Source of the DNA: Beverwykella pulmonaria
Taxonomy: Eukaryota > Ascomycota > Dothideomycetes > Pleosporales > Melanommataceae
NCBI GenBank assembly: GCA_001599595.1
Contig: BCHH01000002.1
Span: forward strand, 2,617,451-2,681,450
DNA: 64,000 nt
Direction of reading: 5' to 3'
The position numbers and the translations under genes are program-made. Shown here one piece after another: positions 1 through 64,000 of the stretch. Numbering within the stretch: position 1 is the first letter of the stretch; each line of letters opens with the position of its first letter. The notes under the pieces are model-generated. The model was not told the DNA's origin. It saw nothing but the letters and a program-made list of their open reading frames with translations, and did not search any database.

Positions 1-3000
1 TTTGTGCGCGGTGCTGCTGGCTTTTTCCCTTTCGCACCCGGCGGATTAGATGGCGTAGAAGCTATTGCAGCCTTAGAAGACGAAGCTATCTTGCGGCAGG
101 AATCCACAAAGACGAGAAAATCTGGAGGCCTTGATAGAGTGATCAACTTCAGTGCCGGGGGTGGTCTTCTTGAAATACCTCCAGGATTCACTCGGGGTCT
201 AGATTTCCAGAAAAAGCCGACGCCGAATACGAAGATCGCCGAAGAAGTTGAGAAGACGCTTGGGGAAGAACCAATACCCATGAAGGATGATGGTGACGAT
301 GATGATGATGTCGACGATGATGCCGTTGATGCCGTTGCTGAGGCAAATGGAGCTGCAGCACTCGAAGGTGATGACCAAGCACAAGGCGAAGACGAAATTG
401 ACTCTTTACTCCCCGTCGAGTTTCCAGCTTTAGCTCCTCATGGATCTCTCGCGACAGCTGCAAATAGGAAAGGCGGAAGAGAGTGGGCCCATATGGTCGA
501 CATCAATCGAGAGATCACAAACTTTCGAGAATTGGTTCCTGAAATGGCGCGAGAATATCCATTCGAGCTTGATACTTTCCAGAAGGAAGCGGTGTATCAT
601 CTTGAGAACGGCGACTCTGTTTTCGTTGCTGCCCATACATCTGCAGGTAAGACGGTTGTTGCAGAGTACGCGATTGCCCTCGCTGCAAGGCACATGACTA
701 AAGCTATCTACACTTCACCGATCAAAGCCCTCAGTAATCAAAAATTTCGAGATTTTCGCCTCACATTCGATGATGTTGGTATCCTTACCGGAGATGTACA
801 GATTCGACCGGAAGCGAGTTGTCTAATCATGACCACTGAGATTCTCCGCAGCATGCTGTATCGAGGAGCAGATCTCATCCGAGACGTGGAATTCGTCATA
901 TTCGACGAGGTTCACTATGTCAACGATTTGGAGCGAGGTGTAGTGTGGGAAGAGGTCATCATCATGCTTCCAGAACATGTTACCCTCATCCTTCTCTCAG
1001 CCACCGTGCCAAACACTTACGAGTTCGCATCTTGGGTTGGCAGGACAAAGAAGAAGGACATATATGTCATCTCGACACCTAAGCGCCCAATTCCTCTCGA
1101 ACATTATCTATGGGCCAACAAAGCGATGTATAAAATTGTCACCGCAGATAAGAAGTTCGTCGAGGGCGGCTGGAAAGACGCAAACGACGCTCTATCTGGT
1201 AAAGACAAAATCAAAGCTGCCCCGGTTGGCAATGACGCTCATAGTGGAAGAGGTGGTGGCGGTCGAGGGGGTGCTGGAAGAGGAGGCCAGAACCAGCGAG
1301 GTAGAGGTCAACAAGGGGGCCAGCGAGGTGGGACGCGAGGTGGTGGTCAGCCGAACCAACGAGGACGAGGCAACATTGCTAGAACAGGACGTGGCGGTGG
1401 AAGGACGACAGCTGCTCAAGATCGTAACATATGGGTCAACCTAATCGGACACCTCCGTAACAAGGAACTGCTACCAGCGTGCATATTCGTGTTTTCAAAA
1501 AAACGATGTCAGGAGAATGCGGATGCTCTCTCCAATATCGATTACTGCACCGCCCAAGAAAAGAGCGCAATCCACATGACGATCGAGAAGTCGTTAGCTA
1601 GACTGAGTCCAGAAGACAGGGCACTTCCTCAAATTCGTCATCTCAGGGAGTTGCTCAGTCGGGGTATTGCGGTCCATCATGGCGGTATGCTCCCTATTGT
1701 GAAAGAGGTTGTGGAGATTCTCTTTGCGAAGACACTAGTAAAGGTCCTCTTTGCTACCGAAACCTTCGCCATGGGTCTCAACCTTCCTACGAGAACTGTG
1801 GTATTCTCTGGCTTCCGAAAGCATGATGGGCGCAGCTTCCGAGACTTGCTTCCCGGAGAATATACGCAGATGGCCGGTCGGGCTGGGCGAAGAGGACTGG
1901 ACACGGTCGGTACCGTTATCATTGTTGCTCCAGGAGCGGATGAAGCACCTTCGGTGACAAGACTTAGGGAAATGATGCTAGGTGAGCCCACAAAGCTAAG
2001 GTCCCAGTTCAGACTTACCTACAACATGATTCTCAACTTGCTGCGGGTGGAAGCCTTGAAAATCGAGGAAATGATCAAGCGGAGCTTTAGTGAGAATGCG
2101 ACTCAAGCACTGCTTCCGGAACACGAGCAGAGGGTCAAGCTCTCGGAAGCCGATCTTGAGAAGGTGAAACGAGAGCCTTGCAAGATTTGCGATATTGATA
2201 TTGAGTTATGCCATCAAGCCTGCATGAACTACCAACGCTTGACCAACGAGCTACATTTGGGACTACTTATGGATCCTGTCGGTCGACGAGTGCTTGGACG
2301 TTACCGTTTGGTGGTGTATAAAACGGTATTTATGCACCATAGAGTCAAACTCTAATAGGATATTACTAATAATGGTAGAATCAAATGAGGACTGTTGGAA
2401 TGCTACTCCAAGATGGCATTAGCAAGGGAAACGAGCCAGTCATTCAGGTTTTGGAAATATGCCAGAACAAACAACGCAAAGCCGACGATTTGCTGCCATA
2501 TCTTTCCTCACTCACAGAATACTTTAGACCCCTGCCAAAGAACGAGAAAGAATACAGTCTCACGCGGGCTTTCATTCCACTGGCCGACGTGGAGTGCTTT
2601 ACTAAAACCGTCATCGATATTCCAGAAACTGTTCACAATTTTGCCAAAAGGAAACGTGAGTCTTATCCAAAAACCCTATTTTATGCACATATTAATGTAA
2701 AATGTTAAAGAACTGGCTAAGCTGGCACAAGACCAGTTCGTCCCCCTCTGCTTGTCTTGGAATTTTCAAGATTGGGACGAGTACGATTACAGCCGGATCA
2801 AGACTTTGAGCTTCCGTGAACTAGACGATACTCGAAAGAAAGAAGGAATGGTTGTGACGCAACGAGAGTGCTTCAAGTGTCCTGACTTTATGAAGCACGT
2901 AAGTACGATCTCTCAACTTTCATGCACAGAATTTTAATCAGAACAGTTCGCCATGGAACACGATGAGTGGATCATCAAGGAGAACATTTTGCAACTCCGA

Positions 3001-3732
3001 CAACTCATGTCAGACCAAAACCTTCAACTCTTGCCTGATTATGAACAGAGGATATCAGTGCTGAAAGATCTTGGCTTCATCGACGAGGGATGTAGGGTCG
3101 AGTTGAAGGGCAAGGTTGCTTGCGAGGTAAGGTTGTCTGGTAGTTCTAGCATAGTTCTGTTACTGACTGTCACATTAGATCCACTCAGCCGATGAGCTGG
3201 TCCTTACAGAGCTAATTTTGGAGAACGTGCTAGCCGAGTACGAGCCTGAGGAGATCGTTGCGCTACTCTCCGCCTTCGTGTTTCAGGAGAAGACGGACGT
3301 CGAACCCACTCTGACGGCTAGTCTTGAGCGCGGGATTGCTAAGATAGTGGAGATATCGGAGAAGGTCAATCATCTTCAAACACTTCACCAAGTGATCCTC
3401 TCCGCAGACGATTCTAATGACTTTGTGAGCAAGCCACGTTTCGGCATGGTGGAGGTGGTGTACGAATGGGCGAGGGGCATGTCGTTCAACCGAATCACCG
3501 ACCTGACAGATGTGATGGAAGGGACTATTGTTCGCGTCATCACTCGGTTGGACGAGACATGCAGAGAGGTGAAGAATGCGGCACGAATCATTGGCGACCC
3601 TATGCTGTTCCAGAAAATGGGGACATGTCAGGAACTGATTAAACGGTGAGTGTCGACATGTACCTGGTAGACAGGAAAAAGCTGACATTTCGAAACAGCG
3701 ACATCTGCAACTGCGCAAGCTTGTACCTGTAG
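1..3732 (+). CDS. ski2: Ski2-type antiviral DExH RNA helicase (5' partial)
   Basis: Cytoplasmic Ski2 helicase, motor of the Ski complex that feeds mRNA to the exosome. The frame is open from the first base, so the N-terminus lies outside the window; 1156 residues are visible. Numbering from base 4: P-loop SAGKT about 213-217, DEVH about 301-304, SAT about 333, the motif V region [10 protein letters not shown] about 587 and motif [12 protein letters not shown] about 622. The Ski2/Mtr4 C-terminal helical domain follows. Exons by phase-matched splice sites: 1-2325, 2379-2655, 2711-2898, 2947-3126, 3179-3645, 3699-3732. The last 11-codon exon supplies the family-typical C-terminus ending ASLYL. 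An RG/RGG-rich insertion occupies about residues 412-474 between the two RecA domains. Mtr4 is the main alternative, but the N-terminal segment with GFTRGLDF and the insertion favour Ski2. Confidence 0.93.
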
Positions 3733-4973
3733 ACCAGCAGTCGAACGGTTTCACATGAGCATAGCGAAGCGAGCATTTTACGAAAGTTATATTTGGCATA
3801 CACGAGGAGGCTGATTCGGCTTATGGTTAAGCGGGTTCACGGCATAGCATGTGTTTTGTGTTCCGAGGGTCATTGCAGGAGGCGGCGTGGTCGACACGAG
3901 GGCCTAATGGCGCAGGGTATGCTGTTGTGTACAGTTATGACTGGTTTGTAATAGCAAGCATGTCAGACGTCTCGATCGGCTGCAACCAAGCGTCTGACTG
4001 TAAAAGGACGTCGATCTTCACATCTCTGTGCTCTGTTTTGGGCTTCCAACGCTGTGATGGCGAGGTGTGAGGTTGAGGTTGAGGTTACATGTGTGAATAT
4101 TTATTTCAGATATGTTTGTTATGATGCGAGCAGGACAGAACATAACAGAGGCATGTCCACTGCGCAATGTTTTGTCGAGTGGCAAACTGCAGTATGACAG
4201 GCTCGCATAATGCGGTGTGCATGGCAGGATTCGGAGCTGCTATAGCTATCCCAAAGTGGCAATGTACAGTGATATCGCGAATGAGATCAACGAATTGTAG
4301 ACAGTAGCATCATTTATACGCTTGTAAAGATAGACAAATAGCGCTCAAGAAGAGAGACTGCATGCAGTGCGTAGCAACAAGGCTGCCTTGAGTTGACGTA
4401 TGCTCTGCGCTGCAATTGGACGGTGCCTGCCTAGGGGAGCGGAGGTGCAATCCCCAGCCGCAGGGTCTACTCGAGGAGTTGAAAGACTTGAGATGTCTGA
4501 TATGTCTTGAGCCCGGCGTCGCAGCACGAGTGCACCGCCGCGAGAGAAGGGGGCTGCATACAGGTGATATCTGTGGAGAGTTGAACGAGAGGTTGCTGTG
4601 TGCTGGTGCTGGTGCTGGTGCTGCTGGTGCTGCTGTGGGCTAAATTGTGGAGGCGGTGAACCACGTTTTGGTCACGTGCTGCTTTCCTGGGGGACTTGGC
4701 GGCCACTCCCACTTAGAGGGGCAGATTCCTTCCGTGCTGCATAACGAAGAAACAAAAAATCGACGAATTCTCGCGCCCTTAGTGTCTACTGCACATACCA
4801 CCCCACCGCACGCTGCCCTCAGGTGCACACCATCAGCTCCCATTCCGCAGCGCCCGTTCTCTCTCATCATCACCACTCCTCGTCACTGCCCGTCTTTGTG
4901 CCTGAGCTCGAGCGCTCGCCCGCCGCCCGACCGCTGAGACACCACATCCACGCCTCGACACTCGGCCGCAACC
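3733..4973. other. intergenic region with importin promoter
   Basis: No convincing gene. It contains a short GAGGTT tandem near 4070-4085 and a GGTGCT/GCTGGT triplet-like repeat at about 4600-4640. CT-rich and CACC-rich DNA precedes the importin start and is probably its promoter and 5' leader. Confidence 0.5.
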
Positions 4974-7900
4974 ATGGACGTTGCCGGCCTGCGGGATCGC
5001 ATCCAGTCGACCCTCGACCCAAATCAAGCTATCAGACAGCAGGCCGAGCTCGATCTGAAATATGTGCGTGCGCGCCAGCTCCACTCCGTACCCCACAGCA
5101 ATACTGACAAGAGCTCAGGCCGAAGAAAAGCCTGGTTTCACCGATGCCCTGCTCAACATCCTCGAAGCAGAGCAGGACAACGGCGTACGGTTATCGAGTA
5201 AGCACGCGCCCCGCATCCACGATTGTGCCCCGCAAGTGCTAACCCTGTGCCTCCAGCTGTGGTCTACCTTAAGAACCGCGTGTCAAAGGGATGGTCCCCC
5301 GCTGAAGAGTTCAGCCAAGCCAAGCCCATACCAGAGGACGAGAAGGAGTCCTTTCGGAATCGGCTTGTACCCATCCTCGCTGCCTCACAGCCGCAAGTGC
5401 GCATCCAGCTTATCCCCACACTCCAAAAGATTCTCGCATACGACTTCCCCCAGAAATGGCCCAACTTCCTCGACATCACGCTGCAGCTGCTGAATGCTGG
5501 AGAAGTCGCGTCAGTTTTTGCAGGCGTGCAGTGTCTGTTGGCGATATGCAAGATCTACAGGTTCAAGTCGGGGGAGAACAGGGCAGATTTCGACAGGATC
5601 GTGGCCTTATCCTTCCCGCAGCTGCTCAACATTGGAAACTCGCTAGCCAACGAGACAAGCTTGGAAGCTGGCGAAATACTTCGAACAGTCCTCAAAGTGT
5701 ACAAACATGCTATCTACGTAAGGGCACACTGATTTGGAAACAGAGTATCGGGGCTGACTTAGACACAGTTTGACCTCCCCGCTTCACTTCGCGAACAGGG
5801 CACTATGGTCGGCTGGTGCACCCTTTTCCTGAATGTGGTGGGCAAGGATCCTCCCGAATGCTCACTTGAGGAAGATTTGGACGAACGCGAGACAAATCAC
5901 TGGTGGAAAGCAAAGAAGTGGTCGTACGCCAACTTGAACCGCCTCTACGTCCGGTGCGTTGTTTCGGCACTTTTCGTGCACATGCAAGTTGGCTAACATG
6001 TCTGTGCAGATATGGAAATCCGTCATCGTTGGGCAAAAACAACGATATCGACTATACAGAGGTCGCCAAATACTTCATCGCTAATTTCGCGCCCGAAATC
6101 TTGAAAGCATACCTTACACAGGTGGAGAGATGGGTCGCGAAGACTGTGTGGCTGTCTAAGGCTAGCTTGTATTACACGCTTAACTTCCTGGACGAGTGCA
6201 TCAAACCCAAGTCGATGTGGAACCTCCTGAAACCCCACACGGAGAATCTTATTTCACATCTGATTTTCCCGGTCCTGTGCCAATCAGACGATGACCTCGA
6301 ACTCTTCGAATCAGAACCCCAGGAATATCTGCATAGGAAACTCAACTTTTACGAGGAAGTCACATCGCCCGACGTTGCCGCTACCAACTTTTTGGTCACC
6401 CTCACCAAGAGCCGTCGGAAACAAACGTTTAGTGTCTTGAATTTTGTCAACGGCATCGTCAACACCTACGAAGCCGCCCCGGACAACGAAAAGAACCCGC
6501 GAGAAAAGGAGGGTGCACTGCGCATGATTGGGACGCTCTCTGGTGTCATCCTAGGGAAGAAGAGTCCCATTGCAGATCAGGTGGAATATTTTTTTGTGCG
6601 CCATGTCTTTCCAGAATTCCGGAGCCCTCACGGATTCCTTCGCGCACGCGCATGCGATACGCTGGAGAAGTTCGAGCAGCTTGATTTCAAGGACCAGAAC
6701 AACCTCATCATCATATATCGCAACATTCTCGACTCCATGGCAGACCCCACATTGCCCGTTCGGGTGGCCGCCGCTCTGGCGCTCCAACCTCTGATTCGGC
6801 ACGACATTATCCGAACTAACATGAAGCAAAACATCCCTCAAGTCATGCAGCAGCTATTGAAACTCGCAAATGAGGTTGATGTTGATGCTCTGGCTAACGT
6901 GATGGAAGACTTCGTTGAGGTCTTCGCTCCAGAACTGACTCCTTTTGCCGTGGCACTAAGTGAACAACTCCGTGACACCTACTTGCGCATTGTTCGTGAA
7001 CTGCTATCACGCAATCAAGATAAAGGCTATGACAATGAGTATGGCGACTTTCTCGACGAGAAGAGCATCACTGCCCTTGGTGTCCTCCAGACTATTGGTA
7101 CTCTTATTCTCACACTAGAGAGCACGCCTGATGTTCTTCTGCATCTTGAGACGATTCTCATGCCCGTCATTACTATTACGCTTGAGAATAAGCTTTATGG
7201 TAGGCGATTCATTGCCTCATCCGCTACCACTCATATGTTAATTTGTGTTCAGACTTGTACAACGAAGTCTTCGAGATCATTGACAGCTGCACATTTGCTG
7301 CCAAGAGCATCTCGGCAACCATGTGGCAAGCTTTTGAATTGATCCACCGGACGTTCAAAGCAGGCGCCGAACTGTATCTTGAAGGTAAGAATTTTTTGTC
7401 CAGGCCTCTGGCCCGAGCACATCTAACAATGTATAGATATGCTTCCCGCCCTGGAGAACTTTGTGAATTACGGAACGGCAACGCTAATACAGAATCGACC
7501 CTACCTTGATGCGATTGTTGACATGGTACGAACCATTTTCAAAGACGACAAAGTTGGAGGGGTAGACCGCATATGTGGCTGCAAACTGGCTGAGATCGTC
7601 ATGCTAAATATGCGTGGCCACGTCGATGAATACGTTCCAGAGTTCATCTCGCTCACGATGACCGTTATCTTGAACGAAGAGCCAAAAGTCAAATCCCTCC
7701 GGATACATTTGATGGAAGTTGTTGTCAATGCCATCTACTACAACCCGGCCTTGGCACTTCATGTGCTTGAGGCCAACGGCTGGACGAACAAATTTTTTAG
7801 CCATTGGTTCTCCAGCATAGACAGCTTCACGAGGGTCCACGACAAGAAGTTGTGCATTTCTGGAATTTGCGCGCTTCTTACCCTGAGGGCGCAGGATGTA

Positions 7901-8626
7901 CCACTCAGCGTTCAGCAGGGCTGGCCACGACTACTTACGGGTATTGTGCGGTTGTTCCAGACGCTCCCCGCTGCGATGAAGAGTAAGCTTTCCTCTGAGT
8001 GAGCGCATATACAAATTATATTAACCCCCCTGCCTAGATCGCGAAGAAGCCAAGAAGGAGGAAAACTTCGAGTTTGGCCAAGATTACGATGAGGAGGAAG
8101 ACGAGGAATGGGAACAAGAAAATGACTGGAACAATGAAGCTGAGGAGGCTGAAGATGTCAAAGATGAAAGCGCCGCATATCTTGAATTTCTCAACGAAGA
8201 GGTGAGGTTCCGTAATGCGCCACACATGGAAATTGATGCTGATATCGCAGGCTCAAAAATTCACCTCTGTGAACGAAGAGGATGACGACGAGCTGGAGGA
8301 AGAGAGTCTTCTCGAGACGCCACTAGACAAAGTCGAGCCATATAGCATGTTCAAGCATGCGATACTCCGTAAGTTCCCTTTCCTAATCTATCCCTTTTCA
8401 GGCACGAAGTCAAGATAACTAAATATCTACAGGCCTCCAACAAGAACAACCCGCCCTCTACGAGAACGTCACCAAGAACCTTAACCCCGAAGAACAACAG
8501 GTCGTCCAAGCCGCCGTCCACCAAGCTGACGTTATCGCGCAAGCTGCTGCACAAGCGGAGGCGGCTGCCCAGGTTGCAGCGGCGCAAGCCCAGATCAACG
8601 GCACTCCTATAGCTGGCCCACAGTAA
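4974..8626 (+). CDS. nmd5: importin-7/8 family karyopherin (Nmd5/Sxm1)
   Basis: Nuclear import receptor of the importin-beta superfamily, built of HEAT repeats. Ten exons close in frame to 1052 residues: 4974-5063, 5119-5197, 5257-5717, 5769-5953, 6010-7199, 7253-7384, 7437-7982, 8038-8201, 8251-8368, 8433-8626. The N-terminal 30 codons match the importin-N start (DPNQAIRQQAELDLKY). The central HEAT array includes a segment typical of importin 7/8 (LNFLDECIKPKSMW). An acidic tract rich in D/E begins near residue 905, as in yeast Nmd5 and Sxm1 and human IPO7/8, and the C-terminus is Gln/Ala-rich. Nmd5 and Sxm1 are paralogues in yeast and I cannot tell which name fits better. The ATG has a good context (ccATGG) and lies just upstream of the first intron. 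Confidence 0.92.
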
Positions 8627-11305
8627 CAACTTCTCCTAAGGCCCCAAATATCACATGCCCTAATATAGACATACTCTAAAGATCCCTGTCAATCTTTTGC
8701 TAGTTTGATCCCCCTTGTTTTTAGCGAGCATGATGGCACTGGTACGCACGCTTCTGATCTACGAGTACTTGAGCTCTTAGAGTGGATGCTGCTGCACTTA
8801 GCGTGTATGAGACTCAGGCGTTTATTCTGAAAGATGATTTCTGTGGACCAGTGATGGATGGATGGACGGACGGACGGATGAATTAGTGGCGGGCAGTTCT
8901 TGGATCAGCGTACTGTACGTGTTGGGACACTCGGAGGCGGAAACACGATGACGAGACGAGAAGAACGGAAGATAGACAGATGACTTACTGCTTGGTGGAT
9001 TGCTTGGTGGATTGCTTGATGGATTGCTTGGTTTGTTACAATTGTGTGGGCAACCACCTTCACCCTATATCATATTCTTTGAACGAGCGGTCATGAGTGG
9101 TGCATAACCAGGGAAGGGAAGGAGGTGAATGAATGAATGAGCAGTAGATAGAATGGGAGAATGTATCCCCGTTACGAGCTTTGTGGTGTGCGAATCTCAT
9201 TTAAAGACTTTGTATAGGATTTAGGCCTTTAAGTGACCGCCGCTGCGCTTTCCAGCTGCACGGCCACCCTTCAACTTTTGTCCGCTCAAATTCATACGCA
9301 GTGTTGCGACCTGCACGATTCTCTTCGTTTGTTCGCACGTTCATAGGCAGCTTCGCCGCGAAGAGCTCAGGCAACGCAATATTTTGTCATTTGGAACAGT
9401 GTGGCGCCAACGGGGAGCGAGGTGCAACAACATAACACGACCCATTCTTATTTCCGCAAACAGAGTACCCAATGCACGATACATCCTCAACAAGTACGGC
9501 CGATCCTCATGTCATTAAGATGCGTACTCTCATATTCTACATCTTCCTCTGTCCGATGAGAATCACAGGGGCAGTAGCTGCCCAGATCCAGGCGGAGGGT
9601 AAGAGGATTAAACTGTAATCTACAAAATCTTCCTGTGTGTACCAGTCCTCCCAGAGATAAGATAGAGCAACTTTGTCGGCAGGGCAGAAGAAGGAAATAC
9701 AGACTTGTAGAGAATGCAGATAGGTGAGTACATGGCGTGCAGAGTTCATATGTTAGTAAATTGTATGCTAATGGTAATAGTCAGAATGAAAAGATGCGAA
9801 GGACGACTAGAATGCGTACCTGTAGATGAGATAAAATTTAGAGGAATGAATTGCCAACTTATTCACGATCTAGGAAATGACACGGAGGGAAGGTGCATGG
9901 ATGATATGGAATTAGTGTATAGTAAATAAAGCTTGTTGGTGCATGTGGTGAACTAGATTTGATAGTATTCCTGCGCATTCTGTCCGTGTGATGTGCAGAT
10001 GTAGAGTGTGAACTGGAGATTTGTTTTGAGCTTGAATACCTGCAAGCAACGTTATTTCGTAGGAACCACGCTTGGGAACAGCGACTTTTCATCTATACTA
10101 ATTTCATGGCTTTAATAGAAACCGAGGACACAAGCGCTGTAGTCGTAGAAACGATTGAGGTAGATACTAACGCATTAAAGATGACGGCAGGCCCTGGAAT
10201 CATGAAGTCCGAGACACAAGCTCGTCCTTCAGGGCAACTCCTTCACCACTTATTTTGATTCAAGTACGGCCCGCCTTTCTCGTCGTACTGAGCGTAGCCC
10301 CAGGGGGTGCGGCGAATTTGAGTGGTGTCGTGTGGGACCTCCTGTGCGCAGGAAGAGAAAGCTGATATGCTATTATGGGCCTTGATACATTGAGTGACCC
10401 TGTGCGCTGCTATGGCTCTCTGGTGGCGCAGGGTACCAATCTGTGAGTAAGTGGAGGTGAGAAGCGGCGAATCTAGCACGTATTCGACAGACATGTGCGG
10501 TGTTGGGGCAACGCATCTTTGCGATTTCCCATCTCATACTACCCCTCATACTCCCCCTTATGTCCTCGTCCTTTACTAAGATCTTGAAATCGTAGTCGAC
10601 GTCCAGTAGAAGCGTGAATGTCATATGGAGATCTGCTCCGCCTTACCTATGTTGCTGTATTCTGCATATCGGCGCAGAATTCTTATACCACCCACTTTAT
10701 TGGTGTGAATTTTTGATCAGCAAGTTACTTAGTAAGTCAAGGAGTATACTATGTATCTTGATTGTTTCTATTCCGATGCCGCTTTCCACCAGCTTTACAA
10801 CCGCTGTACTTGCGAAATGCGGAGGTTCTGAAGGCCATGTACGCTGAGTGGGCGATGCATGATTTGCTTCAGAAAAGGCTTTCTGCCTAGATTTCTGAAA
10901 TGTAGCGTGTCTAGGTCCTTGATCGCACGTTCGTTCGCGAATACTCGAGCAATGTTGTCATGACATTAAGAATCGAATTTGGCACTCTTCCGTGCTACCC
11001 CGAGTTAAAATATATAGACGTGTTGGACTGATTCACTTTCTTTCTTTCTACATATACAGGTTTAGTCATGCGCCAACCACCCCCCATTCCATTTCCTTCA
11101 TATCTAGTAAGTCCATCCACCCTAGTGCGAGCCACCGCAGCACGAACAGAACAGAGAGCAAAGTGATGCGGCTAATATGAAGAACGGTGTGTCTAAGGTT
11201 TACAAGTGCTATTATCGAAATCCGGCGGAGATGGATGTCGAGTAACTGCTTCAGTGCCTCTCTGATTCTTGTGGTTTTCTTGAGAGGTATGTGTGAGAAA
11301 ATGGC
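8627..11305. other. long intergenic region, no gene recognised
   Basis: About 2.7 kb between the convergent importin and rer1 genes. Only short unrelated open frames occur. It holds a GGAT/GGAC microsatellite near 8855-8880 and a 12-bp tandem repeat at 8989-9031. I see no tRNA or rRNA. Part must be the 3' UTRs of the two flanking genes. Confidence 0.5.
8989..9031 (+). repeat. 12-bp tandem repeat, about 3.5 copies
   Basis: Unit TGCTTGGTGGAT, with one copy carrying a single substitution (TGCTTGATGGAT). Simple minisatellite in the 3' flank of the importin gene. Confidence 0.8.
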
Positions 11306-12156
11306 TCATTTCGCAGCGCCGGGGTAGCGCGTCTTTCCAACGGTGAAGGGGACGTATCGGTACTTGATCATGTGCTGGATTTGTCGGCGCACTGCCCATT
11401 ATTAGCCTATATCCTTTCTTCCCTCTCCCTAAAAGGCAAAACTCGAAGTACTCACTCGTCAGCCCAAACAAAATCAGCCAATAAACCACCAACACAGGCC
11501 AGAAAACTGGCAGGTTGAACACCTCAAACCAGCTGCACGCGAACCCGATTGCAACTGCCTTGGTCGTCGAGTACCAGAACTTGAACTCAGGGAGACGGCG
11601 CACAAATGGCCGGAACTCTTCTTCTTGCGTGGGGAGCGCGTTGCCCGCGGTGCCGTCTTCCATGCCCTCGTCGGCTTCCAGAGAGGGGTCGAATTTCGGC
11701 GATATGAAGGCGAGGAAGAGGTTGAGGAGGTAGATGCCCAAGGAGTATGCGACTACATATTCATATCAGCATTTGCTCGTATTTATCTCCCAAGTTGCTG
11801 CTAGGCTCTCTTTAAGATAGGAAAGACGGGCGAAGATGTGGTCAGAGAGAAAAGGACGCACCAATGTACCATCCCTGCGCCATGAATATCCGCAAAGCAA
11901 AGGCAAACACCAAGGCGACGGTGCCTACCCATCGGTATGTGGTAAAGGGCGTCGATTTATCGAGGTAGGTCTGGAACAACTGCTCTTGCGCATCAGCATC
12001 ATCCTCCTAGTATTCCTGGGCGAGGCACATGTATCTCCCAATCTACAAAGAAAGTGAGGGTGTGCATGCGCCGGGCTGATTCCAACGCACCCGTCCATAT
12101 TTCGTCGTCTGCGCCGTCACAGACGCGAAAGGGGTATCCGGCTCGGGCGAGTCCAT
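11306..12156 (-). CDS. rer1: Rer1, Golgi-to-ER retrieval receptor
   Basis: Four-span membrane protein of the early Golgi that returns escaped ER membrane proteins by COPI vesicles. Exons (minus): 12091-12156, 11862-12006, 11456-11752, 11306-11391; total 197 residues. Diagnostic segments are QTYLDKSTPFTTYRW, GWYIVAYSLGIYLLNLFLAF, EEFRPFVRRLPEFKFW and RRQIQHMIKYRYVPF. Length is close to the family's roughly 190-200 residues. The second intron (11753-11861, 109 nt) is longer than its neighbours. The gene is divergent from the enoyl-CoA hydratase gene, whose ATG is 358 bp away. Confidence 0.95.
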
Positions 12157-12514
12157 GGCCGCGCAAATATATATTCTCTGTTCTTTCCGAGTATTCGAAT
12201 GTGGATGTGGGAGAAGTGGTGGTGTTTGGGGCGCGGAAAAAGGGGGCGTATGTGTTGAGGCGTCGTGTCGAAAAAGTGTCGTGTCGTGAGGCTGTGGTTT
12301 GCGCAACTGGCCCAAAAGATTAGGGCCAAGCGGCTAGTCTATATTAGGCGCAGTGGTTTTTCGGGAGACCATTGTCGTCATTACCGAGGTCTGGGCCGAT
12401 GGTATCCATTTACTCCACCACACATTGAGCTTTGAGCTCTACACGTACACAATTCCATATCCCACAGCTTTGAAGAAGGAATTCTTGAATAGCTGAGTTC
12501 GATATACTTTCAAG
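12157..12514. promoter_or_regulatory. bidirectional promoter, rer1 / enoyl-CoA hydratase
   Basis: Short gap between two divergent start codons. It must hold both core promoters. No specific factor site is claimed. Confidence 0.5.
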
Positions 12515-13487
12515 ATGCAGTCACTACGAGCATCCACACGGGTAGCATCCCAATTCCGCATTGCGAGTTTTCCCAGGCTTACCAGGACCTATGCGTCTGG
12601 GAAGACATATGAGCATATTATCGTCTCAACGCCGAAGCCTGGTGTTGGATTCAGTAAGCTCTACTTCTCCTTATATAACCTCTCCTCCCTTCTTGTCTTC
12701 TCGTACTGATCAACAATTCAATCTTTAATCGTATATTGATATATCATCCCCCGCAGTCCAACTTAACCGCCCAAAAGCCCTAAACGCGCTCTCTACACCC
12801 CTAATCCTCGAGCTCAACTCGGCCCTCCGAGAATTCCAATCTTCATCGACCATCGGCGCGATCGTCCTAACAGGCTCCGACCGCGCCTTCGCCGCGGGTG
12901 CCGACATCAAAGAAATGGCGGATCTCACCTTCTCCGCGGCCTACGGCGCCGACTTCATAGAAACCTGGTCGGATCTCGTCACCTTCCTCAAAAAGCCCTT
13001 GATCACAGCGATAAACGGGTATGCGTTGGGAGGTGGCTGTGAGTTGGCCATGATGGGGGATATTCTGTACTGTTCGAATACGGCGATTTTTGGACAGCCG
13101 GAGATCAAATTGGGTGTGATTCCCGGCGCGGGTGGTAGTCAGAGATTGACCAAGGCGATTGGTAAAGCTCGAGCTATGGAGTGCATCTTAACCGGGGACA
13201 GCATCTCAGCGAAGCAGGCGGGGGAGTGGGGGTTAGTGGCCAAGGTATTTGAGACGCCCGAGGAGTGTGTAGAGGGTGCCCTGAAGACGGCGGAGAAGAT
13301 TGCAGGGTTCAGCCAGATTGCGGTTAAGGCGGCGAAGGAGGTGGTGAATAAAAGCCAGGATTTGGGGATTAGGGAGGGGGTCGAGTTTGAGAGGAGGGTG
13401 TTTCACGGTTTGTTTGGGAGCAAGGATCAGAAGATTGGGATGAGTGCCTTTGCGAAGAAGGAGAAGGCTGAGTGGACGAATGAGTAG
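12515..13487 (+). CDS. mitochondrial enoyl-CoA hydratase (crotonase family)
   Basis: Hydrates trans-2-enoyl-CoA to L-3-hydroxyacyl-CoA in mitochondrial beta-oxidation and branched-chain amino acid breakdown. Two exons (12515-12653, 12757-13487) give 289 residues. The first 27 residues are Arg/Ser-rich without acids, a typical matrix targeting peptide. Crotonase marks are the oxyanion-hole motif AAGADIKEM and both catalytic glutamates, in GGGCELAMMGD and GQPEIKLGVIPGAGG. The length matches ECHS1 (about 290). A 3-hydroxyacyl-CoA dehydrogenase for the next step is encoded at 38322-39392, but about 25 kb away and not in an operon-like arrangement. Confidence 0.93.
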
Positions 13488-13732
13488 CATCTGCATCTGG
13501 GATGTAGGAGAACGGAGAAGAAAAGAGTGATAGAAATTGACTCTAATTCAAAGACGTCAAATACAGACCTACTTATGTCACAGGACGGCGTCTACTAATA
13601 GAAACTAGAGCATCAACGGCCTCAATAGCAGCATAGAAGACATTATTGTGCGAAACATGTCGGAATTGGTATCTCCTATAGACTACACGAAACGAAACCC
13701 AGGTAGATCTACATATAAACCCTCGAATTCCT

Positions 13733-13758
13733 ACCCAAACCCAAACCCAAACCCAGGT
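13733..13758 (+). repeat. CCCAAA hexamer microsatellite
   Basis: About four copies of CCCAAA in the 3' flank of the Aquarius gene. Too short, and the wrong motif, for an interstitial telomere. Confidence 0.6.
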
Positions 13759-13817
13759 CCCTTTCCCACAGATTATGTAACCGAAAGAAATTACTGAGGC
13801 TGCGACTGTGGCTGCGG

Positions 13818-16800
13818 CTACACTTCTGGTTCCCCTGGTTCCTCTGGCTCCTCCGGCCTCTCTTCGTCGTCATCGCCCCCCTCGTCGTCATCCTCCTTGA
13901 CCAGCACATTCCCCTCCACCTCGTCCTCATCCTCCCCCGCACTCATTTTCACATCCTCATTAACCACCGTCAATACCCCACCACCCTGCCTAAGAGCCTC
14001 CACCTTCGCCTTCGTCATCTCAAACACATACTTCCCCAAATGCTCCACGCCCTCCATCACGGCCTCCCCCTCCGCCTTCTCTTTCACCGTCCTCTTACAC
14101 TCTCCATACATTTCGCCGGTAACTAATGTTAGCACATCCGGTTTCTTAAGTAAAATGTCAAACGCAGGCTTCAATTCAAAGCACGCCTCGAAGACGGAGC
14201 GGCGGCCGAGGATGTACAATCCTAGGCGCGCGCGGGAAAGTGCGACGGTGAGGCGACGGATTGAGCGGAGGTACCCGATGGAGCGGGTGCGGACGAGAGA
14301 GAGGATGATATCTGATTTCACGTTAGCCAGTACTCAAATATTGAGAAGGATGGAGGGGGGAATGGGGACGTACAGTCGTTCTGCTCTCCCTGGTACTTAT
14401 CTACCGTCGCGACAATCCTGGGTAGACCAAAGAGTCTGTTGTTCTTGCATCGATGGCCGAGAACGTCCTTGATCAGCGCGCGTTGTCCGGCGTACGTGGT
14501 TAGAATAGAGATCTTCTCCGCTGGATACCCAAGGAGGCGCATGTACATGAATATTGCAACCGCATACTCAGCTTCACCTAGATTTTGAAGGAAGTGCGGT
14601 GTCGGTTCCATTTCGCCTTTGCCTTTATAGTCGGGGACATCGATAAATTGATATTCGTGCGCGAAGCCGGCGTTCGCGGTCAGGAATTCAGGGTTAGTGG
14701 AGACAGATGGCAGGTTGTCGAGACGTGGGTACCGCCATTTGTACAGCTCTGCTATCGACGAGCGTGCCCGACCTTGCTGGTCGAGCATTATCGTCGGCAC
14801 ACCCAGCCGTACCAGTCTTAGGAAAAGGGATTGCTCGAGGTTCGCATATTGCCTGAACGCGAGGTTCTGGATAACAGGCGAATTCTGCAAGTGATCGCCA
14901 ACGAGGACGATGCGTTGGAGGGGGAGTTCTCCGTTCTGTGGATTTTGCAAAGCGAGGGGGATGAAGTTTTCGATTTCGGTGATTTGGGCCGCTTCTTCCA
15001 TGATCACATTGTCGTAGTGGAAGCCTAGAGATGCGATCTCTTGTCGCCGCATCGCGGCGTGTGTGGAGGTCATGGCTATGATGCGGGCTTCCTTCACGAG
15101 GAGATAGTTTGCCTTGTCCCGCGGATTGCGCAGGATCTCAAAGGGGCGGATGTCCTCGAGCTCGGCGAAGATCTTCTTAACATGGTGATAGCAGCCTTGC
15201 ACGATGTCTAGAATCTCCTCGCGGGAAGAAGTATGAGGAAACAGAGGTTGAGGTGCGTTGGAGAAGTACTGTTTGAAAGGAAATTGGGTGATTATTTGTT
15301 CGACATTCAAATCCTGGCTTTGGATGCTCTCCCAGTATTGCGTCCACGCCGGCTTCACATAGACAAGATTGAAGTAATCTGCTGTCTCGCACGTACTACC
15401 ATGAGACCCGGGGGCACCAAAATTCTTCGCTAGGCGGTCAACCTCAGCCAGGTAGTACGCTCCTCTCTCCAGGAAAGACTCTACACGGCCATGCTTACTG
15501 TAGCTCGCTTCAGTCTCGAGCTCCTCCTCACCGTGGCCCAAGCGCAGGAGGTGGCGTTCATCAATGTCGAGCGCCACAATTTTTTGGAAGAGCTGGTTGA
15601 GCGCCTGATTGCTGTGTGCAACTAGCAGTGTCCGCTGGTCCGGGAAGTCGTGGTATATATTGGATATAATTTGGGTTGCAACGTCCGTCTTACCGGTACC
15701 CGGCGGCCCGACCACAACAGTGAGGCCTGGCTGAGTCCCCGATGTTATCGCTTCGATTTGAGCAGGGGTGAATCGGACCCTGTTCAGCTTGGGTGCGTCT
15801 GCAGGGTAGGGCCCCGTGTTAGGAGGCTTGTATGTCGAGACATGCAGAGACTCATGCACAGGTTGTGCAACCTCGACTTGATCACGACGCCGCTTCTTCG
15901 ATGCTCGCACTGGAGCCGAGTCTGGTGTAGCTGCGGGGAAGTCGAGGATGTATGGAGGCCCAAAGGATGATTGTGCATCTTCGTGGGGTTCGATGGATTT
16001 GCCGGGCAAGGATTCGATCAGGTGTTGCCAGTCTAAAAAGGTATCGCGAAAGTCTATCGAATGCAGGCGGTTCGATAGTCGCTTGTAGGTCGCTGAGGCA
16101 GGATCACCATAACCAAGGAATACTTCCTGAAGCCAGGATGGCGCGGGTATGTCTGAGAGCGTAAGGCGGCGGATAGAATCCAGGATGGGCTGGAAGTTGT
16201 TCTCGCGTCCTCGTCGACGTACGATCAGGTTGATATGCTCGTAAATGTCGGGCCTGCCTAGGGCAACATGGTCCATGTCTTCCTTGTATTGCTTCGCATC
16301 CACATTGAGGAGAAGTCTTCGTTGCCGGGCTCGAGGTGGTGCTCCCTCTGTGTGAGCCTGCTCACGAAGAGGGCGCCCATTGTCGTCCAGCATCTGGACG
16401 ACCTCTGCACACCTGAGCTTATGCAAACTTGACTGTTCTTTCTGCTCATTATCATGCCCGTTCCGCATGGGTACGTCGTCTTGACCTTCTACAGCGAGCA
16501 AGAACACAACGTCGCCGGGCCTCAGCTGTTCCCACTCCCGCCGTACGGGGAACTGAAGGCGGCTGACGTCTAAAATTACCTCGGCACGGACATGAGCTGG
16601 ATGCTCCTCGCCCACATTTGACGGAGCCACGTCTACGATGGCAGGCTTGGAGATGGGTATCGACATCTTCGAGAAGCCACCAAACTTGGTGTTGATGCCC
16701 TTCCCGCGTGGCTGAACACGCTTGACGACATCCTCCATATCCTTACGGATGCCGTAGAATGATTCGGCCCTATACAATATGAACGATCTCCACAAAAAGT

Positions 16801-18292
16801 CGCCCATGGTGAGGTACTGAAGGTTCAATTTCGGTATCGCGAGCGGCTTCGATCCGTCGTAGGACTCGTTCCTGAGGAATGTTGATTCGTACAAGACCTG
16901 TTCTGTTGGGAGGATGGGCATATCACGGATTGCGTCCTTGAAGGTAGGTCTCTGTTCGACTGCGGCAACCAAAGCCTCTGTGAAGAAAACTCTGTCCTGC
17001 ACTAGGAACGATGATTGTGGGTACTCCGTTCGTATATCCAGGAGAGAGCAAAGGTGTATGAGCTCAGAGTCGTCCAGTACGTGAAGGTGCCCTTCTAACT
17101 CGTCCCTATTGCCGATGCTACCATAATTTGCGAGCGCCAGCAGCTGAAGCTTCTCCTGAAAGGCCGCATAACCAGTTCTCTGCAGCTTAGCCAAAGCTGC
17201 ATAGTGTTCTTGATCATACTCCAATTTCGATAATTGCTTGCCCGTCTGGTCCTCGATTGGGAAGTAAGTGAAGTGGCTCAGAAGGTTGAAAAGATCCCGG
17301 AAAAGGCCATTGTCCTCATCCGTGTACATGGGAGATAGCCTGATCGCGGGAAGCATGTTGAGATCGCGTAGTAGCGAGTTTACATATCTCCTCGTCGGCA
17401 GTTGGCTCTGCAGATCTGTGAGGAGCTCGATGAAGCGCTCGCAATATGACAAGTTGTCCCTTGTCTCCTCTCTCGTCTTGCTGTTGTAGAGGCGGTCTAG
17501 AAAGTCTAGGAGCAATGCGTAGAGCCATGAGCGCTCAAACCGCAGCCTGACTTGTAGCGCCTCATCCCCAGCATCGAAACGCTTCGACGCCGCGCGCCAT
17601 GCCTTCCGTAGCATCGGGGTCTTCTCGAAGAGCTGATCGCGGACAGCGTCCGAGTGTAGGTTCTGCCATATCGATATTGCAACCAGCGGCGCGCACTCCT
17701 TTCGCACCAGGCCGCTATCGAGAGACTGAAATGCGCCAATGACAAAGGATATAAGCTGTGTCCGTATTTTGATGGGTTGAGATGGGTCCACGGCCATGGA
17801 CAGTATCCGGCGGAAAAAGTCCGAGAATTCGGCAGGCTTTTCAGCGAACAGTTCTGCAGCTCAACGTTAGCATTTTCCCCCAATACAATCGAACAGCTGT
17901 TGCGGCTCCTTACCCCATGAAGGCAGATTCTCCCTCCGTTTGACATTGACCATGAGCGCCAGCAGCAGGTGATGGTAGTTGGATGCATCCTCGGTGAATC
18001 CAGGCCACAGATATCGCTCCAGCAGCTGCAGGTTCTCCAGTACGAGCAGCGACGAGTAGGCAAAGTCGACCCCTTCTAGCATGTCCCAAAGCTCTTTCTT
18101 CACCACCTCAGCGCGGACTTTGGGCGGCGTTTTCACCGTCAGCCAGTTCTTGCGCGCCACCTGCGCGAAATGGTTTTCGCCATGGAGGTCGGCGACGGTA
18201 GGCCGGGCGTGCAGGATCGAGGAGTTGGACGACTGCGCTGTGGTTGCACCGTTGTGCACGCTCTCGGGCCCGTTCTGCTTTATATCCTCCAT
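13818..18292 (-). CDS. cwf11: Aquarius / Cwf11 intron-binding spliceosomal helicase
   Basis: SF1 (Upf1-like) RNA helicase of the intron-binding complex, which contacts the intron upstream of the branch point. Exons: 17914-18292, 14374-17859, 13818-14311; 1452 residues. The N-terminal half is the Aquarius armadillo-like scaffold. Helicase motifs follow: [14 protein letters not shown] (Walker A), VIMEEAAQITE (motif II), VGDHLQNSPV (motif III), VDKYQGEQND (motif V) and VALSRARLGLYI (motif VI). The tail is strongly acidic (E/D/P-rich). The first intron has two in-frame acceptors 6 nt apart (exon start 17859 or 17853), a possible NAGNAG-like choice. It is divergent from the complex I gene, with 231 bp between start codons. 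Confidence 0.94.
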
Positions 18293-18523
18293 CGCGACGG
18301 CGTTCTCGTGCTATGGCTCCGTTCAGTGGGTTCGTGGGCTTGGGGTGTGATGGTGAATGGCTTCCACACTCACTGCCGGCGCAAGATCAACCTTGTCGCA
18401 TCTTTTGTGTACTTTCGAGGACGTGGAGCTCGGGCCACCGCTTTGGCGTTGCGGCTCTTGCCGTCTCGAATCTCAACCTCGTCGCACTCCGCATAACCCA
18501 GCAGAGCCCCTCACCAACCCACC
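18293..18523. promoter_or_regulatory. bidirectional promoter, cwf11 / complex I 21-kDa subunit
   Basis: 231 bp separate two divergent ATGs, so both genes share this promoter space. No individual site is claimed. Confidence 0.5.
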
Positions 18524-19317
18524 ATGGCCGAGCAGACCAAGCAGACGACCTTCACCACGCCAGTCGTGCCGGACAAGATCCCCACCGGCGAGTATCCTGT
18601 GAGCAATTGGCCCCCTCGGCGCCACCCAATGGCCCGCAACTAGCTGACATGTACAACAGCTCATCGACAATGACCCGTACGGCCCTTCGCTACCATTCCG
18701 CCAATGCACACGACTGATGAGAGCAGACATTTCAAACGCGTAATGCGGTATACCCGCCCCTCGGACTGGGCCTACGGGCTCGGCATCGGCTCCATCAGTC
18801 CTGCTCTGATGCTGTACTGGGAGAAGGTGTCGCCATCTTTCGTGGGCAAGGGCGGCTTTGCACCTATCATGCGGTTGAGCTTCGCCGTGGGCGCTACGGG
18901 CGCATTCCTCTCCGCATATGCCAGGTCGTCTCGTACGTGGATTTCCATATGACCATTCTTCCCAAATTCTCTCCCCCTGGGCACCCTTGCAGCGCTTATG
19001 CATTGGAGATTGACAATTGGCTTGCAGACCGCTTTTACGGCGCGCGAGAAAACCGCCGGGAGGTTGAGATGGATATGAGGGAAATGGTGGACAAAGTCAA
19101 GAAAGGCGAACCTCTATATGGCACCTCCGAGATGTCGGAATACCTGCAGGGCGTCGCACACAGGAACTCTAGGTACTCGGCCACATTCGTGCACGTTATC
19201 CCATGGCCCAACTTTGTGAACCACCCATACCACGGCGTCGACACTGCCAAGTACTACCGACAGGCGGAGCTGGAATTGGAGCAGGAGCGGTTAGCGAAAG
19301 AGGGCAAGTCATCGTGA
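18524..19317 (+). CDS. complex I 21-kDa accessory subunit (N. crassa 20.9-kDa type)
   Basis: Accessory subunit of mitochondrial NADH:ubiquinone oxidoreductase, of the fungal NUXM / 20.9-kDa type. Four exons (18524-18598, 18660-18676, 18727-18932, 19028-19317) close in frame to 195 residues. Exon 2 is a 17-nt micro-exon that completes the conserved stretch LIDNDPHFKRV. Two hydrophobic segments (AYGLGIGSISPALMLYW and LSFAVGATGAFLSAY) are the predicted membrane helices. The C-terminal half is charged. There is no cleavable presequence, as is usual for this subunit. Confidence 0.9.
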
Positions 19318-19470
19318 GGGAGGAGCAGCGAACAGAAAACAGCATATCAAAGATTTCATTAGGTCGTGTGGAGTGTATATATTGCAACGGGGAACAGACA
19401 GGATGTATTAACATGCTTTCCACCATGGAGACATCACGTGATGATTTTGAAATATATTTTCTACGCGTGG

Positions 19471-21564
19471 CTAGACCAAATGGTCCAGAACCGTCCTCTG
19501 CCCAAGAACCACCATCTTATACTTGGAGATCCAGTCATCGCGGTTAACTAGCCCAGGTCAGTTCCTCAATCATCATCACATGAACATCCTGGAGAAACTC
19601 ACTGTACGCGCCACAGATCCTCCTCTTCCCTGTAAACGCACTCCGCCCATGCATAACTCTCCAATTATCAAAAACCAACACTCTTCCGGGAGTCAATTGC
19701 TCCCAGTACTCATTTTCTTTCTTCTTGACTAAACTATCCCATTTCCGTGCCGCATCGTACCACTCCTCAGTCCGATGCAACGGTAGTTCAATTGACGCCC
19801 GATCACTCGAGTTCCAGCGCACCTGCAGCAAATACCCGGTAGTTGGATCGTGCTGCAGGACCGGGAAACCCTTGTAGGGCTGGATGCTAATACCGTCGTT
19901 GCCGCTGGCGTGGCAGTTTACATTTACTTCCGCGAGCGTTTCGTATGCCTTTCTGTCTGTGTTGTGCAGCTCCTGCGCTATTTTGAAGCCGTCGACGAGG
20001 AGCGAGGCCCCGCCTGAACCGTTAGTGTGCGAAAGGAGGTGGAAAGCTTGGAGGCCTGCTGGATCGGAGAAGTAGGTTGTGTCTGTGTGTGCTTCGAGGG
20101 CGATGTTGGTGTATGCTGTATCATTGGAGGCCAGGTCAGCCGTGAAGTCGTAGAAGCCGCCGTAGTGCGTAGGCCGGATGAAGGATATACGTTCGAGGAG
20201 GGTTTTGGTAGTGGCGGGGTCGTCGAAAGGGACGTTATCGATGTAGCAGAAGCCATATTGGCGCTGCGTGTTTGGGTTAAGAGTGAGATGTGTGGAATGG
20301 GGATGGAGGAAGGCTTACGAGGCGTTTGAGCAGGGCTCTATCGAAGTTTGTGGATGATACGGAGCCGGGTTTTGGGGGACCTAGGTACGGTAATCGGGGC
20401 GGGTCGGAGGCGATGGTGGAGTCCCACAATGTCAGCCTTCACATTGCGTATTAGTGTGGGTTTTAGATAGAGGTGTTGGGATGAGTACCCAGTAAGGCCT
20501 TGTCGTATGACGGCTTTCTTTTCCGGGGTTGCAAACGCACGGCGGATGAAGTCATGACCGTAAGTGCTTTTGTGACCGTCGCTCCCTGGAGGTAGATTAG
20601 TATTCAAGTCCTCTCTGCCGATTCAATTAATGGAATCTGACACTCGATATCAATCTCGGATTCTCGGACGGAGCTCGATTGAATGGATATGTTATGGGGA
20701 ATCTAACATTTCCCATTGTTAGGATGTTGCTTCTGAAAAGGGGATTGTATGGCTCGGGCTACATACCTTGAAGGTATCAAGCAGCCTCTGCTTGGTATAC
20801 GTATGGACGCAACTATTACACTGGCAATTGTCCCTATTCTAGAAGTAAGACGATGGCTTCGTACCAACGGGGCCCCACCACCCTTACATGTCTACTTACC
20901 GGAGCCAAATATTGGGTCTAGCACCTGTCAGCAAACTGTCCGGCCGAAGGCAATGTAGCAAGTAACTGACACGCGCTTATTTGCAAGCTCGACGAAATTG
21001 TCAATGACCTGAATAGGATCTGTCGCAAGCTCCACCCTAACATTGTCGCTATATGGAATCTGCACCATTTGCTCAGCCCAACCCCAGCACTTAGAGCTTC
21101 CTGGTACAGCAGTTTACATACATACATGCCCTTCAGGGTAGATTGAAGGGTACGATGCTCACGAAACAATTTCCTCAGTTCATTGGATACTTGTCTCATT
21201 TCGGCCAAAGATTGCTTCATCTGGGATAGTGTTTCTGTGGGTAGTACTTTGTCCAATTCCGGCGTTTGGATTGGAAGTGTGGGTTTAATTATATCAAGAT
21301 CGGGTGTTACCTTGGGCAAAGTAGAGCTTTGGTCTTCGACTTCGGCCGGCGAGGTCGTCGAGTTGGAGCGCATTTGGCCTGCACGAGCGGGGCATTGTGG
21401 TTCTAGTTGAGCTTTCCAGACGCTGTGGGCAGATGAAACTATCCTCGTCTTCCTGAACACATGGGTTGCGATAATAGAACTTGAGAGAAATCAGAGTGAG
21501 ATGTTTAGCTGACCAATAGGACATACCCCGTTGGTGTCACACGTGTGAGGAATCTCGAAGACAT
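19471..21564 (-). CDS. TMLHE: trimethyllysine dioxygenase (carnitine biosynthesis)
   Basis: Fe(II)/2-oxoglutarate dioxygenase of the gamma-butyrobetaine hydroxylase family; trimethyllysine hydroxylation is the first step of carnitine synthesis. Ten phase-matched exons: 21527-21564, 21163-21479, 20971-21100, 20900-20917, 20767-20833, 20642-20702, 20489-20585, 20319-20436, 19603-20263, 19471-19547; 527 residues. The N-terminal MSSRFLTRV segment looks like a mitochondrial presequence. Zinc-binding N-domain: WLRDNCQCNSC, then KQRLLDTF. Iron ligands: HTDTTYF (HxD) and the distal His in RVMHGRSAF, followed by GKRRICGAY. Exon 4 is only 18 nt. The region between the presequence and WLRDNC is longer than usual and its first junctions are the least certain. 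Confidence 0.88.
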
Positions 21565-21856
21565 GATGTAATAATAGATCAGGTGAGAGGCAAATAAAGG
21601 CAGAGACTACCATTGACAATTGGAAATAGAAAGGAAGAATTGAACAAAATAGACAGAAATGTGGTAGGCGCTTATTCAAGTGGCACGATGTTGGACTAGG
21701 AGTGATTGAAGCTCGGTTGTCGGCAGGTACCGCTTCTTCGCGGAATTACGACCGCCCTGCACAAAGAAATCCGAAAACCACAAAAGGCGATCTAGCTCCC
21801 GAGGGTAGGGGAGTGCAAAAAGGGATGTGAAATTGGTCAAAAAAACCCTTCTTTAG

Positions 21857-21928
21857 CGACACCAGAGGGACTCGAACCCTCAATCTTTGCCACCGGAAAG
21901 CAACGCCTTACCATTAGGCCATGGTGCC
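21857..21928 (-). tRNA. tRNA-Arg (anticodon CCG)
   Basis: Complete 72-nt cloverleaf without intron. Acceptor GGCACCA pairs with TGGTGTC, D-stem GCC/GGC, anticodon stem TTGCT/GGCAA with loop TTCCGGT (anticodon CCG, codon CGG), 5-nt variable loop, T-arm GAGGG-TTCGAGT-CCCTC, discriminator G. A run of T residues follows about 12 nt downstream on the minus strand, a normal Pol III terminator. Confidence 0.95.
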
Positions 21929-22538
21929 TGTGAAATCAAATATAAAGAAAATTGTAGAGGTAGTTGTTATATATTCAAGTCATGTTTTTTAATAACAGTT
22001 TGCTTAGCCCATACTTTGGTTTATGTGCAATCTCGGGTCACTCCAGCCTGTACGATGGTCTAGTCTAGCCGCTTAAGTGGTCTTCGGATCACAGCTCTTG
22101 TTCTGCACGTCCTGCCATTCTAATTTTCTGTCTGCCTTGAACACTGGAATATTTGGAACAATTTCGTCCTAACAAGGGCTGGAATGACAACAAGGCTTTC
22201 GGTCTTGATACCCAAGAATCTGAAATACCCAAATGGACAATTTGGCTATTCGCAAGTGCACAACAACGAAGACAAGATGATGTGAAGTTGAGGTGAATGC
22301 ATATGATTGGCCTATAAAAGTGGAGGCACAGGCCCGTCGCCAAGGTGCCGATGGCGCTAGAATGTCGGAGCTACAGGTGCGTAATCCACAGCTGCCTCAA
22401 AACACCTTCACTTCAACAACCACACGTAGTTGCTGTAACACCCGCTTTCTGCAGCCATCTACATCCTTTCTCTCTCCAAATTACTTCCTTCACTCGACCG
22501 AAACTTCCCCAATCTAGCCTTTTCCACACACCGCCACC
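21929..22538. other. intergenic, tRNA 5' flank and rpt5 promoter
   Basis: No gene seen. The last 100 bp before the rpt5 ATG are CT/CA-rich, as is common for fungal leaders. Confidence 0.4.
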
Positions 22539-24091
22539 ATGGCAACACTTGAGGACCTCGATGACCTTGAGCGCGAGGAGAAGGAAGACAAGAAGGACGA
22601 GAAGAAGAAGGATAGCGATGGCAAGATTGAAGGTGACGCGGAAATGAAGGACGCGGAGCCTGAGGAGGAGGTGCTGGACGAGGAGATCCTCAACTCAAGC
22701 ACACGAGACATCATGGCGCGGAAGCGGCTACTGGAAAACGACATGCGGATCATGAAGAGCGAGTTCCAGAGGTTGACGCACGAGAAGGCGAATATGAGCG
22801 AGAAGATCAGGGACAACCTTGAGAAGATCGAGAACAACAGGTACGCTGACATCGAGTTTTGCGCTAGACCGCCACACGGTGTTTACAGCACATGTGCTAA
22901 AATGTCCCAGACAACTCCCATATCTCGTCGGAAACGTCGTAGAGATACTAGACCTCGACGTCACAGCAGAGGCAGCCGAAGAAGGCGCAAATATTGACCT
23001 GGATGCCACCCGCGTCGGCAAGTCGGCGGTCATCAAAACCTCGACACGACAGACTATCTTTCTCCCTCTCATCGGTCTCGTAGACCATGAAAAACTCAAG
23101 CCCGGCGATCTCATCGGCGTGAACAAAGACTCCTATCTCGTTCTCGACACATTGCCCGCCGAGTACGATAGCCGAGTAAAGGCTATGGAAGTCGACGAGA
23201 AGCCGACAGAGAAATACACGGATGTGGGTGGCTTGGATAAACAGATTGAGGAACTTGTGGAGGCTGTTGTCTGGCCCATGAAGGAGGCGGAACGCTTCAA
23301 GAAGATTGGTATCAAGGCGCCAAAAGGTATGCATATCTCAGCCACCAAACATACTTCACTTTGACTTACTGGAATTCTAGGTGCTCTAATGTACGGCCCT
23401 CCGGGTACCGGGAAAACTCTGCTTGCTCGAGCGTGCGCTGCACAGACTGATGCCACTTTCCTCAAACTCGCAGGTCCACAGCTTGTCCAAATGTTCATCG
23501 GAGACGGTGCGAAGCTTGTGCGAGACTGCTTTGCACTTGCAAAAGAGAAGGCACCCTCAATCATCTTCATCGACGAGCTGGATGCCGTCGGCACAAAACG
23601 TTTTGACTCGGAGAAGTCAGGTGACAGAGAGGTACAGAGAACTATGTTGGAACTCCTCAACCAACTCGACGGTTTCGCTTCCGATGATCGTGTCAAGGTC
23701 CTTGCTGCTACGAATCGTGTCGATGTCCTAGACCCCGCTCTTCTTCGATCTGGTCGTCTGGATAGGAAGATTGAATTCCCTCTACCGAACGAAGAGGCTC
23801 GAGCACAGATTCTGCGCATTCACTCCAGGAAGATGACCGTGGATGAAGGTGTCAACTGGCCAGAGTTGGCGCGCAGTACCGACGAGTTCGGTGGTGCGCA
23901 GCTGAAGGCCGTGTGTGTAGAGGCAGGAATGATTGCTCTACGATTGGGGCAGCATAAGATTAGCCACGAGCACTACGTCGATGCCATTTCGGAAGTTCAG
24001 GTAAGCTCTAATATATGTTCCGATATCGTTACATTTACTAATAATAACTCCACAGGCCAAGAAGAAGGACACTGTCAACTTCTACGCATAG
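22539..24091 (+). CDS. rpt5: 26S proteasome regulatory ATPase Rpt5 (PSMC3)
   Basis: AAA+ subunit of the 19S base that unfolds substrates for the 20S core. Four exons (22539-22840, 22911-23326, 23381-24000, 24056-24091) give 457 residues. It has an acidic/lysine N-terminus, a coiled coil ending near [12 protein letters not shown], an OB domain and an AAA domain with GPPGTGKT (Walker A), [11 protein letters not shown] (Walker B), [21 protein letters not shown] (sensor and arginine finger). The last exon is only 36 nt and encodes the FYA C-terminus, the HbYX motif that docks into the 20S alpha ring and opens the gate. Confidence 0.96.
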
Positions 24092-24377
24092 TGGGGCAGC
24101 GAATAGGGCAGGGTGTTGGCTGCATTTGCGCGCTACCGATGCCGCGCTTGTACTCATAATAAATAGAAATCGGGAAACGACGGACCAAATCGTCACCATT
24201 TTGAACAAGTTTCCTATGCATATGTTGTAGCACATCTTGCAACATGCTCTTACTTTTACAGGATTTTGTTTTGGAAATCCGATTTTGCCTTTGACGACTC
24301 TTTTTTCCCACATCTAGACGGGCTCCAGCCTACCGAACAATATTGAGGAGGGATCAACGGGTTTATTTTACATCGTG

Positions 24378-24964
24378 CTAATTGTTTATATATGCTTTAT
24401 GGAACACCGTGTACAGGACGGCCAGGCCCCAGCTCTGGAAGTTTGAGATGCAGCCTAACGAAAGCCCACTGATGTGCCGTGGACAAGGAAATTGTGGCGT
24501 GCCAACTGACCTTGATATTCATACACCTTGAAAGTCACGGTCCACACCTTATCTGTACTGCGTTCATACGCCTCGGTGCAGTTGTTGTTAAACCAAACCG
24601 GCACGCCTCTGAGCGGGCGCAGCTGATTGGCTGTCCAACGACGCCCGAATAATCCCAACTGGCGAGCTCAAGACTTCAACACCACGTTTCCTACGCACGC
24701 GGATCTACAGAATCCCTTGATAGGTCCAATTTTCGCCTTGTCTCCCCACGGTAACAACGAAAGCTGGAGAAACTCTCGGTTCCTTTCATGCTGTGCATAG
24801 CCGCTGATAGCGGTAGGAAAGTTCGAGCGGATCTCGGCGATAGTTCGTGACTCTGTGTTTCGCCTCAAGGCCAGGTTTCCGGCGCCGGCTTCAGGGTCTG
24901 CTGGATCGGCTTGACATGTGGCTGGCTCAATTGGCTGGTAGGCCTCACGCTGTTCGCTTTCCAA
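24378..24964 (-). CDS. hypothetical protein
   Basis: Not recognised. Three exons (24709-24964, 24511-24666, 24378-24454) join in frame to 162 residues. The inner intron 24455-24510 has a GTCAGT donor and TTAG acceptor and its phase fits. The intron 24667-24708 is only 42 nt, unusually short, with a GAG acceptor. The N-terminus is polar and the middle is rich in Arg/Trp. I see no signal peptide or membrane span. Its 5' end lies in the probable leader of the divergent bta1 gene. It could be spurious; the long open first exon and matching phases are the only support. Confidence 0.4.
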
Positions 24965-25126
24965 TGTTGCGTAAGTGTTGGATATTTAGCATCATGTGGA
25001 CCCTCATTGCGACGACCCGAAGTCGGACTGAGCTATCGCTTGCTGTGTGCATTTAATATCATGTTGGTTTCTCTTGTGCCGTTTTCTTTTCGTCTTCATG
25101 CGATCTATTCCTCAATAGCCACAGCC

Positions 25127-27979
25127 ATGCTAGGGTTTTCAACAGTCCTCTCAAGCGACCCTTTCAAGTTGATGACACTCTCACTATGTATCATCGGCCT
25201 CTTCTTAGCTACTATATTCATTATCGCGTTCAAGCCCAAGGCTGGAGAGTCTAACACTCTTCAGGCATACCTGAAGTTCTTTTACGCTTGCTTTGTCAAG
25301 CCGCACAGTGGTGATGGGACTGGCAACCAGCAGGATGCTTTAGTGAGCAGATGACCGCTACGTGTAAGAGTGCTGAGCTGACACCGCGTAGGAAAGCTTT
25401 TACAAAGCACAGGCTGAGGTGTATGATACCACGCGTGGAAAGCTTCTTCAAGGACGGGAGGATCTACTTGGTCTAGTGGCCGCGCAATTGAAGCACCGTA
25501 CTGATGCTGGATTGATATCTCAGAGACCAGTTTGGGTGGATGTCAGTACCCCGCTTGAGCCAACCCAAAAAACTTATACTAACAATACCAGATCGGTGGC
25601 GGAACAGGTCATAAGTAGAGAGCGCTTGCCGATGTGCTCACGGCCTGTAGACTAACAACCATTAGTGTCGAAAAAATGGGAGCGTTTCTCTCCGTCCCAG
25701 ATTTCTTCCGCGCAGTCTGTATGTAACACCTCTCTTCAACACGCGCCATGACCTGAGCCACCCTAGACATCGTCGACCTCTCGCCAAGTCTCTGCTCCAT
25801 GGCCAAAAAGCGATTTGCCCGTCTCGGCTGGAAAAACGTAAAAGTGATCTGCCAAGACGCTCGCAAATTCCGGCTCCACGAGCACGAGCAAGAAGCTCGC
25901 AAACGCAAAGAGCTAATCCTCCGCGGCCAAATCGTCCGTGATCTCGATGAGAATGCGGACGCCGGTGGCGCCGAGCTGGTCACTATGAGTTACGCTTTGT
26001 CTATGGTTCCTGAATTTTACCCTGTGATTGACTCGATTTCGAGTCTGCTGTCGCCGAATGGCGTTGTTGGAGTCGTGGACTTCTATGTGCAAAATCAGGT
26101 CGACTATCAGACTAGAAATTACACTGGAGGAGCGATTGATCGGCATGTTATGTGGATTTCGAGGGTGTTTTGGCGCACGTGGTTTGAAATTGACAGGGTC
26201 AATCTTGAGGCGGCGAGAAGAGTAAGATTGCATCTCCAAGTCCTATACATTCTTTTCATGATTTGATTGTTGATCGGATTGACTGACTTGGTCAGGATTA
26301 CCTCGAGTACCGCTTCGGCACCGTCCTCAGCATTAACGCACGAAACAACTTCTTCGGCGTCAAACTCCCCTATTACATCTGGGTTGGCTGCTCGAAAGAT
26401 ACAGGCGCGTCCTCGGCAAAACTCGCCGAGATCGATGCTGCGGCGACAGAATCCCCCTATCTCTCCGCTCTAGATCTCCAAACGGGCCCAACGCAGACGG
26501 ACGTCGAGATCCGCTCCAAGGCGTACGAATCTGCTATTGTAAATCTGCAATCGAGTCTTCCGCTGCCAGCAACGTGGTACCAAAACCACCACTGGCGCAT
26601 CCACTACGACGACACGCTGCCAAAGCACACGCGCTTCAACAACAGCTACATTTATGCCTTCACATGGGAAGACGACCGTGCGGACGCGCGCCTCCTCAAA
26701 GTGCGCCCTGACGATGTCATACTGGCCATCACCAGCGCAGGCGACAACATTCTCTCCTTCGCGCTCGAACACCCGCGCCGCATCCATGCCGTCGACCTTA
26801 ACCCGACGCAGAACCACCTCTTGGAGCTTAAAGTCGCTGCTTTTACCGCACTGGGGTACTCGGACGTATGGAAGTTGTTTGGCGAGGGCCACCACGCGGA
26901 CTTCAGGAATATTCTGGTTGAGAAATTGAGCCCGCATATGTCCTCTCTTGCGTTCCAGCACTGGCTTTCCGAGGGACCGGGCATCTTCTCCTCCAAGTCC
27001 AAAAAGGGATTGTACTACTCTGGCGGCTCGGGCAACGCCCTCACGCTCGTGGGTTGGCTGTTCCGCGTGTTAGGGTTGAGCGGCGAGGTGAAGAAGTTGT
27101 GCGCGGCGCAGACACTCAATGAGCAGCGCGAGATCTGGGAGCGCAGTATCAAGACGGTGCTACACAGTAAGATCCTCACGTGGACGGTGCTAGGCAACGA
27201 GAAATGGTTGTGGAAAGCGCTGGGCGTGCCGCCTGCGCAGCGCGATCTCATCGAGGAGGATTACCGGAAAGTCGACGACTTTGATCCGTCCACTGCCCCG
27301 ACTACCGAAAACAACACTAAGGACAAAGCAAGTGGTAAGAGCGAGAGGAAAAGCTCAGGTCATGCCGTCTATGAATACGTCCTCAACACCTTCGAGCCCG
27401 TCGTAACCACCACGCTGCTCTCCTCGCAAAACCACTACTACCTCCTCACCCTCCTGGGCCACTACACGCCCTCCTGCCACCCCACTTACTTATCCCCCAA
27501 ATCTCACATTCAGCTTAGTAAACGCACCGCCTTCTCCGGTCTACGCATCCACACAGACGAGATCAGCGAAGTCATTGCTCGCATGCGGCCCGGGACACTG
27601 ACCATCGTCGTGGTGATGGATAGCATGGATTGGTTTCCCCGGGAAGGGGGGATGGCGCTGAGGCAGATTCGCAGTTTGAATCAAGCGTTGAGGGTGGGCG
27701 GACGGGTGATGTTGAGGAGTGCGGGGCTGGAGCCGTGGTATTTGGGTTTGTTTGAGGAGAATGGGTTTAAGGCGAAGAGGGTCGCTGTTAGGGTGCCGGG
27801 GAGCTGTATTGATCGGTATGTGTACAATTTCTTGTGTAAGGGAGTGTGTACTAATGTGTGTGTGCCGTAGGGTTAATATGTATGCTTCAACGTGGATTTG
27901 TACTAAGGAGGTTGGTATTAAGCAGGAGGATATCAAGATTAGTTTGAGGAAGAGTTCGATGGGTGAGTTGAAGATCTAG
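25127..27979 (+). CDS. bta1: betaine lipid (DGTS) synthase Bta1
   Basis: Bifunctional enzyme that makes diacylglyceryl-trimethylhomoserine, a phosphorus-free substitute for phosphatidylcholine. Exons: 25127-25342, 25392-25541, 25592-25614, 25666-25718, 25767-26221, 26296-27815, 27871-27979; 841 residues. A membrane segment (SLCIIGLFLATIFIIAF) precedes a BtaB-like SAM methyltransferase (VWVDIGGGTGHN motif I, split over a 23-nt micro-exon), then a BtaA-like DUF3419 aminocarboxypropyl transferase (TWEDDRADARLL, ITSAGDNILSFAL, VDLNPTQNHLLELK). The start is uncertain: the frame is open upstream to 24911, and an ATG at 25061 is also possible. The order BtaB-BtaA is that of fungal Bta1. Such enzymes are typically induced by phosphate starvation; I cannot show a PHO site here. 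Confidence 0.92.
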
Positions 27980-28497
27980 GGAATTGAATCGTTGCTGTTT
28001 CCTCTTTTTATGCGCTTGGAGCTATGTACCTTATTGGAGGATTTGGTTGTTGATACCTTTGTTTTCGTTGAGTAGATGTTTTCGCGGGCCGCCATACCGA
28101 TGAGGTATATCACTTTGGAGATGAAGATATTTGATTTGTTCCAGTCTTCTAACGCCATGTCGGTTTATACACTTATCCTAAGATGTATATCGTGAGGATA
28201 ACGAAACACCCGAAAAATGCTATCAGAGCCTCTCTATTTTTAATGCCAAACTAAACCCAACTACAACCTAAATCAAAACATAATCTCGCATCACAGACGT
28301 GGAATTCCCCTCTGCAAGGCAGTCTGTCGCATATCCTTAAGCACCTTTCTGGTACTGGGAGCTGGATCAGTGCGCGCGTACTACCGTCAAATTCTGCAAG
28401 ACGCGCGCTTAGCATCGAGACGTGTTCATTCTGCGTCTCTTCTTTCGATGCCTCTCCGTTTCTACGTAGTGTTCTATGCCCCACAGATTAGCAAAAA
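27980..28497. other. convergent 3' intergenic region
   Basis: Lies between the stop codons of bta1 and tfb2. No gene seen. Confidence 0.5.
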
Positions 28498-30017
28498 TTA
28501 CCCAGATCTATTCTTCTTCTTCGCGAGATACAGGCTTATCTGCTCGACCCTGTCCACAAAAAACAATCTCTTAGCATCGTTCTTCCACACTAGCACGCCC
28601 AAGCTCTCCGCATATGAAACTAAATCTCTATACTCCGTCTCAGACGCAAACTCCTTCATAAGAAACCCATTCGTCGTCTCGACCCGCTCGCCCTCGTACT
28701 CCCACAGTCTAATCTGATCCATGACCGTGGGGGGGAGGAACGGCTGCGTTTTCTGCATCTGCGGGTGCGCGTGCGCAGTCAAATACGACAGTATTTGACC
28801 TGACGAGATTCCGAGTTTGACCGCCCGGGTAATGGATTCCTTGGTCAGCTTTCCGGAGACGAGGTTCGGGAAGCGGGTTGTGAGTTTTGTGAAGAGGGAG
28901 AGGACGGCGATTTGCAGGAGAGAGGAGGTGTAGGCGTAGAGGCGGTAGTTTGTTTCTACAATAATGAAGCCCTTGGCGGAGCCGTCGCGGTTGGAGGAGG
29001 ATAGGGCGTTGGCGGTAGAGTCGGAGGAGGAGAGGGCGCCAGAGTCTGAGGTTAGGGTTACGGCAAGCCGGGTCGGGTAGAATGTTGAGGCTGTTTTGGA
29101 GGAGCGGTAGACGATGCCGAAGGCGGAGAGGTCTTCGAGCATGCTCAGCTGGGTGTGGGAGAGCGTCGAGGTGGTGTAGTCTTGCCCGAGCTCGAGGGAG
29201 CCGAGCATGAAGAGGAAGGAGAGGACATCTGTTTCGGACATGCCGAGCTTCGGCTTCCGTCAGTTGTAATCAGATTTTTCAGTAAAGAAGAGATCTTACC
29301 TGTGGCGCGTGCTTCAAGTACACTATCAGCAAACTCCAGACCTGCGCGTTCGTCTCCTGCAACACAAATGTAAAGCCCGCTCGCGTAATACTGATGCGTC
29401 CCGCCGACCCCCTAACAAAGTCTCCAGCTCTTAACAGTGCCTTTGTGCCCTCTCCAACGTTCTGGCCCTGCGCACTCGCATTCGCCAACCCAACCGTCGA
29501 GCCCACCATATAGAACAGTATATTCTCCCACTGGTTCCGCGCATAATTGTCCAGGAAGGCAATGGTGACTCTATCCGGATCCGGTGTGGAAGACGGCACG
29601 CCAAACGACCGATGCGTGCCACTACCCTCGAGCGCCTGGCGCAGCGACCGCGCAAAGCCCTTGTACAGCTCGTAACTCGTATGCCGCTGGGCATCCTGCT
29701 GCGATACCACAATGTGCAGCTGTTCAAGAACCGCGAGAGCCTTCTCGCGCTCCCTCTTACCGTCGGGTCGAAACCAGGCTTCCAGATCGGCGGCCGCAAA
29801 GGGGTGTGGCATGTAGAGCATTGCCATGACTATTGTTTTTGCTGTACTCCGAATTAGCCACCAATCCTAGTTTCGTTTTGGTGAGTAGTGTACCTAGATG
29901 CGGCAACATGCACCTGAACACAGCCAGCACGGTCGACGGCTGCTCATACAGCTTTGTATGCGTTTGACGAGGCAGTAGCTCGAGGTACTCGAGTGCCTGG
30001 GATGAAGACGCCGACAT
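28498..30017 (-). CDS. tfb2: TFIIH core subunit Tfb2 (p52/GTF2H4)
   Basis: Core TFIIH subunit that anchors and stimulates the XPB/Ssl2 translocase in transcription and nucleotide excision repair. Exons: 29894-30017, 29300-29841, 28498-29247; 471 residues, close to human p52 (462). Family features include the N-terminal YLELLPRQTHTKLYEQPSTVLAVFR, LARNQWENILFYMVG-like sequence (here YARNQWENILFYMVGS) and the C-terminal clamp segment RVETTNGFLMKEF followed by a short basic end. A Ser-rich low-complexity insert (SSSDSTANALSSSNRDG) sits in the middle. It is divergent from the thioesterase gene. Confidence 0.93.
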
Positions 30018-30304
30018 CTTAGGTTGGATGCTGGGTCTGGAGGCAGGTCCGTTGCCTGAGGATCATGGTATGGGGTGTTTGAGGGCGAGGGAGTCGCGTT
30101 TTAAGAGCTTTGTGTCAGCAAACCTGGAGAAGTCGGGTTGTGACGTTGAATCGTTGGAGGTGAAAGCGAGGGAGCTAAAAGTGGGACGGAGCGGAATTAC
30201 TGCGGAGCAATCCACCCCACTCCGCTCCGCTGGCACTGCGATATTCATTGCCGAGCGGAAAAACTACATTACTCCTCAACGACCAAGTGGTGAACCATAT
30301 AAAA
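30018..30304. promoter_or_regulatory. bidirectional promoter, tfb2 / thioesterase
   Basis: 287 bp between divergent ATGs; core promoters for both must lie here. Confidence 0.45.
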
Positions 30305-31120
30305 ATGCCTGCGCTCAAATTCGTGCGATCAGTAAGCCAGAATCGTATCAGAGAATGCGACTCCAACGAATTCTGATCCATTGAGCAGGTCTGGGAATCC
30401 TTCCGAGCATCCTCCGGCCTGGAGCCACGGTACTTATCTGACGACCCCAGTATTCATACGTGCTAATGTGATACCTTGGCTAGGTTGCTTGATGGAGTAT
30501 GTAGTCCCGGTATGATTCTATTGGAGTTGTTAATAGATTAACTCCCGTAAAGCTCCGTGTGATCCATGCCGCACCTGGCAAAGTACGCTTCGAGCTCCAT
30601 ATCCAGAAAGAACATACAGTCTGTTCCCTTCTCCTATTCATTCCCGTATCCCCACCAACTGGCCTGAAAACTCTTCTGACCTATCCAGAATCGCTTAAAC
30701 ATCCTCCACGGCGGCACAATAGCCAGCATGGTCGACCTGGGCGGCTCCCTAGCCGTAGCATCCCGCGGCCTCTTCTCAACAGGCGTATCCACCGACCTAA
30801 ATGTAACTTATCTCTCTTCCGGTGGAAAAATCGGCGACTTGATACGCGCAGAAGTAACGTGTGACAAATGTATTGTTCCCCTTCCATTCTCTTCTAACTA
30901 CACCTTCCCTTTGCAAAGCCCGCGTCATGTTAAGCGTGGATACTGTAATTTTGACGTCCTTTCAGTCGGTAAAACAATGGCCTTTACATCGATCCGCTTC
31001 ATGAACGAAAAAGGCCAGGCGTTCGCGAGAGGGAGTCATACAAAGTACATAGCGCAGGCGTGGAAGGATCCGAAGAACATCCCCGAGGAGTTGACGCCTA
31101 AGGAAGAGAAGAAAGAGTAG
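30305..31120 (+). CDS. hotdog-fold acyl-CoA thioesterase (ACOT13/PaaI-like)
   Basis: Probable acyl-CoA thioesterase of the hotdog superfamily. Six exons: 30305-30331, 30389-30429, 30484-30496, 30553-30618, 30689-30869, 30966-31120; 160 residues, close to ACOT13 (about 140). Exon 3 is a 13-nt micro-exon. The family signature is the HGG segment NILHGGTIASMVDLGGSLA, followed by GVSTDLNVTYLSSG and the last strand with GKTMAFTSI and GSHTKY. The substrate cannot be read from the sequence. Confidence 0.85.
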
Positions 31121-31744
31121 CTTACGTTTATATAAACTACGAAACATAGACAGATGGGGTTCAGGCCGAAGTTGGACCTTTTTAATTCAAGACCTGCTTC
31201 GAAATCGAAGATTCAGAGAGAGCGAGAGAGAGAGGCCACGAGAACTGCTCGAGTCACGTTTGTGAGAGGCATCAGGTCCTAGTACATGCAACCTACTCCT
31301 ATATACTTGCTGATCCTTGAGGAAAGACTAGCATTCACCCGGACCTATCTGCATAGCGTAAGACTGGTTAGATGACGAGCTGACATGGCCGCTTCCTTTA
31401 ACTCCAACACCGAAAAAAGAAACGCCAACCCATTGATGTATAGCTGCCCATATTATGCAATGCTTAGAAAGAAGTATTGAAATTCCCTCATTTTCCACTT
31501 CGTTTCCGTTGGCTCAAACCAGTCGGAATGTTGTACGTATTCCCGTTATCGAAGCGTGCCGTCAAGCCATATGGTCGTTCCGATAACCCTGGAAGGTACA
31601 ACTCCAGCTTTGGCATGATTGTAGCAGTCTACGATGATGATGTATCCTGGCTTTTCTCAGATGATTCAGTGCGCTCATCAATTCCCTTGGCTTTGTTCCA
31701 GCCATTCCCATTCAACAGGTTCACAAAACTGGTCTTCTGCGTGG
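31121..31744. other. convergent 3' region
   Basis: No gene recognised; contains an AG-rich simple repeat near 31213-31234. Confidence 0.4.
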
Positions 31745-33872
31745 TCAGCTTTCTAATAGCTCGGCCAATTTGGCCTTTCGGGGGGTCGCAATGTCATCTA
31801 GCTTACTCTCTAGTAGTTGTATGTCGAGACCGGTATCGAGGAGCTTGTGGTCCTGGCGGTACTTATACTCGAATTCCTGACACAAGTCAGAAAAGCTTAG
31901 GCGTCACATGTCCCAAACGCACTCACCCACAGACTATCTGCTGCTTGGTGTGTGATACACAGGCCCCGGAGCTGCAGGAAGATATATGACGCTGCGTCCT
32001 TATCTTGAGTCCAGCTATACTGTCCCGAGATGCCCTCAGTTGCGTACTGCGGATCGAGTTCCGCTACCATGGCTTCACTGCGCCATTGATCGAATCTGGA
32101 CTGAAATCGGCCAGCCCACCAAAGTGGAGGCATGTAATTTTTGATCTGTTTCTCAAGCTCAATGTCAGCACTTTCAATCATCTGGTCTTGAAGGGCCCAA
32201 GGACGTTCGGGATTAGATGAAGTGGAGGGAGTAACGTTAAGAGGGGCGAGAAGAGGAGTTGCCTGGCAGTGACCATGATGCGTCCTTTTCTTACGAAAAG
32301 GATTCTTCCACGGCTTATTTTCTGTCTTGAGCATCTGGATCAATTATAAAAGGTGAGGGGATATCGGTGAGATCGACTTCCGATTCGAAGTTGTCTGAAA
32401 GTGGTTCGCTTAACTCTCGTTCCAGAATCATAGATAGCTGCGAAGGCTCCTCGAAAGCCTCTTTTCCACGGTTCCTTGGTTGTACTAGTAGAGGGCTAGA
32501 ACATACTCCTAAATTTTTCTAGGATTGGGGGTACAGGTGGGAGAGGGCCGTGGCGTGCCCAACAATTGTGGAAAGTGGAAGAAGGAGAAAGTCTCACCTC
32601 AGCGTTCACACTGATTGGAGACCGTGACGACACCTCCGCACTATCCTGCCCGGACGGAGTTTGTGTAAATGTCCTTCCACGAATATTTTTATTTTTGCTT
32701 GCTCGTGGCTGTGCTGGTTGCGCGACAACTTGGTCAACAACGTGCAGAGTTGACAGATGAACTGGTCGCATTAGTCGCGGTTGGGCGATGGAGCTATTGT
32801 TGGAATGTTGGAATGTGCTTGGCGGCTGAATAGAAGGGGGCTCGTTCGGCTGCATCCGCCTGGCTGTTAATAGAGTTTGTGTAGAAAAGTTTGTGTTCAA
32901 TCGATTTGCCTTCGGCGGCGTCGTACTAAAAGCTTGTTTGCTCTGCCTAGGCAAATCTCTCGGGCCAAACGATCGTCTCTTATATGCAATAGTGGGTGTG
33001 GCCAAGCCCTCATGTCTCGACGACCTTTCCTGGATCTGACATATCCTATGGCTCTCACGTTTGCCTGTTGGAGTGTTTCCTTTCATCAATGATCGTTGCA
33101 GTCCAGGAGATCCACAGTGCTTGTGCTGCATTGCTGACTTTCGAGACATTATGAAGCTAGTTGGTTGAGGTGAATCCATTCTCTTCACCAGATTCGAAGT
33201 TGTGTATGACCTCACAGATGACTTTGGGGGTGATTGGGGGGCAACTCCAGCGAATGCCAAGCCAGCGGCTATATGTTTGACCTGTTGTGCTGTATCCTGG
33301 GGAGAGAACTGACGTGGGCTTGAGCGTCGAAGTGTAATGACTGGGTGACTAGGGATATTAGACAGTGTGGTATAAGGTTGGGGGTCGATGGTGAAGGGGG
33401 GCCAGCGTAACTTTGGCACTGACTCGGGCTCGACGATTGATGGCTCAGAAGCGCTTCTGCTGGGACGTGGGATGTAGCTCATGGTGCGAGAGCGTGGTAG
33501 TTGCGGTGGTCTAGGCGTGGCGTTGGGATCATTGCTCCTGTTGGTGGTTGTATTGCTCTTTGCTTTCGTACGCAGCACGGGTGATCTATAAGATTCTTCG
33601 AAGGACCTAGAGCTACGGACTGGCGACAGCGGCTGGCCGGACTCACGGGGTATGGAGATGTTGTTGGTGTTGATGGCTATGCCAGGGGTGCTCAGTGCCA
33701 GTGATTGCCAGTTGAGCGGTTGACGATCAAGTGTCGTCTTGCGTTTGGAGAGCGGGTTCGAGATGAAAGACAAGCTCTGGCTGAGCTTGTGGCGGAACTT
33801 GCGGCCATCACTAGTATTCAGATTGGTGTTGAGAGGCTGGTGGGCTGCCGGATTCTCCTTGTGATCTGCCAT
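31745..33872 (-). CDS. hypothetical disordered protein with conserved C-terminus
   Basis: Not recognised. Exons 32507-33872, 32378-32460, 31927-32334 and 31745-31876 join in frame to 662 residues. The 43-nt intron 32335-32377 has a weak GTCGAT donor and is the least certain. The first about 455 residues are Ser/Pro/Arg-rich and apparently disordered (for example SFEESYRSPVLRTKAKS). The last about 130 residues look folded: YMPPLWWAGRFQSRFDQWR, then AASYIFLQLRGLCITHQAADSLW and a coiled end. A nuclear or cytoskeletal regulator is possible but unproven. The frame stays open upstream to 34220 through another ATG; I prefer 33872 because the segment before it looks like leader with an intron. Confidence 0.65.
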
Positions 33873-34400
33873 CTTGAAAGGTCTACCGCTGATGGGCTGG
33901 GCAGCCTCCCAATGAGCGCAGATCTGCCCGAATTTCTGTCTATTGGAATAGGTCAGCATTGTGTAGCGCAGCAGCGGGCATACAGGAGATGTGGCACCTA
34001 CATTTGGGGGGAGGTGTTGAGGTGACGGTGTTGACTGGTCGGCCGAAGTGAACAAGGCGCTGAAATGGAACCGCAGGTGCACGCTTTCACCGACTCTTTC
34101 CGGCATCCCAGGAACGCCGATGCAAACACAGAGGGTGAAAGAGGACTGCCGTTCTTCACGCTGCCTCGTACAGTGCAGTGCAGACTGTTTGTAGCATGAA
34201 GAGTTTTGACAAGCCGTCACACTGGATGCAATCTAAGCAGATAGAAGCATCCTACGTAAAGTGAACCGTGATGGCATAGAGGAAGAAAAGTGATATGATG
34301 AAATTGAATCGAGGGTATGCCACACAGAACCAGACCTCTAACGCCATCTCATGCAGCCATAACCCTAGAGTCAACTCAATACCTGATTGTAGATGCTAGC

Positions 34401-37400
34401 CTATTCCGAATCGCTGTCAATAACAAATCCCGCCCGTGTATTCCTGGCAGCGGACCTGCGAACTACCGGCGCATCGTCTTCATCCTCATCATCGCCGTCT
34501 ACCATTACCACATCTTGCTTGTTGGCTGCTGTTGAAGTTGAGGGCTTCAGCGGAGACTCGTCTTCGATGGTACGTGTAGCAGCCGCGTGCTGTGAAGACA
34601 GCGGGGTATCGGTAGCCTCGTCCTCATCCCCACTGTCTATCTCCACAATATCTCTAGCCTCCTCAGAATCGGCTTCGCTGCCATCGCTGATGGCGATATT
34701 CTCTTCTTCGCTGTCATCTGTGTCAAATGGTCCAGCTTTCTGCTTCGGGGGAGTCTTCCGCCTCTTCTTGTCCTTCCTTGGCTGCTCATCAGCCTTTCTC
34801 TTCTTCTTCGATGATGCAGGCTCAGCAACACTGAGCCCCATTGACTTTTTGAACTGAGCCATGGTGAATTCCCGAATCTCATTTTCCCGGTCATAAAATT
34901 CCTTTTCTCGTTCCTCATCCCAATCCTCGTCATCTGAATCATGCACAAACATCGTACTCTTTACTTTCCTCTGCTTCTCCATCTCCTTCTTTCTCCGGGC
35001 TTCGGCTCTGGCTTCCTTCTCTTCATCGTCAAGCTCTACTGGAGTTCGCTCTCTCCTACGACGTTTTAGTACCTTCCTGCCGTCTGCCTTCCTGGCAGTT
35101 GGGCCATCCAACGCGTACTCCCCTCGGTCCTGATCAGAATCGCGGTCTATCCCATCTGAATCGTCATCGAAATCCACTCGGGGAGCTGCCCGACGCTCTG
35201 TGGCAGCTTTTCTGCGAAGCATGTCTTCGGGACCTTTTCCATCATCGTATATGGGTGGGTCGAACTCATATTTGCGGATTAGATCAACGGCTTCTTGTAG
35301 ATCTACCGAAGAAAGATGTGAGGTTACAAGCCAGGAGGCATCTGGGTCGTTGTCGGCACCGACCCTGGTGAAACCTACGAGTGTCATCAACAAACGGAGT
35401 TTGTTGTCTTTAAAGAGAGCCACACGACGTTCCTCGTTATCGGGTTTGATCACTATATGATGTTAATTACAGCGAAGCGCGAGGTCAAACAGGCACTCAC
35501 AAATTGACGGAGGCTTGGGCGTCTCAGATTCTTCGGCGCCAACTGTTGTCGCATCGCCATCTGCAGGTGCTTCACCTTCGGTTGTCGTCAGCGCCGCGGT
35601 TGCTTTCCGTGCTTCTTCCATTTCCTCCCAGGCTTTCCGCTCTTCCATCGCAGAGGCAAGAATATCTCGCACCCAGCGAAGGGCATCTGACTTTTGTTGG
35701 TTGACAAGTACGCCAACTGCGACGCCAATTTGTTGAGGCTTGTCCATTCCTGGCTTGACCACGAGTTCTGCTGGTGCACGTGGGGCTCTGGTCACGACTT
35801 CTCTCTCGTATCCATGCTCGAGATAGAATATGGTAGCCGGGATTTTGCTGAAGAGCATTTCCACCACCAGTTCATCTCGTTCCTGCATTCTCTTCACCAC
35901 TGTTCGGAAGAAATGCCGTATAAACTCCTCCCACTCTTTGAACGATGGCGAATCTGGATCAAGCCCTTCAGGCCCTTTGATCATCTGATTGAAAAGTTGA
36001 AGGATGTCGACTCTGAAAAGCAGGACACCGATTTCCATCTTGAAGACGACGCGATAGAAGAATCGATGAGCGCGTTTGAGTTGTTCATTATCTAGTTCTT
36101 TGTAGAACTTGATGAAGGCAACGAATGTGTCCACACTACTCTGGTTCACGAACTTCGCTGAAAACCGCGCGAAGTCAAATTTCCGTTCTGAAACGACTCG
36201 TTGCGCAGAAGTTATGTCTTCAGTCGCCGACACATGACCCTCTTCATCATTGCCCTCTCCCAGAGCCTCGGCCTTCTTCTTGCGGATTTTGCGGGCTCGC
36301 TTTTTGGATCGCACTTGAAGGTCGACATTTTGTTTGGAGTATCGTTCTAGCATGCGGAGGAAAACGTGGGAAAGTTCTGTGACGGCGTCGAGGTAGCCAA
36401 AGCCTTGGTCTTTGTAGGACCTCAAAATGTGAACTACGCGATCGTGGGTTGATTCTTCGTAGAATATGCGGTTCTGAATGTTCTCTGCAATCTCTTGGTC
36501 GTCTTCGAGCGCTGAGTCAGACATCTCCTGCACCGTGAGTAGAATTTGTGTGAAACACCTCATTCCAGCATTTAGATCCTGCCAGGCTTTCTCATCTTGG
36601 CTTTTCTGCATGAAGCGGTTCAGTAAGATGAATGTCTCTTGATTCATTGCTTCAGCGACCAGACCGTAACTCTCATCTTCGGCGGTAAGGACTTCATTGC
36701 TCTTTGGATCGGCCGCCCGTTCCTTCATTGTTCGACGTCTTGCACATTCTGCTCGGAGGAACCAGGACACAAGGTAAAAGTATTGCCGTGAATGTCGCGT
36801 CTCGATACGTTCGGTCTCACGCTCAAGAGCTTTCCTGAGATGAAGAAACAAGGGGTTGAACGACGAGTCCAGGAATTCTTCAACGAATGCTTTGATGTGC
36901 TTGCGTGCAGACGAGGTAAGCGCAACCGGAAGATTGAACTCCTCGCTCTCATGTTCCTCTTCGCCCTTTTTTCGCCCGACTCGTTTGGGCTTATTCCATT
37001 TCTTCGTTGTGTCCATCTTTTGCATGCTCATTTGTGCCTTGCCGAGAACATCCTGTCCGGATATCGTGGACACCTTGTCGTCCTCGCGCTTCAGCCAGAT
37101 CATGGTGCCAAACCGGTTGTGTCGAGTTGGCGCATGTCGCGCGTAGCCAGCCAGCATAGCCTTCTCCTTCTGAATCAAGTCCTTGAGTTCGTTTGTGTTC
37201 TTCGAACTAAGTTTTTTGTCCTCCATGAACAGCTTTTCGGCGTCAACGCCTTTCAGAAGGTAAAACAGCGTTTCAAGAATAACCACGTCCTGGGCAACGT
37301 AGTCTTCCCCTATGCTGGATGCCACACTGAGAATGACCTGGAAGATGTCTTGCTCGTGCAATGTCTCGATTGTCGCTGATCGTGAAACCTCTGCTTCGTC

Positions 37401-38116
37401 TATGTCCATGGGAATACTGCTGGGAGGTGCAAGCATGACAATGTTGCGGATGAAGTACAGTGCGATGCGTATAATGCCCTCGTCTCGCGGCGTCCTCTCG
37501 CGTAGGGGAACAGCCATGGAAGGAAGAGCGATGCGGACGGCGGTCTGGAGAATCCTAGCTCGATCAAATTGAAGGATCGCACGCTTATAGCCTATCTGAG
37601 CCAGCTGAATGTACGGGCCGTGTCGGTGATGGTTGACGGTTGCTTCAATGGGATCGATTTCGAAGGGCCATGTTAAGGGGACAAGAAGTTCTACTGCGTT
37701 CTGTCAGCGCTTCCCTGCGATGCAACATAGAAATTTGCGTACAGATTGCCACGGCGATCTTGTGCTTCAGCTTGTCCTGCGTGACCCTCTCCGATATCTT
37801 CGCGAGCATTTCCAAAAGGTCGCCCTTAACGAGATTCGCCTCGGCCATGCATCGTGCCACATCGCGTCGATTCAATTGCCCGTCGGCGAACTTGAGCCAT
37901 TTCCGCAGGTCCTTTAAGCACAGAAGGGCGTCGTGTCCGAGCGAATACGTTCCATCTTCACCGATGCCACCAAGCTGCAGCTGTCAGTTAGTTGCGGTGC
38001 TTCGCGGGCGAAGCATTCCTACTTACGGCAGTAATAAGACTGTAAACATGCGCGCGAATCTCGGGGTCGACCAGTGGGTCCTTTGCCCACTCGTCGAGCG
38101 TCGTCTGTTGTGCCAT
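34401..38116 (-). CDS. tof1: Tof1/Swi1 (Timeless) replication fork protection factor
   Basis: Timeless-family protein that, with Csm3/Swi3, stabilises stalled replication forks and supports checkpoint signalling. Exons: 38027-38116, 37743-37980, 35501-37693, 34401-35452; 1190 residues, normal for Tof1. The N-terminal Timeless domain is clear (MAQQTTLDEWAKDPLVDPEI, then GEDGTYSLGHDALLCLKDLRKWLK and HGPYIQLAQIGYKRAILQ). RHSRQYFYLVSWFLRAECARR and FKMEIGVLLFRVDILQLFNQ are further family segments. The C-terminal third is acidic and Lys-rich, with basic clusters likely to be nuclear localisation signals. Divergent from the dehydrogenase gene, 205 bp between ATGs. Confidence 0.94.
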
Positions 38117-38321
38117 TGCAGTGGTTGAAGTTCGGGAGTGCTGGTGCTGTCCCGCAATAATTCAAGACGCGTCGACGCGTAGAGTGGTTGCGATCAAACT
38201 CTACAAACTTGCCAAGGCCCTGAACCTCGGCTATCCACGGCCTATTCACTGCTCGCACAAGAGGAGCTGCGTTCACATGTTGCTCAAGCTCACACTTCAC
38301 ACTACTCTTCAAGCCGGCGAG
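38117..38321. promoter_or_regulatory. bidirectional promoter, tof1 / 3-hydroxyacyl-CoA dehydrogenase
   Basis: 205-bp divergent gap. It contains the palindrome GCGTCGACGC near 38168-38177; GACGCGTCGACGCG resembles an overlapping pair of ACGCGT-like (MCB) cell-cycle sites, which would suit tof1. This is an inference from the motif only. Confidence 0.4.
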
Positions 38322-39392
38322 ATGAACACGATTTCGCTCTCCTCAGTGTCAAGACAGGCCTTTCGGTGCGCCGCGAAGCGACAATGCCGCAGCTTCAGCT
38401 CTACACCGTCCCTTGGAGCTGCTGCCGAGGTGAAGAGTCTTGGTGTCATCGGAGCGGGCCAGATGGTATGTTCACTTAAATTGGACGTAGAACCTCAATT
38501 GATGGGGACAGGGTCTCGGTATAGCTCTGGTTGCAGCACAAAAAGCCTCGGTACCCGTCAAGCTGATCGACACCTCGCAAGCCTCTATCGATAAGGGCCT
38601 CAAGTTCGCGGACAAGCTTCTCGAAAAGGACGTCGCCAAGCAGAGGATATCCAAGGACGATGCTGTGGCCGCACGAGAGCGTCTGACTACGAGTACAATA
38701 CTTGATGATCTGGCAGATGTCGACTTCGTAATCGAAGCCGTCCCGGTACGCGCTCGTCCAGGCAATTGCTCCGCACGACCTCTAATTCATTGTAGGAAAT
38801 TCCAGCTCTCAAGACGAAGATATTCTCACAGCTCGCTCAAATATGTCGGTCACACGCTATCCTGGCAACCAACACGTCATCTATTTCCATCACGAAGATT
38901 GCTGCCTCCACGACCACGGACCCGACAGACCTCTCCGCATCCTCCCGCGTCATTAGCACGCATTTTATGAACCCAGTCCCGATACAAAAAGGCGTGGAGA
39001 TTATCACAGGGTTGCAGACGTCTCAGGATACCTTGGACACAGCGATTGAGTTCTGCAGAAAGATGGGCAAGATACCCTCAACGAGCGCCGATTCGCCTGG
39101 CTTCTTAGCAAATCGAATCCTGATGCCGTATATCAACGAAGCCATCATATGTTTGGAGACTGGCATTGGTACCAAAGAAGACATCGACAGCATCATGAAG
39201 AATGGCACCAATGTACCCATGGGCCCGCTACAGCTTGCGGATTTCATTGGCATTGACACGTGCCTCGCCATTATGAGAGTGTTGTACGAAGACACAGGGG
39301 ACTCGAAATACAGGCCGGCGGTACTACTAAAGAAGATGGTGGATGCTGGATGGTTAGGCAAAAAGAGTGGTAAAGGCTTTTATGATTACTAG
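38322..39392 (+). CDS. mitochondrial L-3-hydroxyacyl-CoA dehydrogenase
   Basis: NAD-dependent oxidation of 3-hydroxyacyl-CoA to 3-ketoacyl-CoA (HADH/Hbd family). Three exons (38322-38465, 38512-38745, 38796-39392) give 324 residues. An Arg/Ser-rich N-terminus ([16 protein letters not shown]) is a likely matrix signal. The Rossmann motif [13 protein letters not shown] is split by the first intron. The catalytic histidine lies in THFMNPVP and the C-terminal domain includes [16 protein letters not shown] and [12 protein letters not shown]. The enzyme could also serve 3-hydroxybutyryl-CoA metabolism. Confidence 0.93.
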
Positions 39393-39455
39393 GGGGGATA
39401 AATTAGACATCAATTCACTCACAACTTGCTGTTCGAATGTGAAAGGTTCACCCTA

Positions 39456-41388
39456 CTCGCGGCACCCACTACTAAGCTTCGCTTAGTAGTGGTCCCGGGC
39501 TCAACGATAGAACTGGGCTCAATGATCGAAATGCCAAGCAATTCACTATTTTGCAGCGGGCACGCGCAAAGCCATGAATTCAATTGATTTATTTGCATCT
39601 GGTATGATGGAGTAGTGAGTAATCCTTCATATCTCTGGGTGTGACTCCTCAGAGGATGATTTGTTGGATGTCTCCGCGGCTTCTGCTGCCTTGAGGATTT
39701 TGGCCGCCTTCCTTCTAGCTGCCCTATCCTCCTTCTTTTTTTTGATAGAGTCTTTTGCAGCTACTCTAAGGCGAGCGTCTGAAATATATATAGTCCCTCC
39801 TGATTGTATGTGACGGTTATCCTTGCGTTGACGCTTTGCGCGCTGCTTTGCAGTGACTGTAAGAACCTTTAAATCCTGCTCAGCTTTCTCCTTTGCTGCC
39901 GCAATGGCAACAGCACCTTGAGATAGCTTTGTAATCCTACTGTTGAGTATACCCCATTTGCCAGTCTCTTGATTAATACTATGTAGGTGATTGCGCGTAA
40001 AGAGCTCAACCTGTAGTGCAGTAACAGGTGTAGGTGGAGATGCTGGTGCAACAACTGTAGCAGCAGGAGGAGGGGGTGTTGCGCGGTGATTAATTGTAGG
40101 CAGCTTGTTGAGAACAATGCTCGCGTTGAGTGGCCATATACCTGCCTTTTTAAAGGCTGATTTGACAGTAGATTTCTTAAAGGCTTGCCTCCTTATATCC
40201 TTAATTGCATGCAGAAACTCAACGCGGTTAAAGTCATTATACCCTTCTCTTACTGCCATCTCTACGCGCTTCTTGTGATAGTATTTGTACGGCTGAAACA
40301 CCACAACGTCAAGCGGCTGAAGAATATGCGATGTGTGAGGTGGCAGGCCATATGGCCAAATCTTATTATCCCAGCACATGGTGATAAACTCGTACGTAAG
40401 GTGAGATCCATGGCCATTAAAGATAAACAATCGCTAAGTGCCACGCCGCCTCTGATCTGTATACTTGATGAAATGCTTTAAGTAATTAAGGGCGATCTGA
40501 TTATTTGAGTAGCCGCTTTCTGACACGCTAAGGAGCATGCTAGGGTCAAGGTTAAGCTCCCTAGAGACATGATGGTGTAGGATAACACAGCCCTTGATAA
40601 TGCAGAGCGGAGGTATTGTGTCACCCGCAGCGTTGATTGTTTCTCCTATAGTAATAAAGTCGCGGTTTGTTTTGGAGGGAGACTCTGCCACCTTAAAGAT
40701 CTGTAGTGTTACAACATCCTGTGAGCCGCCAATTCCTACCCTAAAGCCGCATTTGTCAAAGTTCTATATATCCTCAGGCTGTACGCGTTTATCACGTATA
40801 ATTACACCTAGGTCGTCAAAGTGCTTCTGGAGAATATCTCTTTGCTGCGCATTAACTTGTGCTGCTTCCTGTGGCTTTTGCCGTACCTTCTTTACGTTCT
40901 TGTTGGCGCGTACGTATTGGATGAAGAAGTCGCGTCTGAGTGGGTGCATGCGCGCGTACTCTGCGGGTGGAGTCGTGGATCGCTGAATTGTTTCTGCAGC
41001 CGCCCTCCACATAGAAATTAATGGTGGCTGGCCTAATTGATCAAGGCGATCAATATACAGCTCTAGTGCCTTTAATTGAGCTGGTGTTAATTGCTGGTTC
41101 GTAGGTTGGCGCGTACTTCGTGAATTGGGCGACTTTATCCGCCGCCGCAGCCGTTGAACATCCACGTCAAACAGACGCGCCACCGCCGATACGTTGTAGC
41201 TTGTTTTTGTAGATATGTGCTTTAAGGCAAGCGCAATCCGTTGCTCCTGTTCCTGATATTTATTCATCGCGTTGTGGGGGTATTAAGTAGGCTTGATTAA
41301 AAAGGGTTGGCATTTTGATCATTGAGCCCAGTTCTATCGTTGAGCCCGGGACCACTACTAAGCGAAGCTTAGTAGTGGGTGCCGCGAG
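39456..41388 (-). mobile_element. Fot1/pogo-type DNA transposon, complete ends, dead transposase
   Basis: 1933 bp, flanked by TA dinucleotides (39454-39455 and 41389-41390), the expected Tc1/mariner-superfamily target duplication. Terminal inverted repeats begin CTCGCGGCACCCAC and match perfectly for 72 nt and, after one G/A mismatch, to about 82 nt. Each repeat contains a 12-bp hairpin (CCACTACTAAGC with its complement, 3-nt loop). Size fits Fot1 and Pot2 elements (about 1.9 kb), although their repeats are shorter (about 44 bp). It lies 63 bp past the stop of the dehydrogenase gene. Confidence 0.95.
39627..41267 (-). pseudogene. Fot1/pogo transposase with two in-frame TAG codons
   Basis: One continuous frame of 547 codons interrupted by TAG at 40764-40766 and 40434-40436. 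N-terminal helix-turn-helix (AVARLFDVDVQRLRRRI) and CENP-B-like DNA-binding segments precede a DDE domain. The first catalytic Asp survives in NFDK, where the usual DE is DK. The second is changed to Asn (FIFNGHGSH instead of DGHGSH). The third remains in LQPLDVVVF. The stops and both substitutions are all explained by C:G to T:A changes, most in CpA/TpG context, as expected from RIP. The protein cannot be active. Confidence 0.9.
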
Positions 41389-42709
41389 TACTGAGAGGTT
41401 AGTATCTGGTGAGGAATGCTAAGCGATATGTTGAACACAGCAAAGTCTGCTCGGGCAGATACGGTAGGACTTCATATTGCTGGCTTGATCTATTTGACCT
41501 TTTGCCAGAATTGTCTATCACATCTTGCACGCGATACTAGCTTGTTCACAAACAGTCCCGATCACGGAAAGGCAAATGAAGCCTTGCCTTCATTCTTCCT
41601 ATAGACCTAGCATCTTACCAACCCAGGGTACGCCACATCAAGAGCCAAGTGCAAAAACAGAACGCAGAAAACCTAGAAAATGAGGCCTGGAATAGCATAG
41701 ATGATGACAGCTAGAACAATCAACATTCATAAATCATAACGCATGACAATACCAGGGGAGAAAAAAGGAAGGAAATACTAGCGACAGGGTACAAAAGCCT
41801 CCCGAATGTCTACGTATTTCCAAGGCTGTGAGAGAGGGAATGTTACAAGGGAGATACGATGCGGAGACCTAGACGATTCTAGGACGGCGATAAAGGGGGT
41901 TAGGTGAGCGGTGGACAGTGCTTGTGTATATGCAAATGGAGGCTCCTGTATGTAGTGTGGCTTTTGGCGGTGGGCAGGGAGCTTGGTGTGTGCTTGCGTG
42001 CGAGGGAGAAAATTGGTGGACGTTGGGGCAAGCAGGTGCAGGACGCATGGTATTTATGCATAGGAATGATATCCCTAGATCACACTCCTCGGCTCCTACT
42101 TTCCTAGACTTCAAAGTACAAATCCTGTACTACTTGACTCGCTCGGCACTGTTGTTTTGGAATGTTATACAGTTTTCGCTGCTGGACGAGTAGTCGAGTT
42201 CAGATATAAAGAAAAAGGATCGCTGAAACTTGAAGAGGGATTACTATATCTGCCAGGAAAGGCAATGCTACGGTGGATAGACGGCGAGATTGGCTAGCAA
42301 CATGTAGTACATTAGGGGGCTGAGTTATTAATTTGGAAGCCTTCGGGCATTTTATGTCAAAATTCCAGCCCCAGATCAAAAGACTAGCCACACAACTACC
42401 CAGCACTACCGCATGCACCATAGGATTCTTATATTGCATGCGACGGATCAGCATCGGCGAGAAAGCGTGATGTGGCATTGACCGCCCAGATGATGTAGTT
42501 TCCTCCAGTTTCAGGAAAATTCTACGATGACCTTTGTGCTCAAGCAAGTGACCGAGGTGTACGCACATTTAGATTTCAACCCAAACTGGAAAATGACACA
42601 CCGTCGCACATGATTATGGGTTAAGTCAAACGAACTTTCGAGTTATGTATTAATTCTATGCAGTATGCAAAAGTCCGCTCGAAATACAAGTTTCTACCGT
42701 ACACTCATT
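41389..42709. other. intergenic, nothing recognised
   Basis: About 1.3 kb with only short random frames. No inverted repeats or RNA genes seen. Confidence 0.4.
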
Positions 42710-42984
42710 TCATCTAAACGTAAACAAGTCCACCGTGCTGAAGACGCTCGCTTCATCTCCTATACGCTTGTACCACCATAACACCGTCGCCCCTTGTATA
42801 CTCGCGGACTCCTTCCTCAATCTTCTCCGCACCTTCTCGACGACCTCCATCCTCCTCTCAATATCCGCCCTCTCCCACACACTCACAAACTATTATCACG
42901 TTACTTCCTCCACTCCAGCAAATCATTCTCTTCCCCATAGTAATCCTTCCACAAAATTTCCGTATTGAGCCCGCTCTCTACCAT
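42710..42984 (-). CDS. possible small hypothetical protein
   Basis: Two exons (42905-42984, 42710-42854) joined across a 50-nt intron give 74 residues, rich in charged helical sequence (VVEKVRRRLRKESA) and with WW in VLWWYKR. The upstream minus strand to about 43200 also holds coherent helical sequence (RIQETRTLNSHEHSILRQ), so the real gene may be longer with further exons I could not join. No family recognised. Confidence 0.3.
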
Positions 42985-45629
42985 TGTGCCTCACGCCCCG
43001 AGCCGGTCAAGCGGTAAGCTCGAATGTGCGAGTTTGACAGCAGCGTCGGTTTTAGCGATAGCACGGTTTTGCCGTAGGATAGAGTGTTCGTGTGAGTTTA
43101 GGGTTCGGGTTTCTTGGATCCGGGAGGCAGGATGGGGATCGAATGTTTGGGAATTGGCGGAGGAGGTGCATTACGCGGTCTAATTTCTTGATGTATGGCT
43201 TTATACATGATGATGTAGAAGGCGTGCTAGAGTCAGCTGCGGGATAGTGTCGCAGCAGCTTCGGCGGGTACGCTTTCTTGATCCCCGGAGAGGTTAGCAG
43301 CGAGCCTTTCAGTTTGGAGTCCTAGCGTTTGGTTGCGTCTTTGTATGCGGCAAGCATGGTTTTGGGAATTTCCTGGGATGGTTGGTGGGAACCTTTCGCG
43401 AGAGCGTGAGTGTTGGTAGTGCTTTTCTTTGGGGATCTGAGAAATCGCTTCTACTTGTAGATAGGGCGAGGAGCTGGAGGAGCGGACGGTGAGACATCGT
43501 GAGGACCTTCTAGCTTGGGTTATTCGACGTACGTTACTTAGTCGCGGGCTTGCTTGTAGAGTCACTGGAAGGGAAAAAAGTTGTTTTCTGCAGAGATTAT
43601 GCGTTTTAGATGGCTTGGTGCGTCTGTGGTCGGCGATTTGTGGAGTGGGAGGACTTTGGTCTTGGGGATACGTCCTCTAGGGAGAGAGGTTGATGTGCCA
43701 CGACGAAAAATAGAAGGCACGAGGAAGAGACTTCTCTTAGTATGCGATGGAAACTCATTTTAGAGGAAGGTGGTGTGATCGGTGTGCATGGGGACATAAA
43801 ACGGCAGTGTCCTGTTGTACGAGGCGGTCTGGCTTTGTGTTTGTGAGTCTTCAACCTTAGCGCTGAGAGGGAAGTTCCTGCTCGAGGTAGTGGATAGGAC
43901 GACATGAAGTCTGATCAATTTTTTGCAGGCTAGAGAGTGTCATGCACAAAGTAGACAGGGAAGGGCCCAGGACTCAACCGTCTCGCACCGATAAATTCTG
44001 TGCTGTGAGACACTCTAGTGACCAACTAAACCGGTCTTACGATACTAGGTCGCTCACATCCTTGAATCCTAATTCTATTCCTACTTAGCTCTACAGTAAT
44101 AGTTCTTATAAGCGAAATAAAAAGGCAGCATGAACCAAAGTCGAAACATTTACCTAGACTGATCCTTAATTAGTATCAAAATAAGGCAATATTAAGGTAA
44201 TACCTGAGTCTCTCAACTGCATGGAGAGCCGCGACCTCACCCGTGATGTCTTGCCTTGAGCGTGGCGTAGGACTTGTCAAGTCCCAAATTGGAGGCAGCG
44301 ATAGGGAGAAAGGAATCCGTAGGAGATAATAACGTCAGTCTTTGTTCAAGGCGGCTTTCTTGTTCTCTTGTTAATGCGACTGTTCTGTGCAATGTAGATC
44401 AAGCGCAGAGCTTCAATTTGGAAAGCTGTGGCGAAGCGAAAACTTAACAAACTAGATAGGATAAGATTTAATTGACAGAAAGTGAGATAAAGATACGTGA
44501 GGTGGTGAATGCGTAAGGTAGATTTTCGGAGAGTTGCCGCGTGAAAGCTTTTCGAGGTACTTGAGAATACGTGTCATCAAGAATGGAAGAGGCCTCACTC
44601 TGACATCTGCTAGTCTCCCTCATCTTAATGCAGAAAATTTCTTCGTCAAAAAGAAAATGTGGTCACAAAGGCTGTTCGAATGCTTAAAGTCGAGCGGAGA
44701 AGTAACCGGGAGATTTCAGAATGGAAAACTAGAGGCTAGGCTTGCAGATGGCATAGGTAACGAACCTTATTCAATCAACATCATTTCATTTCATTAAATC
44801 ATTATTGATCGTCTTTGAAACTTTCTAAAAGTATGACTACCGTAGAGACTGTGAAACAATCGCTCGATACCGTGTGTAAAAAATGTCACGTGTCGCACGT
44901 GTTCTACCATATGTCCTATTCTAGCTAGCTCCTCTTCATGGGTATATATAGTTATCGTGCAAGCAGTCAGCCCGTCACGGCTTTCACACTCCTTATATAA
45001 ATATTTACTCCTCAGATGATTGATTGCTTCCACTCACAGTGACAAAAAAGTTGATAATTCACCGGCAAATGTCTCGACTAAAATTGAACCACAAACCATA
45101 GGCTAATCGATCTAAGGTTGCTATTATCGCAGACAATGCTTGCCTTGGGCTATGTGGACATCAGTGACAAAATAATAATATAGTACAACTAGGCCGGCGT
45201 CCGTGGAAGAGGCGGTGTCACTCGTAGCAGTGCGAAAGTAGCCGGTTGCACCAAGAAAATACACAAAGACTGCAGAGTAGGACATTCCACGAAGGGGATC
45301 CCATCTGCACCATAGAAGGAGATGATCTGAGACTGTAAGACGGACATCAATTGCACTAGAGAGAAGCAAAGCCATGATGGAAGACCGTCTGCGCTAGTGT
45401 GATCTGTGGCAGATAGGGAGTGTCAGCCATATGTGCTAAAAAAACATATGTCTGCCCGGGACAGATAGAGTTAGATCGTCAAGAAAGCTACAACAGTCGA
45501 GAATGAAGGGAGCAATGCAAACTTTTTTGTGCCAGAACTAGGCCCGGGACTAACCGAACGAAGGAGACTGAGCATCACGTTGCCGGGACAGTAGATGCTT
45601 ATGGGAATGGCCCAATGGACAAGAGACTC
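42985..45629. other. gene-poor region
   Basis: Except for the possible extension of the small gene above and a tRNA-like remnant, I see no supported gene. Short frames on both strands do not resemble known proteins. Confidence 0.4.
43963..44039 (-). repeat. tRNA-like sequence (tRNA pseudogene or SINE head)
   Basis: On the minus strand a box A-like GGTTTAGTTGGT (44021-44032) is followed about 50 nt later by a degenerate box B GGTTGAGTCC (about 43970-43979), which lacks one base of GGTTCGAGTCC. Between them GTCTC/GAGAC and GCAC/GTGC can pair. No full cloverleaf folds, so a working tRNA is unlikely. Confidence 0.4.
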
Positions 45630-46769
45630 TCACGACTCGTCCTCAGACCAATCGCTGTTCCAGGGTTTTGCACATCCACACGGCCACTGGTGGGCTATAG
45701 CTAAAGTACCCGGATACTTGTGGACGAACTCCATCTTGAATAACGGATCCATGTCCATTCTGTCCTGATCAGCGGGCTCGACTTGATGACCGCGACCAGT
45801 CTCAAGGTCCCAATCACCTTCAAAGCTCCACTTATGTACATCCTCGTCATACCCATGCTTGCCTGGCTTCAGGTAGGGACGCTCCGACATTGCTGACAGT
45901 ACCTTGAGAGGTTTCCAGTCAACGATAGCCTCGTGCACCGCAGTGTCAGAGGCCATGAATACGATGGTGCCCCGCTTTAGTTCAGGGTCGCCGTACATTT
46001 TCATAGGAGTCTCGGCAGTGGGCGATGTCACACAGCGTGAGTTCTTCGCCTTCGTCAGTGGTTGCTCGGATGGTATAGCATTTCCATCATTGAGCTGCTT
46101 AGCAAGCTCAGCTGCCTCTCGGGTTCGCTTGTTCTTCTGATTTGCCAGGGTAGATCGTGTGCCAGCTGTGAAGTTCGTGTTCGTGTTCATGCTCGACGGT
46201 GCCCTTGGAAATGTTTCGGCCATGCTGATGGGCCCGTTTCGAGGAACTGTAGGAGAAAGAGATCTAGAAAAGCCAGGGAGAGCGGGGGTCATTATGAAAT
46301 CAGCGTCAAGGGTGATATTCTGTGCTTTGGAGTTCTTTAAAGTACGTTGAGCCCGCACATTTGCAATGTTTTCGTTTGCTGCTCCCTGCTCCGCATTCAC
46401 AATCGCTGCCGTATTTTCTTCCATCTCGGTCTCAAATTCACTTCCTTTATTGAGATTATCTTCCATAGCTCGCTGCGGAGCGCCATTCTTCTTCTTTGAT
46501 CCATACGATGGCAAAGCACGACTCTCGACGGCCGCGACCCACGCAGCGATAACCTTCTTCGGCCTGCCGTCTAGTTCGTTATATTTGGTTCGGCCCGCAT
46601 AGTTCTTCACATCGGCGAGGAGATCTTTAGTGTTGATCTTTCGCATCAGAGTTTCGTAGCAGCGTGCGGTTCTTGGCTTTCCGTCCGGGTAGTAGAGGTT
46701 GACCTTGATGCCATCTTTCTCCCAGAATTGGTCTTCGTGGTTACGCGCTGCACCCTTCGCTTTGGCCAT
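45630..46769 (-). CDS. hypothetical protein, single exon
   Basis: 379-residue frame not recognised. The first about 80 residues look folded and basic (WEKDGIKVNLYYPDGKPRTA, KVIAAWVAAVE). The middle is low complexity, rich in Asn/Thr/Ala. The C-terminal 120 residues contain GTIVFMASDTAVHEAIVDWK and end in an acidic, Cys/Trp-containing tail. The frame is open upstream without another ATG, so 46769 is the likely start unless an upstream exon exists. No signal peptide or membrane span. Confidence 0.65.
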   Translation of the reverse strand: MAKAKGAARNHEDQFWEKDGIKVNLYYPDGKPRTARCYETLMRKINTKDLLADVKNYAGRTKYNELDGRPKKVIAAWVAAVESRALPSYGSKKKNGAPQRAMEDNLNKGSEFETEMEENTAAIVNAEQGAANENIANVRAQRTLKNSKAQNITLDADFIMTPALPGFSRSLSPTVPRNGPISMAETFPRAPSSMNTNTNFTAGTRSTLANQKNKRTREAAELAKQLNDGNAIPSEQPLTKAKNSRCVTSPTAETPMKMYGDPELKRGTIVFMASDTAVHEAIVDWKPLKVLSAMSERPYLKPGKHGYDEDVHKWSFEGDWDLETGRGHQVEPADQDRMDMDPLFKMEFVHKYPGTLAIAHQWPCGCAKPWNSDWSEDES

Positions 46770-49700
46770 GGTAGCCTTGGAACTCTTTGGAGTGTTCTTG
46801 GTAGCTGTCGAGAGAGTACTAGGAGCTGGAATTTGGCTTGGTACTTTCTTGGTCTTCTTATTCTGCGCAGATGCGGCTATGGCTAGTGCTTCGCTGTTTT
46901 CGACGATGGCCGTCTGGCGCTGGTGGGGCGCGGATGTGAACGTGAAGATGGTGTGTGAGTGCCGGGTGAGTGAAGTTGAGGTTTAGTTGGTGTTGCAAGA
47001 GTAGAAGAGGGGTTGCGTTGCGTCCAGGGCGTGTCGGTGTTGCAATGAAGAGAAGCTGTGTAGAGTTGAGGTTGTGTTTCTGTGATGAGAGAAGGAGAGA
47101 TAGCACAGAGCAGCCGTTTTAGGTAGGACGGTCGGAGTCGCTAAAGCAGCATGCGAGTTGGTCGGAAAGTGTGCCCATTGTGTCGAACAGAAATAGTAGG
47201 AAAGGGGAAAGACCGGTAGAGAGATGAATGAGCAGAATAAGAAGTCGACCGAGAGACCAGGGCGGCTTCGGTTATGAACTTCACCTTCTTTCACCGCGCT
47301 ATCAGAGTGCTACCTAAAGCACAGTCATAGGCGCGCCAAGACTGCGGGTCTCGCGTTGACAATAGGGTTTTATCAAAACCCTCTTCGCATGTGTCTTAGC
47401 CGGATAATAGGTCGTAGGCAGGCCGTTGTGCTAAGTCTTCGGAAGTGTCAACTGGCAAAAACAACTGCACTAATGTGAAAATAACGGTCAGCACTCGTTC
47501 CCCTGTTACCTTGGATGCAACTCTGTGAAAATGCAAAAGGGACCATTGTTAGCTTGTGCTGTAGTTGAATATTCACTAGAGGCGTAAGTGGAAGAGGCAA
47601 GTCTCTTTTTGGCGAAGAAGGGCTCAAGCGCTCTACTACTATATTGTGACCGCAAGGACACAATTTGACTATTATAACATACACATTGAAATCGCAAACT
47701 CAGTTTACTCTTGTCAACCCATTCCTAGAGCAGCATGCCCTAACAAGTGTTTAAAACTCATTCCACTGTTGTTACCAACCCTCCCTATGCTTCTCGACTA
47801 GCGATGTACCTCTCTTAATCGCGAGAGATCTTGACCAAAGAGTTCATGTACGATACCAATCAAGTAGCATTTCGGTAAGTAGGATGAACAGGTTAATTGG
47901 GATTGTGATTAATGGAAAATAGTCTGGACGTACATTCTACAGCGAGACGGGATTATACCTTGCGTGGCCAGTCCGTCGCTTCTCCTTAACGATCTGATAA
48001 CTACCAACATGCACCACCAAGTTGCCACCATATCCCGCAATGCAGATAGTACGAGCTTATCCTACAGTAAGAGACAGGCCTCCGAAGTCATGCAAAATCA
48101 TGTGCAAATTTTCCCATTGGAAAGAATCGTGAATTTAGCCCCAAGATGCACTGTATCCTTCTATCATCGCCGACGGAATCTGTATCCCCAGGACCGTATT
48201 TTCTAGTCATTCAAAGTGCAGCCATTTGGCTAAAACACGGGGGCTGTTTTTGTTCTTAAGTAGTCCGTCAGACATCGGAATACTCAATATCATTCATCTC
48301 GCCTTCTGAAAGAATCTGGATTTGTGTCTCCCTGGAGAAAGCTAGTTTTCATGTCACGTACAGAAGGACTTTGTACGATACGATTCTAGTCGGGCACACA
48401 AAATGAGGATCATCGCTAACTGGCGATTTAGGGTGAAGGTGGAATATTCAGCTTAGGGTAGGGTTGCCTGTGATATGTACTTGCAAGATTCTGTTGACGC
48501 GCTGAGCGAGGTAAAGCAGGTCTTTCGCAGTTACATAGGATAGAATCTGTCCACGTATTTCTGTGATGTCAAATGTGCGTCGCACGGCTGGCGTAGCAGG
48601 CGAGTCTGTCATGGTTGGTAAGCTATCAGTTGGAAGCGGTGGGTATGATGATCTAATGCGACTAACGATAGCGGGTATACTTGTGACGAAAACACTTCAA
48701 GTTTAATGTTTTCGACTGGCTGAAAGACAGGAGAAAAAGTTGGGTACCAAAACATCCTCATGCGGAAGGTAGAAGGTGGGAGCAATGCAAGAACGTACGA
48801 GGTAGAAGTGACACTACGTAAAAGGAACGAGCGACCAGGTAAAGTTGCATATTCAACACACTTACATCTCAACCCAGTTAGCCTTTGTCTAAAGGGCCCA
48901 GAAATTCTCTACAGGAATTATCTGATTGCTTTGATCCCTTGTTCTTATTAGATATATATTAGCAAGTATTGTTACCATCTTGCGAGACAGAGATAAGGTA
49001 GTAACAAGATATTTAACCAGTCTTCTTCCCAATAGAGGGCGCCAGCAAACTTTTCAGCATTATTGTATCACGAGTTATATTATCTACGCTAGGCATTTCA
49101 ACCCTCCGTCTCATTATATTTCTTTTGGCTTAAAATGACAAAGTGCCACTACAGGCAACTTGTGATTACGAGCACGGTCTTCACTATCGTGGATGCAGGG
49201 GTGCGGGGAGGCAATCCCAGGATAAGTTGGCTTTATTTCAGCTACACTAAGATAGAAAGAGAAGAGGGTACTCAGGGGAATCGATCCTATGTACAGTGGG
49301 GTACGGTCCGGGCGCAGGCCGACTAAGCATGTCCTGAGAGTTTGACGTGCCGTGGCTGGCACACGTCGTATGATGTGGTTGAGCTGAACGCATGCCAATA
49401 TCATATCTGATACGTTTTCGTGTGACATGTGGTCGAGCTGACGAGAAGCACCGTCCCACAACGATTCCTACTATGTTTGTAGTGGAGTCACTCCTACTCA
49501 GTGGAACTCACGTTGCTAATTTATAGAATCAGATTACATTCTTTTTCTGCAGTGGCTGTATTGTGTGTGTTCTGTGGTGTATAGTATATGTAATGTACAA
49601 TTGATATATATAATGTAGCGGACATGACTAGTTGGTGGCATATCGACGTGACGGGTAGTGCTATTGTGGACTTACACAATCTATAATTAGGAGAATTAGC

Positions 49701-50204
49701 GTGCGATTTAGCACCATAGTGCACATGGCGATGCTCTTATTGCAGTCTCATGTTATTAATACAAAGTGACCCCCTTATGATTCGCAGAGATGACTAAATT
49801 GCCTCGGCCAATCAATGTAAGACCGTTAGTGCAGGCCCATTGGGCGGTCTCCGTTCCTAAAGACATCTGAGCCTAACGATTCATGACAACCTGGATGAAC
49901 CAAACTCTAAATCCATTTACCTAACAGGCAACGCATGTAGCGACTATTTTTTACTCACGAAACTCCGAATACGAAGAGTGGTTTTTGAATTACACTAAAC
50001 TAATAATAATCTAAAAGCGTGGCAAACTAGTGCAAACTCAATCCAAGTCGCTTTGAGTCAGAAGGATAGCCAGGCCAGGCAAAACCGTATAAGATACAAC
50101 AAATCTCCATTTCCCAAGATTGACATAACACTTTTTTGATTGACATCCCTACTTACTTAGAGTATCAGATTAAATCTTCTTTTACATCATCCACCTTTAT
50201 CAAT
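46770..50204. other. gene-poor 3.4-kb stretch upstream of the one-codon-exon gene
   Basis: No supported gene or RNA. The DNA becomes A+T-rich towards the right. The last 100 bp before 50205 should hold the promoter and leader of the next gene. A segment near 49895-49925 resembles one near 44130-44160 (shared ATGAACCAAA and ATTTACCTA), possibly an old dispersed repeat. Confidence 0.4.
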
Positions 50205-53089
50205 ATGAGATTCTTAATGCTCTTTGGCATGCTTATGCCCTCTCTGGTTTTTGCACTCCCAAGTCCTTACGAACTAGGAGGCGATCAAGTAGAGGGGCTC
50301 GAGACGCGAGACGTAAGATAAAAAAGACTTTTCCCACCTGATACTGTAAAATTGCTAACTGTTGGCCATGGTGCAGAGAGTAAGTAGTTACTTAATTCTT
50401 TCTTAACAGGCTAATCGTTCCAGTTGCTAACTGCTAATTTTGGTGCAGGATGCAAGTAGATCCTTAGTTCTCGTTTAATAGACTGATTGGGCAAGCTGCT
50501 AACTTCTGGTCGTGGTATAGCAAGTAAGTAGATATAGTATCCTCGCTTGATAACCTGATTAGACATCCTGCTAACTGCTGATCGTGATGTAGTGTGTAAG
50601 AAGCTCTTGTACCCAAGTTCAAAAAGCTAGTTAGGCAAGTTTCTAATTACTAATCGTGATACAGAACGTAAGTACATGCAGTATTCTTACTTGAAAGACC
50701 AGTTAGGCAAGTTTCTAATTACTAATCGTGATACAGAACGTAAGTACATACAGTATTCTTACTTGAAAGACCAATTAGACAAGTCGCTAATTGTTGGTCA
50801 AGCTGCAACAAGTAAGTAGATCCTGTATCTTTGCTTGACAGGCTGAGTAGACAAGGTACTAACTGCCGATGGTGGTACAGGTCGTAAGTAGATCATATAC
50901 CTTTGCTTGGTAGACTGATTAAACGAATTGCTAACTACTGGTTGTGGTGCAGGGAGTAGGTAGATCCTGTATCCTTGCTTGACAGAATGAGTAAACAAGT
51001 TGCTAACTGCTGATTGCGGTGCAGGAGGTAAGTAGATCATATACCCTTGCTTGGTAACCTGATTAGACAAATTGCTAACCATTGGTTGTGGTGCAGGACG
51101 TAAGTTGATTCTGTATTCTTTTTTGACAGACTAATTTAACAAGCTGCTAACTACTGGTCGTGGTATAGTGTGTAAGTAGATCTTGTACTCTAGTTTTATT
51201 AAACGAATTGCTAACATAGCGTATTATAGACTGTAAGTGCATCTAGTATCTTTGCTTAGCAGGCTAATCATACAAGTTGCTAACTACTGGTTGTGGTATA
51301 GAGAGTAAGTAGATATAGCATGGATATTTAAAAAACTGATTATAAAAGCTGCTAACTACTGGTTATAATATAGACTGTAGGTGAATCTAACATCCTTGTC
51401 TATTAGACGAATTGGACAATTTGCTAACTGAAAGCTATGGTATAGGCTGTAAGCGGGTTTTATATCTTCGATATACTAATTCTATACATTGCTAACTATT
51501 AATAAAATAGCAAGTAAGTGGATTCTATATCCTTATTTACAAAATCGATTAGAAAAGCTACTAACTACTGATTGTGATTTAGTGTGTAAGTAATTGTAGT
51601 ATCTTTATTTAATAAACTAGTTAGATAAGTTACTAACTAATAGTCGTGGTATAGTGTGTAGGTAGATCTAGTATCCCTGTTTAACAGACTAATTAGACAA
51701 ATTGTTAATTGTTGATTATGATGTAGAGAGTAAGCAGATTCTATAATTTTATTTAACAAGCTGGTTCAACAAGATTCCTTTTACTAATTATAGAATATAA
51801 TAGGGAGTAAGTAGATATTTTTCTTTTCTGTATTAGACTGATTAAACAAGCTACTAATTACTAGTTATTGCATAGTATGTAGGTAGATTCTGTATCCTTG
51901 TTTAACAGGGTAATTTAACAAATTACTAACTACGACTTATGGATTAGTGTGTAAGTAGAAATAATACTCTTTCTTAACAAGTAAACTGCTAACTATTGAT
52001 CGTGGTACAGAGGGTAGGTAAATCCTGTACCCTTGTTTAATAGACTAACTAGACAAGCTGCTAACTACTAGTTATGGCATAGGGAGTACGTAGATCCTGT
52101 ATCCTTGTTTAGTAAACTAATTAGTAGACAAGTTGCTAACTACTAGTTATGGTATAGAGAGTAAGTACATTCTGTATCCTTATTTGACAGACTGAATAGA
52201 CGAGGTACTAACTGCCAATTGTGTTACAGAACGTAAGCAGATTATGTATCCTTGCTTGGTAGACTAATCAGACAAATTGTTAACTACCGGTTGTCGTACA
52301 GGGAGTAAGTAGATTCCATGCCCTTGCTTGACAGGCTGATTATTCAAGCCGCGAACTAATGGTCGTGTTACAGCCGGTCAGTAGATTCTGTATCCTTAAC
52401 AGATTAATTAAACAAGTTACTAACTGCCGCTCGTGGTACAGCGCGTAAGTGGATCTAGCGCCCTTGCTTGGTAGACTGATTGAACAAATTGCTGATTACT
52501 AGTTATGGTGCAGGGAGTAAGTAGATCCTGTATCTTTGCTTGATAGGATGAGTAGACAAGTTACTAACTGCTGATTGTAATACAGAGCGTAAGTAGATTA
52601 TATATCCTTGCTTGCTAGACTGATTAGAAAAATTTCTAACTACTGGTTGTGATGTAGGGAGTAAGTAGATTCTGTATCCTTGATTGATACACTAAGTAAA
52701 ACAAGTTGCTAACTGTTGGTATAATGTAGATAGTAAGTAGATGCAGTATTTTACCTTATCAGGTTGATTAAGCAAGTTGCTAACTACTAGCCATAATGCA
52801 GTGCGTAAGTAGATACTGTATTCCTATTTTACAGATTGATTAAGTATTTTGCTAATTGTTGATCGTGGCGTAGGTTGTAAGTAGATTCTGTATTCTTGAT
52901 TGATAGACTATGTAGGTAAATTGCTAATTGCTGGTCGTGGTACAGGTAGTAAGTGGATACCGTGTCCTTGCTTGACAGACTGATTAGGTTACTAACTGCC
53001 GCTCGTGGTGCAGCGTGTAAGTGGATCTAGCACCCTTGCTTAACATGCTAGGGATTTCACAAGATTGCTGCTAACTGAGAATGTAGTAA
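50205..53089 (+). CDS. secreted six-cysteine peptide encoded by 38 mini-exons of one codon each
   Basis: Exon 1 (50205-50312) encodes 36 residues: a signal peptide (MRFLMLFGMLMPSLVFA, likely cleaved after VFA) and a short acidic propeptide. Then come 38 mini-exons, each 3 nt except one of 9 nt, starting at 50377, 50449, 50521, 50593, 50665, 50737, 50803 (9 nt), 50881, 50953, 51025, 51097, 51169, 51230, 51302, 51374, 51446, 51511, 51583, 51655, 51727, 51804, 51876, 51948, 52011, 52083, 52158, 52230, 52302, 52374, 52442, 52514, 52586, 52658, 52730, 52802, 52874, 52946 and 53014. The terminal exon opens with TAA (53087-53089). Total 76 residues, every intron phase 0, no premature stop. Cysteine codons are at 50593, 51169, 51583, 51655, 51948 and 52802, spaced C-x9-C-x5-CC-x3-C-x11-C, like an inhibitor cystine knot. 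Seen: signals, triplets, stop. Inferred: that all exons are joined, and the fold. Role (effector, antimicrobial, signal) unknown. Confidence 0.8.
50313..53086 (+). repeat. tandem array of 39 related spliceosomal introns (72-nt period)
   Basis: Each unit starts GTAAGTAGAT-like, has TATCCTTGCTTGACAG-like sequence near the middle, a branch site TGCTAACT and ends TGGT-[AG]CAG or TATAG. 29 of 39 units are exactly 69 nt; the rest are 58-74 nt (63 for the seventh), yet the spacer between units stays 3 nt. One donor is GC (50452); others vary as GTAGGT, GTAAGC, GTACGT and GTCAGT. The seventh unit has lost its normal AG acceptor. Intron 1 (50313-50376) is the most divergent. The array looks like repeated tandem duplication of one intron plus one codon. 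Confidence 0.92.
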
Positions 53090-55224
53090 TTGGAAAGGAG
53101 AAGGCTATTGTAGAGAAGGATTACGAAAGTTCCATCCGTTGTATGGAGTTCCCTAAAGGGTTTCAGCTCAGGCCGGATGGAACGGGTTCCTGTCACTGCC
53201 ATAAGCTAAATTGAAAAGCCTTAACATTAATTTCTTAAAACACGCTTGCTGTGATTTCTACTTTCTTGCATATTCAATATATTGCTACACTAACCCCCTG
53301 GTCTTGACCTCAACCAAGGCGAGATCCGGACCAGAGCAACCCATTCAAGAAGTTGCGAACATATATTTTCTCCATCTGAATTGCACGAATTCAGAAGACT
53401 CTGAACGGAACAAGTGGACACTTGATGTAAAGACGTTTAGAACCCTTTCAAAGCCTGAGAAGTGTTTAAAACTGTGCTTCAAGTGTAGGTAGGGCCCTTA
53501 AAAGGAGAGCAATACAGGAGCCATAGTTAAAAATATGCAATATCTAGTGAGATAGGTTACGTTCTGGAAAGTTTTTAGTATAGCAGTCTTTCTCGCGACC
53601 ACTTATTTCTAAGGAGCCTGGACAGTCCTCCCATTACATAAATAAGAATTCATCATTAACCAACAGCGCGATTTATAACAGCTCTGCTGATGATGATTCT
53701 GACTCGAAGTTAATATAGCTTGTCAGCTGTTCACCACCATGCGCAACCAGCAATAGGGTAATAAAAGTTGTAAGTGGCTTGAAAAGGCCTATTTGAGGAC
53801 CTGATAAACAACCAAGCACAAAAGCTTACGCCACGAGCGGCACAGGCTGAGGATACTTGCGATAGGTTACGGAGAAGGGACTAATGTGGGCTTTGATCTC
53901 AAGAAGGTAATTTTCATATCAATTGCTAGCAACAGCGGAGATGAACGGAAAATGCAAGTATTCAGCTCCCGTGCCGTGCAGACGGCAAGCAGATATTATA
54001 GCCGCTCAACAGCGGTAATTCCATTGAACTCGATAGATCTGTATCCTGCTTCTGCTGCTGAAGATTGTCTAGTTTGCTTATTTCCCCTTCGAGCAGCCGT
54101 GGAAGATGTTGTGCGCATAGGGTGTTTGGGTTTGCTTAGTGCGCAGGGATGTGCTTCGAAGGTTGTCGCTCTACTTGTGAGCTGAAGAGGAAGCGAAGGG
54201 GAAGCGGCCCACGCGCTACGGTGACGCTGGCCCGATCCACCTGTATGGGGCGCCGCTGCCATCAGCTATCAGAGTCTACACCCTCAGCAGCACACGTGAT
54301 GTAACTGCCAAGAACGCGATGCTGGCAATGTGGCGGCTGCGCGTGAGCAACATTATCACCTTTCCATCGTGCAACCTCGTTTACGTCCTCACCCTAACGT
54401 TGCCAGCTGCACAACCAGCTTAGACCATGAGCACCACGCTATCAAATCTGCATGGTGCACACGCATGTCAAAGCTAGCGGGCGTATCTTCTGGTCCAGCG
54501 AGTCGGCATCTGAATCTCCTCACGATGCCCAGTAAGAGTGCCACAACTAGAAATCTGAAGCCTTACATCGACGAGGTCTAGACAGTTTTGGAAAATGAAG
54601 AACAAAGCACGGGGCAAGAATGAAAACATGGCCCAGGGGCGGTGATGTGGCCCAGAACCTCGCCCTTCTCGAGTAGCAGCTGTTGGGCGTCCTGCTCCAC
54701 CACAGGTAAAATGCCGATGTATGTCGTTGTGTGATCTCTTGCCCAAGCTAGCTCCAGTCTCTCGTCTATATCTTTTCTAGCCTGGGCTTATAATTCTCCA
54801 TCACAGTCTCCGTCACAGTCTCCTTATTCTTACTCGATGCCGAAACCTTCGAATCCGCCACCTTCCCCCACCAGCACTTTCCAAACCTGCGCCACCCCAT
54901 CATCAATCAACGGCCAAAAATCGCAATAATCAGTGCAACCCATAACCAAATCAAGCAACCACGATTCATTCCATAAACAGTCTCTTCCCCATCACATTCC
55001 TCCCATACATTGACAATGACCAAATAAGCACCTGCCCAAAGAACGTGAACTCAATCAACTCAGTGAGCTCAGGTAGCTTAATTGGTGTAGTCTAAGATTA
55101 GCACTCTCAGTTAACCTTCTTTATCCTATTTATAGATAACTGTAGTACTTTAACGTAGATATATTCTAGTCGTAATACCCCTTAAATTAGGGGTACGCCA
55201 CCCTAAATTAGCGGGATGCAAAGT
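53090..55224. other. intergenic region with 3' hairpin
   Basis: No supported gene. It includes the 3' UTR of the mini-exon gene with a 10-bp inverted repeat (53129-53138 with 53174-53183). Near 55175-55245 CCTAAATT motifs recur on the border of a decayed transporter gene. Confidence 0.4.
53129..53183. repeat. 10-bp inverted repeat, potential hairpin
   Basis: GTTCCATCCG and its exact complement CGGATGGAAC are separated by 35 nt, 40 nt after the TAA of the mini-exon gene. Possibly a 3' UTR structure. Confidence 0.6.
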
Positions 55225-56440
55225 TCACCCCCCTAAATTCGGAGGGTAGAGGTCCGTAGCGCATCGAACGAGCTCATCGCGATCAGCCGTGCAGAGGCCA
55301 CAAACGTGCAAGCCATGAAGAGAATGAGCAGAATGGTGGCTGCTCCACCCTTTCCGGCGACGGCAGCAGCGGTGTAAGGAAGAACGAGACCGCCTGAGAC
55401 TTCGGCTGTAATCATGTGTCGATGGTAGGTTGGCCAGATTTCTGTCGGCTCCAAAGCGAGCGCTCCTGGAGTTGCCGTTAGTGGCTCTAATGCACATCGA
55501 GACTTCGTTAGACTCGCCGAGTCCAAAATTGTTCCAAATGCCCAAGGGGTTGTTGTAAAGTAAACATTGCCACCAAAAATGTATCTTGGCACGGAAGTAG
55601 CAATTTCGACAGAGAACTCCTTATTCTAGAATTTAGTATCCGTGATAACAGTGCCAAGATTAATGGTGACTTGGATAATTTTAAAGGAAAGAGACTCTTT
55701 GCTTGTTATCGAAAGATACGAACATTAGTGGCTTCCCTCGACTGGTCCTGGTTTTGACAACTTCAGAACTGTTTCGTAAAGAGCACCGAGAGCTCCGCTT
55801 TCTTCAACAACGATAGATTTAGTGGCGAACCAGACCAAAAAGACCACGAAGATAGACGTAGCTTAGTTCTTTAGATTAGAGGTTGTTGGGTAGTACCCTG
55901 AATTTACGTACGAATGTAGTAGGCCAGCGATGTTGCTCTAAATCCCCCCTCTAATATGTGTACACATCACAACTCTGAGCAGGAGTAAAAAGCTCCTTGT
56001 TACAATAGAAACCCCGTTAGCGAAGACACTGCAGTTGAAGCTCCGACTAACATAGATGTAAAATTGAAGATGTTGTTTAGCAATGCTACACAGATCCACA
56101 TCAGTTGATCGATATTCTCGTATCGTACTTTCGTTATCTCGAGCACCGTATGCATATTCGGTGACTTTATTTTGGCTTGAATATCAGGGAATTCGAAGAA
56201 ATAGATCATCGTCGACTGGACATTGGTCCACCAAACAGGTAAAGCAATGTTATACTAGTAGATGAGGTAGGGGGCACCGAAAAGAGCAGACGTGAATGTT
56301 CAGGATGATACGACCGCGTTAGCTGTGAGTCCGGTACTGACGGTTCTATTCGTGACAATGAAGGCCTGAGTCGATCTGTAGTCCGCTCCGAAGGAAGATT
56401 TAGGGAGCCGTGTTCCAAAAACCATGCCTATGTTGTATGA
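55225..56440 (-). pseudogene. decayed DUR3-type urea/polyamine:proton symporter
   Basis: Sodium:solute symporter family. Recognisable pieces in order on the minus strand: TGLTANAVVSS, then TFTSALFGAPYLIY, HTVLEITKVRY, LNNIFNFTSMLVGAS and, near the low-coordinate end, EVSGGLVLPYTAAAVAGKGG with LILFMACT. The frame is broken many times. Two Trp positions of the family are stops: TGA at 56300-56302 and TAG at 56255-56257, each one G-to-A change from TGG. The C-terminal part after the last fragment is missing. This fits RIP or long neutral decay of a duplicated transporter. Confidence 0.8.
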
Positions 56441-56829
56441 GCTAACCATCAATGAGCACACCGATGTGAGAGATATACCTATTACAAAAGCAACTCACAA
56501 CCCAACTGCAACCCCATATCATAATCCTTGCGAGAGCGAAGGTTCCAGTGCATTACTCATACGGATGTTCCAAACCTTCGCAGTGTTAATTCGGTATTGA
56601 TGATGTGCTTCCTGTCAGCCAGCAACGGCTCCCATCTACAATATTAATGTCTACCCATATAAAGCAAGCTAAACGGTCCGTTGGGCTCTCAAAACAAAGC
56701 TTTTGCCTATGCGGAGTATTTGCCTTTACATTGTTGAACAATGTCCTCGCAGTCTAATAGAAAAACTATATTCTCCATGAGCAGTTTCGGACATGTTGTT
56801 TTAGGTAAATATTATGATCACCATCAGAA

Positions 56830-58080
56830 CCGGCTCTAAATTTTAATCGATAGGCCGTTGGAGAAATCTTGAAAACAAAACTGACGGATACAAGGATATT
56901 ATCTATTGGATTGAGCTCATCAAGCTCCCTGATGGCAATTTCCACGGCCTTTCTTGGCAGATATTCTTGGAATATATGACAGATACAAAGGTCCCGGAAA
57001 TACTGAGTCTGTGATTCCAAACGCAGTACAACCCCACTGTTTGGCCCTTCGTAGGCTATATATCTGGCACTGTCGCTGAAGATTTCTGCATGCTGACAGC
57101 GAGAAAAGTCTACCTATAGCAGTAATGGCGGATGTCACCAAATCTCTCTTTCGGAATCACAGCTTCAAAAACCTACGAACCGCCCTTCCTCCTTGCGCGA
57201 AGATACAGCACACTCGATCATCTCACCAACAGCCGGCTTGCATGGAATGTGGTAACCTCGTACCTCGAATCTACAGTTCGGAATATGGAGCTACTAGCTC
57301 AAGCTCACCACGATGATCGTTACCCTATAACTAAAGAGCATATGAAAGTCGTATACGAACTACTAGAGAGCAGCTAGAGAGATGACAGCGATGTGCTAGA
57401 CAAGAAGACGAAGGAGTATGCAAAATCGGATAAAATGTGGAGGATCGACCACATTGGGGAACACTTCAGGGTTGTAGGACCACATATGATTGAGCCGGCT
57501 CGCTAGAGAACGCTTTTTCATTCCAAGCAGGAACATCAAAAGCAGGTCAAATCTTTACAACCAAGCGTGCCGAAACCATGTTCTTGCCCGATATGACAAC
57601 GGCTTCGGTCCGTTCTCATATTGATCAGATTCGCGCGCATGCTGTTGAACAAGGTCACAAGGCGGACTCCATCAGGTTCACTATTGATATGCTGATCATC
57701 ATTGATGAGACTGACAAGCTGGCTTAGAAGCGATGAGAGGAACACTTATTGTAGCCGATCTAGAAGGCTCTCTCTCGCGCTATTTGGTGGCTTGACTGGC
57801 ACAGGCTTGGGAAATAAAGACGTCCGCTTCTCTGATCACTGTGGCATCCGCTCTCTCATTTCGTCTTCAACACTGAATCACTGAGATCGACGCTGGTGGC
57901 TTCAACATCTTGTATGGGGTTAATCGTGGAGACTTTGAAACCATGGTCAAGTACCTCGTTCCAGAGCTGAAGAGTAGAGACATGTCTTAGGATCCTGTGG
58001 AAGCTGAACGGAGGATGATGAGGGAGAACTATACCGTGTTGAATTGCTTAGCGCACGTCCTCACTAGACGCACGATTTCA
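56830..58080 (+). pseudogene. decayed NtaA/SnaA-type flavin-dependent monooxygenase
   Basis: Bacterial luciferase-like family (nitrilotriacetate monooxygenase component A type). Fragments in family order: DGYKDIIYWIELIKL, ADILGIYDRYKGPGNTES, SFGITASKTYEPPFLLARRY, STLDHLTNSRLAWNVVTSYL, then RVVGPHMIEPAR and, after shifts, LFGGLTGTGLG and a C-terminal segment. Frameshifts separate them, and stops replace Trp (TAG 57374-57376) and probably Gln (after EPAR). Fungal members are often of suspected bacterial origin and sit in accessory regions. Confidence 0.78.
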
Positions 58081-58284
58081 GGTGTTTTGACACACAACTT
58101 TTGAAGCTGTATAGGATCATACAAGTCGCATACTGGTCTCATTTGTTGAGATTACAGCTACTCTAGGGAGTATTTTATGTCCATCAAATTTAATGGCGAT
58201 ACCTCTTAGGGGGGTTGATATTTCGGTTGCTTCCAATTAAACAGGCGTAGGAGCAGCCATCTCCAGCGACGATAACTCATTATC

Positions 58285-60030
58285 TTATTCCTCAATAATT
58301 GACTCCTCTTCTGTGGGGCTTGGAGCCGTGATTACCTTTGATTTTCCCTTGTATTTAGAGTTTTTTGGATGCAGCTTTGAGGGCTTTTTGGCCAGCTTAT
58401 GGGGTTGTTTCTGATCTATACTTTGAAGCTTGAGCTCTTTTGCAATTGATCGAGTCCGTTTCCTTTCCCCAAGCATGTGAGCCTTCTCCTGCTTCTCCTT
58501 CTCTCGGTGTGTTTGTCCATCCTTCTGGAGCTGTGGTTCCTTCTCTTCAGCATCCTTTTGCTCCTGTACTTCGTTTGGGGGACAGAGGATCGCACCCCCA
58601 TCGTATTGAGTAGGCGATTTAAGTAGAGGGTCCTTGCCACGCTGTCGCTTCTTCTTCTCGTTGAATAGGGCTTCTTTGAGGCGATTGTTTTCAGTTTCTA
58701 GGAGTATATTACGCGCTGAAATCAAGTGCATCGTTTCACTCAGCTGCTTCGAGCGTTGATCATGAACATCAGTAACAACCTCGTGTAGAAGTCGTTCAAT
58801 CTTCCTCCAATCACCTGCTGAGAGAACTGAGCTTGTACCCTTACTTGAAGAAGGCCAATCCTTCTGTGGTTCATTAGATCGAGCCAGTGCTTTCTGTGGG
58901 TCCCAAGGGTGGAGCCCACACTTGTTAAAGGCTAAGAGTATATTTTTGGAAGTAAAGGTAGCTCCCCAGGCTGTATCGAACAGGCGGAAGAAGTCTCTTT
59001 TGGTTACACTTGAGGGGCCTTGGAATTTATCGAGATGATCATTGAGGGCGGCTGAGTACGCAGTCGATAGGGGCTTAAACATGCATACATTTAGAGGAAG
59101 CAAAATTTGAGTCGAATGAAAGGGAAAGATGGCCAGGAGGATCTTGTTGTCGTCACAATATGTGATAAAATCCATGGTTACATGCGATCCATGGCCGTCG
59201 AGAATTAGAAGTCGATAGGATCCTTGTGCCTTTGTCTTTGTTTCCCGATCAAACACCTGCTCAAGCCATCTTTTGCCGACATCGTTGTTCGTCCATCCAC
59301 CAGGTGATGAGGCCAAAAACGCCTTGTGCATAGCAGGATCAAAGTCTTGCAACCAGGAGTCCTGAATTTTTCCGCTGACAGCTTGATATATCAGCGCAGG
59401 TGGGAGAGACGTCCCATCAGCGCAAATACACGCGATTGTTGTTATCCACTCGTGATTGCCGTCCTGTATCATCTGCTTGATGCCCTCTTCTTCATATAGC
59501 TCTCGGGAAAATATGCGCTCCATCTTTGATAGTATCCCAACCAATAAGCCCTTCTCATCCATGTTGTATATTTGCCGTGGATCAACGTTGTATTGATCAA
59601 TTTTGCGTTTTAGGAGCTCAAAACATGGCGAGTATTTGAAAGCAGAATCACTCTTTTTGGGCTGGCTATCTATGCCGGATGCCCACTGAGATGGAAGGTC
59701 AATGTCATGGCGCTTGATGAAGCGGTCAACCCACGATTTGCCTGCCTGTCTCCCAGCTATATCGGACGCGAAATTTCGTATCATTTCTCGTGTAGGGGAT
59801 AGTCCTCTTTTGGTAAGACTGTCAATATATAGTAGGAGCTCTTCGGTTTGCGTGTTGTTGAGCAGTCGTGAATTTTCGAGTTTCTGTTCCATCGAGCCTT
59901 GCACACCCCGCCAACGCCTCGACAATGTTGAACGATTGCACCCATATTTATCAGCCACCTGGGTTATATTGATTGGACTTCCTGGTTTCAGGGTTCTCAG
60001 AGCTTCAAGCGCGTCGTCAATTGGAGCCAT
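58285..60030 (-). mobile_element. second pogo/Fot-type transposase, intact frame
   Basis: 581-residue transposase with N-terminal HTH (ITQVADKYGCNRSTLSRRWRG), a CENP-B-type second DNA-binding segment and a DDE domain: YNMDEKG (first Asp) and LILDGHGSH (second Asp) are present, but the third Asp of the usual QPLDV motif is Asn (LLPLNVCMF). The C-terminus is Lys/Glu-rich and coiled. No terminal inverted repeats could be recognised in the flanks. The frame has no stop codons, so it is either young, under selection or possibly domesticated. It is clearly a different lineage from the element at 39456-41388. Confidence 0.85.
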
Positions 60031-60373
60031 ATTGATCGAGTTATCGATTGTTGGATATTTGATGAGAATCGGTTCGAGTGTGCGTCAGGTGAGGCTGTGC
60101 GCTAAGGGATAAAACACTGTAATTGGGGGGGGGAGGGCTGCAGACTTCAAGCTGATCATCCGAAGTCAAATTTTACATGGAGGGTAGATACTTAGAGTCA
60201 AACTTGAGATGCCATTGATGGCTATTGATGGCGAAGATGATGAAGCACACTCAAAATCGGATCGCGGTTGAATTTCCGAGATGATGAACGCTAACCCTTC
60301 TGAGATTGGCTGATTTCTCCCTACCCCAAAGCAGCCGTCTCCAACGCAATTGACCAGCCCAATCTTCCTCAAA

Positions 60374-61775
60374 ATGAACGGCCATGTCCCGTGCCTACCA
60401 GTTGAACTCTTCTCACACATCCTATCACCTTCACAACGAAACCAACGCTGAAGAACGCAGCCCTCTGCTCAAAGCAATGGTCGGACATTGCAACATCCCT
60501 TCTCTACAACCGCGTAAAGATTAAGAAGCTAGAAGACAGTTTTTGGGAATAGAATCAACTAGGATCATTGAAGATCTACAATCCTCTTCGGCGGTCTCAT
60601 ACCGTTCACTTTTGGTGGTACCTTAAGCTCGCAGCACATGTGCGACACTTTGGCTTTCGATCCTTGATCGAAGATCCGATTACACGCAAGGTTGGCTTTG
60701 ACAGCTTTGGCCAGGTTCTACATTAGAAAAGGGGCCTTGAAGACGAAATCAGAGCTGCCATCCAGAACGCTAGTCATCCCCGCAAGAACAAGACAGTTGG
60801 CTAAGGGAGGCCGCGCTCGATGACTCCTTACTCGGTCTGCTCATCCCTCTTTTCATGAACCTCGAGTCACTCGACATAGAATGGCCGAGGAATTCACCAT
60901 GACTTGAGCGTGTGCTGGACCGCGTTGCTCATAGCAAGCCACCGTTCCATAATCAGCCAGCACTGACACGGCTGCATTCGTTTGTTTGGACTGGTCGCCG
61001 TCCCAGTCCCAAGGCCATTGTGGACAACATCTGCCTTCTGCTCCCTTTTATACGAGCCATCTGTCTGAATGGCCCCCCAGATAAATACAGAAACCTCGGC
61101 CCACATTATGGGCTCTCGAGGATTAAGCACAAGACTTTAGCTTGCAAGTACCTGGAACTCAAGAGTTACAGGTTGAATGACGCCGACATCGGGGAACCTT
61201 CTTTCCATTCCTCATGCGTTCACAATGCTCATATACAATACCTCTGTGTGGGATACAGTTAACTTGCCCTCTCTTCGAACTGCCCTCGAAGTCCAGAAAG
61301 AGAGTCTTGAGCATCTCTACATAGATTATGGGCTAAGGAGCTTGTGGTTTGACAATATGTTTTCCGGCATTGCAAGCCTAGCAGAGTTTCCAAAGCTGAG
61401 ACAGCTGGGTATTGCTTCTTTCTTTGTTTTTGACCTACGAGACAGCCAAGTGATGAGGAGGCGGAAGTCAATCCGACGACTCTATACCACTTTCTACCAC
61501 CCAATATCGAAGAACTTCACATTGCCCACTATGATAACTACAGCCCAGAGAGGATGAATCTGGAGATGGAATACTTGCTGGTGCAATGCAATACGTATCT
61601 GCACCGTCTGCGCACAATCACAATGGATTTTGACTCAGAGGAGAGGTTCGACTTGCAACGCGCGTATTTTCTGTCCCTTGATCAACTAGCTGGCAATCCT
61701 TCATTGACAATAAGATGTTTCATCGAGGAAAGGAAGCTCGTATGGCTAGAACGCAGGTGGGGCATGATATATTAA
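60374..61775 (+). pseudogene. decayed F-box/LRR-like protein gene
   Basis: Starts with an F-box-like segment (LPVELFSHILS, then in another frame LKNAALCSKQWSDIATSLLY), typical of fungal F-box proteins. It continues with AAHVRHFGFRSLIEDP, KPPFHNQPALTRLHSF, LPSLRTALEVQKESLEHLYI and FPKLRQLGIAS, each in a different frame. Frameshifts and stops (for example TAG where LHQKRG would be expected) break the frame. Some breaks could be introns, but several stops inside conserved segments argue for a pseudogene. Confidence 0.65.
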
Positions 61776-62516
61776 TGCAACGAAAGTGCACACGATGCGT
61801 GAACGTCACCAAACTCTGCTTTTTCATCCGAAAACAGGCCTTCAAGCAAGCTACAAAGCAATCGCTAGTAACGATAATCACAATACAAAGGCATACTCGC
61901 GCGAACTCGCGCTCTCTCCCTCGAATCAAAGCCCACCGTGTCAAAGTCTTCGATAGCCAATGATAAGGGAGCCACCCCCTCCGCTCTCTGACGGTCGCCA
62001 TACTCTCCTGCGCCTCTATCCAATTGATGAGACCGCGAGCTGGCTGGTCAGGTTCGTGAGCCCGCTGACCTCCATTGCGAACGTGAGTCAAAGTATTGCT
62101 TGAGAATTGTGCCGAAAAAAGTTTGAACTTTGTCAAAACTGCAAGTAAAGTGAAGTTGGAAGTGAGGTGGGCGATGAAGTTCAGAAAACGTGATGTCGAA
62201 TCACGTACAAATTGTCATTCGGAACTGAAATTTACGTGAAAGAGGGAGACGCGCGGGCTCATTTACGTCTTCCGCACAGTACAAAGATATGCTTACCCAA
62301 GTCATCTTCTTCACTTCTGGATCGAGCTCAAGGATGACAATGATGAGAATCAGTGTACTAGTAATAATGCTACCCCAAAGCAAAGACCCATGCTAGCAAT
62401 GCTATTATCATGTCTCATAAACTTACTCCACAAGAGAGCCATCGTTGCATGTCATTTCAGCAGTGTCCCTCTCCAATTCCGCGGACACTCCATTCACTGG
62501 CCAATCTAATTCGATA
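61776..62516. other. 3' flank of ist2, nothing recognised
   Basis: About 740 bp without a supported gene. Confidence 0.4.
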
Positions 62517-64000
62517 TCAAAGCTCCTTCTTCCCCTCGGGGCTCCTCTCAAGATCTGCTTTCTCGATCAGGCTCCTGCCAACTGCGACAGTCTCCCTCCA
62601 GCCCTTCTGTCTGCCCCAGAACCTATCTTCGGGCGTGCTGGTCTTCAAGCTTGATCTCCGAGCGTCCTCCTCAAGGCTCTCCCGCGTGATATCTTCGCCT
62701 GCCTCAGCCATCTTAGGAATCCTTCCCAACTGACTGAGGTTCTCCTCGAAGTACCGCTTGCGCACTAGGAAGCGCTCGCGATGCTCCTTCTGCAAGCCTG
62801 GAGAATCGAGCCTGGAGATGGCGACGCGGATTCCCCATCGTAAGACGAAGAATGCGTGCTCGGCGAAGAGAACGGTAAGCAAGAGTGCCCAGCCCTTGAT
62901 GCTGGCGGGATGGCCGCCAGGACCCATTCCATCATTGGAGAACATGTAGACTAGCGCGCTCGTCGTCAGACTTCCCAACCACGTCAAGAAGCTCAGCGAG
63001 TCAAGCCAAGGGCCAATGGTATCTGCACGCCAGGGGATCGGTCGCTGCATCTCAACACAAATCTTGACTGCATCGGCGCGAAGCTCGATCCAGTCATTGA
63101 TAATGAAGGACACAGCGGTGAGCGGCCAGACGACGGAGAAGAGCGAGAGGTATCCAAACTGTATGACCATTTCGCGGAGATCGCTGGTTACGTCGTATAC
63201 TCCCAACTCAGCCTCTTGTCTCACACGTTCCAAGAATGTAGCGTCTTCTGGTGCGTCTGTCTCAGCCTCTTCTCTCACACGTCCCAAGAATGCAGCGTCT
63301 TTTGGTGCGTCTGTCGCAGCCTCTTGTCTCACATGTCCCAAGAATGCAGCGTCTTCTGGTGCGTGTGTCTTAGCGGGTGACGGAGGCACATTGCCATTCT
63401 TCGCAGCACGGTCCGATTGCATTTGTTTATACTTGAGCTGACCACGGCGTTTCAAGTAGGGGACGACGAGCTCCATTCCAAGATTGACAATCTGTGCAGT
63501 GACCGTGAAGTAGATGACTTGTTTTCGCAGCCTGTCTGGATTGATCGTGAATCCGGCTTTCGGAGCTTTCATTTGTTTATCGTCCTCAGCGAAGGGCTTC
63601 ACGGTAAGGCTGAAGACGTCTAGGTGTGGCACGATTATAGTGCCAAAGGGAACGTAGACAAACGCTGTGAGGAAAATGGGCAGGTACGAGGTGATAAAGT
63701 TCAAGACGAAGACCTTCTGCGTGAGGGCAATCTCGTAGGCTCTGTGGGTCTCGTAGTTCTCATACTCTGTAAGGCGAGTTGCGAAGTTCATGAGAATACT
63801 TGAAAGAATAGGCATGACGGTCGTAGCGATTCCGGTAGGGAGGAACACCTGGATGAGGTCAGTAAGAGGGGCTGAAAAGCTAGCAGCTCGCATCTTACCA
63901 AAGCACCCTTGAAAGGGCCATTGTAGACTTCAGAAATGAAGACTTCGATTCCGAAGCATGTCGCAATCAATGCGCCCAACAACGTCGCAGCGGCAAGCGC
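62517..64000 (-). CDS. ist2: Ist2-like TMEM16/anoctamin protein (5' partial)
   Basis: Cortical ER membrane protein that tethers ER to plasma membrane; TMEM16 fold. Exons seen: 63899 to the window edge, and 62517-63848; the 5' part lies outside. About 477 residues are visible, with several hydrophobic spans (for example FVLNFITSYLPIFLTAFVYV and LSLFSVVWPLTAVSFIINDW) and the anoctamin-typical YLSLFSVVWPL. A polar loop before this segment carries a three-copy 18-residue repeat. The C-terminal tail is polar with basic residues, but shorter than the yeast Ist2 cortical-sorting tail. Confidence 0.85.
63209..63370 (-). repeat. 54-bp coding minisatellite, three copies
   Basis: Three imperfect 54-nt copies encode 18-residue repeats of the type TDAPEDATFLERVRQEAE inside the Ist2-like protein. 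The copy nearest the conserved domain keeps the family-like VRQEAELGVYDV, so the others probably arose by duplication from it. Confidence 0.85.

Follow-up and report, generated by a model that had tools for sequence, protein, structure and literature searches.

The window analysed here, a 64,000-nt stretch of contig BCHH01000002.1 from the ascomycete Beverwykella pulmonaria, contains at 50205-53089 a gene in which a coding first exon is followed by a long array of intron-like units (Table 1). The order of its parts can be read directly from the letters. An ATG exon with a signal peptide, judged by eye, precedes 39 consecutive donor-branch-acceptor units separated by 3-nt spacers (once 9 nt), and TAA is the first triplet past the last acceptor. 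These features had all been proposed in a preliminary description of the locus, and the same structure was returned by a splice-site decoder, which requires a GT or GC donor and an AG acceptor and prefers 3-nt exons, any other exon length between 2 and 90 nt being permitted at a penalty. The decoder sets 29 of the 39 introns at 69 nt, 37 internal exons at 3 nt and one at 9 nt (50803-50811), and the array has a tandem period of 72 nt. Donors are GT in 38 cases and GC in one (50452), while CTRAY lies within the last 40 nt of all 39 introns.

Table 1. Features of the window gene; exons, introns and residues are predictions.
Feature	Positions	Strand	Basis
TATA-like box GTATAAG, ~115 nt upstream of ATG	50087..50093	+	upstream alignment, 7 genes
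Exon 1, 36 aa: signal peptide and short pro-region ending RD	50205..50312	+	sequence; signal peptide by eye
Array: 39 introns (58-74 nt), 38 microexons between	50313..53086	+	splice-site decoder
Microexon 1, AGA (R)	50377..50379	+	splice-site decoder
Microexon 2, GAT (D), GC donor next	50449..50451	+	splice-site decoder
Microexon 3, CAA (Q)	50521..50523	+	splice-site decoder
Microexon 4, TGT (Cys 1)	50593..50595	+	splice-site decoder
Microexon 5, AAC (N)	50665..50667	+	splice-site decoder
Microexon 6, AAC (N)	50737..50739	+	splice-site decoder
Microexon 7, 9 nt (LQQ), acceptor AAG 50800-50802	50803..50811	+	sequence, splice-site decoder
Microexon 8, GTC (V)	50881..50883	+	splice-site decoder
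Microexon 9, GGA (G)	50953..50955	+	splice-site decoder
Microexon 10, GAG (E)	51025..51027	+	splice-site decoder
Microexon 11, GAC (D)	51097..51099	+	splice-site decoder
Microexon 12, TGT (Cys 2)	51169..51171	+	splice-site decoder
Microexon 13, ACT (T)	51230..51232	+	splice-site decoder
Microexon 14, AGA (R)	51302..51304	+	splice-site decoder
Microexon 15, ACT (T)	51374..51376	+	splice-site decoder
Microexon 16, GCT (A)	51446..51448	+	splice-site decoder
Microexon 17, CAA (Q)	51511..51513	+	splice-site decoder
Microexon 18, TGT (Cys 3)	51583..51585	+	splice-site decoder
Microexon 19, TGT (Cys 4)	51655..51657	+	splice-site decoder
Microexon 20, AGA (R)	51727..51729	+	splice-site decoder
Microexon 21, GGA (G)	51804..51806	+	splice-site decoder
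Microexon 22, TAT (Y)	51876..51878	+	splice-site decoder
Microexon 23, TGT (Cys 5)	51948..51950	+	splice-site decoder
Microexon 24, AGG (R)	52011..52013	+	splice-site decoder
Microexon 25, GGA (G)	52083..52085	+	splice-site decoder
Microexon 26, AGA (R)	52158..52160	+	splice-site decoder
Microexon 27, AAC (N)	52230..52232	+	splice-site decoder
Microexon 28, GGA (G)	52302..52304	+	splice-site decoder
Microexon 29, CCG (P)	52374..52376	+	splice-site decoder
Microexon 30, CGC (R)	52442..52444	+	splice-site decoder
Microexon 31, GGA (G)	52514..52516	+	splice-site decoder
Microexon 32, AGC (S)	52586..52588	+	splice-site decoder
Microexon 33, GGA (G)	52658..52660	+	splice-site decoder
Microexon 34, ATA (I)	52730..52732	+	splice-site decoder
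Microexon 35, TGC (Cys 6)	52802..52804	+	splice-site decoder
Microexon 36, GTT (V)	52874..52876	+	splice-site decoder
Microexon 37, GTA (V)	52946..52948	+	splice-site decoder
Microexon 38, CGT (R)	53014..53016	+	splice-site decoder
Stop codon TAA, directly after last acceptor	53087..53089	+	splice-site decoder
3'UTR stretch common to other family loci	53094..53204	+	BLAST, alignment

The one exon of deviating length is 9 nt because the acceptor expected for its unit, at 50806-50808, reads CAA instead of CAG. Either the AAG lying 6 nt upstream may be used, in frame, or the unit may be skipped, with an intron of 50740-50880. The predicted coding sequence amounts to 231 nt in the first case and 222 nt in the second, out of 2885 nt of genomic DNA. 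Outside the array, the TATA-like box reads TATATAA in the six other family genes of the upstream alignment, and the 3'UTR stretch has, apart from its match to itself, five BLAST matches at 83-88% identity; a coding role for the latter is rejected on account of frame-breaking indels in the alignment. Exon 1 ends in RD in the window gene and in RQ in the other family genes, with VL added after it in C15b. The author of the preliminary description was unaware of possible skipping of the 9-nt-exon unit, of the further genes and of a knottin-like product.

In the genome, the window gene is one of seven related genes, accompanied by one decayed copy (C11) and by an unrelated eighth gene, C3c. The eight genes are decoded into 452 introns and 443 internal exons without a single stop codon, C11 and an array that failed to decode as a gene (C6) being excluded from all exon and intron counts and C15a, which is interrupted by a run of N, being counted as two pieces. 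The earlier observation that spacers keep their length while introns vary from 58 to 74 nt is borne out in the window gene (37 of 38 spacers are 3 nt) and across all eight genes (442 of 443). Predicted transcripts reach 88 one-codon exons in a row and 89 introns. Exon 1 is homologous in all seven family genes, which also have the TATA-like box and the 3'UTR in common, and their arrays are gapless save for the N stretch in C15a. In six of the seven, the first triplet past the last acceptor is a stop; the end of C15b was placed by eye, the decoder having chosen a later acceptor with a stop seven codons on. Zero-length exons, with AG directly before GT as in a recursive splice site, occur once each in C3a, C3b and C15a, at the first junction, and are absent from the window gene.

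C3c has an exon 1 that differs from the family's, and its introns have an identity of 0.31 with those of the family, where shuffled sequence gives 0.25-0.27. When the decoder was trained on the main family and then applied to this gene, it returned 20 internal exons, all of one codon, and the reading frame continues for 14 residues in the last exon. The best Pfam match of the product, DUF1505, lies below the cut-off (E 0.017). Since the same structure stands behind a different first exon and between near-unrelated introns, the architecture recurs independently. C3c is excluded from the statistics given below on donors, acceptors, branch sites, conservation of splice bases and columns, spacer length, expected stops, codon choice, TpA/ApT and residue sharing.

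A search of the 45.6-Mb genome for the unit pattern donor-CTAAC-AG-NNN-donor, which demands a 3-nt exon and misses lone copies, gave 300 matches against 1 for the reversed control; 294 of the 300 lie in eight loci of one family. Isolated copies of the kind expected of introners, similar introns inserted in many unrelated genes, would be passed over by this pattern. Among 431 family introns, 390 donors are exactly GTAAGT, 424 acceptors are CAG or TAG, and 425 introns contain CTRAY. If the obligatory GT and AG bases of the window array varied like the interior of its introns, which is about 25% off consensus, a count of at most 2 changes in 156 bases would have P = 5e-17; column conservation was taken from 303 units, all free of N, in which a 69-nt intron goes with a 3-nt exon. 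Intron length deviates from 69 nt in 121 of the 431, and by a rough estimate about 6 changes of spacer length would be expected, with P(none) 0.002. Given the triplet composition, the absence of stops is mildly surprising (about 4 expected, P(none) 0.018). K, Q and E are written as NAA in 26 of 27 family codons, while the figure for four ORFs of the window is 208 of 500, an avoidance of NAG that is not specific because third-base G is rare altogether in family triplets (9 of 422). The reversed control, the splice-base test and the residue-sharing test described below reject a chance origin of the pattern.

These figures also bear on the view that the array is a minisatellite derived from one intron and now a relic, unexpressed or unspliced. 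Such an origin would fit the tandem 72-nt period, the decay of C11, the failure to decode C6 as a gene, and a TpA/ApT of 1.3-1.8 in family arrays versus 0.74 in the window's first 50 kb, which could mean RIP-like mutation. A relic, however, would hardly have kept its obligatory splice bases while the unit interiors drifted, nor would seven copies still have their exon 1, their promoter box and an array without gaps (the N stretch in C15a aside), and this reading leaves the same architecture in the unrelated C3c unexplained. This reading has a very slight chance of being right.

Intron units resemble each other between family genes, with an ungapped identity of 0.58-0.74 against about 0.26 for shuffled sequence. 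This likeness would also suit introns that carry small RNAs in repeated copies, on the model of the SNHG14 locus, with the exons incidental, and tandem snoRNA-hosting introns exist in mammals (PMC11608373). Yet a search of 50100-53300 against Rfam, with a limit of E 1, gave no match, and folding is no better than that of shuffles either in six window introns (z between -0.74 and 0.58) or in a single 69-nt piece of the C1 array (z 1.41). Structured RNA hosted by the introns is rejected on the Rfam and folding results, and a small-RNA locus is extremely improbable. Next to no credence can be given to a tandem-repeat protein on the minus strand, for which 72 nt would be 24 codons: there are 24-aa-periodic open stretches on that strand, but the longest, at 50798-51130, has 110 of about 925 possible residues, and the candidate is rejected as no frame spans the array.

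Nine pairs of genes or pieces were aligned by their introns and compared for the residues encoded by the triplets. In one pair only, C3b and C15a, do the shared residues exceed every shuffle: 16 of the 26 C-terminal residues are identical without gaps, whereas the next best of 55 offsets gives 6 and none of 20,000 shuffles goes beyond 12. Their triplets differ at 18 of 78 bases and their ungapped intron cores, over 17 comparable units, at 218 of 901, a count in which the columns masked for the branch site lie partly beside it. Intron divergence was counted ungapped because gapped identity has a shuffled baseline near 0.70. Three codon changes are synonymous only and 10 are replacements; no purifying selection is seen on the C3b and C15a codons, the triplets diverging as much as the introns. 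In a gapped comparison, eight block duplications indicate that units were copied in blocks together with their codons; in a further gapped analysis of unit copying, pairs were selected for the likeness of their introns, which biased intron divergence downward. When the comparison is ungapped and restricted to 69-nt introns, one block duplication is left (C3b, lag 12), because most introns of C15b, and several of C1, have other lengths.

The lack of excess conservation in the triplets would agree with a long composite intron, removed recursively or whole, with the triplets as spacers, the exon-1 peptide as the only product and a regulatory array. The YAG-NNN-GTAAGT junction looks like a ratchet site, and the true zero-length exons at the first junctions of C3a, C3b and C15a are in keeping with this. 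A pure ratchet, however, has no need of a 3-nt spacer, and a composite intron would not predict a fixed exon length of 3 nt, 443 exons without a stop, the residues shared by the two paralogues, gene-specific peptide composition with cystine-knot-like spacing, or the frame of C3c continuing into its last exon. We give this explanation a slight chance.

The inhibitor cystine knot, or knottin, is a framework of six cysteines with canonical spacing. Six cysteines are also found in the predicted window product, and if the CAA unit is skipped they fall into C-x6-C-x5-CC-x3-C-x11-C, the canonical knottin spacing (6-5-0-3-11); with the 9-nt exon included, the spacing of 9-5-0-3-11 fails the canonical pattern and agrees with a looser one. 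This loose cystine-knot pattern is present at the triplet reading of the window units and absent at 89 other offsets. The pattern was noticed only after the peptide had been read, and canonical spacing is matched by 1.8% of shuffles and a stricter spacing, chosen afterwards, by 0.015%. In Pfam, the matches of the whole peptide to UPF0506, Conotoxin and Dickkopf_N, at E 0.021-0.024, fall short of the family cut-offs, and the mature part with the unit skipped gave Conotoxin only, again below cut-off (E 0.07). The PDB search gave no match for the 40-aa mature form and Murinotoxin-1 at E 0.46 for the skipped form, while searches for protein homologues of the window product, the C3b product and the unspliced exon-1 frames found none. 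Judged from its sequence, the product looks like a pre-pro-peptide whose mature part has six cysteines and resembles a knottin. Its likeness to knottins lies in the canonical spacing obtained if the broken unit is skipped; it differs in having no significant family or structure match, and we know of no knottin gene with a similar gene structure.

The anatomy, the seven-gene family, C3c, the absence of stops, the codon order shared by paralogues and the cysteine spacing all argue for the preliminary reading of the locus as a gene with one codon per exon, whose splicing and function are predicted. Very probably, these are genes for secreted peptides in which an exon equals a codon, introns are spliced singly by intron definition, and arrays have grown by copying of intron-plus-codon units. 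The window gene would then be intact and encode a small secreted peptide with a mature part assembled at one codon per exon. The spliceosome would pair every donor with an acceptor lying some 69 nt further downstream, and introns would probably be taken out one after another, since a 3-nt exon is unlikely to accommodate two spliceosomes simultaneously. Each splice would leave a near-perfect GUAAGU donor three bases past the growing exon, giving a ratchet akin to recursive splicing that deposits one codon per step. With duplication of intron-plus-codon units driving array growth, the gain, loss or skipping of a unit would alter whole residues and never the frame.

More tentatively, and with somewhat less than even confidence, exon equals codon may be a working architecture with more than one origin in this genome, in which the spliceosome acts as a residue-by-residue assembler and skipping and duplication yield in-frame peptide families with freely evolving loops. 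If true, this would constitute a categorically new mode of encoding and diversifying a protein. If spliced as predicted, the genes offer an extreme test of intron definition, every internal exon being three bases; the ordering of neighbouring introns without a definable exon would become directly testable, tandem intron multiplication would be open to direct study, and peptides would have a route to evolve in steps of one residue without frameshift. Such genes would probably escape the usual gene-finding and read-mapping programs, and similar ones may therefore exist elsewhere unseen.

The preliminary description knew of no precedent for such a run of 3-nt exons, and none was found in the open-access literature searched. 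In the broad sense of a microexon gene, in which most internal exons are symmetrical and at most 30 nt long, the present genes qualify with all 443 decoded exons predicted at 3 or 9 nt. Schistosome micro-exon genes are likewise dominated by small symmetrical exons, which are several codons long there as opposed to one here, and we know of no run of 3-nt exons among them. The schistosome genes encode gland-expressed proteins (PMC5825161).

Aphid bicycle genes encode putative effectors with rapid sequence divergence and have many small internal exons (about 17 on average) in one common phase, and in one megacycle gene more than 100 microexons encode about 2000 aa (PMC9168663). The likeness lies in the many unusually small internal exons, all of one phase. 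As described in that source, however, the aphid exons are far longer and in phase 2, whereas those reported here are of one codon and in phase 0, all introns lying between codons; the introns here are, moreover, tandem copies of each other. That splicing copes with exons of 1-3 nt is shown by mouse Ncam (3 nt; PMC8042270) and by plants (1 nt; PMC8831610), but the examples in these sources are isolated, while here 20-88 stand in a row.

Ascomycete stwintrons are fungal introns removed successively by intron definition, with sequence-similar copies in one genome (PMC12403724). They differ, in the account given there, in being nested introns that share a donor with no codon between. A stwintron has an internal intron that breaks up the donor, branch point or acceptor of an external one, whereas the introns here are consecutive and have separate donors and acceptors, with CTRAY in 425 of 431. 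In recursive splicing, a splice creates a donor anew at the junction (PMC6224609); here each step would instead leave one codon in the product. The eight genes are rated as a new, extreme form of microexon gene.

A gene of the window is predicted to be built almost entirely of one-codon exons, each separated from the next by a short intron. The preliminary description had reported 39 introns of 58-74 nt with 3-nt spacers and a single spacer of 9 nt, and all of these figures were confirmed when the array was decoded with a splice-site decoder. Thirty-seven of the 38 internal exons have three bases and one has nine, 69 nt is the intron length in 29/39 cases, and the first triplet 3' of the last acceptor is the stop codon TAA. 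Near-identical introns precede microexons 5 and 6. On the antisense strand, here and in the arrays of contig C3, lie broken open stretches with a 24-aa period, a by-product of the 72-nt period of the units (one intron plus one codon). Elsewhere in the window are a gene for the intron-binding spliceosomal helicase Aquarius (Pfam E 9e-122), probably by coincidence, a transposase-like frame about 5 kb 3' of the array gene, and a tandem repeat. The intron signals, the transposase and a Timeless/Tof1-like ORF suggest that the genome is fungal.

The gene belongs to a family. A unit pattern of donor, CTAAC, AG, three bases and donor gave 300 matches in the 45.6-Mb assembly (31 contigs) against 1 for the reversed control, and 294 of the 300, counted in the fetched stretches, fall within eight loci: seven genes and a decayed locus, C11. 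The decoder places 431 introns in the seven genes and, between them, 423 internal exons, of which 422 measure three bases and a single one nine. Exon 1 is common to the family (six aligned; that of C15a was found by a search which recovered five of the seven), as is a TATA-like box, located ~115 nt upstream of the ATG in the window gene. All eight loci share a conserved 3'UTR stretch with the core TTTCAGCTCAGGCCGGAT...AACGGGTTCCT, altered at a few places in C5 and C11. Between one family gene and another, units have 58-74% ungapped identity, compared with ~26% for shuffled units. In six of the seven genes the array leads directly to a stop triplet; the end of C15b was placed by eye one codon beyond the array, the decoder having favoured an acceptor further 3' that is followed seven codons on by a stop. 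At C11 no exon 1 was seen, and the units are broken by inserted sequence that looks, by eye, tRNA-derived.

Predicted one-codon-exon genes, related arrays and other features (window positions unless a contig is named)
Feature	Position	Strand	Content	Basis
Window gene, exon 1 with signal sequence	ATG at 50205	plus	36 residues; hydrophobic stretch	signal peptide judged by eye
Window gene, intron array	50313-53086	plus	39 introns; donor, CTRAY branch motif and AG present in every one	decoder
Window gene, conserved 3'UTR stretch	53094-53204	plus
C1, family gene			84 introns; glycine-rich peptide	decoder
C3a, family gene			89 introns	decoder
C3b, family gene			81 introns	decoder
C5, family gene			23 introns, 22 codons, six cysteines	decoder
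C15a, family gene			45 + 14 introns, flanking a stretch of N	decoder
C15b, family gene			56 introns	decoder
C11, eighth locus, decayed family member	C11:577000-578600	minus	few units and 3'UTR left
C3c, gene of the same design	C3:1860387-1858723	minus	29-aa signal exon unlike the family's; gene lies in the stretch C3:1857000-1863000	decoder; signal peptide judged by eye
C6 array	C6:1021044-1021807	plus	intron-like units of a third kind; few 3-nt spacers
Antisense open stretches	50798-51130	minus	24-aa period
Aquarius	14318-17860	minus	intron-binding spliceosomal helicase
Transposase-like open frame	58285-60084	minus	599 aa; Tc5/pogo-type domains DDE_1, HTH_Tnp_Tc5
Tandem repeat	63207-63374		54 bp, 3.1 copies, 90% matches; within anoctamin-like minus-strand frame

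The predicted splice sites appear to be held more tightly than their surroundings. In the window gene, agreement with the consensus is 95% for donors and 100% for AG, figures on which the decoder's demand for GT/GC and AG bears, against ~75% per column in intron interiors. If the 156 obligatory bases varied like the interior, at most two changes would have P = 5e-17. Across the family, the exact donor GTAAGT is found in 390 of 431 introns, CAG/TAG in 424 and CTRAY in 425. Intron length departs from 69 nt in 121/431, and no exon length is altered by an indel where ~6 cases were expected (P = 0.002, softened by the decoder's bias to 3-nt exons).

The evidence on whether the triplets serve as codons points both ways. 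In favour, introns lie between codons without exception, and the 423 internal exons of the family contain no stop codon, where ~4 would be expected from triplet composition (P = 0.018, family only). C3b and C15a, located on different contigs, share 16 of 26 C-terminal residues in an ungapped alignment (next best of 55 offsets, 6; maximum in 20,000 shuffles, 12). When units of this pair are aligned by their introns alone, 12/39 residues match, compared with 4.1 ± 1.8 after shuffling; none of the other eight pairs aligned in this way exceeds its own shuffles (for example, C3a/C3b, 9 vs 7.4 ± 2.4; C3a/C15a, 7 vs 4.4 ± 2.0). Against a coding role, the triplets of C3b and C15a differ at 18/78 bases and the intron cores at 218/901 (17 units, both introns 69 nt); thus the codons are not better conserved than the introns. 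Ten of the codon differences replace the residue and three are synonymous only. Among the 72 unit columns (303 units), the two most variable are triplet bases 1 and 2, with mismatches of 67% and 62% between random unit pairs within a gene against 30% in the intron core. This variability is consistent with diversification but is not proof of it.

To judge from repeats within the arrays, neighbouring units are copied together as blocks. In C1, a five-unit block (GGGRE) reappears five units later with flanking introns 92-97% identical, and block copies are seen at lags of 3, 7 and 20 in C15b, 12 in C3b, and 11 and 14 in C3a; an ungapped recount retains the C3b block alone, partly since it is limited to 69-nt introns. 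The window gene showed no duplicated block of at least three units. Every unit copied would add residues and keep the frame. The TpA/ApT ratio is 1.3-1.8 in the arrays, compared with 0.74 over the window's first 50 kb, which may be a sign of RIP-like mutation, confounded by the conserved intron motifs.

The introns would probably be removed in succession and co-transcriptionally, because two spliceosomes can hardly flank three bases. At each step the growing exon would end three bases before the next GUAAGU, therefore restoring an ordinary exon-donor junction. AG-ending codons make up 1/27 of K/Q/E codons in family exons and 292/500 in four ordinary ORFs of the window, and their scarcity would avoid a false acceptor just 5' of the donor, although it is less telling given that third-base G is rare overall (9/422, with T at 305/422, unlike these ORFs). 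In C3a, C3b and C15a the first junction after exon 1 has no codon, and CAG is followed directly by GTWAGY. This zero-length exon, conserved in the three paralogues, is a candidate recursive (ratchet) splice site, or alternatively part of one longer intron.

The six cysteines of the predicted window peptide, RDQCNN(LQQ)VGEDCTRTAQCCRGYCRGRNGPRGSGICVVR, are spaced 9-5-0-3-11. Skipping the unit of microexon 7, whose expected acceptor is CAA, makes the spacing 6-5-0-3-11, the canonical inhibitor-cystine-knot framework; even a loose cystine-knot pattern never appears when the units are read at 89 other offsets, a further point in favour of the triplets being codons. The products would probably be secreted and cleaved close to the conserved RQ or RD, and that of the window gene would probably fold into a disulfide-rich miniprotein. 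Searches of ~5.8 billion proteins with the window product, the C3b product and unspliced exon-1 frames found no homologues, which says little because genes of this build would probably escape gene finders.

The design also occurs outside the family. A looser pattern gave 57 genome matches (control, 2), three of them outside the eight loci, and two of these three led to C3c. This gene has 21 introns of 60-80 nt, 20/20 internal exons of 3 nt with no stop among them, a last exon of 14 codons followed by a stop, and TATATAA 122 nt upstream of the ATG. Its introns resemble one another (0.49-0.56 ungapped), while their identity to family introns (0.31) is hardly above that of shuffled sequence (0.25-0.27). 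Because its leader differs and its introns barely resemble the family's, C3c has attained the same design separately. The third match lies in the C6 array, where no leader exon was seen and decoding as a gene failed; it may be decayed or of another nature. Four further genome patterns, two without any branch motif, revealed no additional cluster, with 63 (one beyond the arrays already known; control, 5), 44 (3; 20), 37 (none; 0) and 42 (none; 0) matches, and could miss arrays with weaker donors. With C3c, the totals are 452 introns and 443 internal exons, 442 of them of 3 nt.

In the portions of the open-access literature consulted, no runs of one-codon exons were found, and the main text of an introner survey does not use the words microexon or tandem (PMC9860276). 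Individual exons as short are known: mouse Ncam has a 3-nt exon (PMC8042270) and plants have 1-nt exons (PMC8831610). A 2024 Trichoderma paper describes a 20-nt microexon and states that functional microexons were previously undescribed in filamentous fungi (PMC11121469). Successive removal is found in stwintrons, the nested introns of fungi (PMC12403724). Aphid bicycle genes have ~17 exons on average, and a megacycle gene has >100 microexons in ~2000 aa (PMC9168663). The one-codon-exon genes are filed as an extreme kind of microexon gene, outside any named family.
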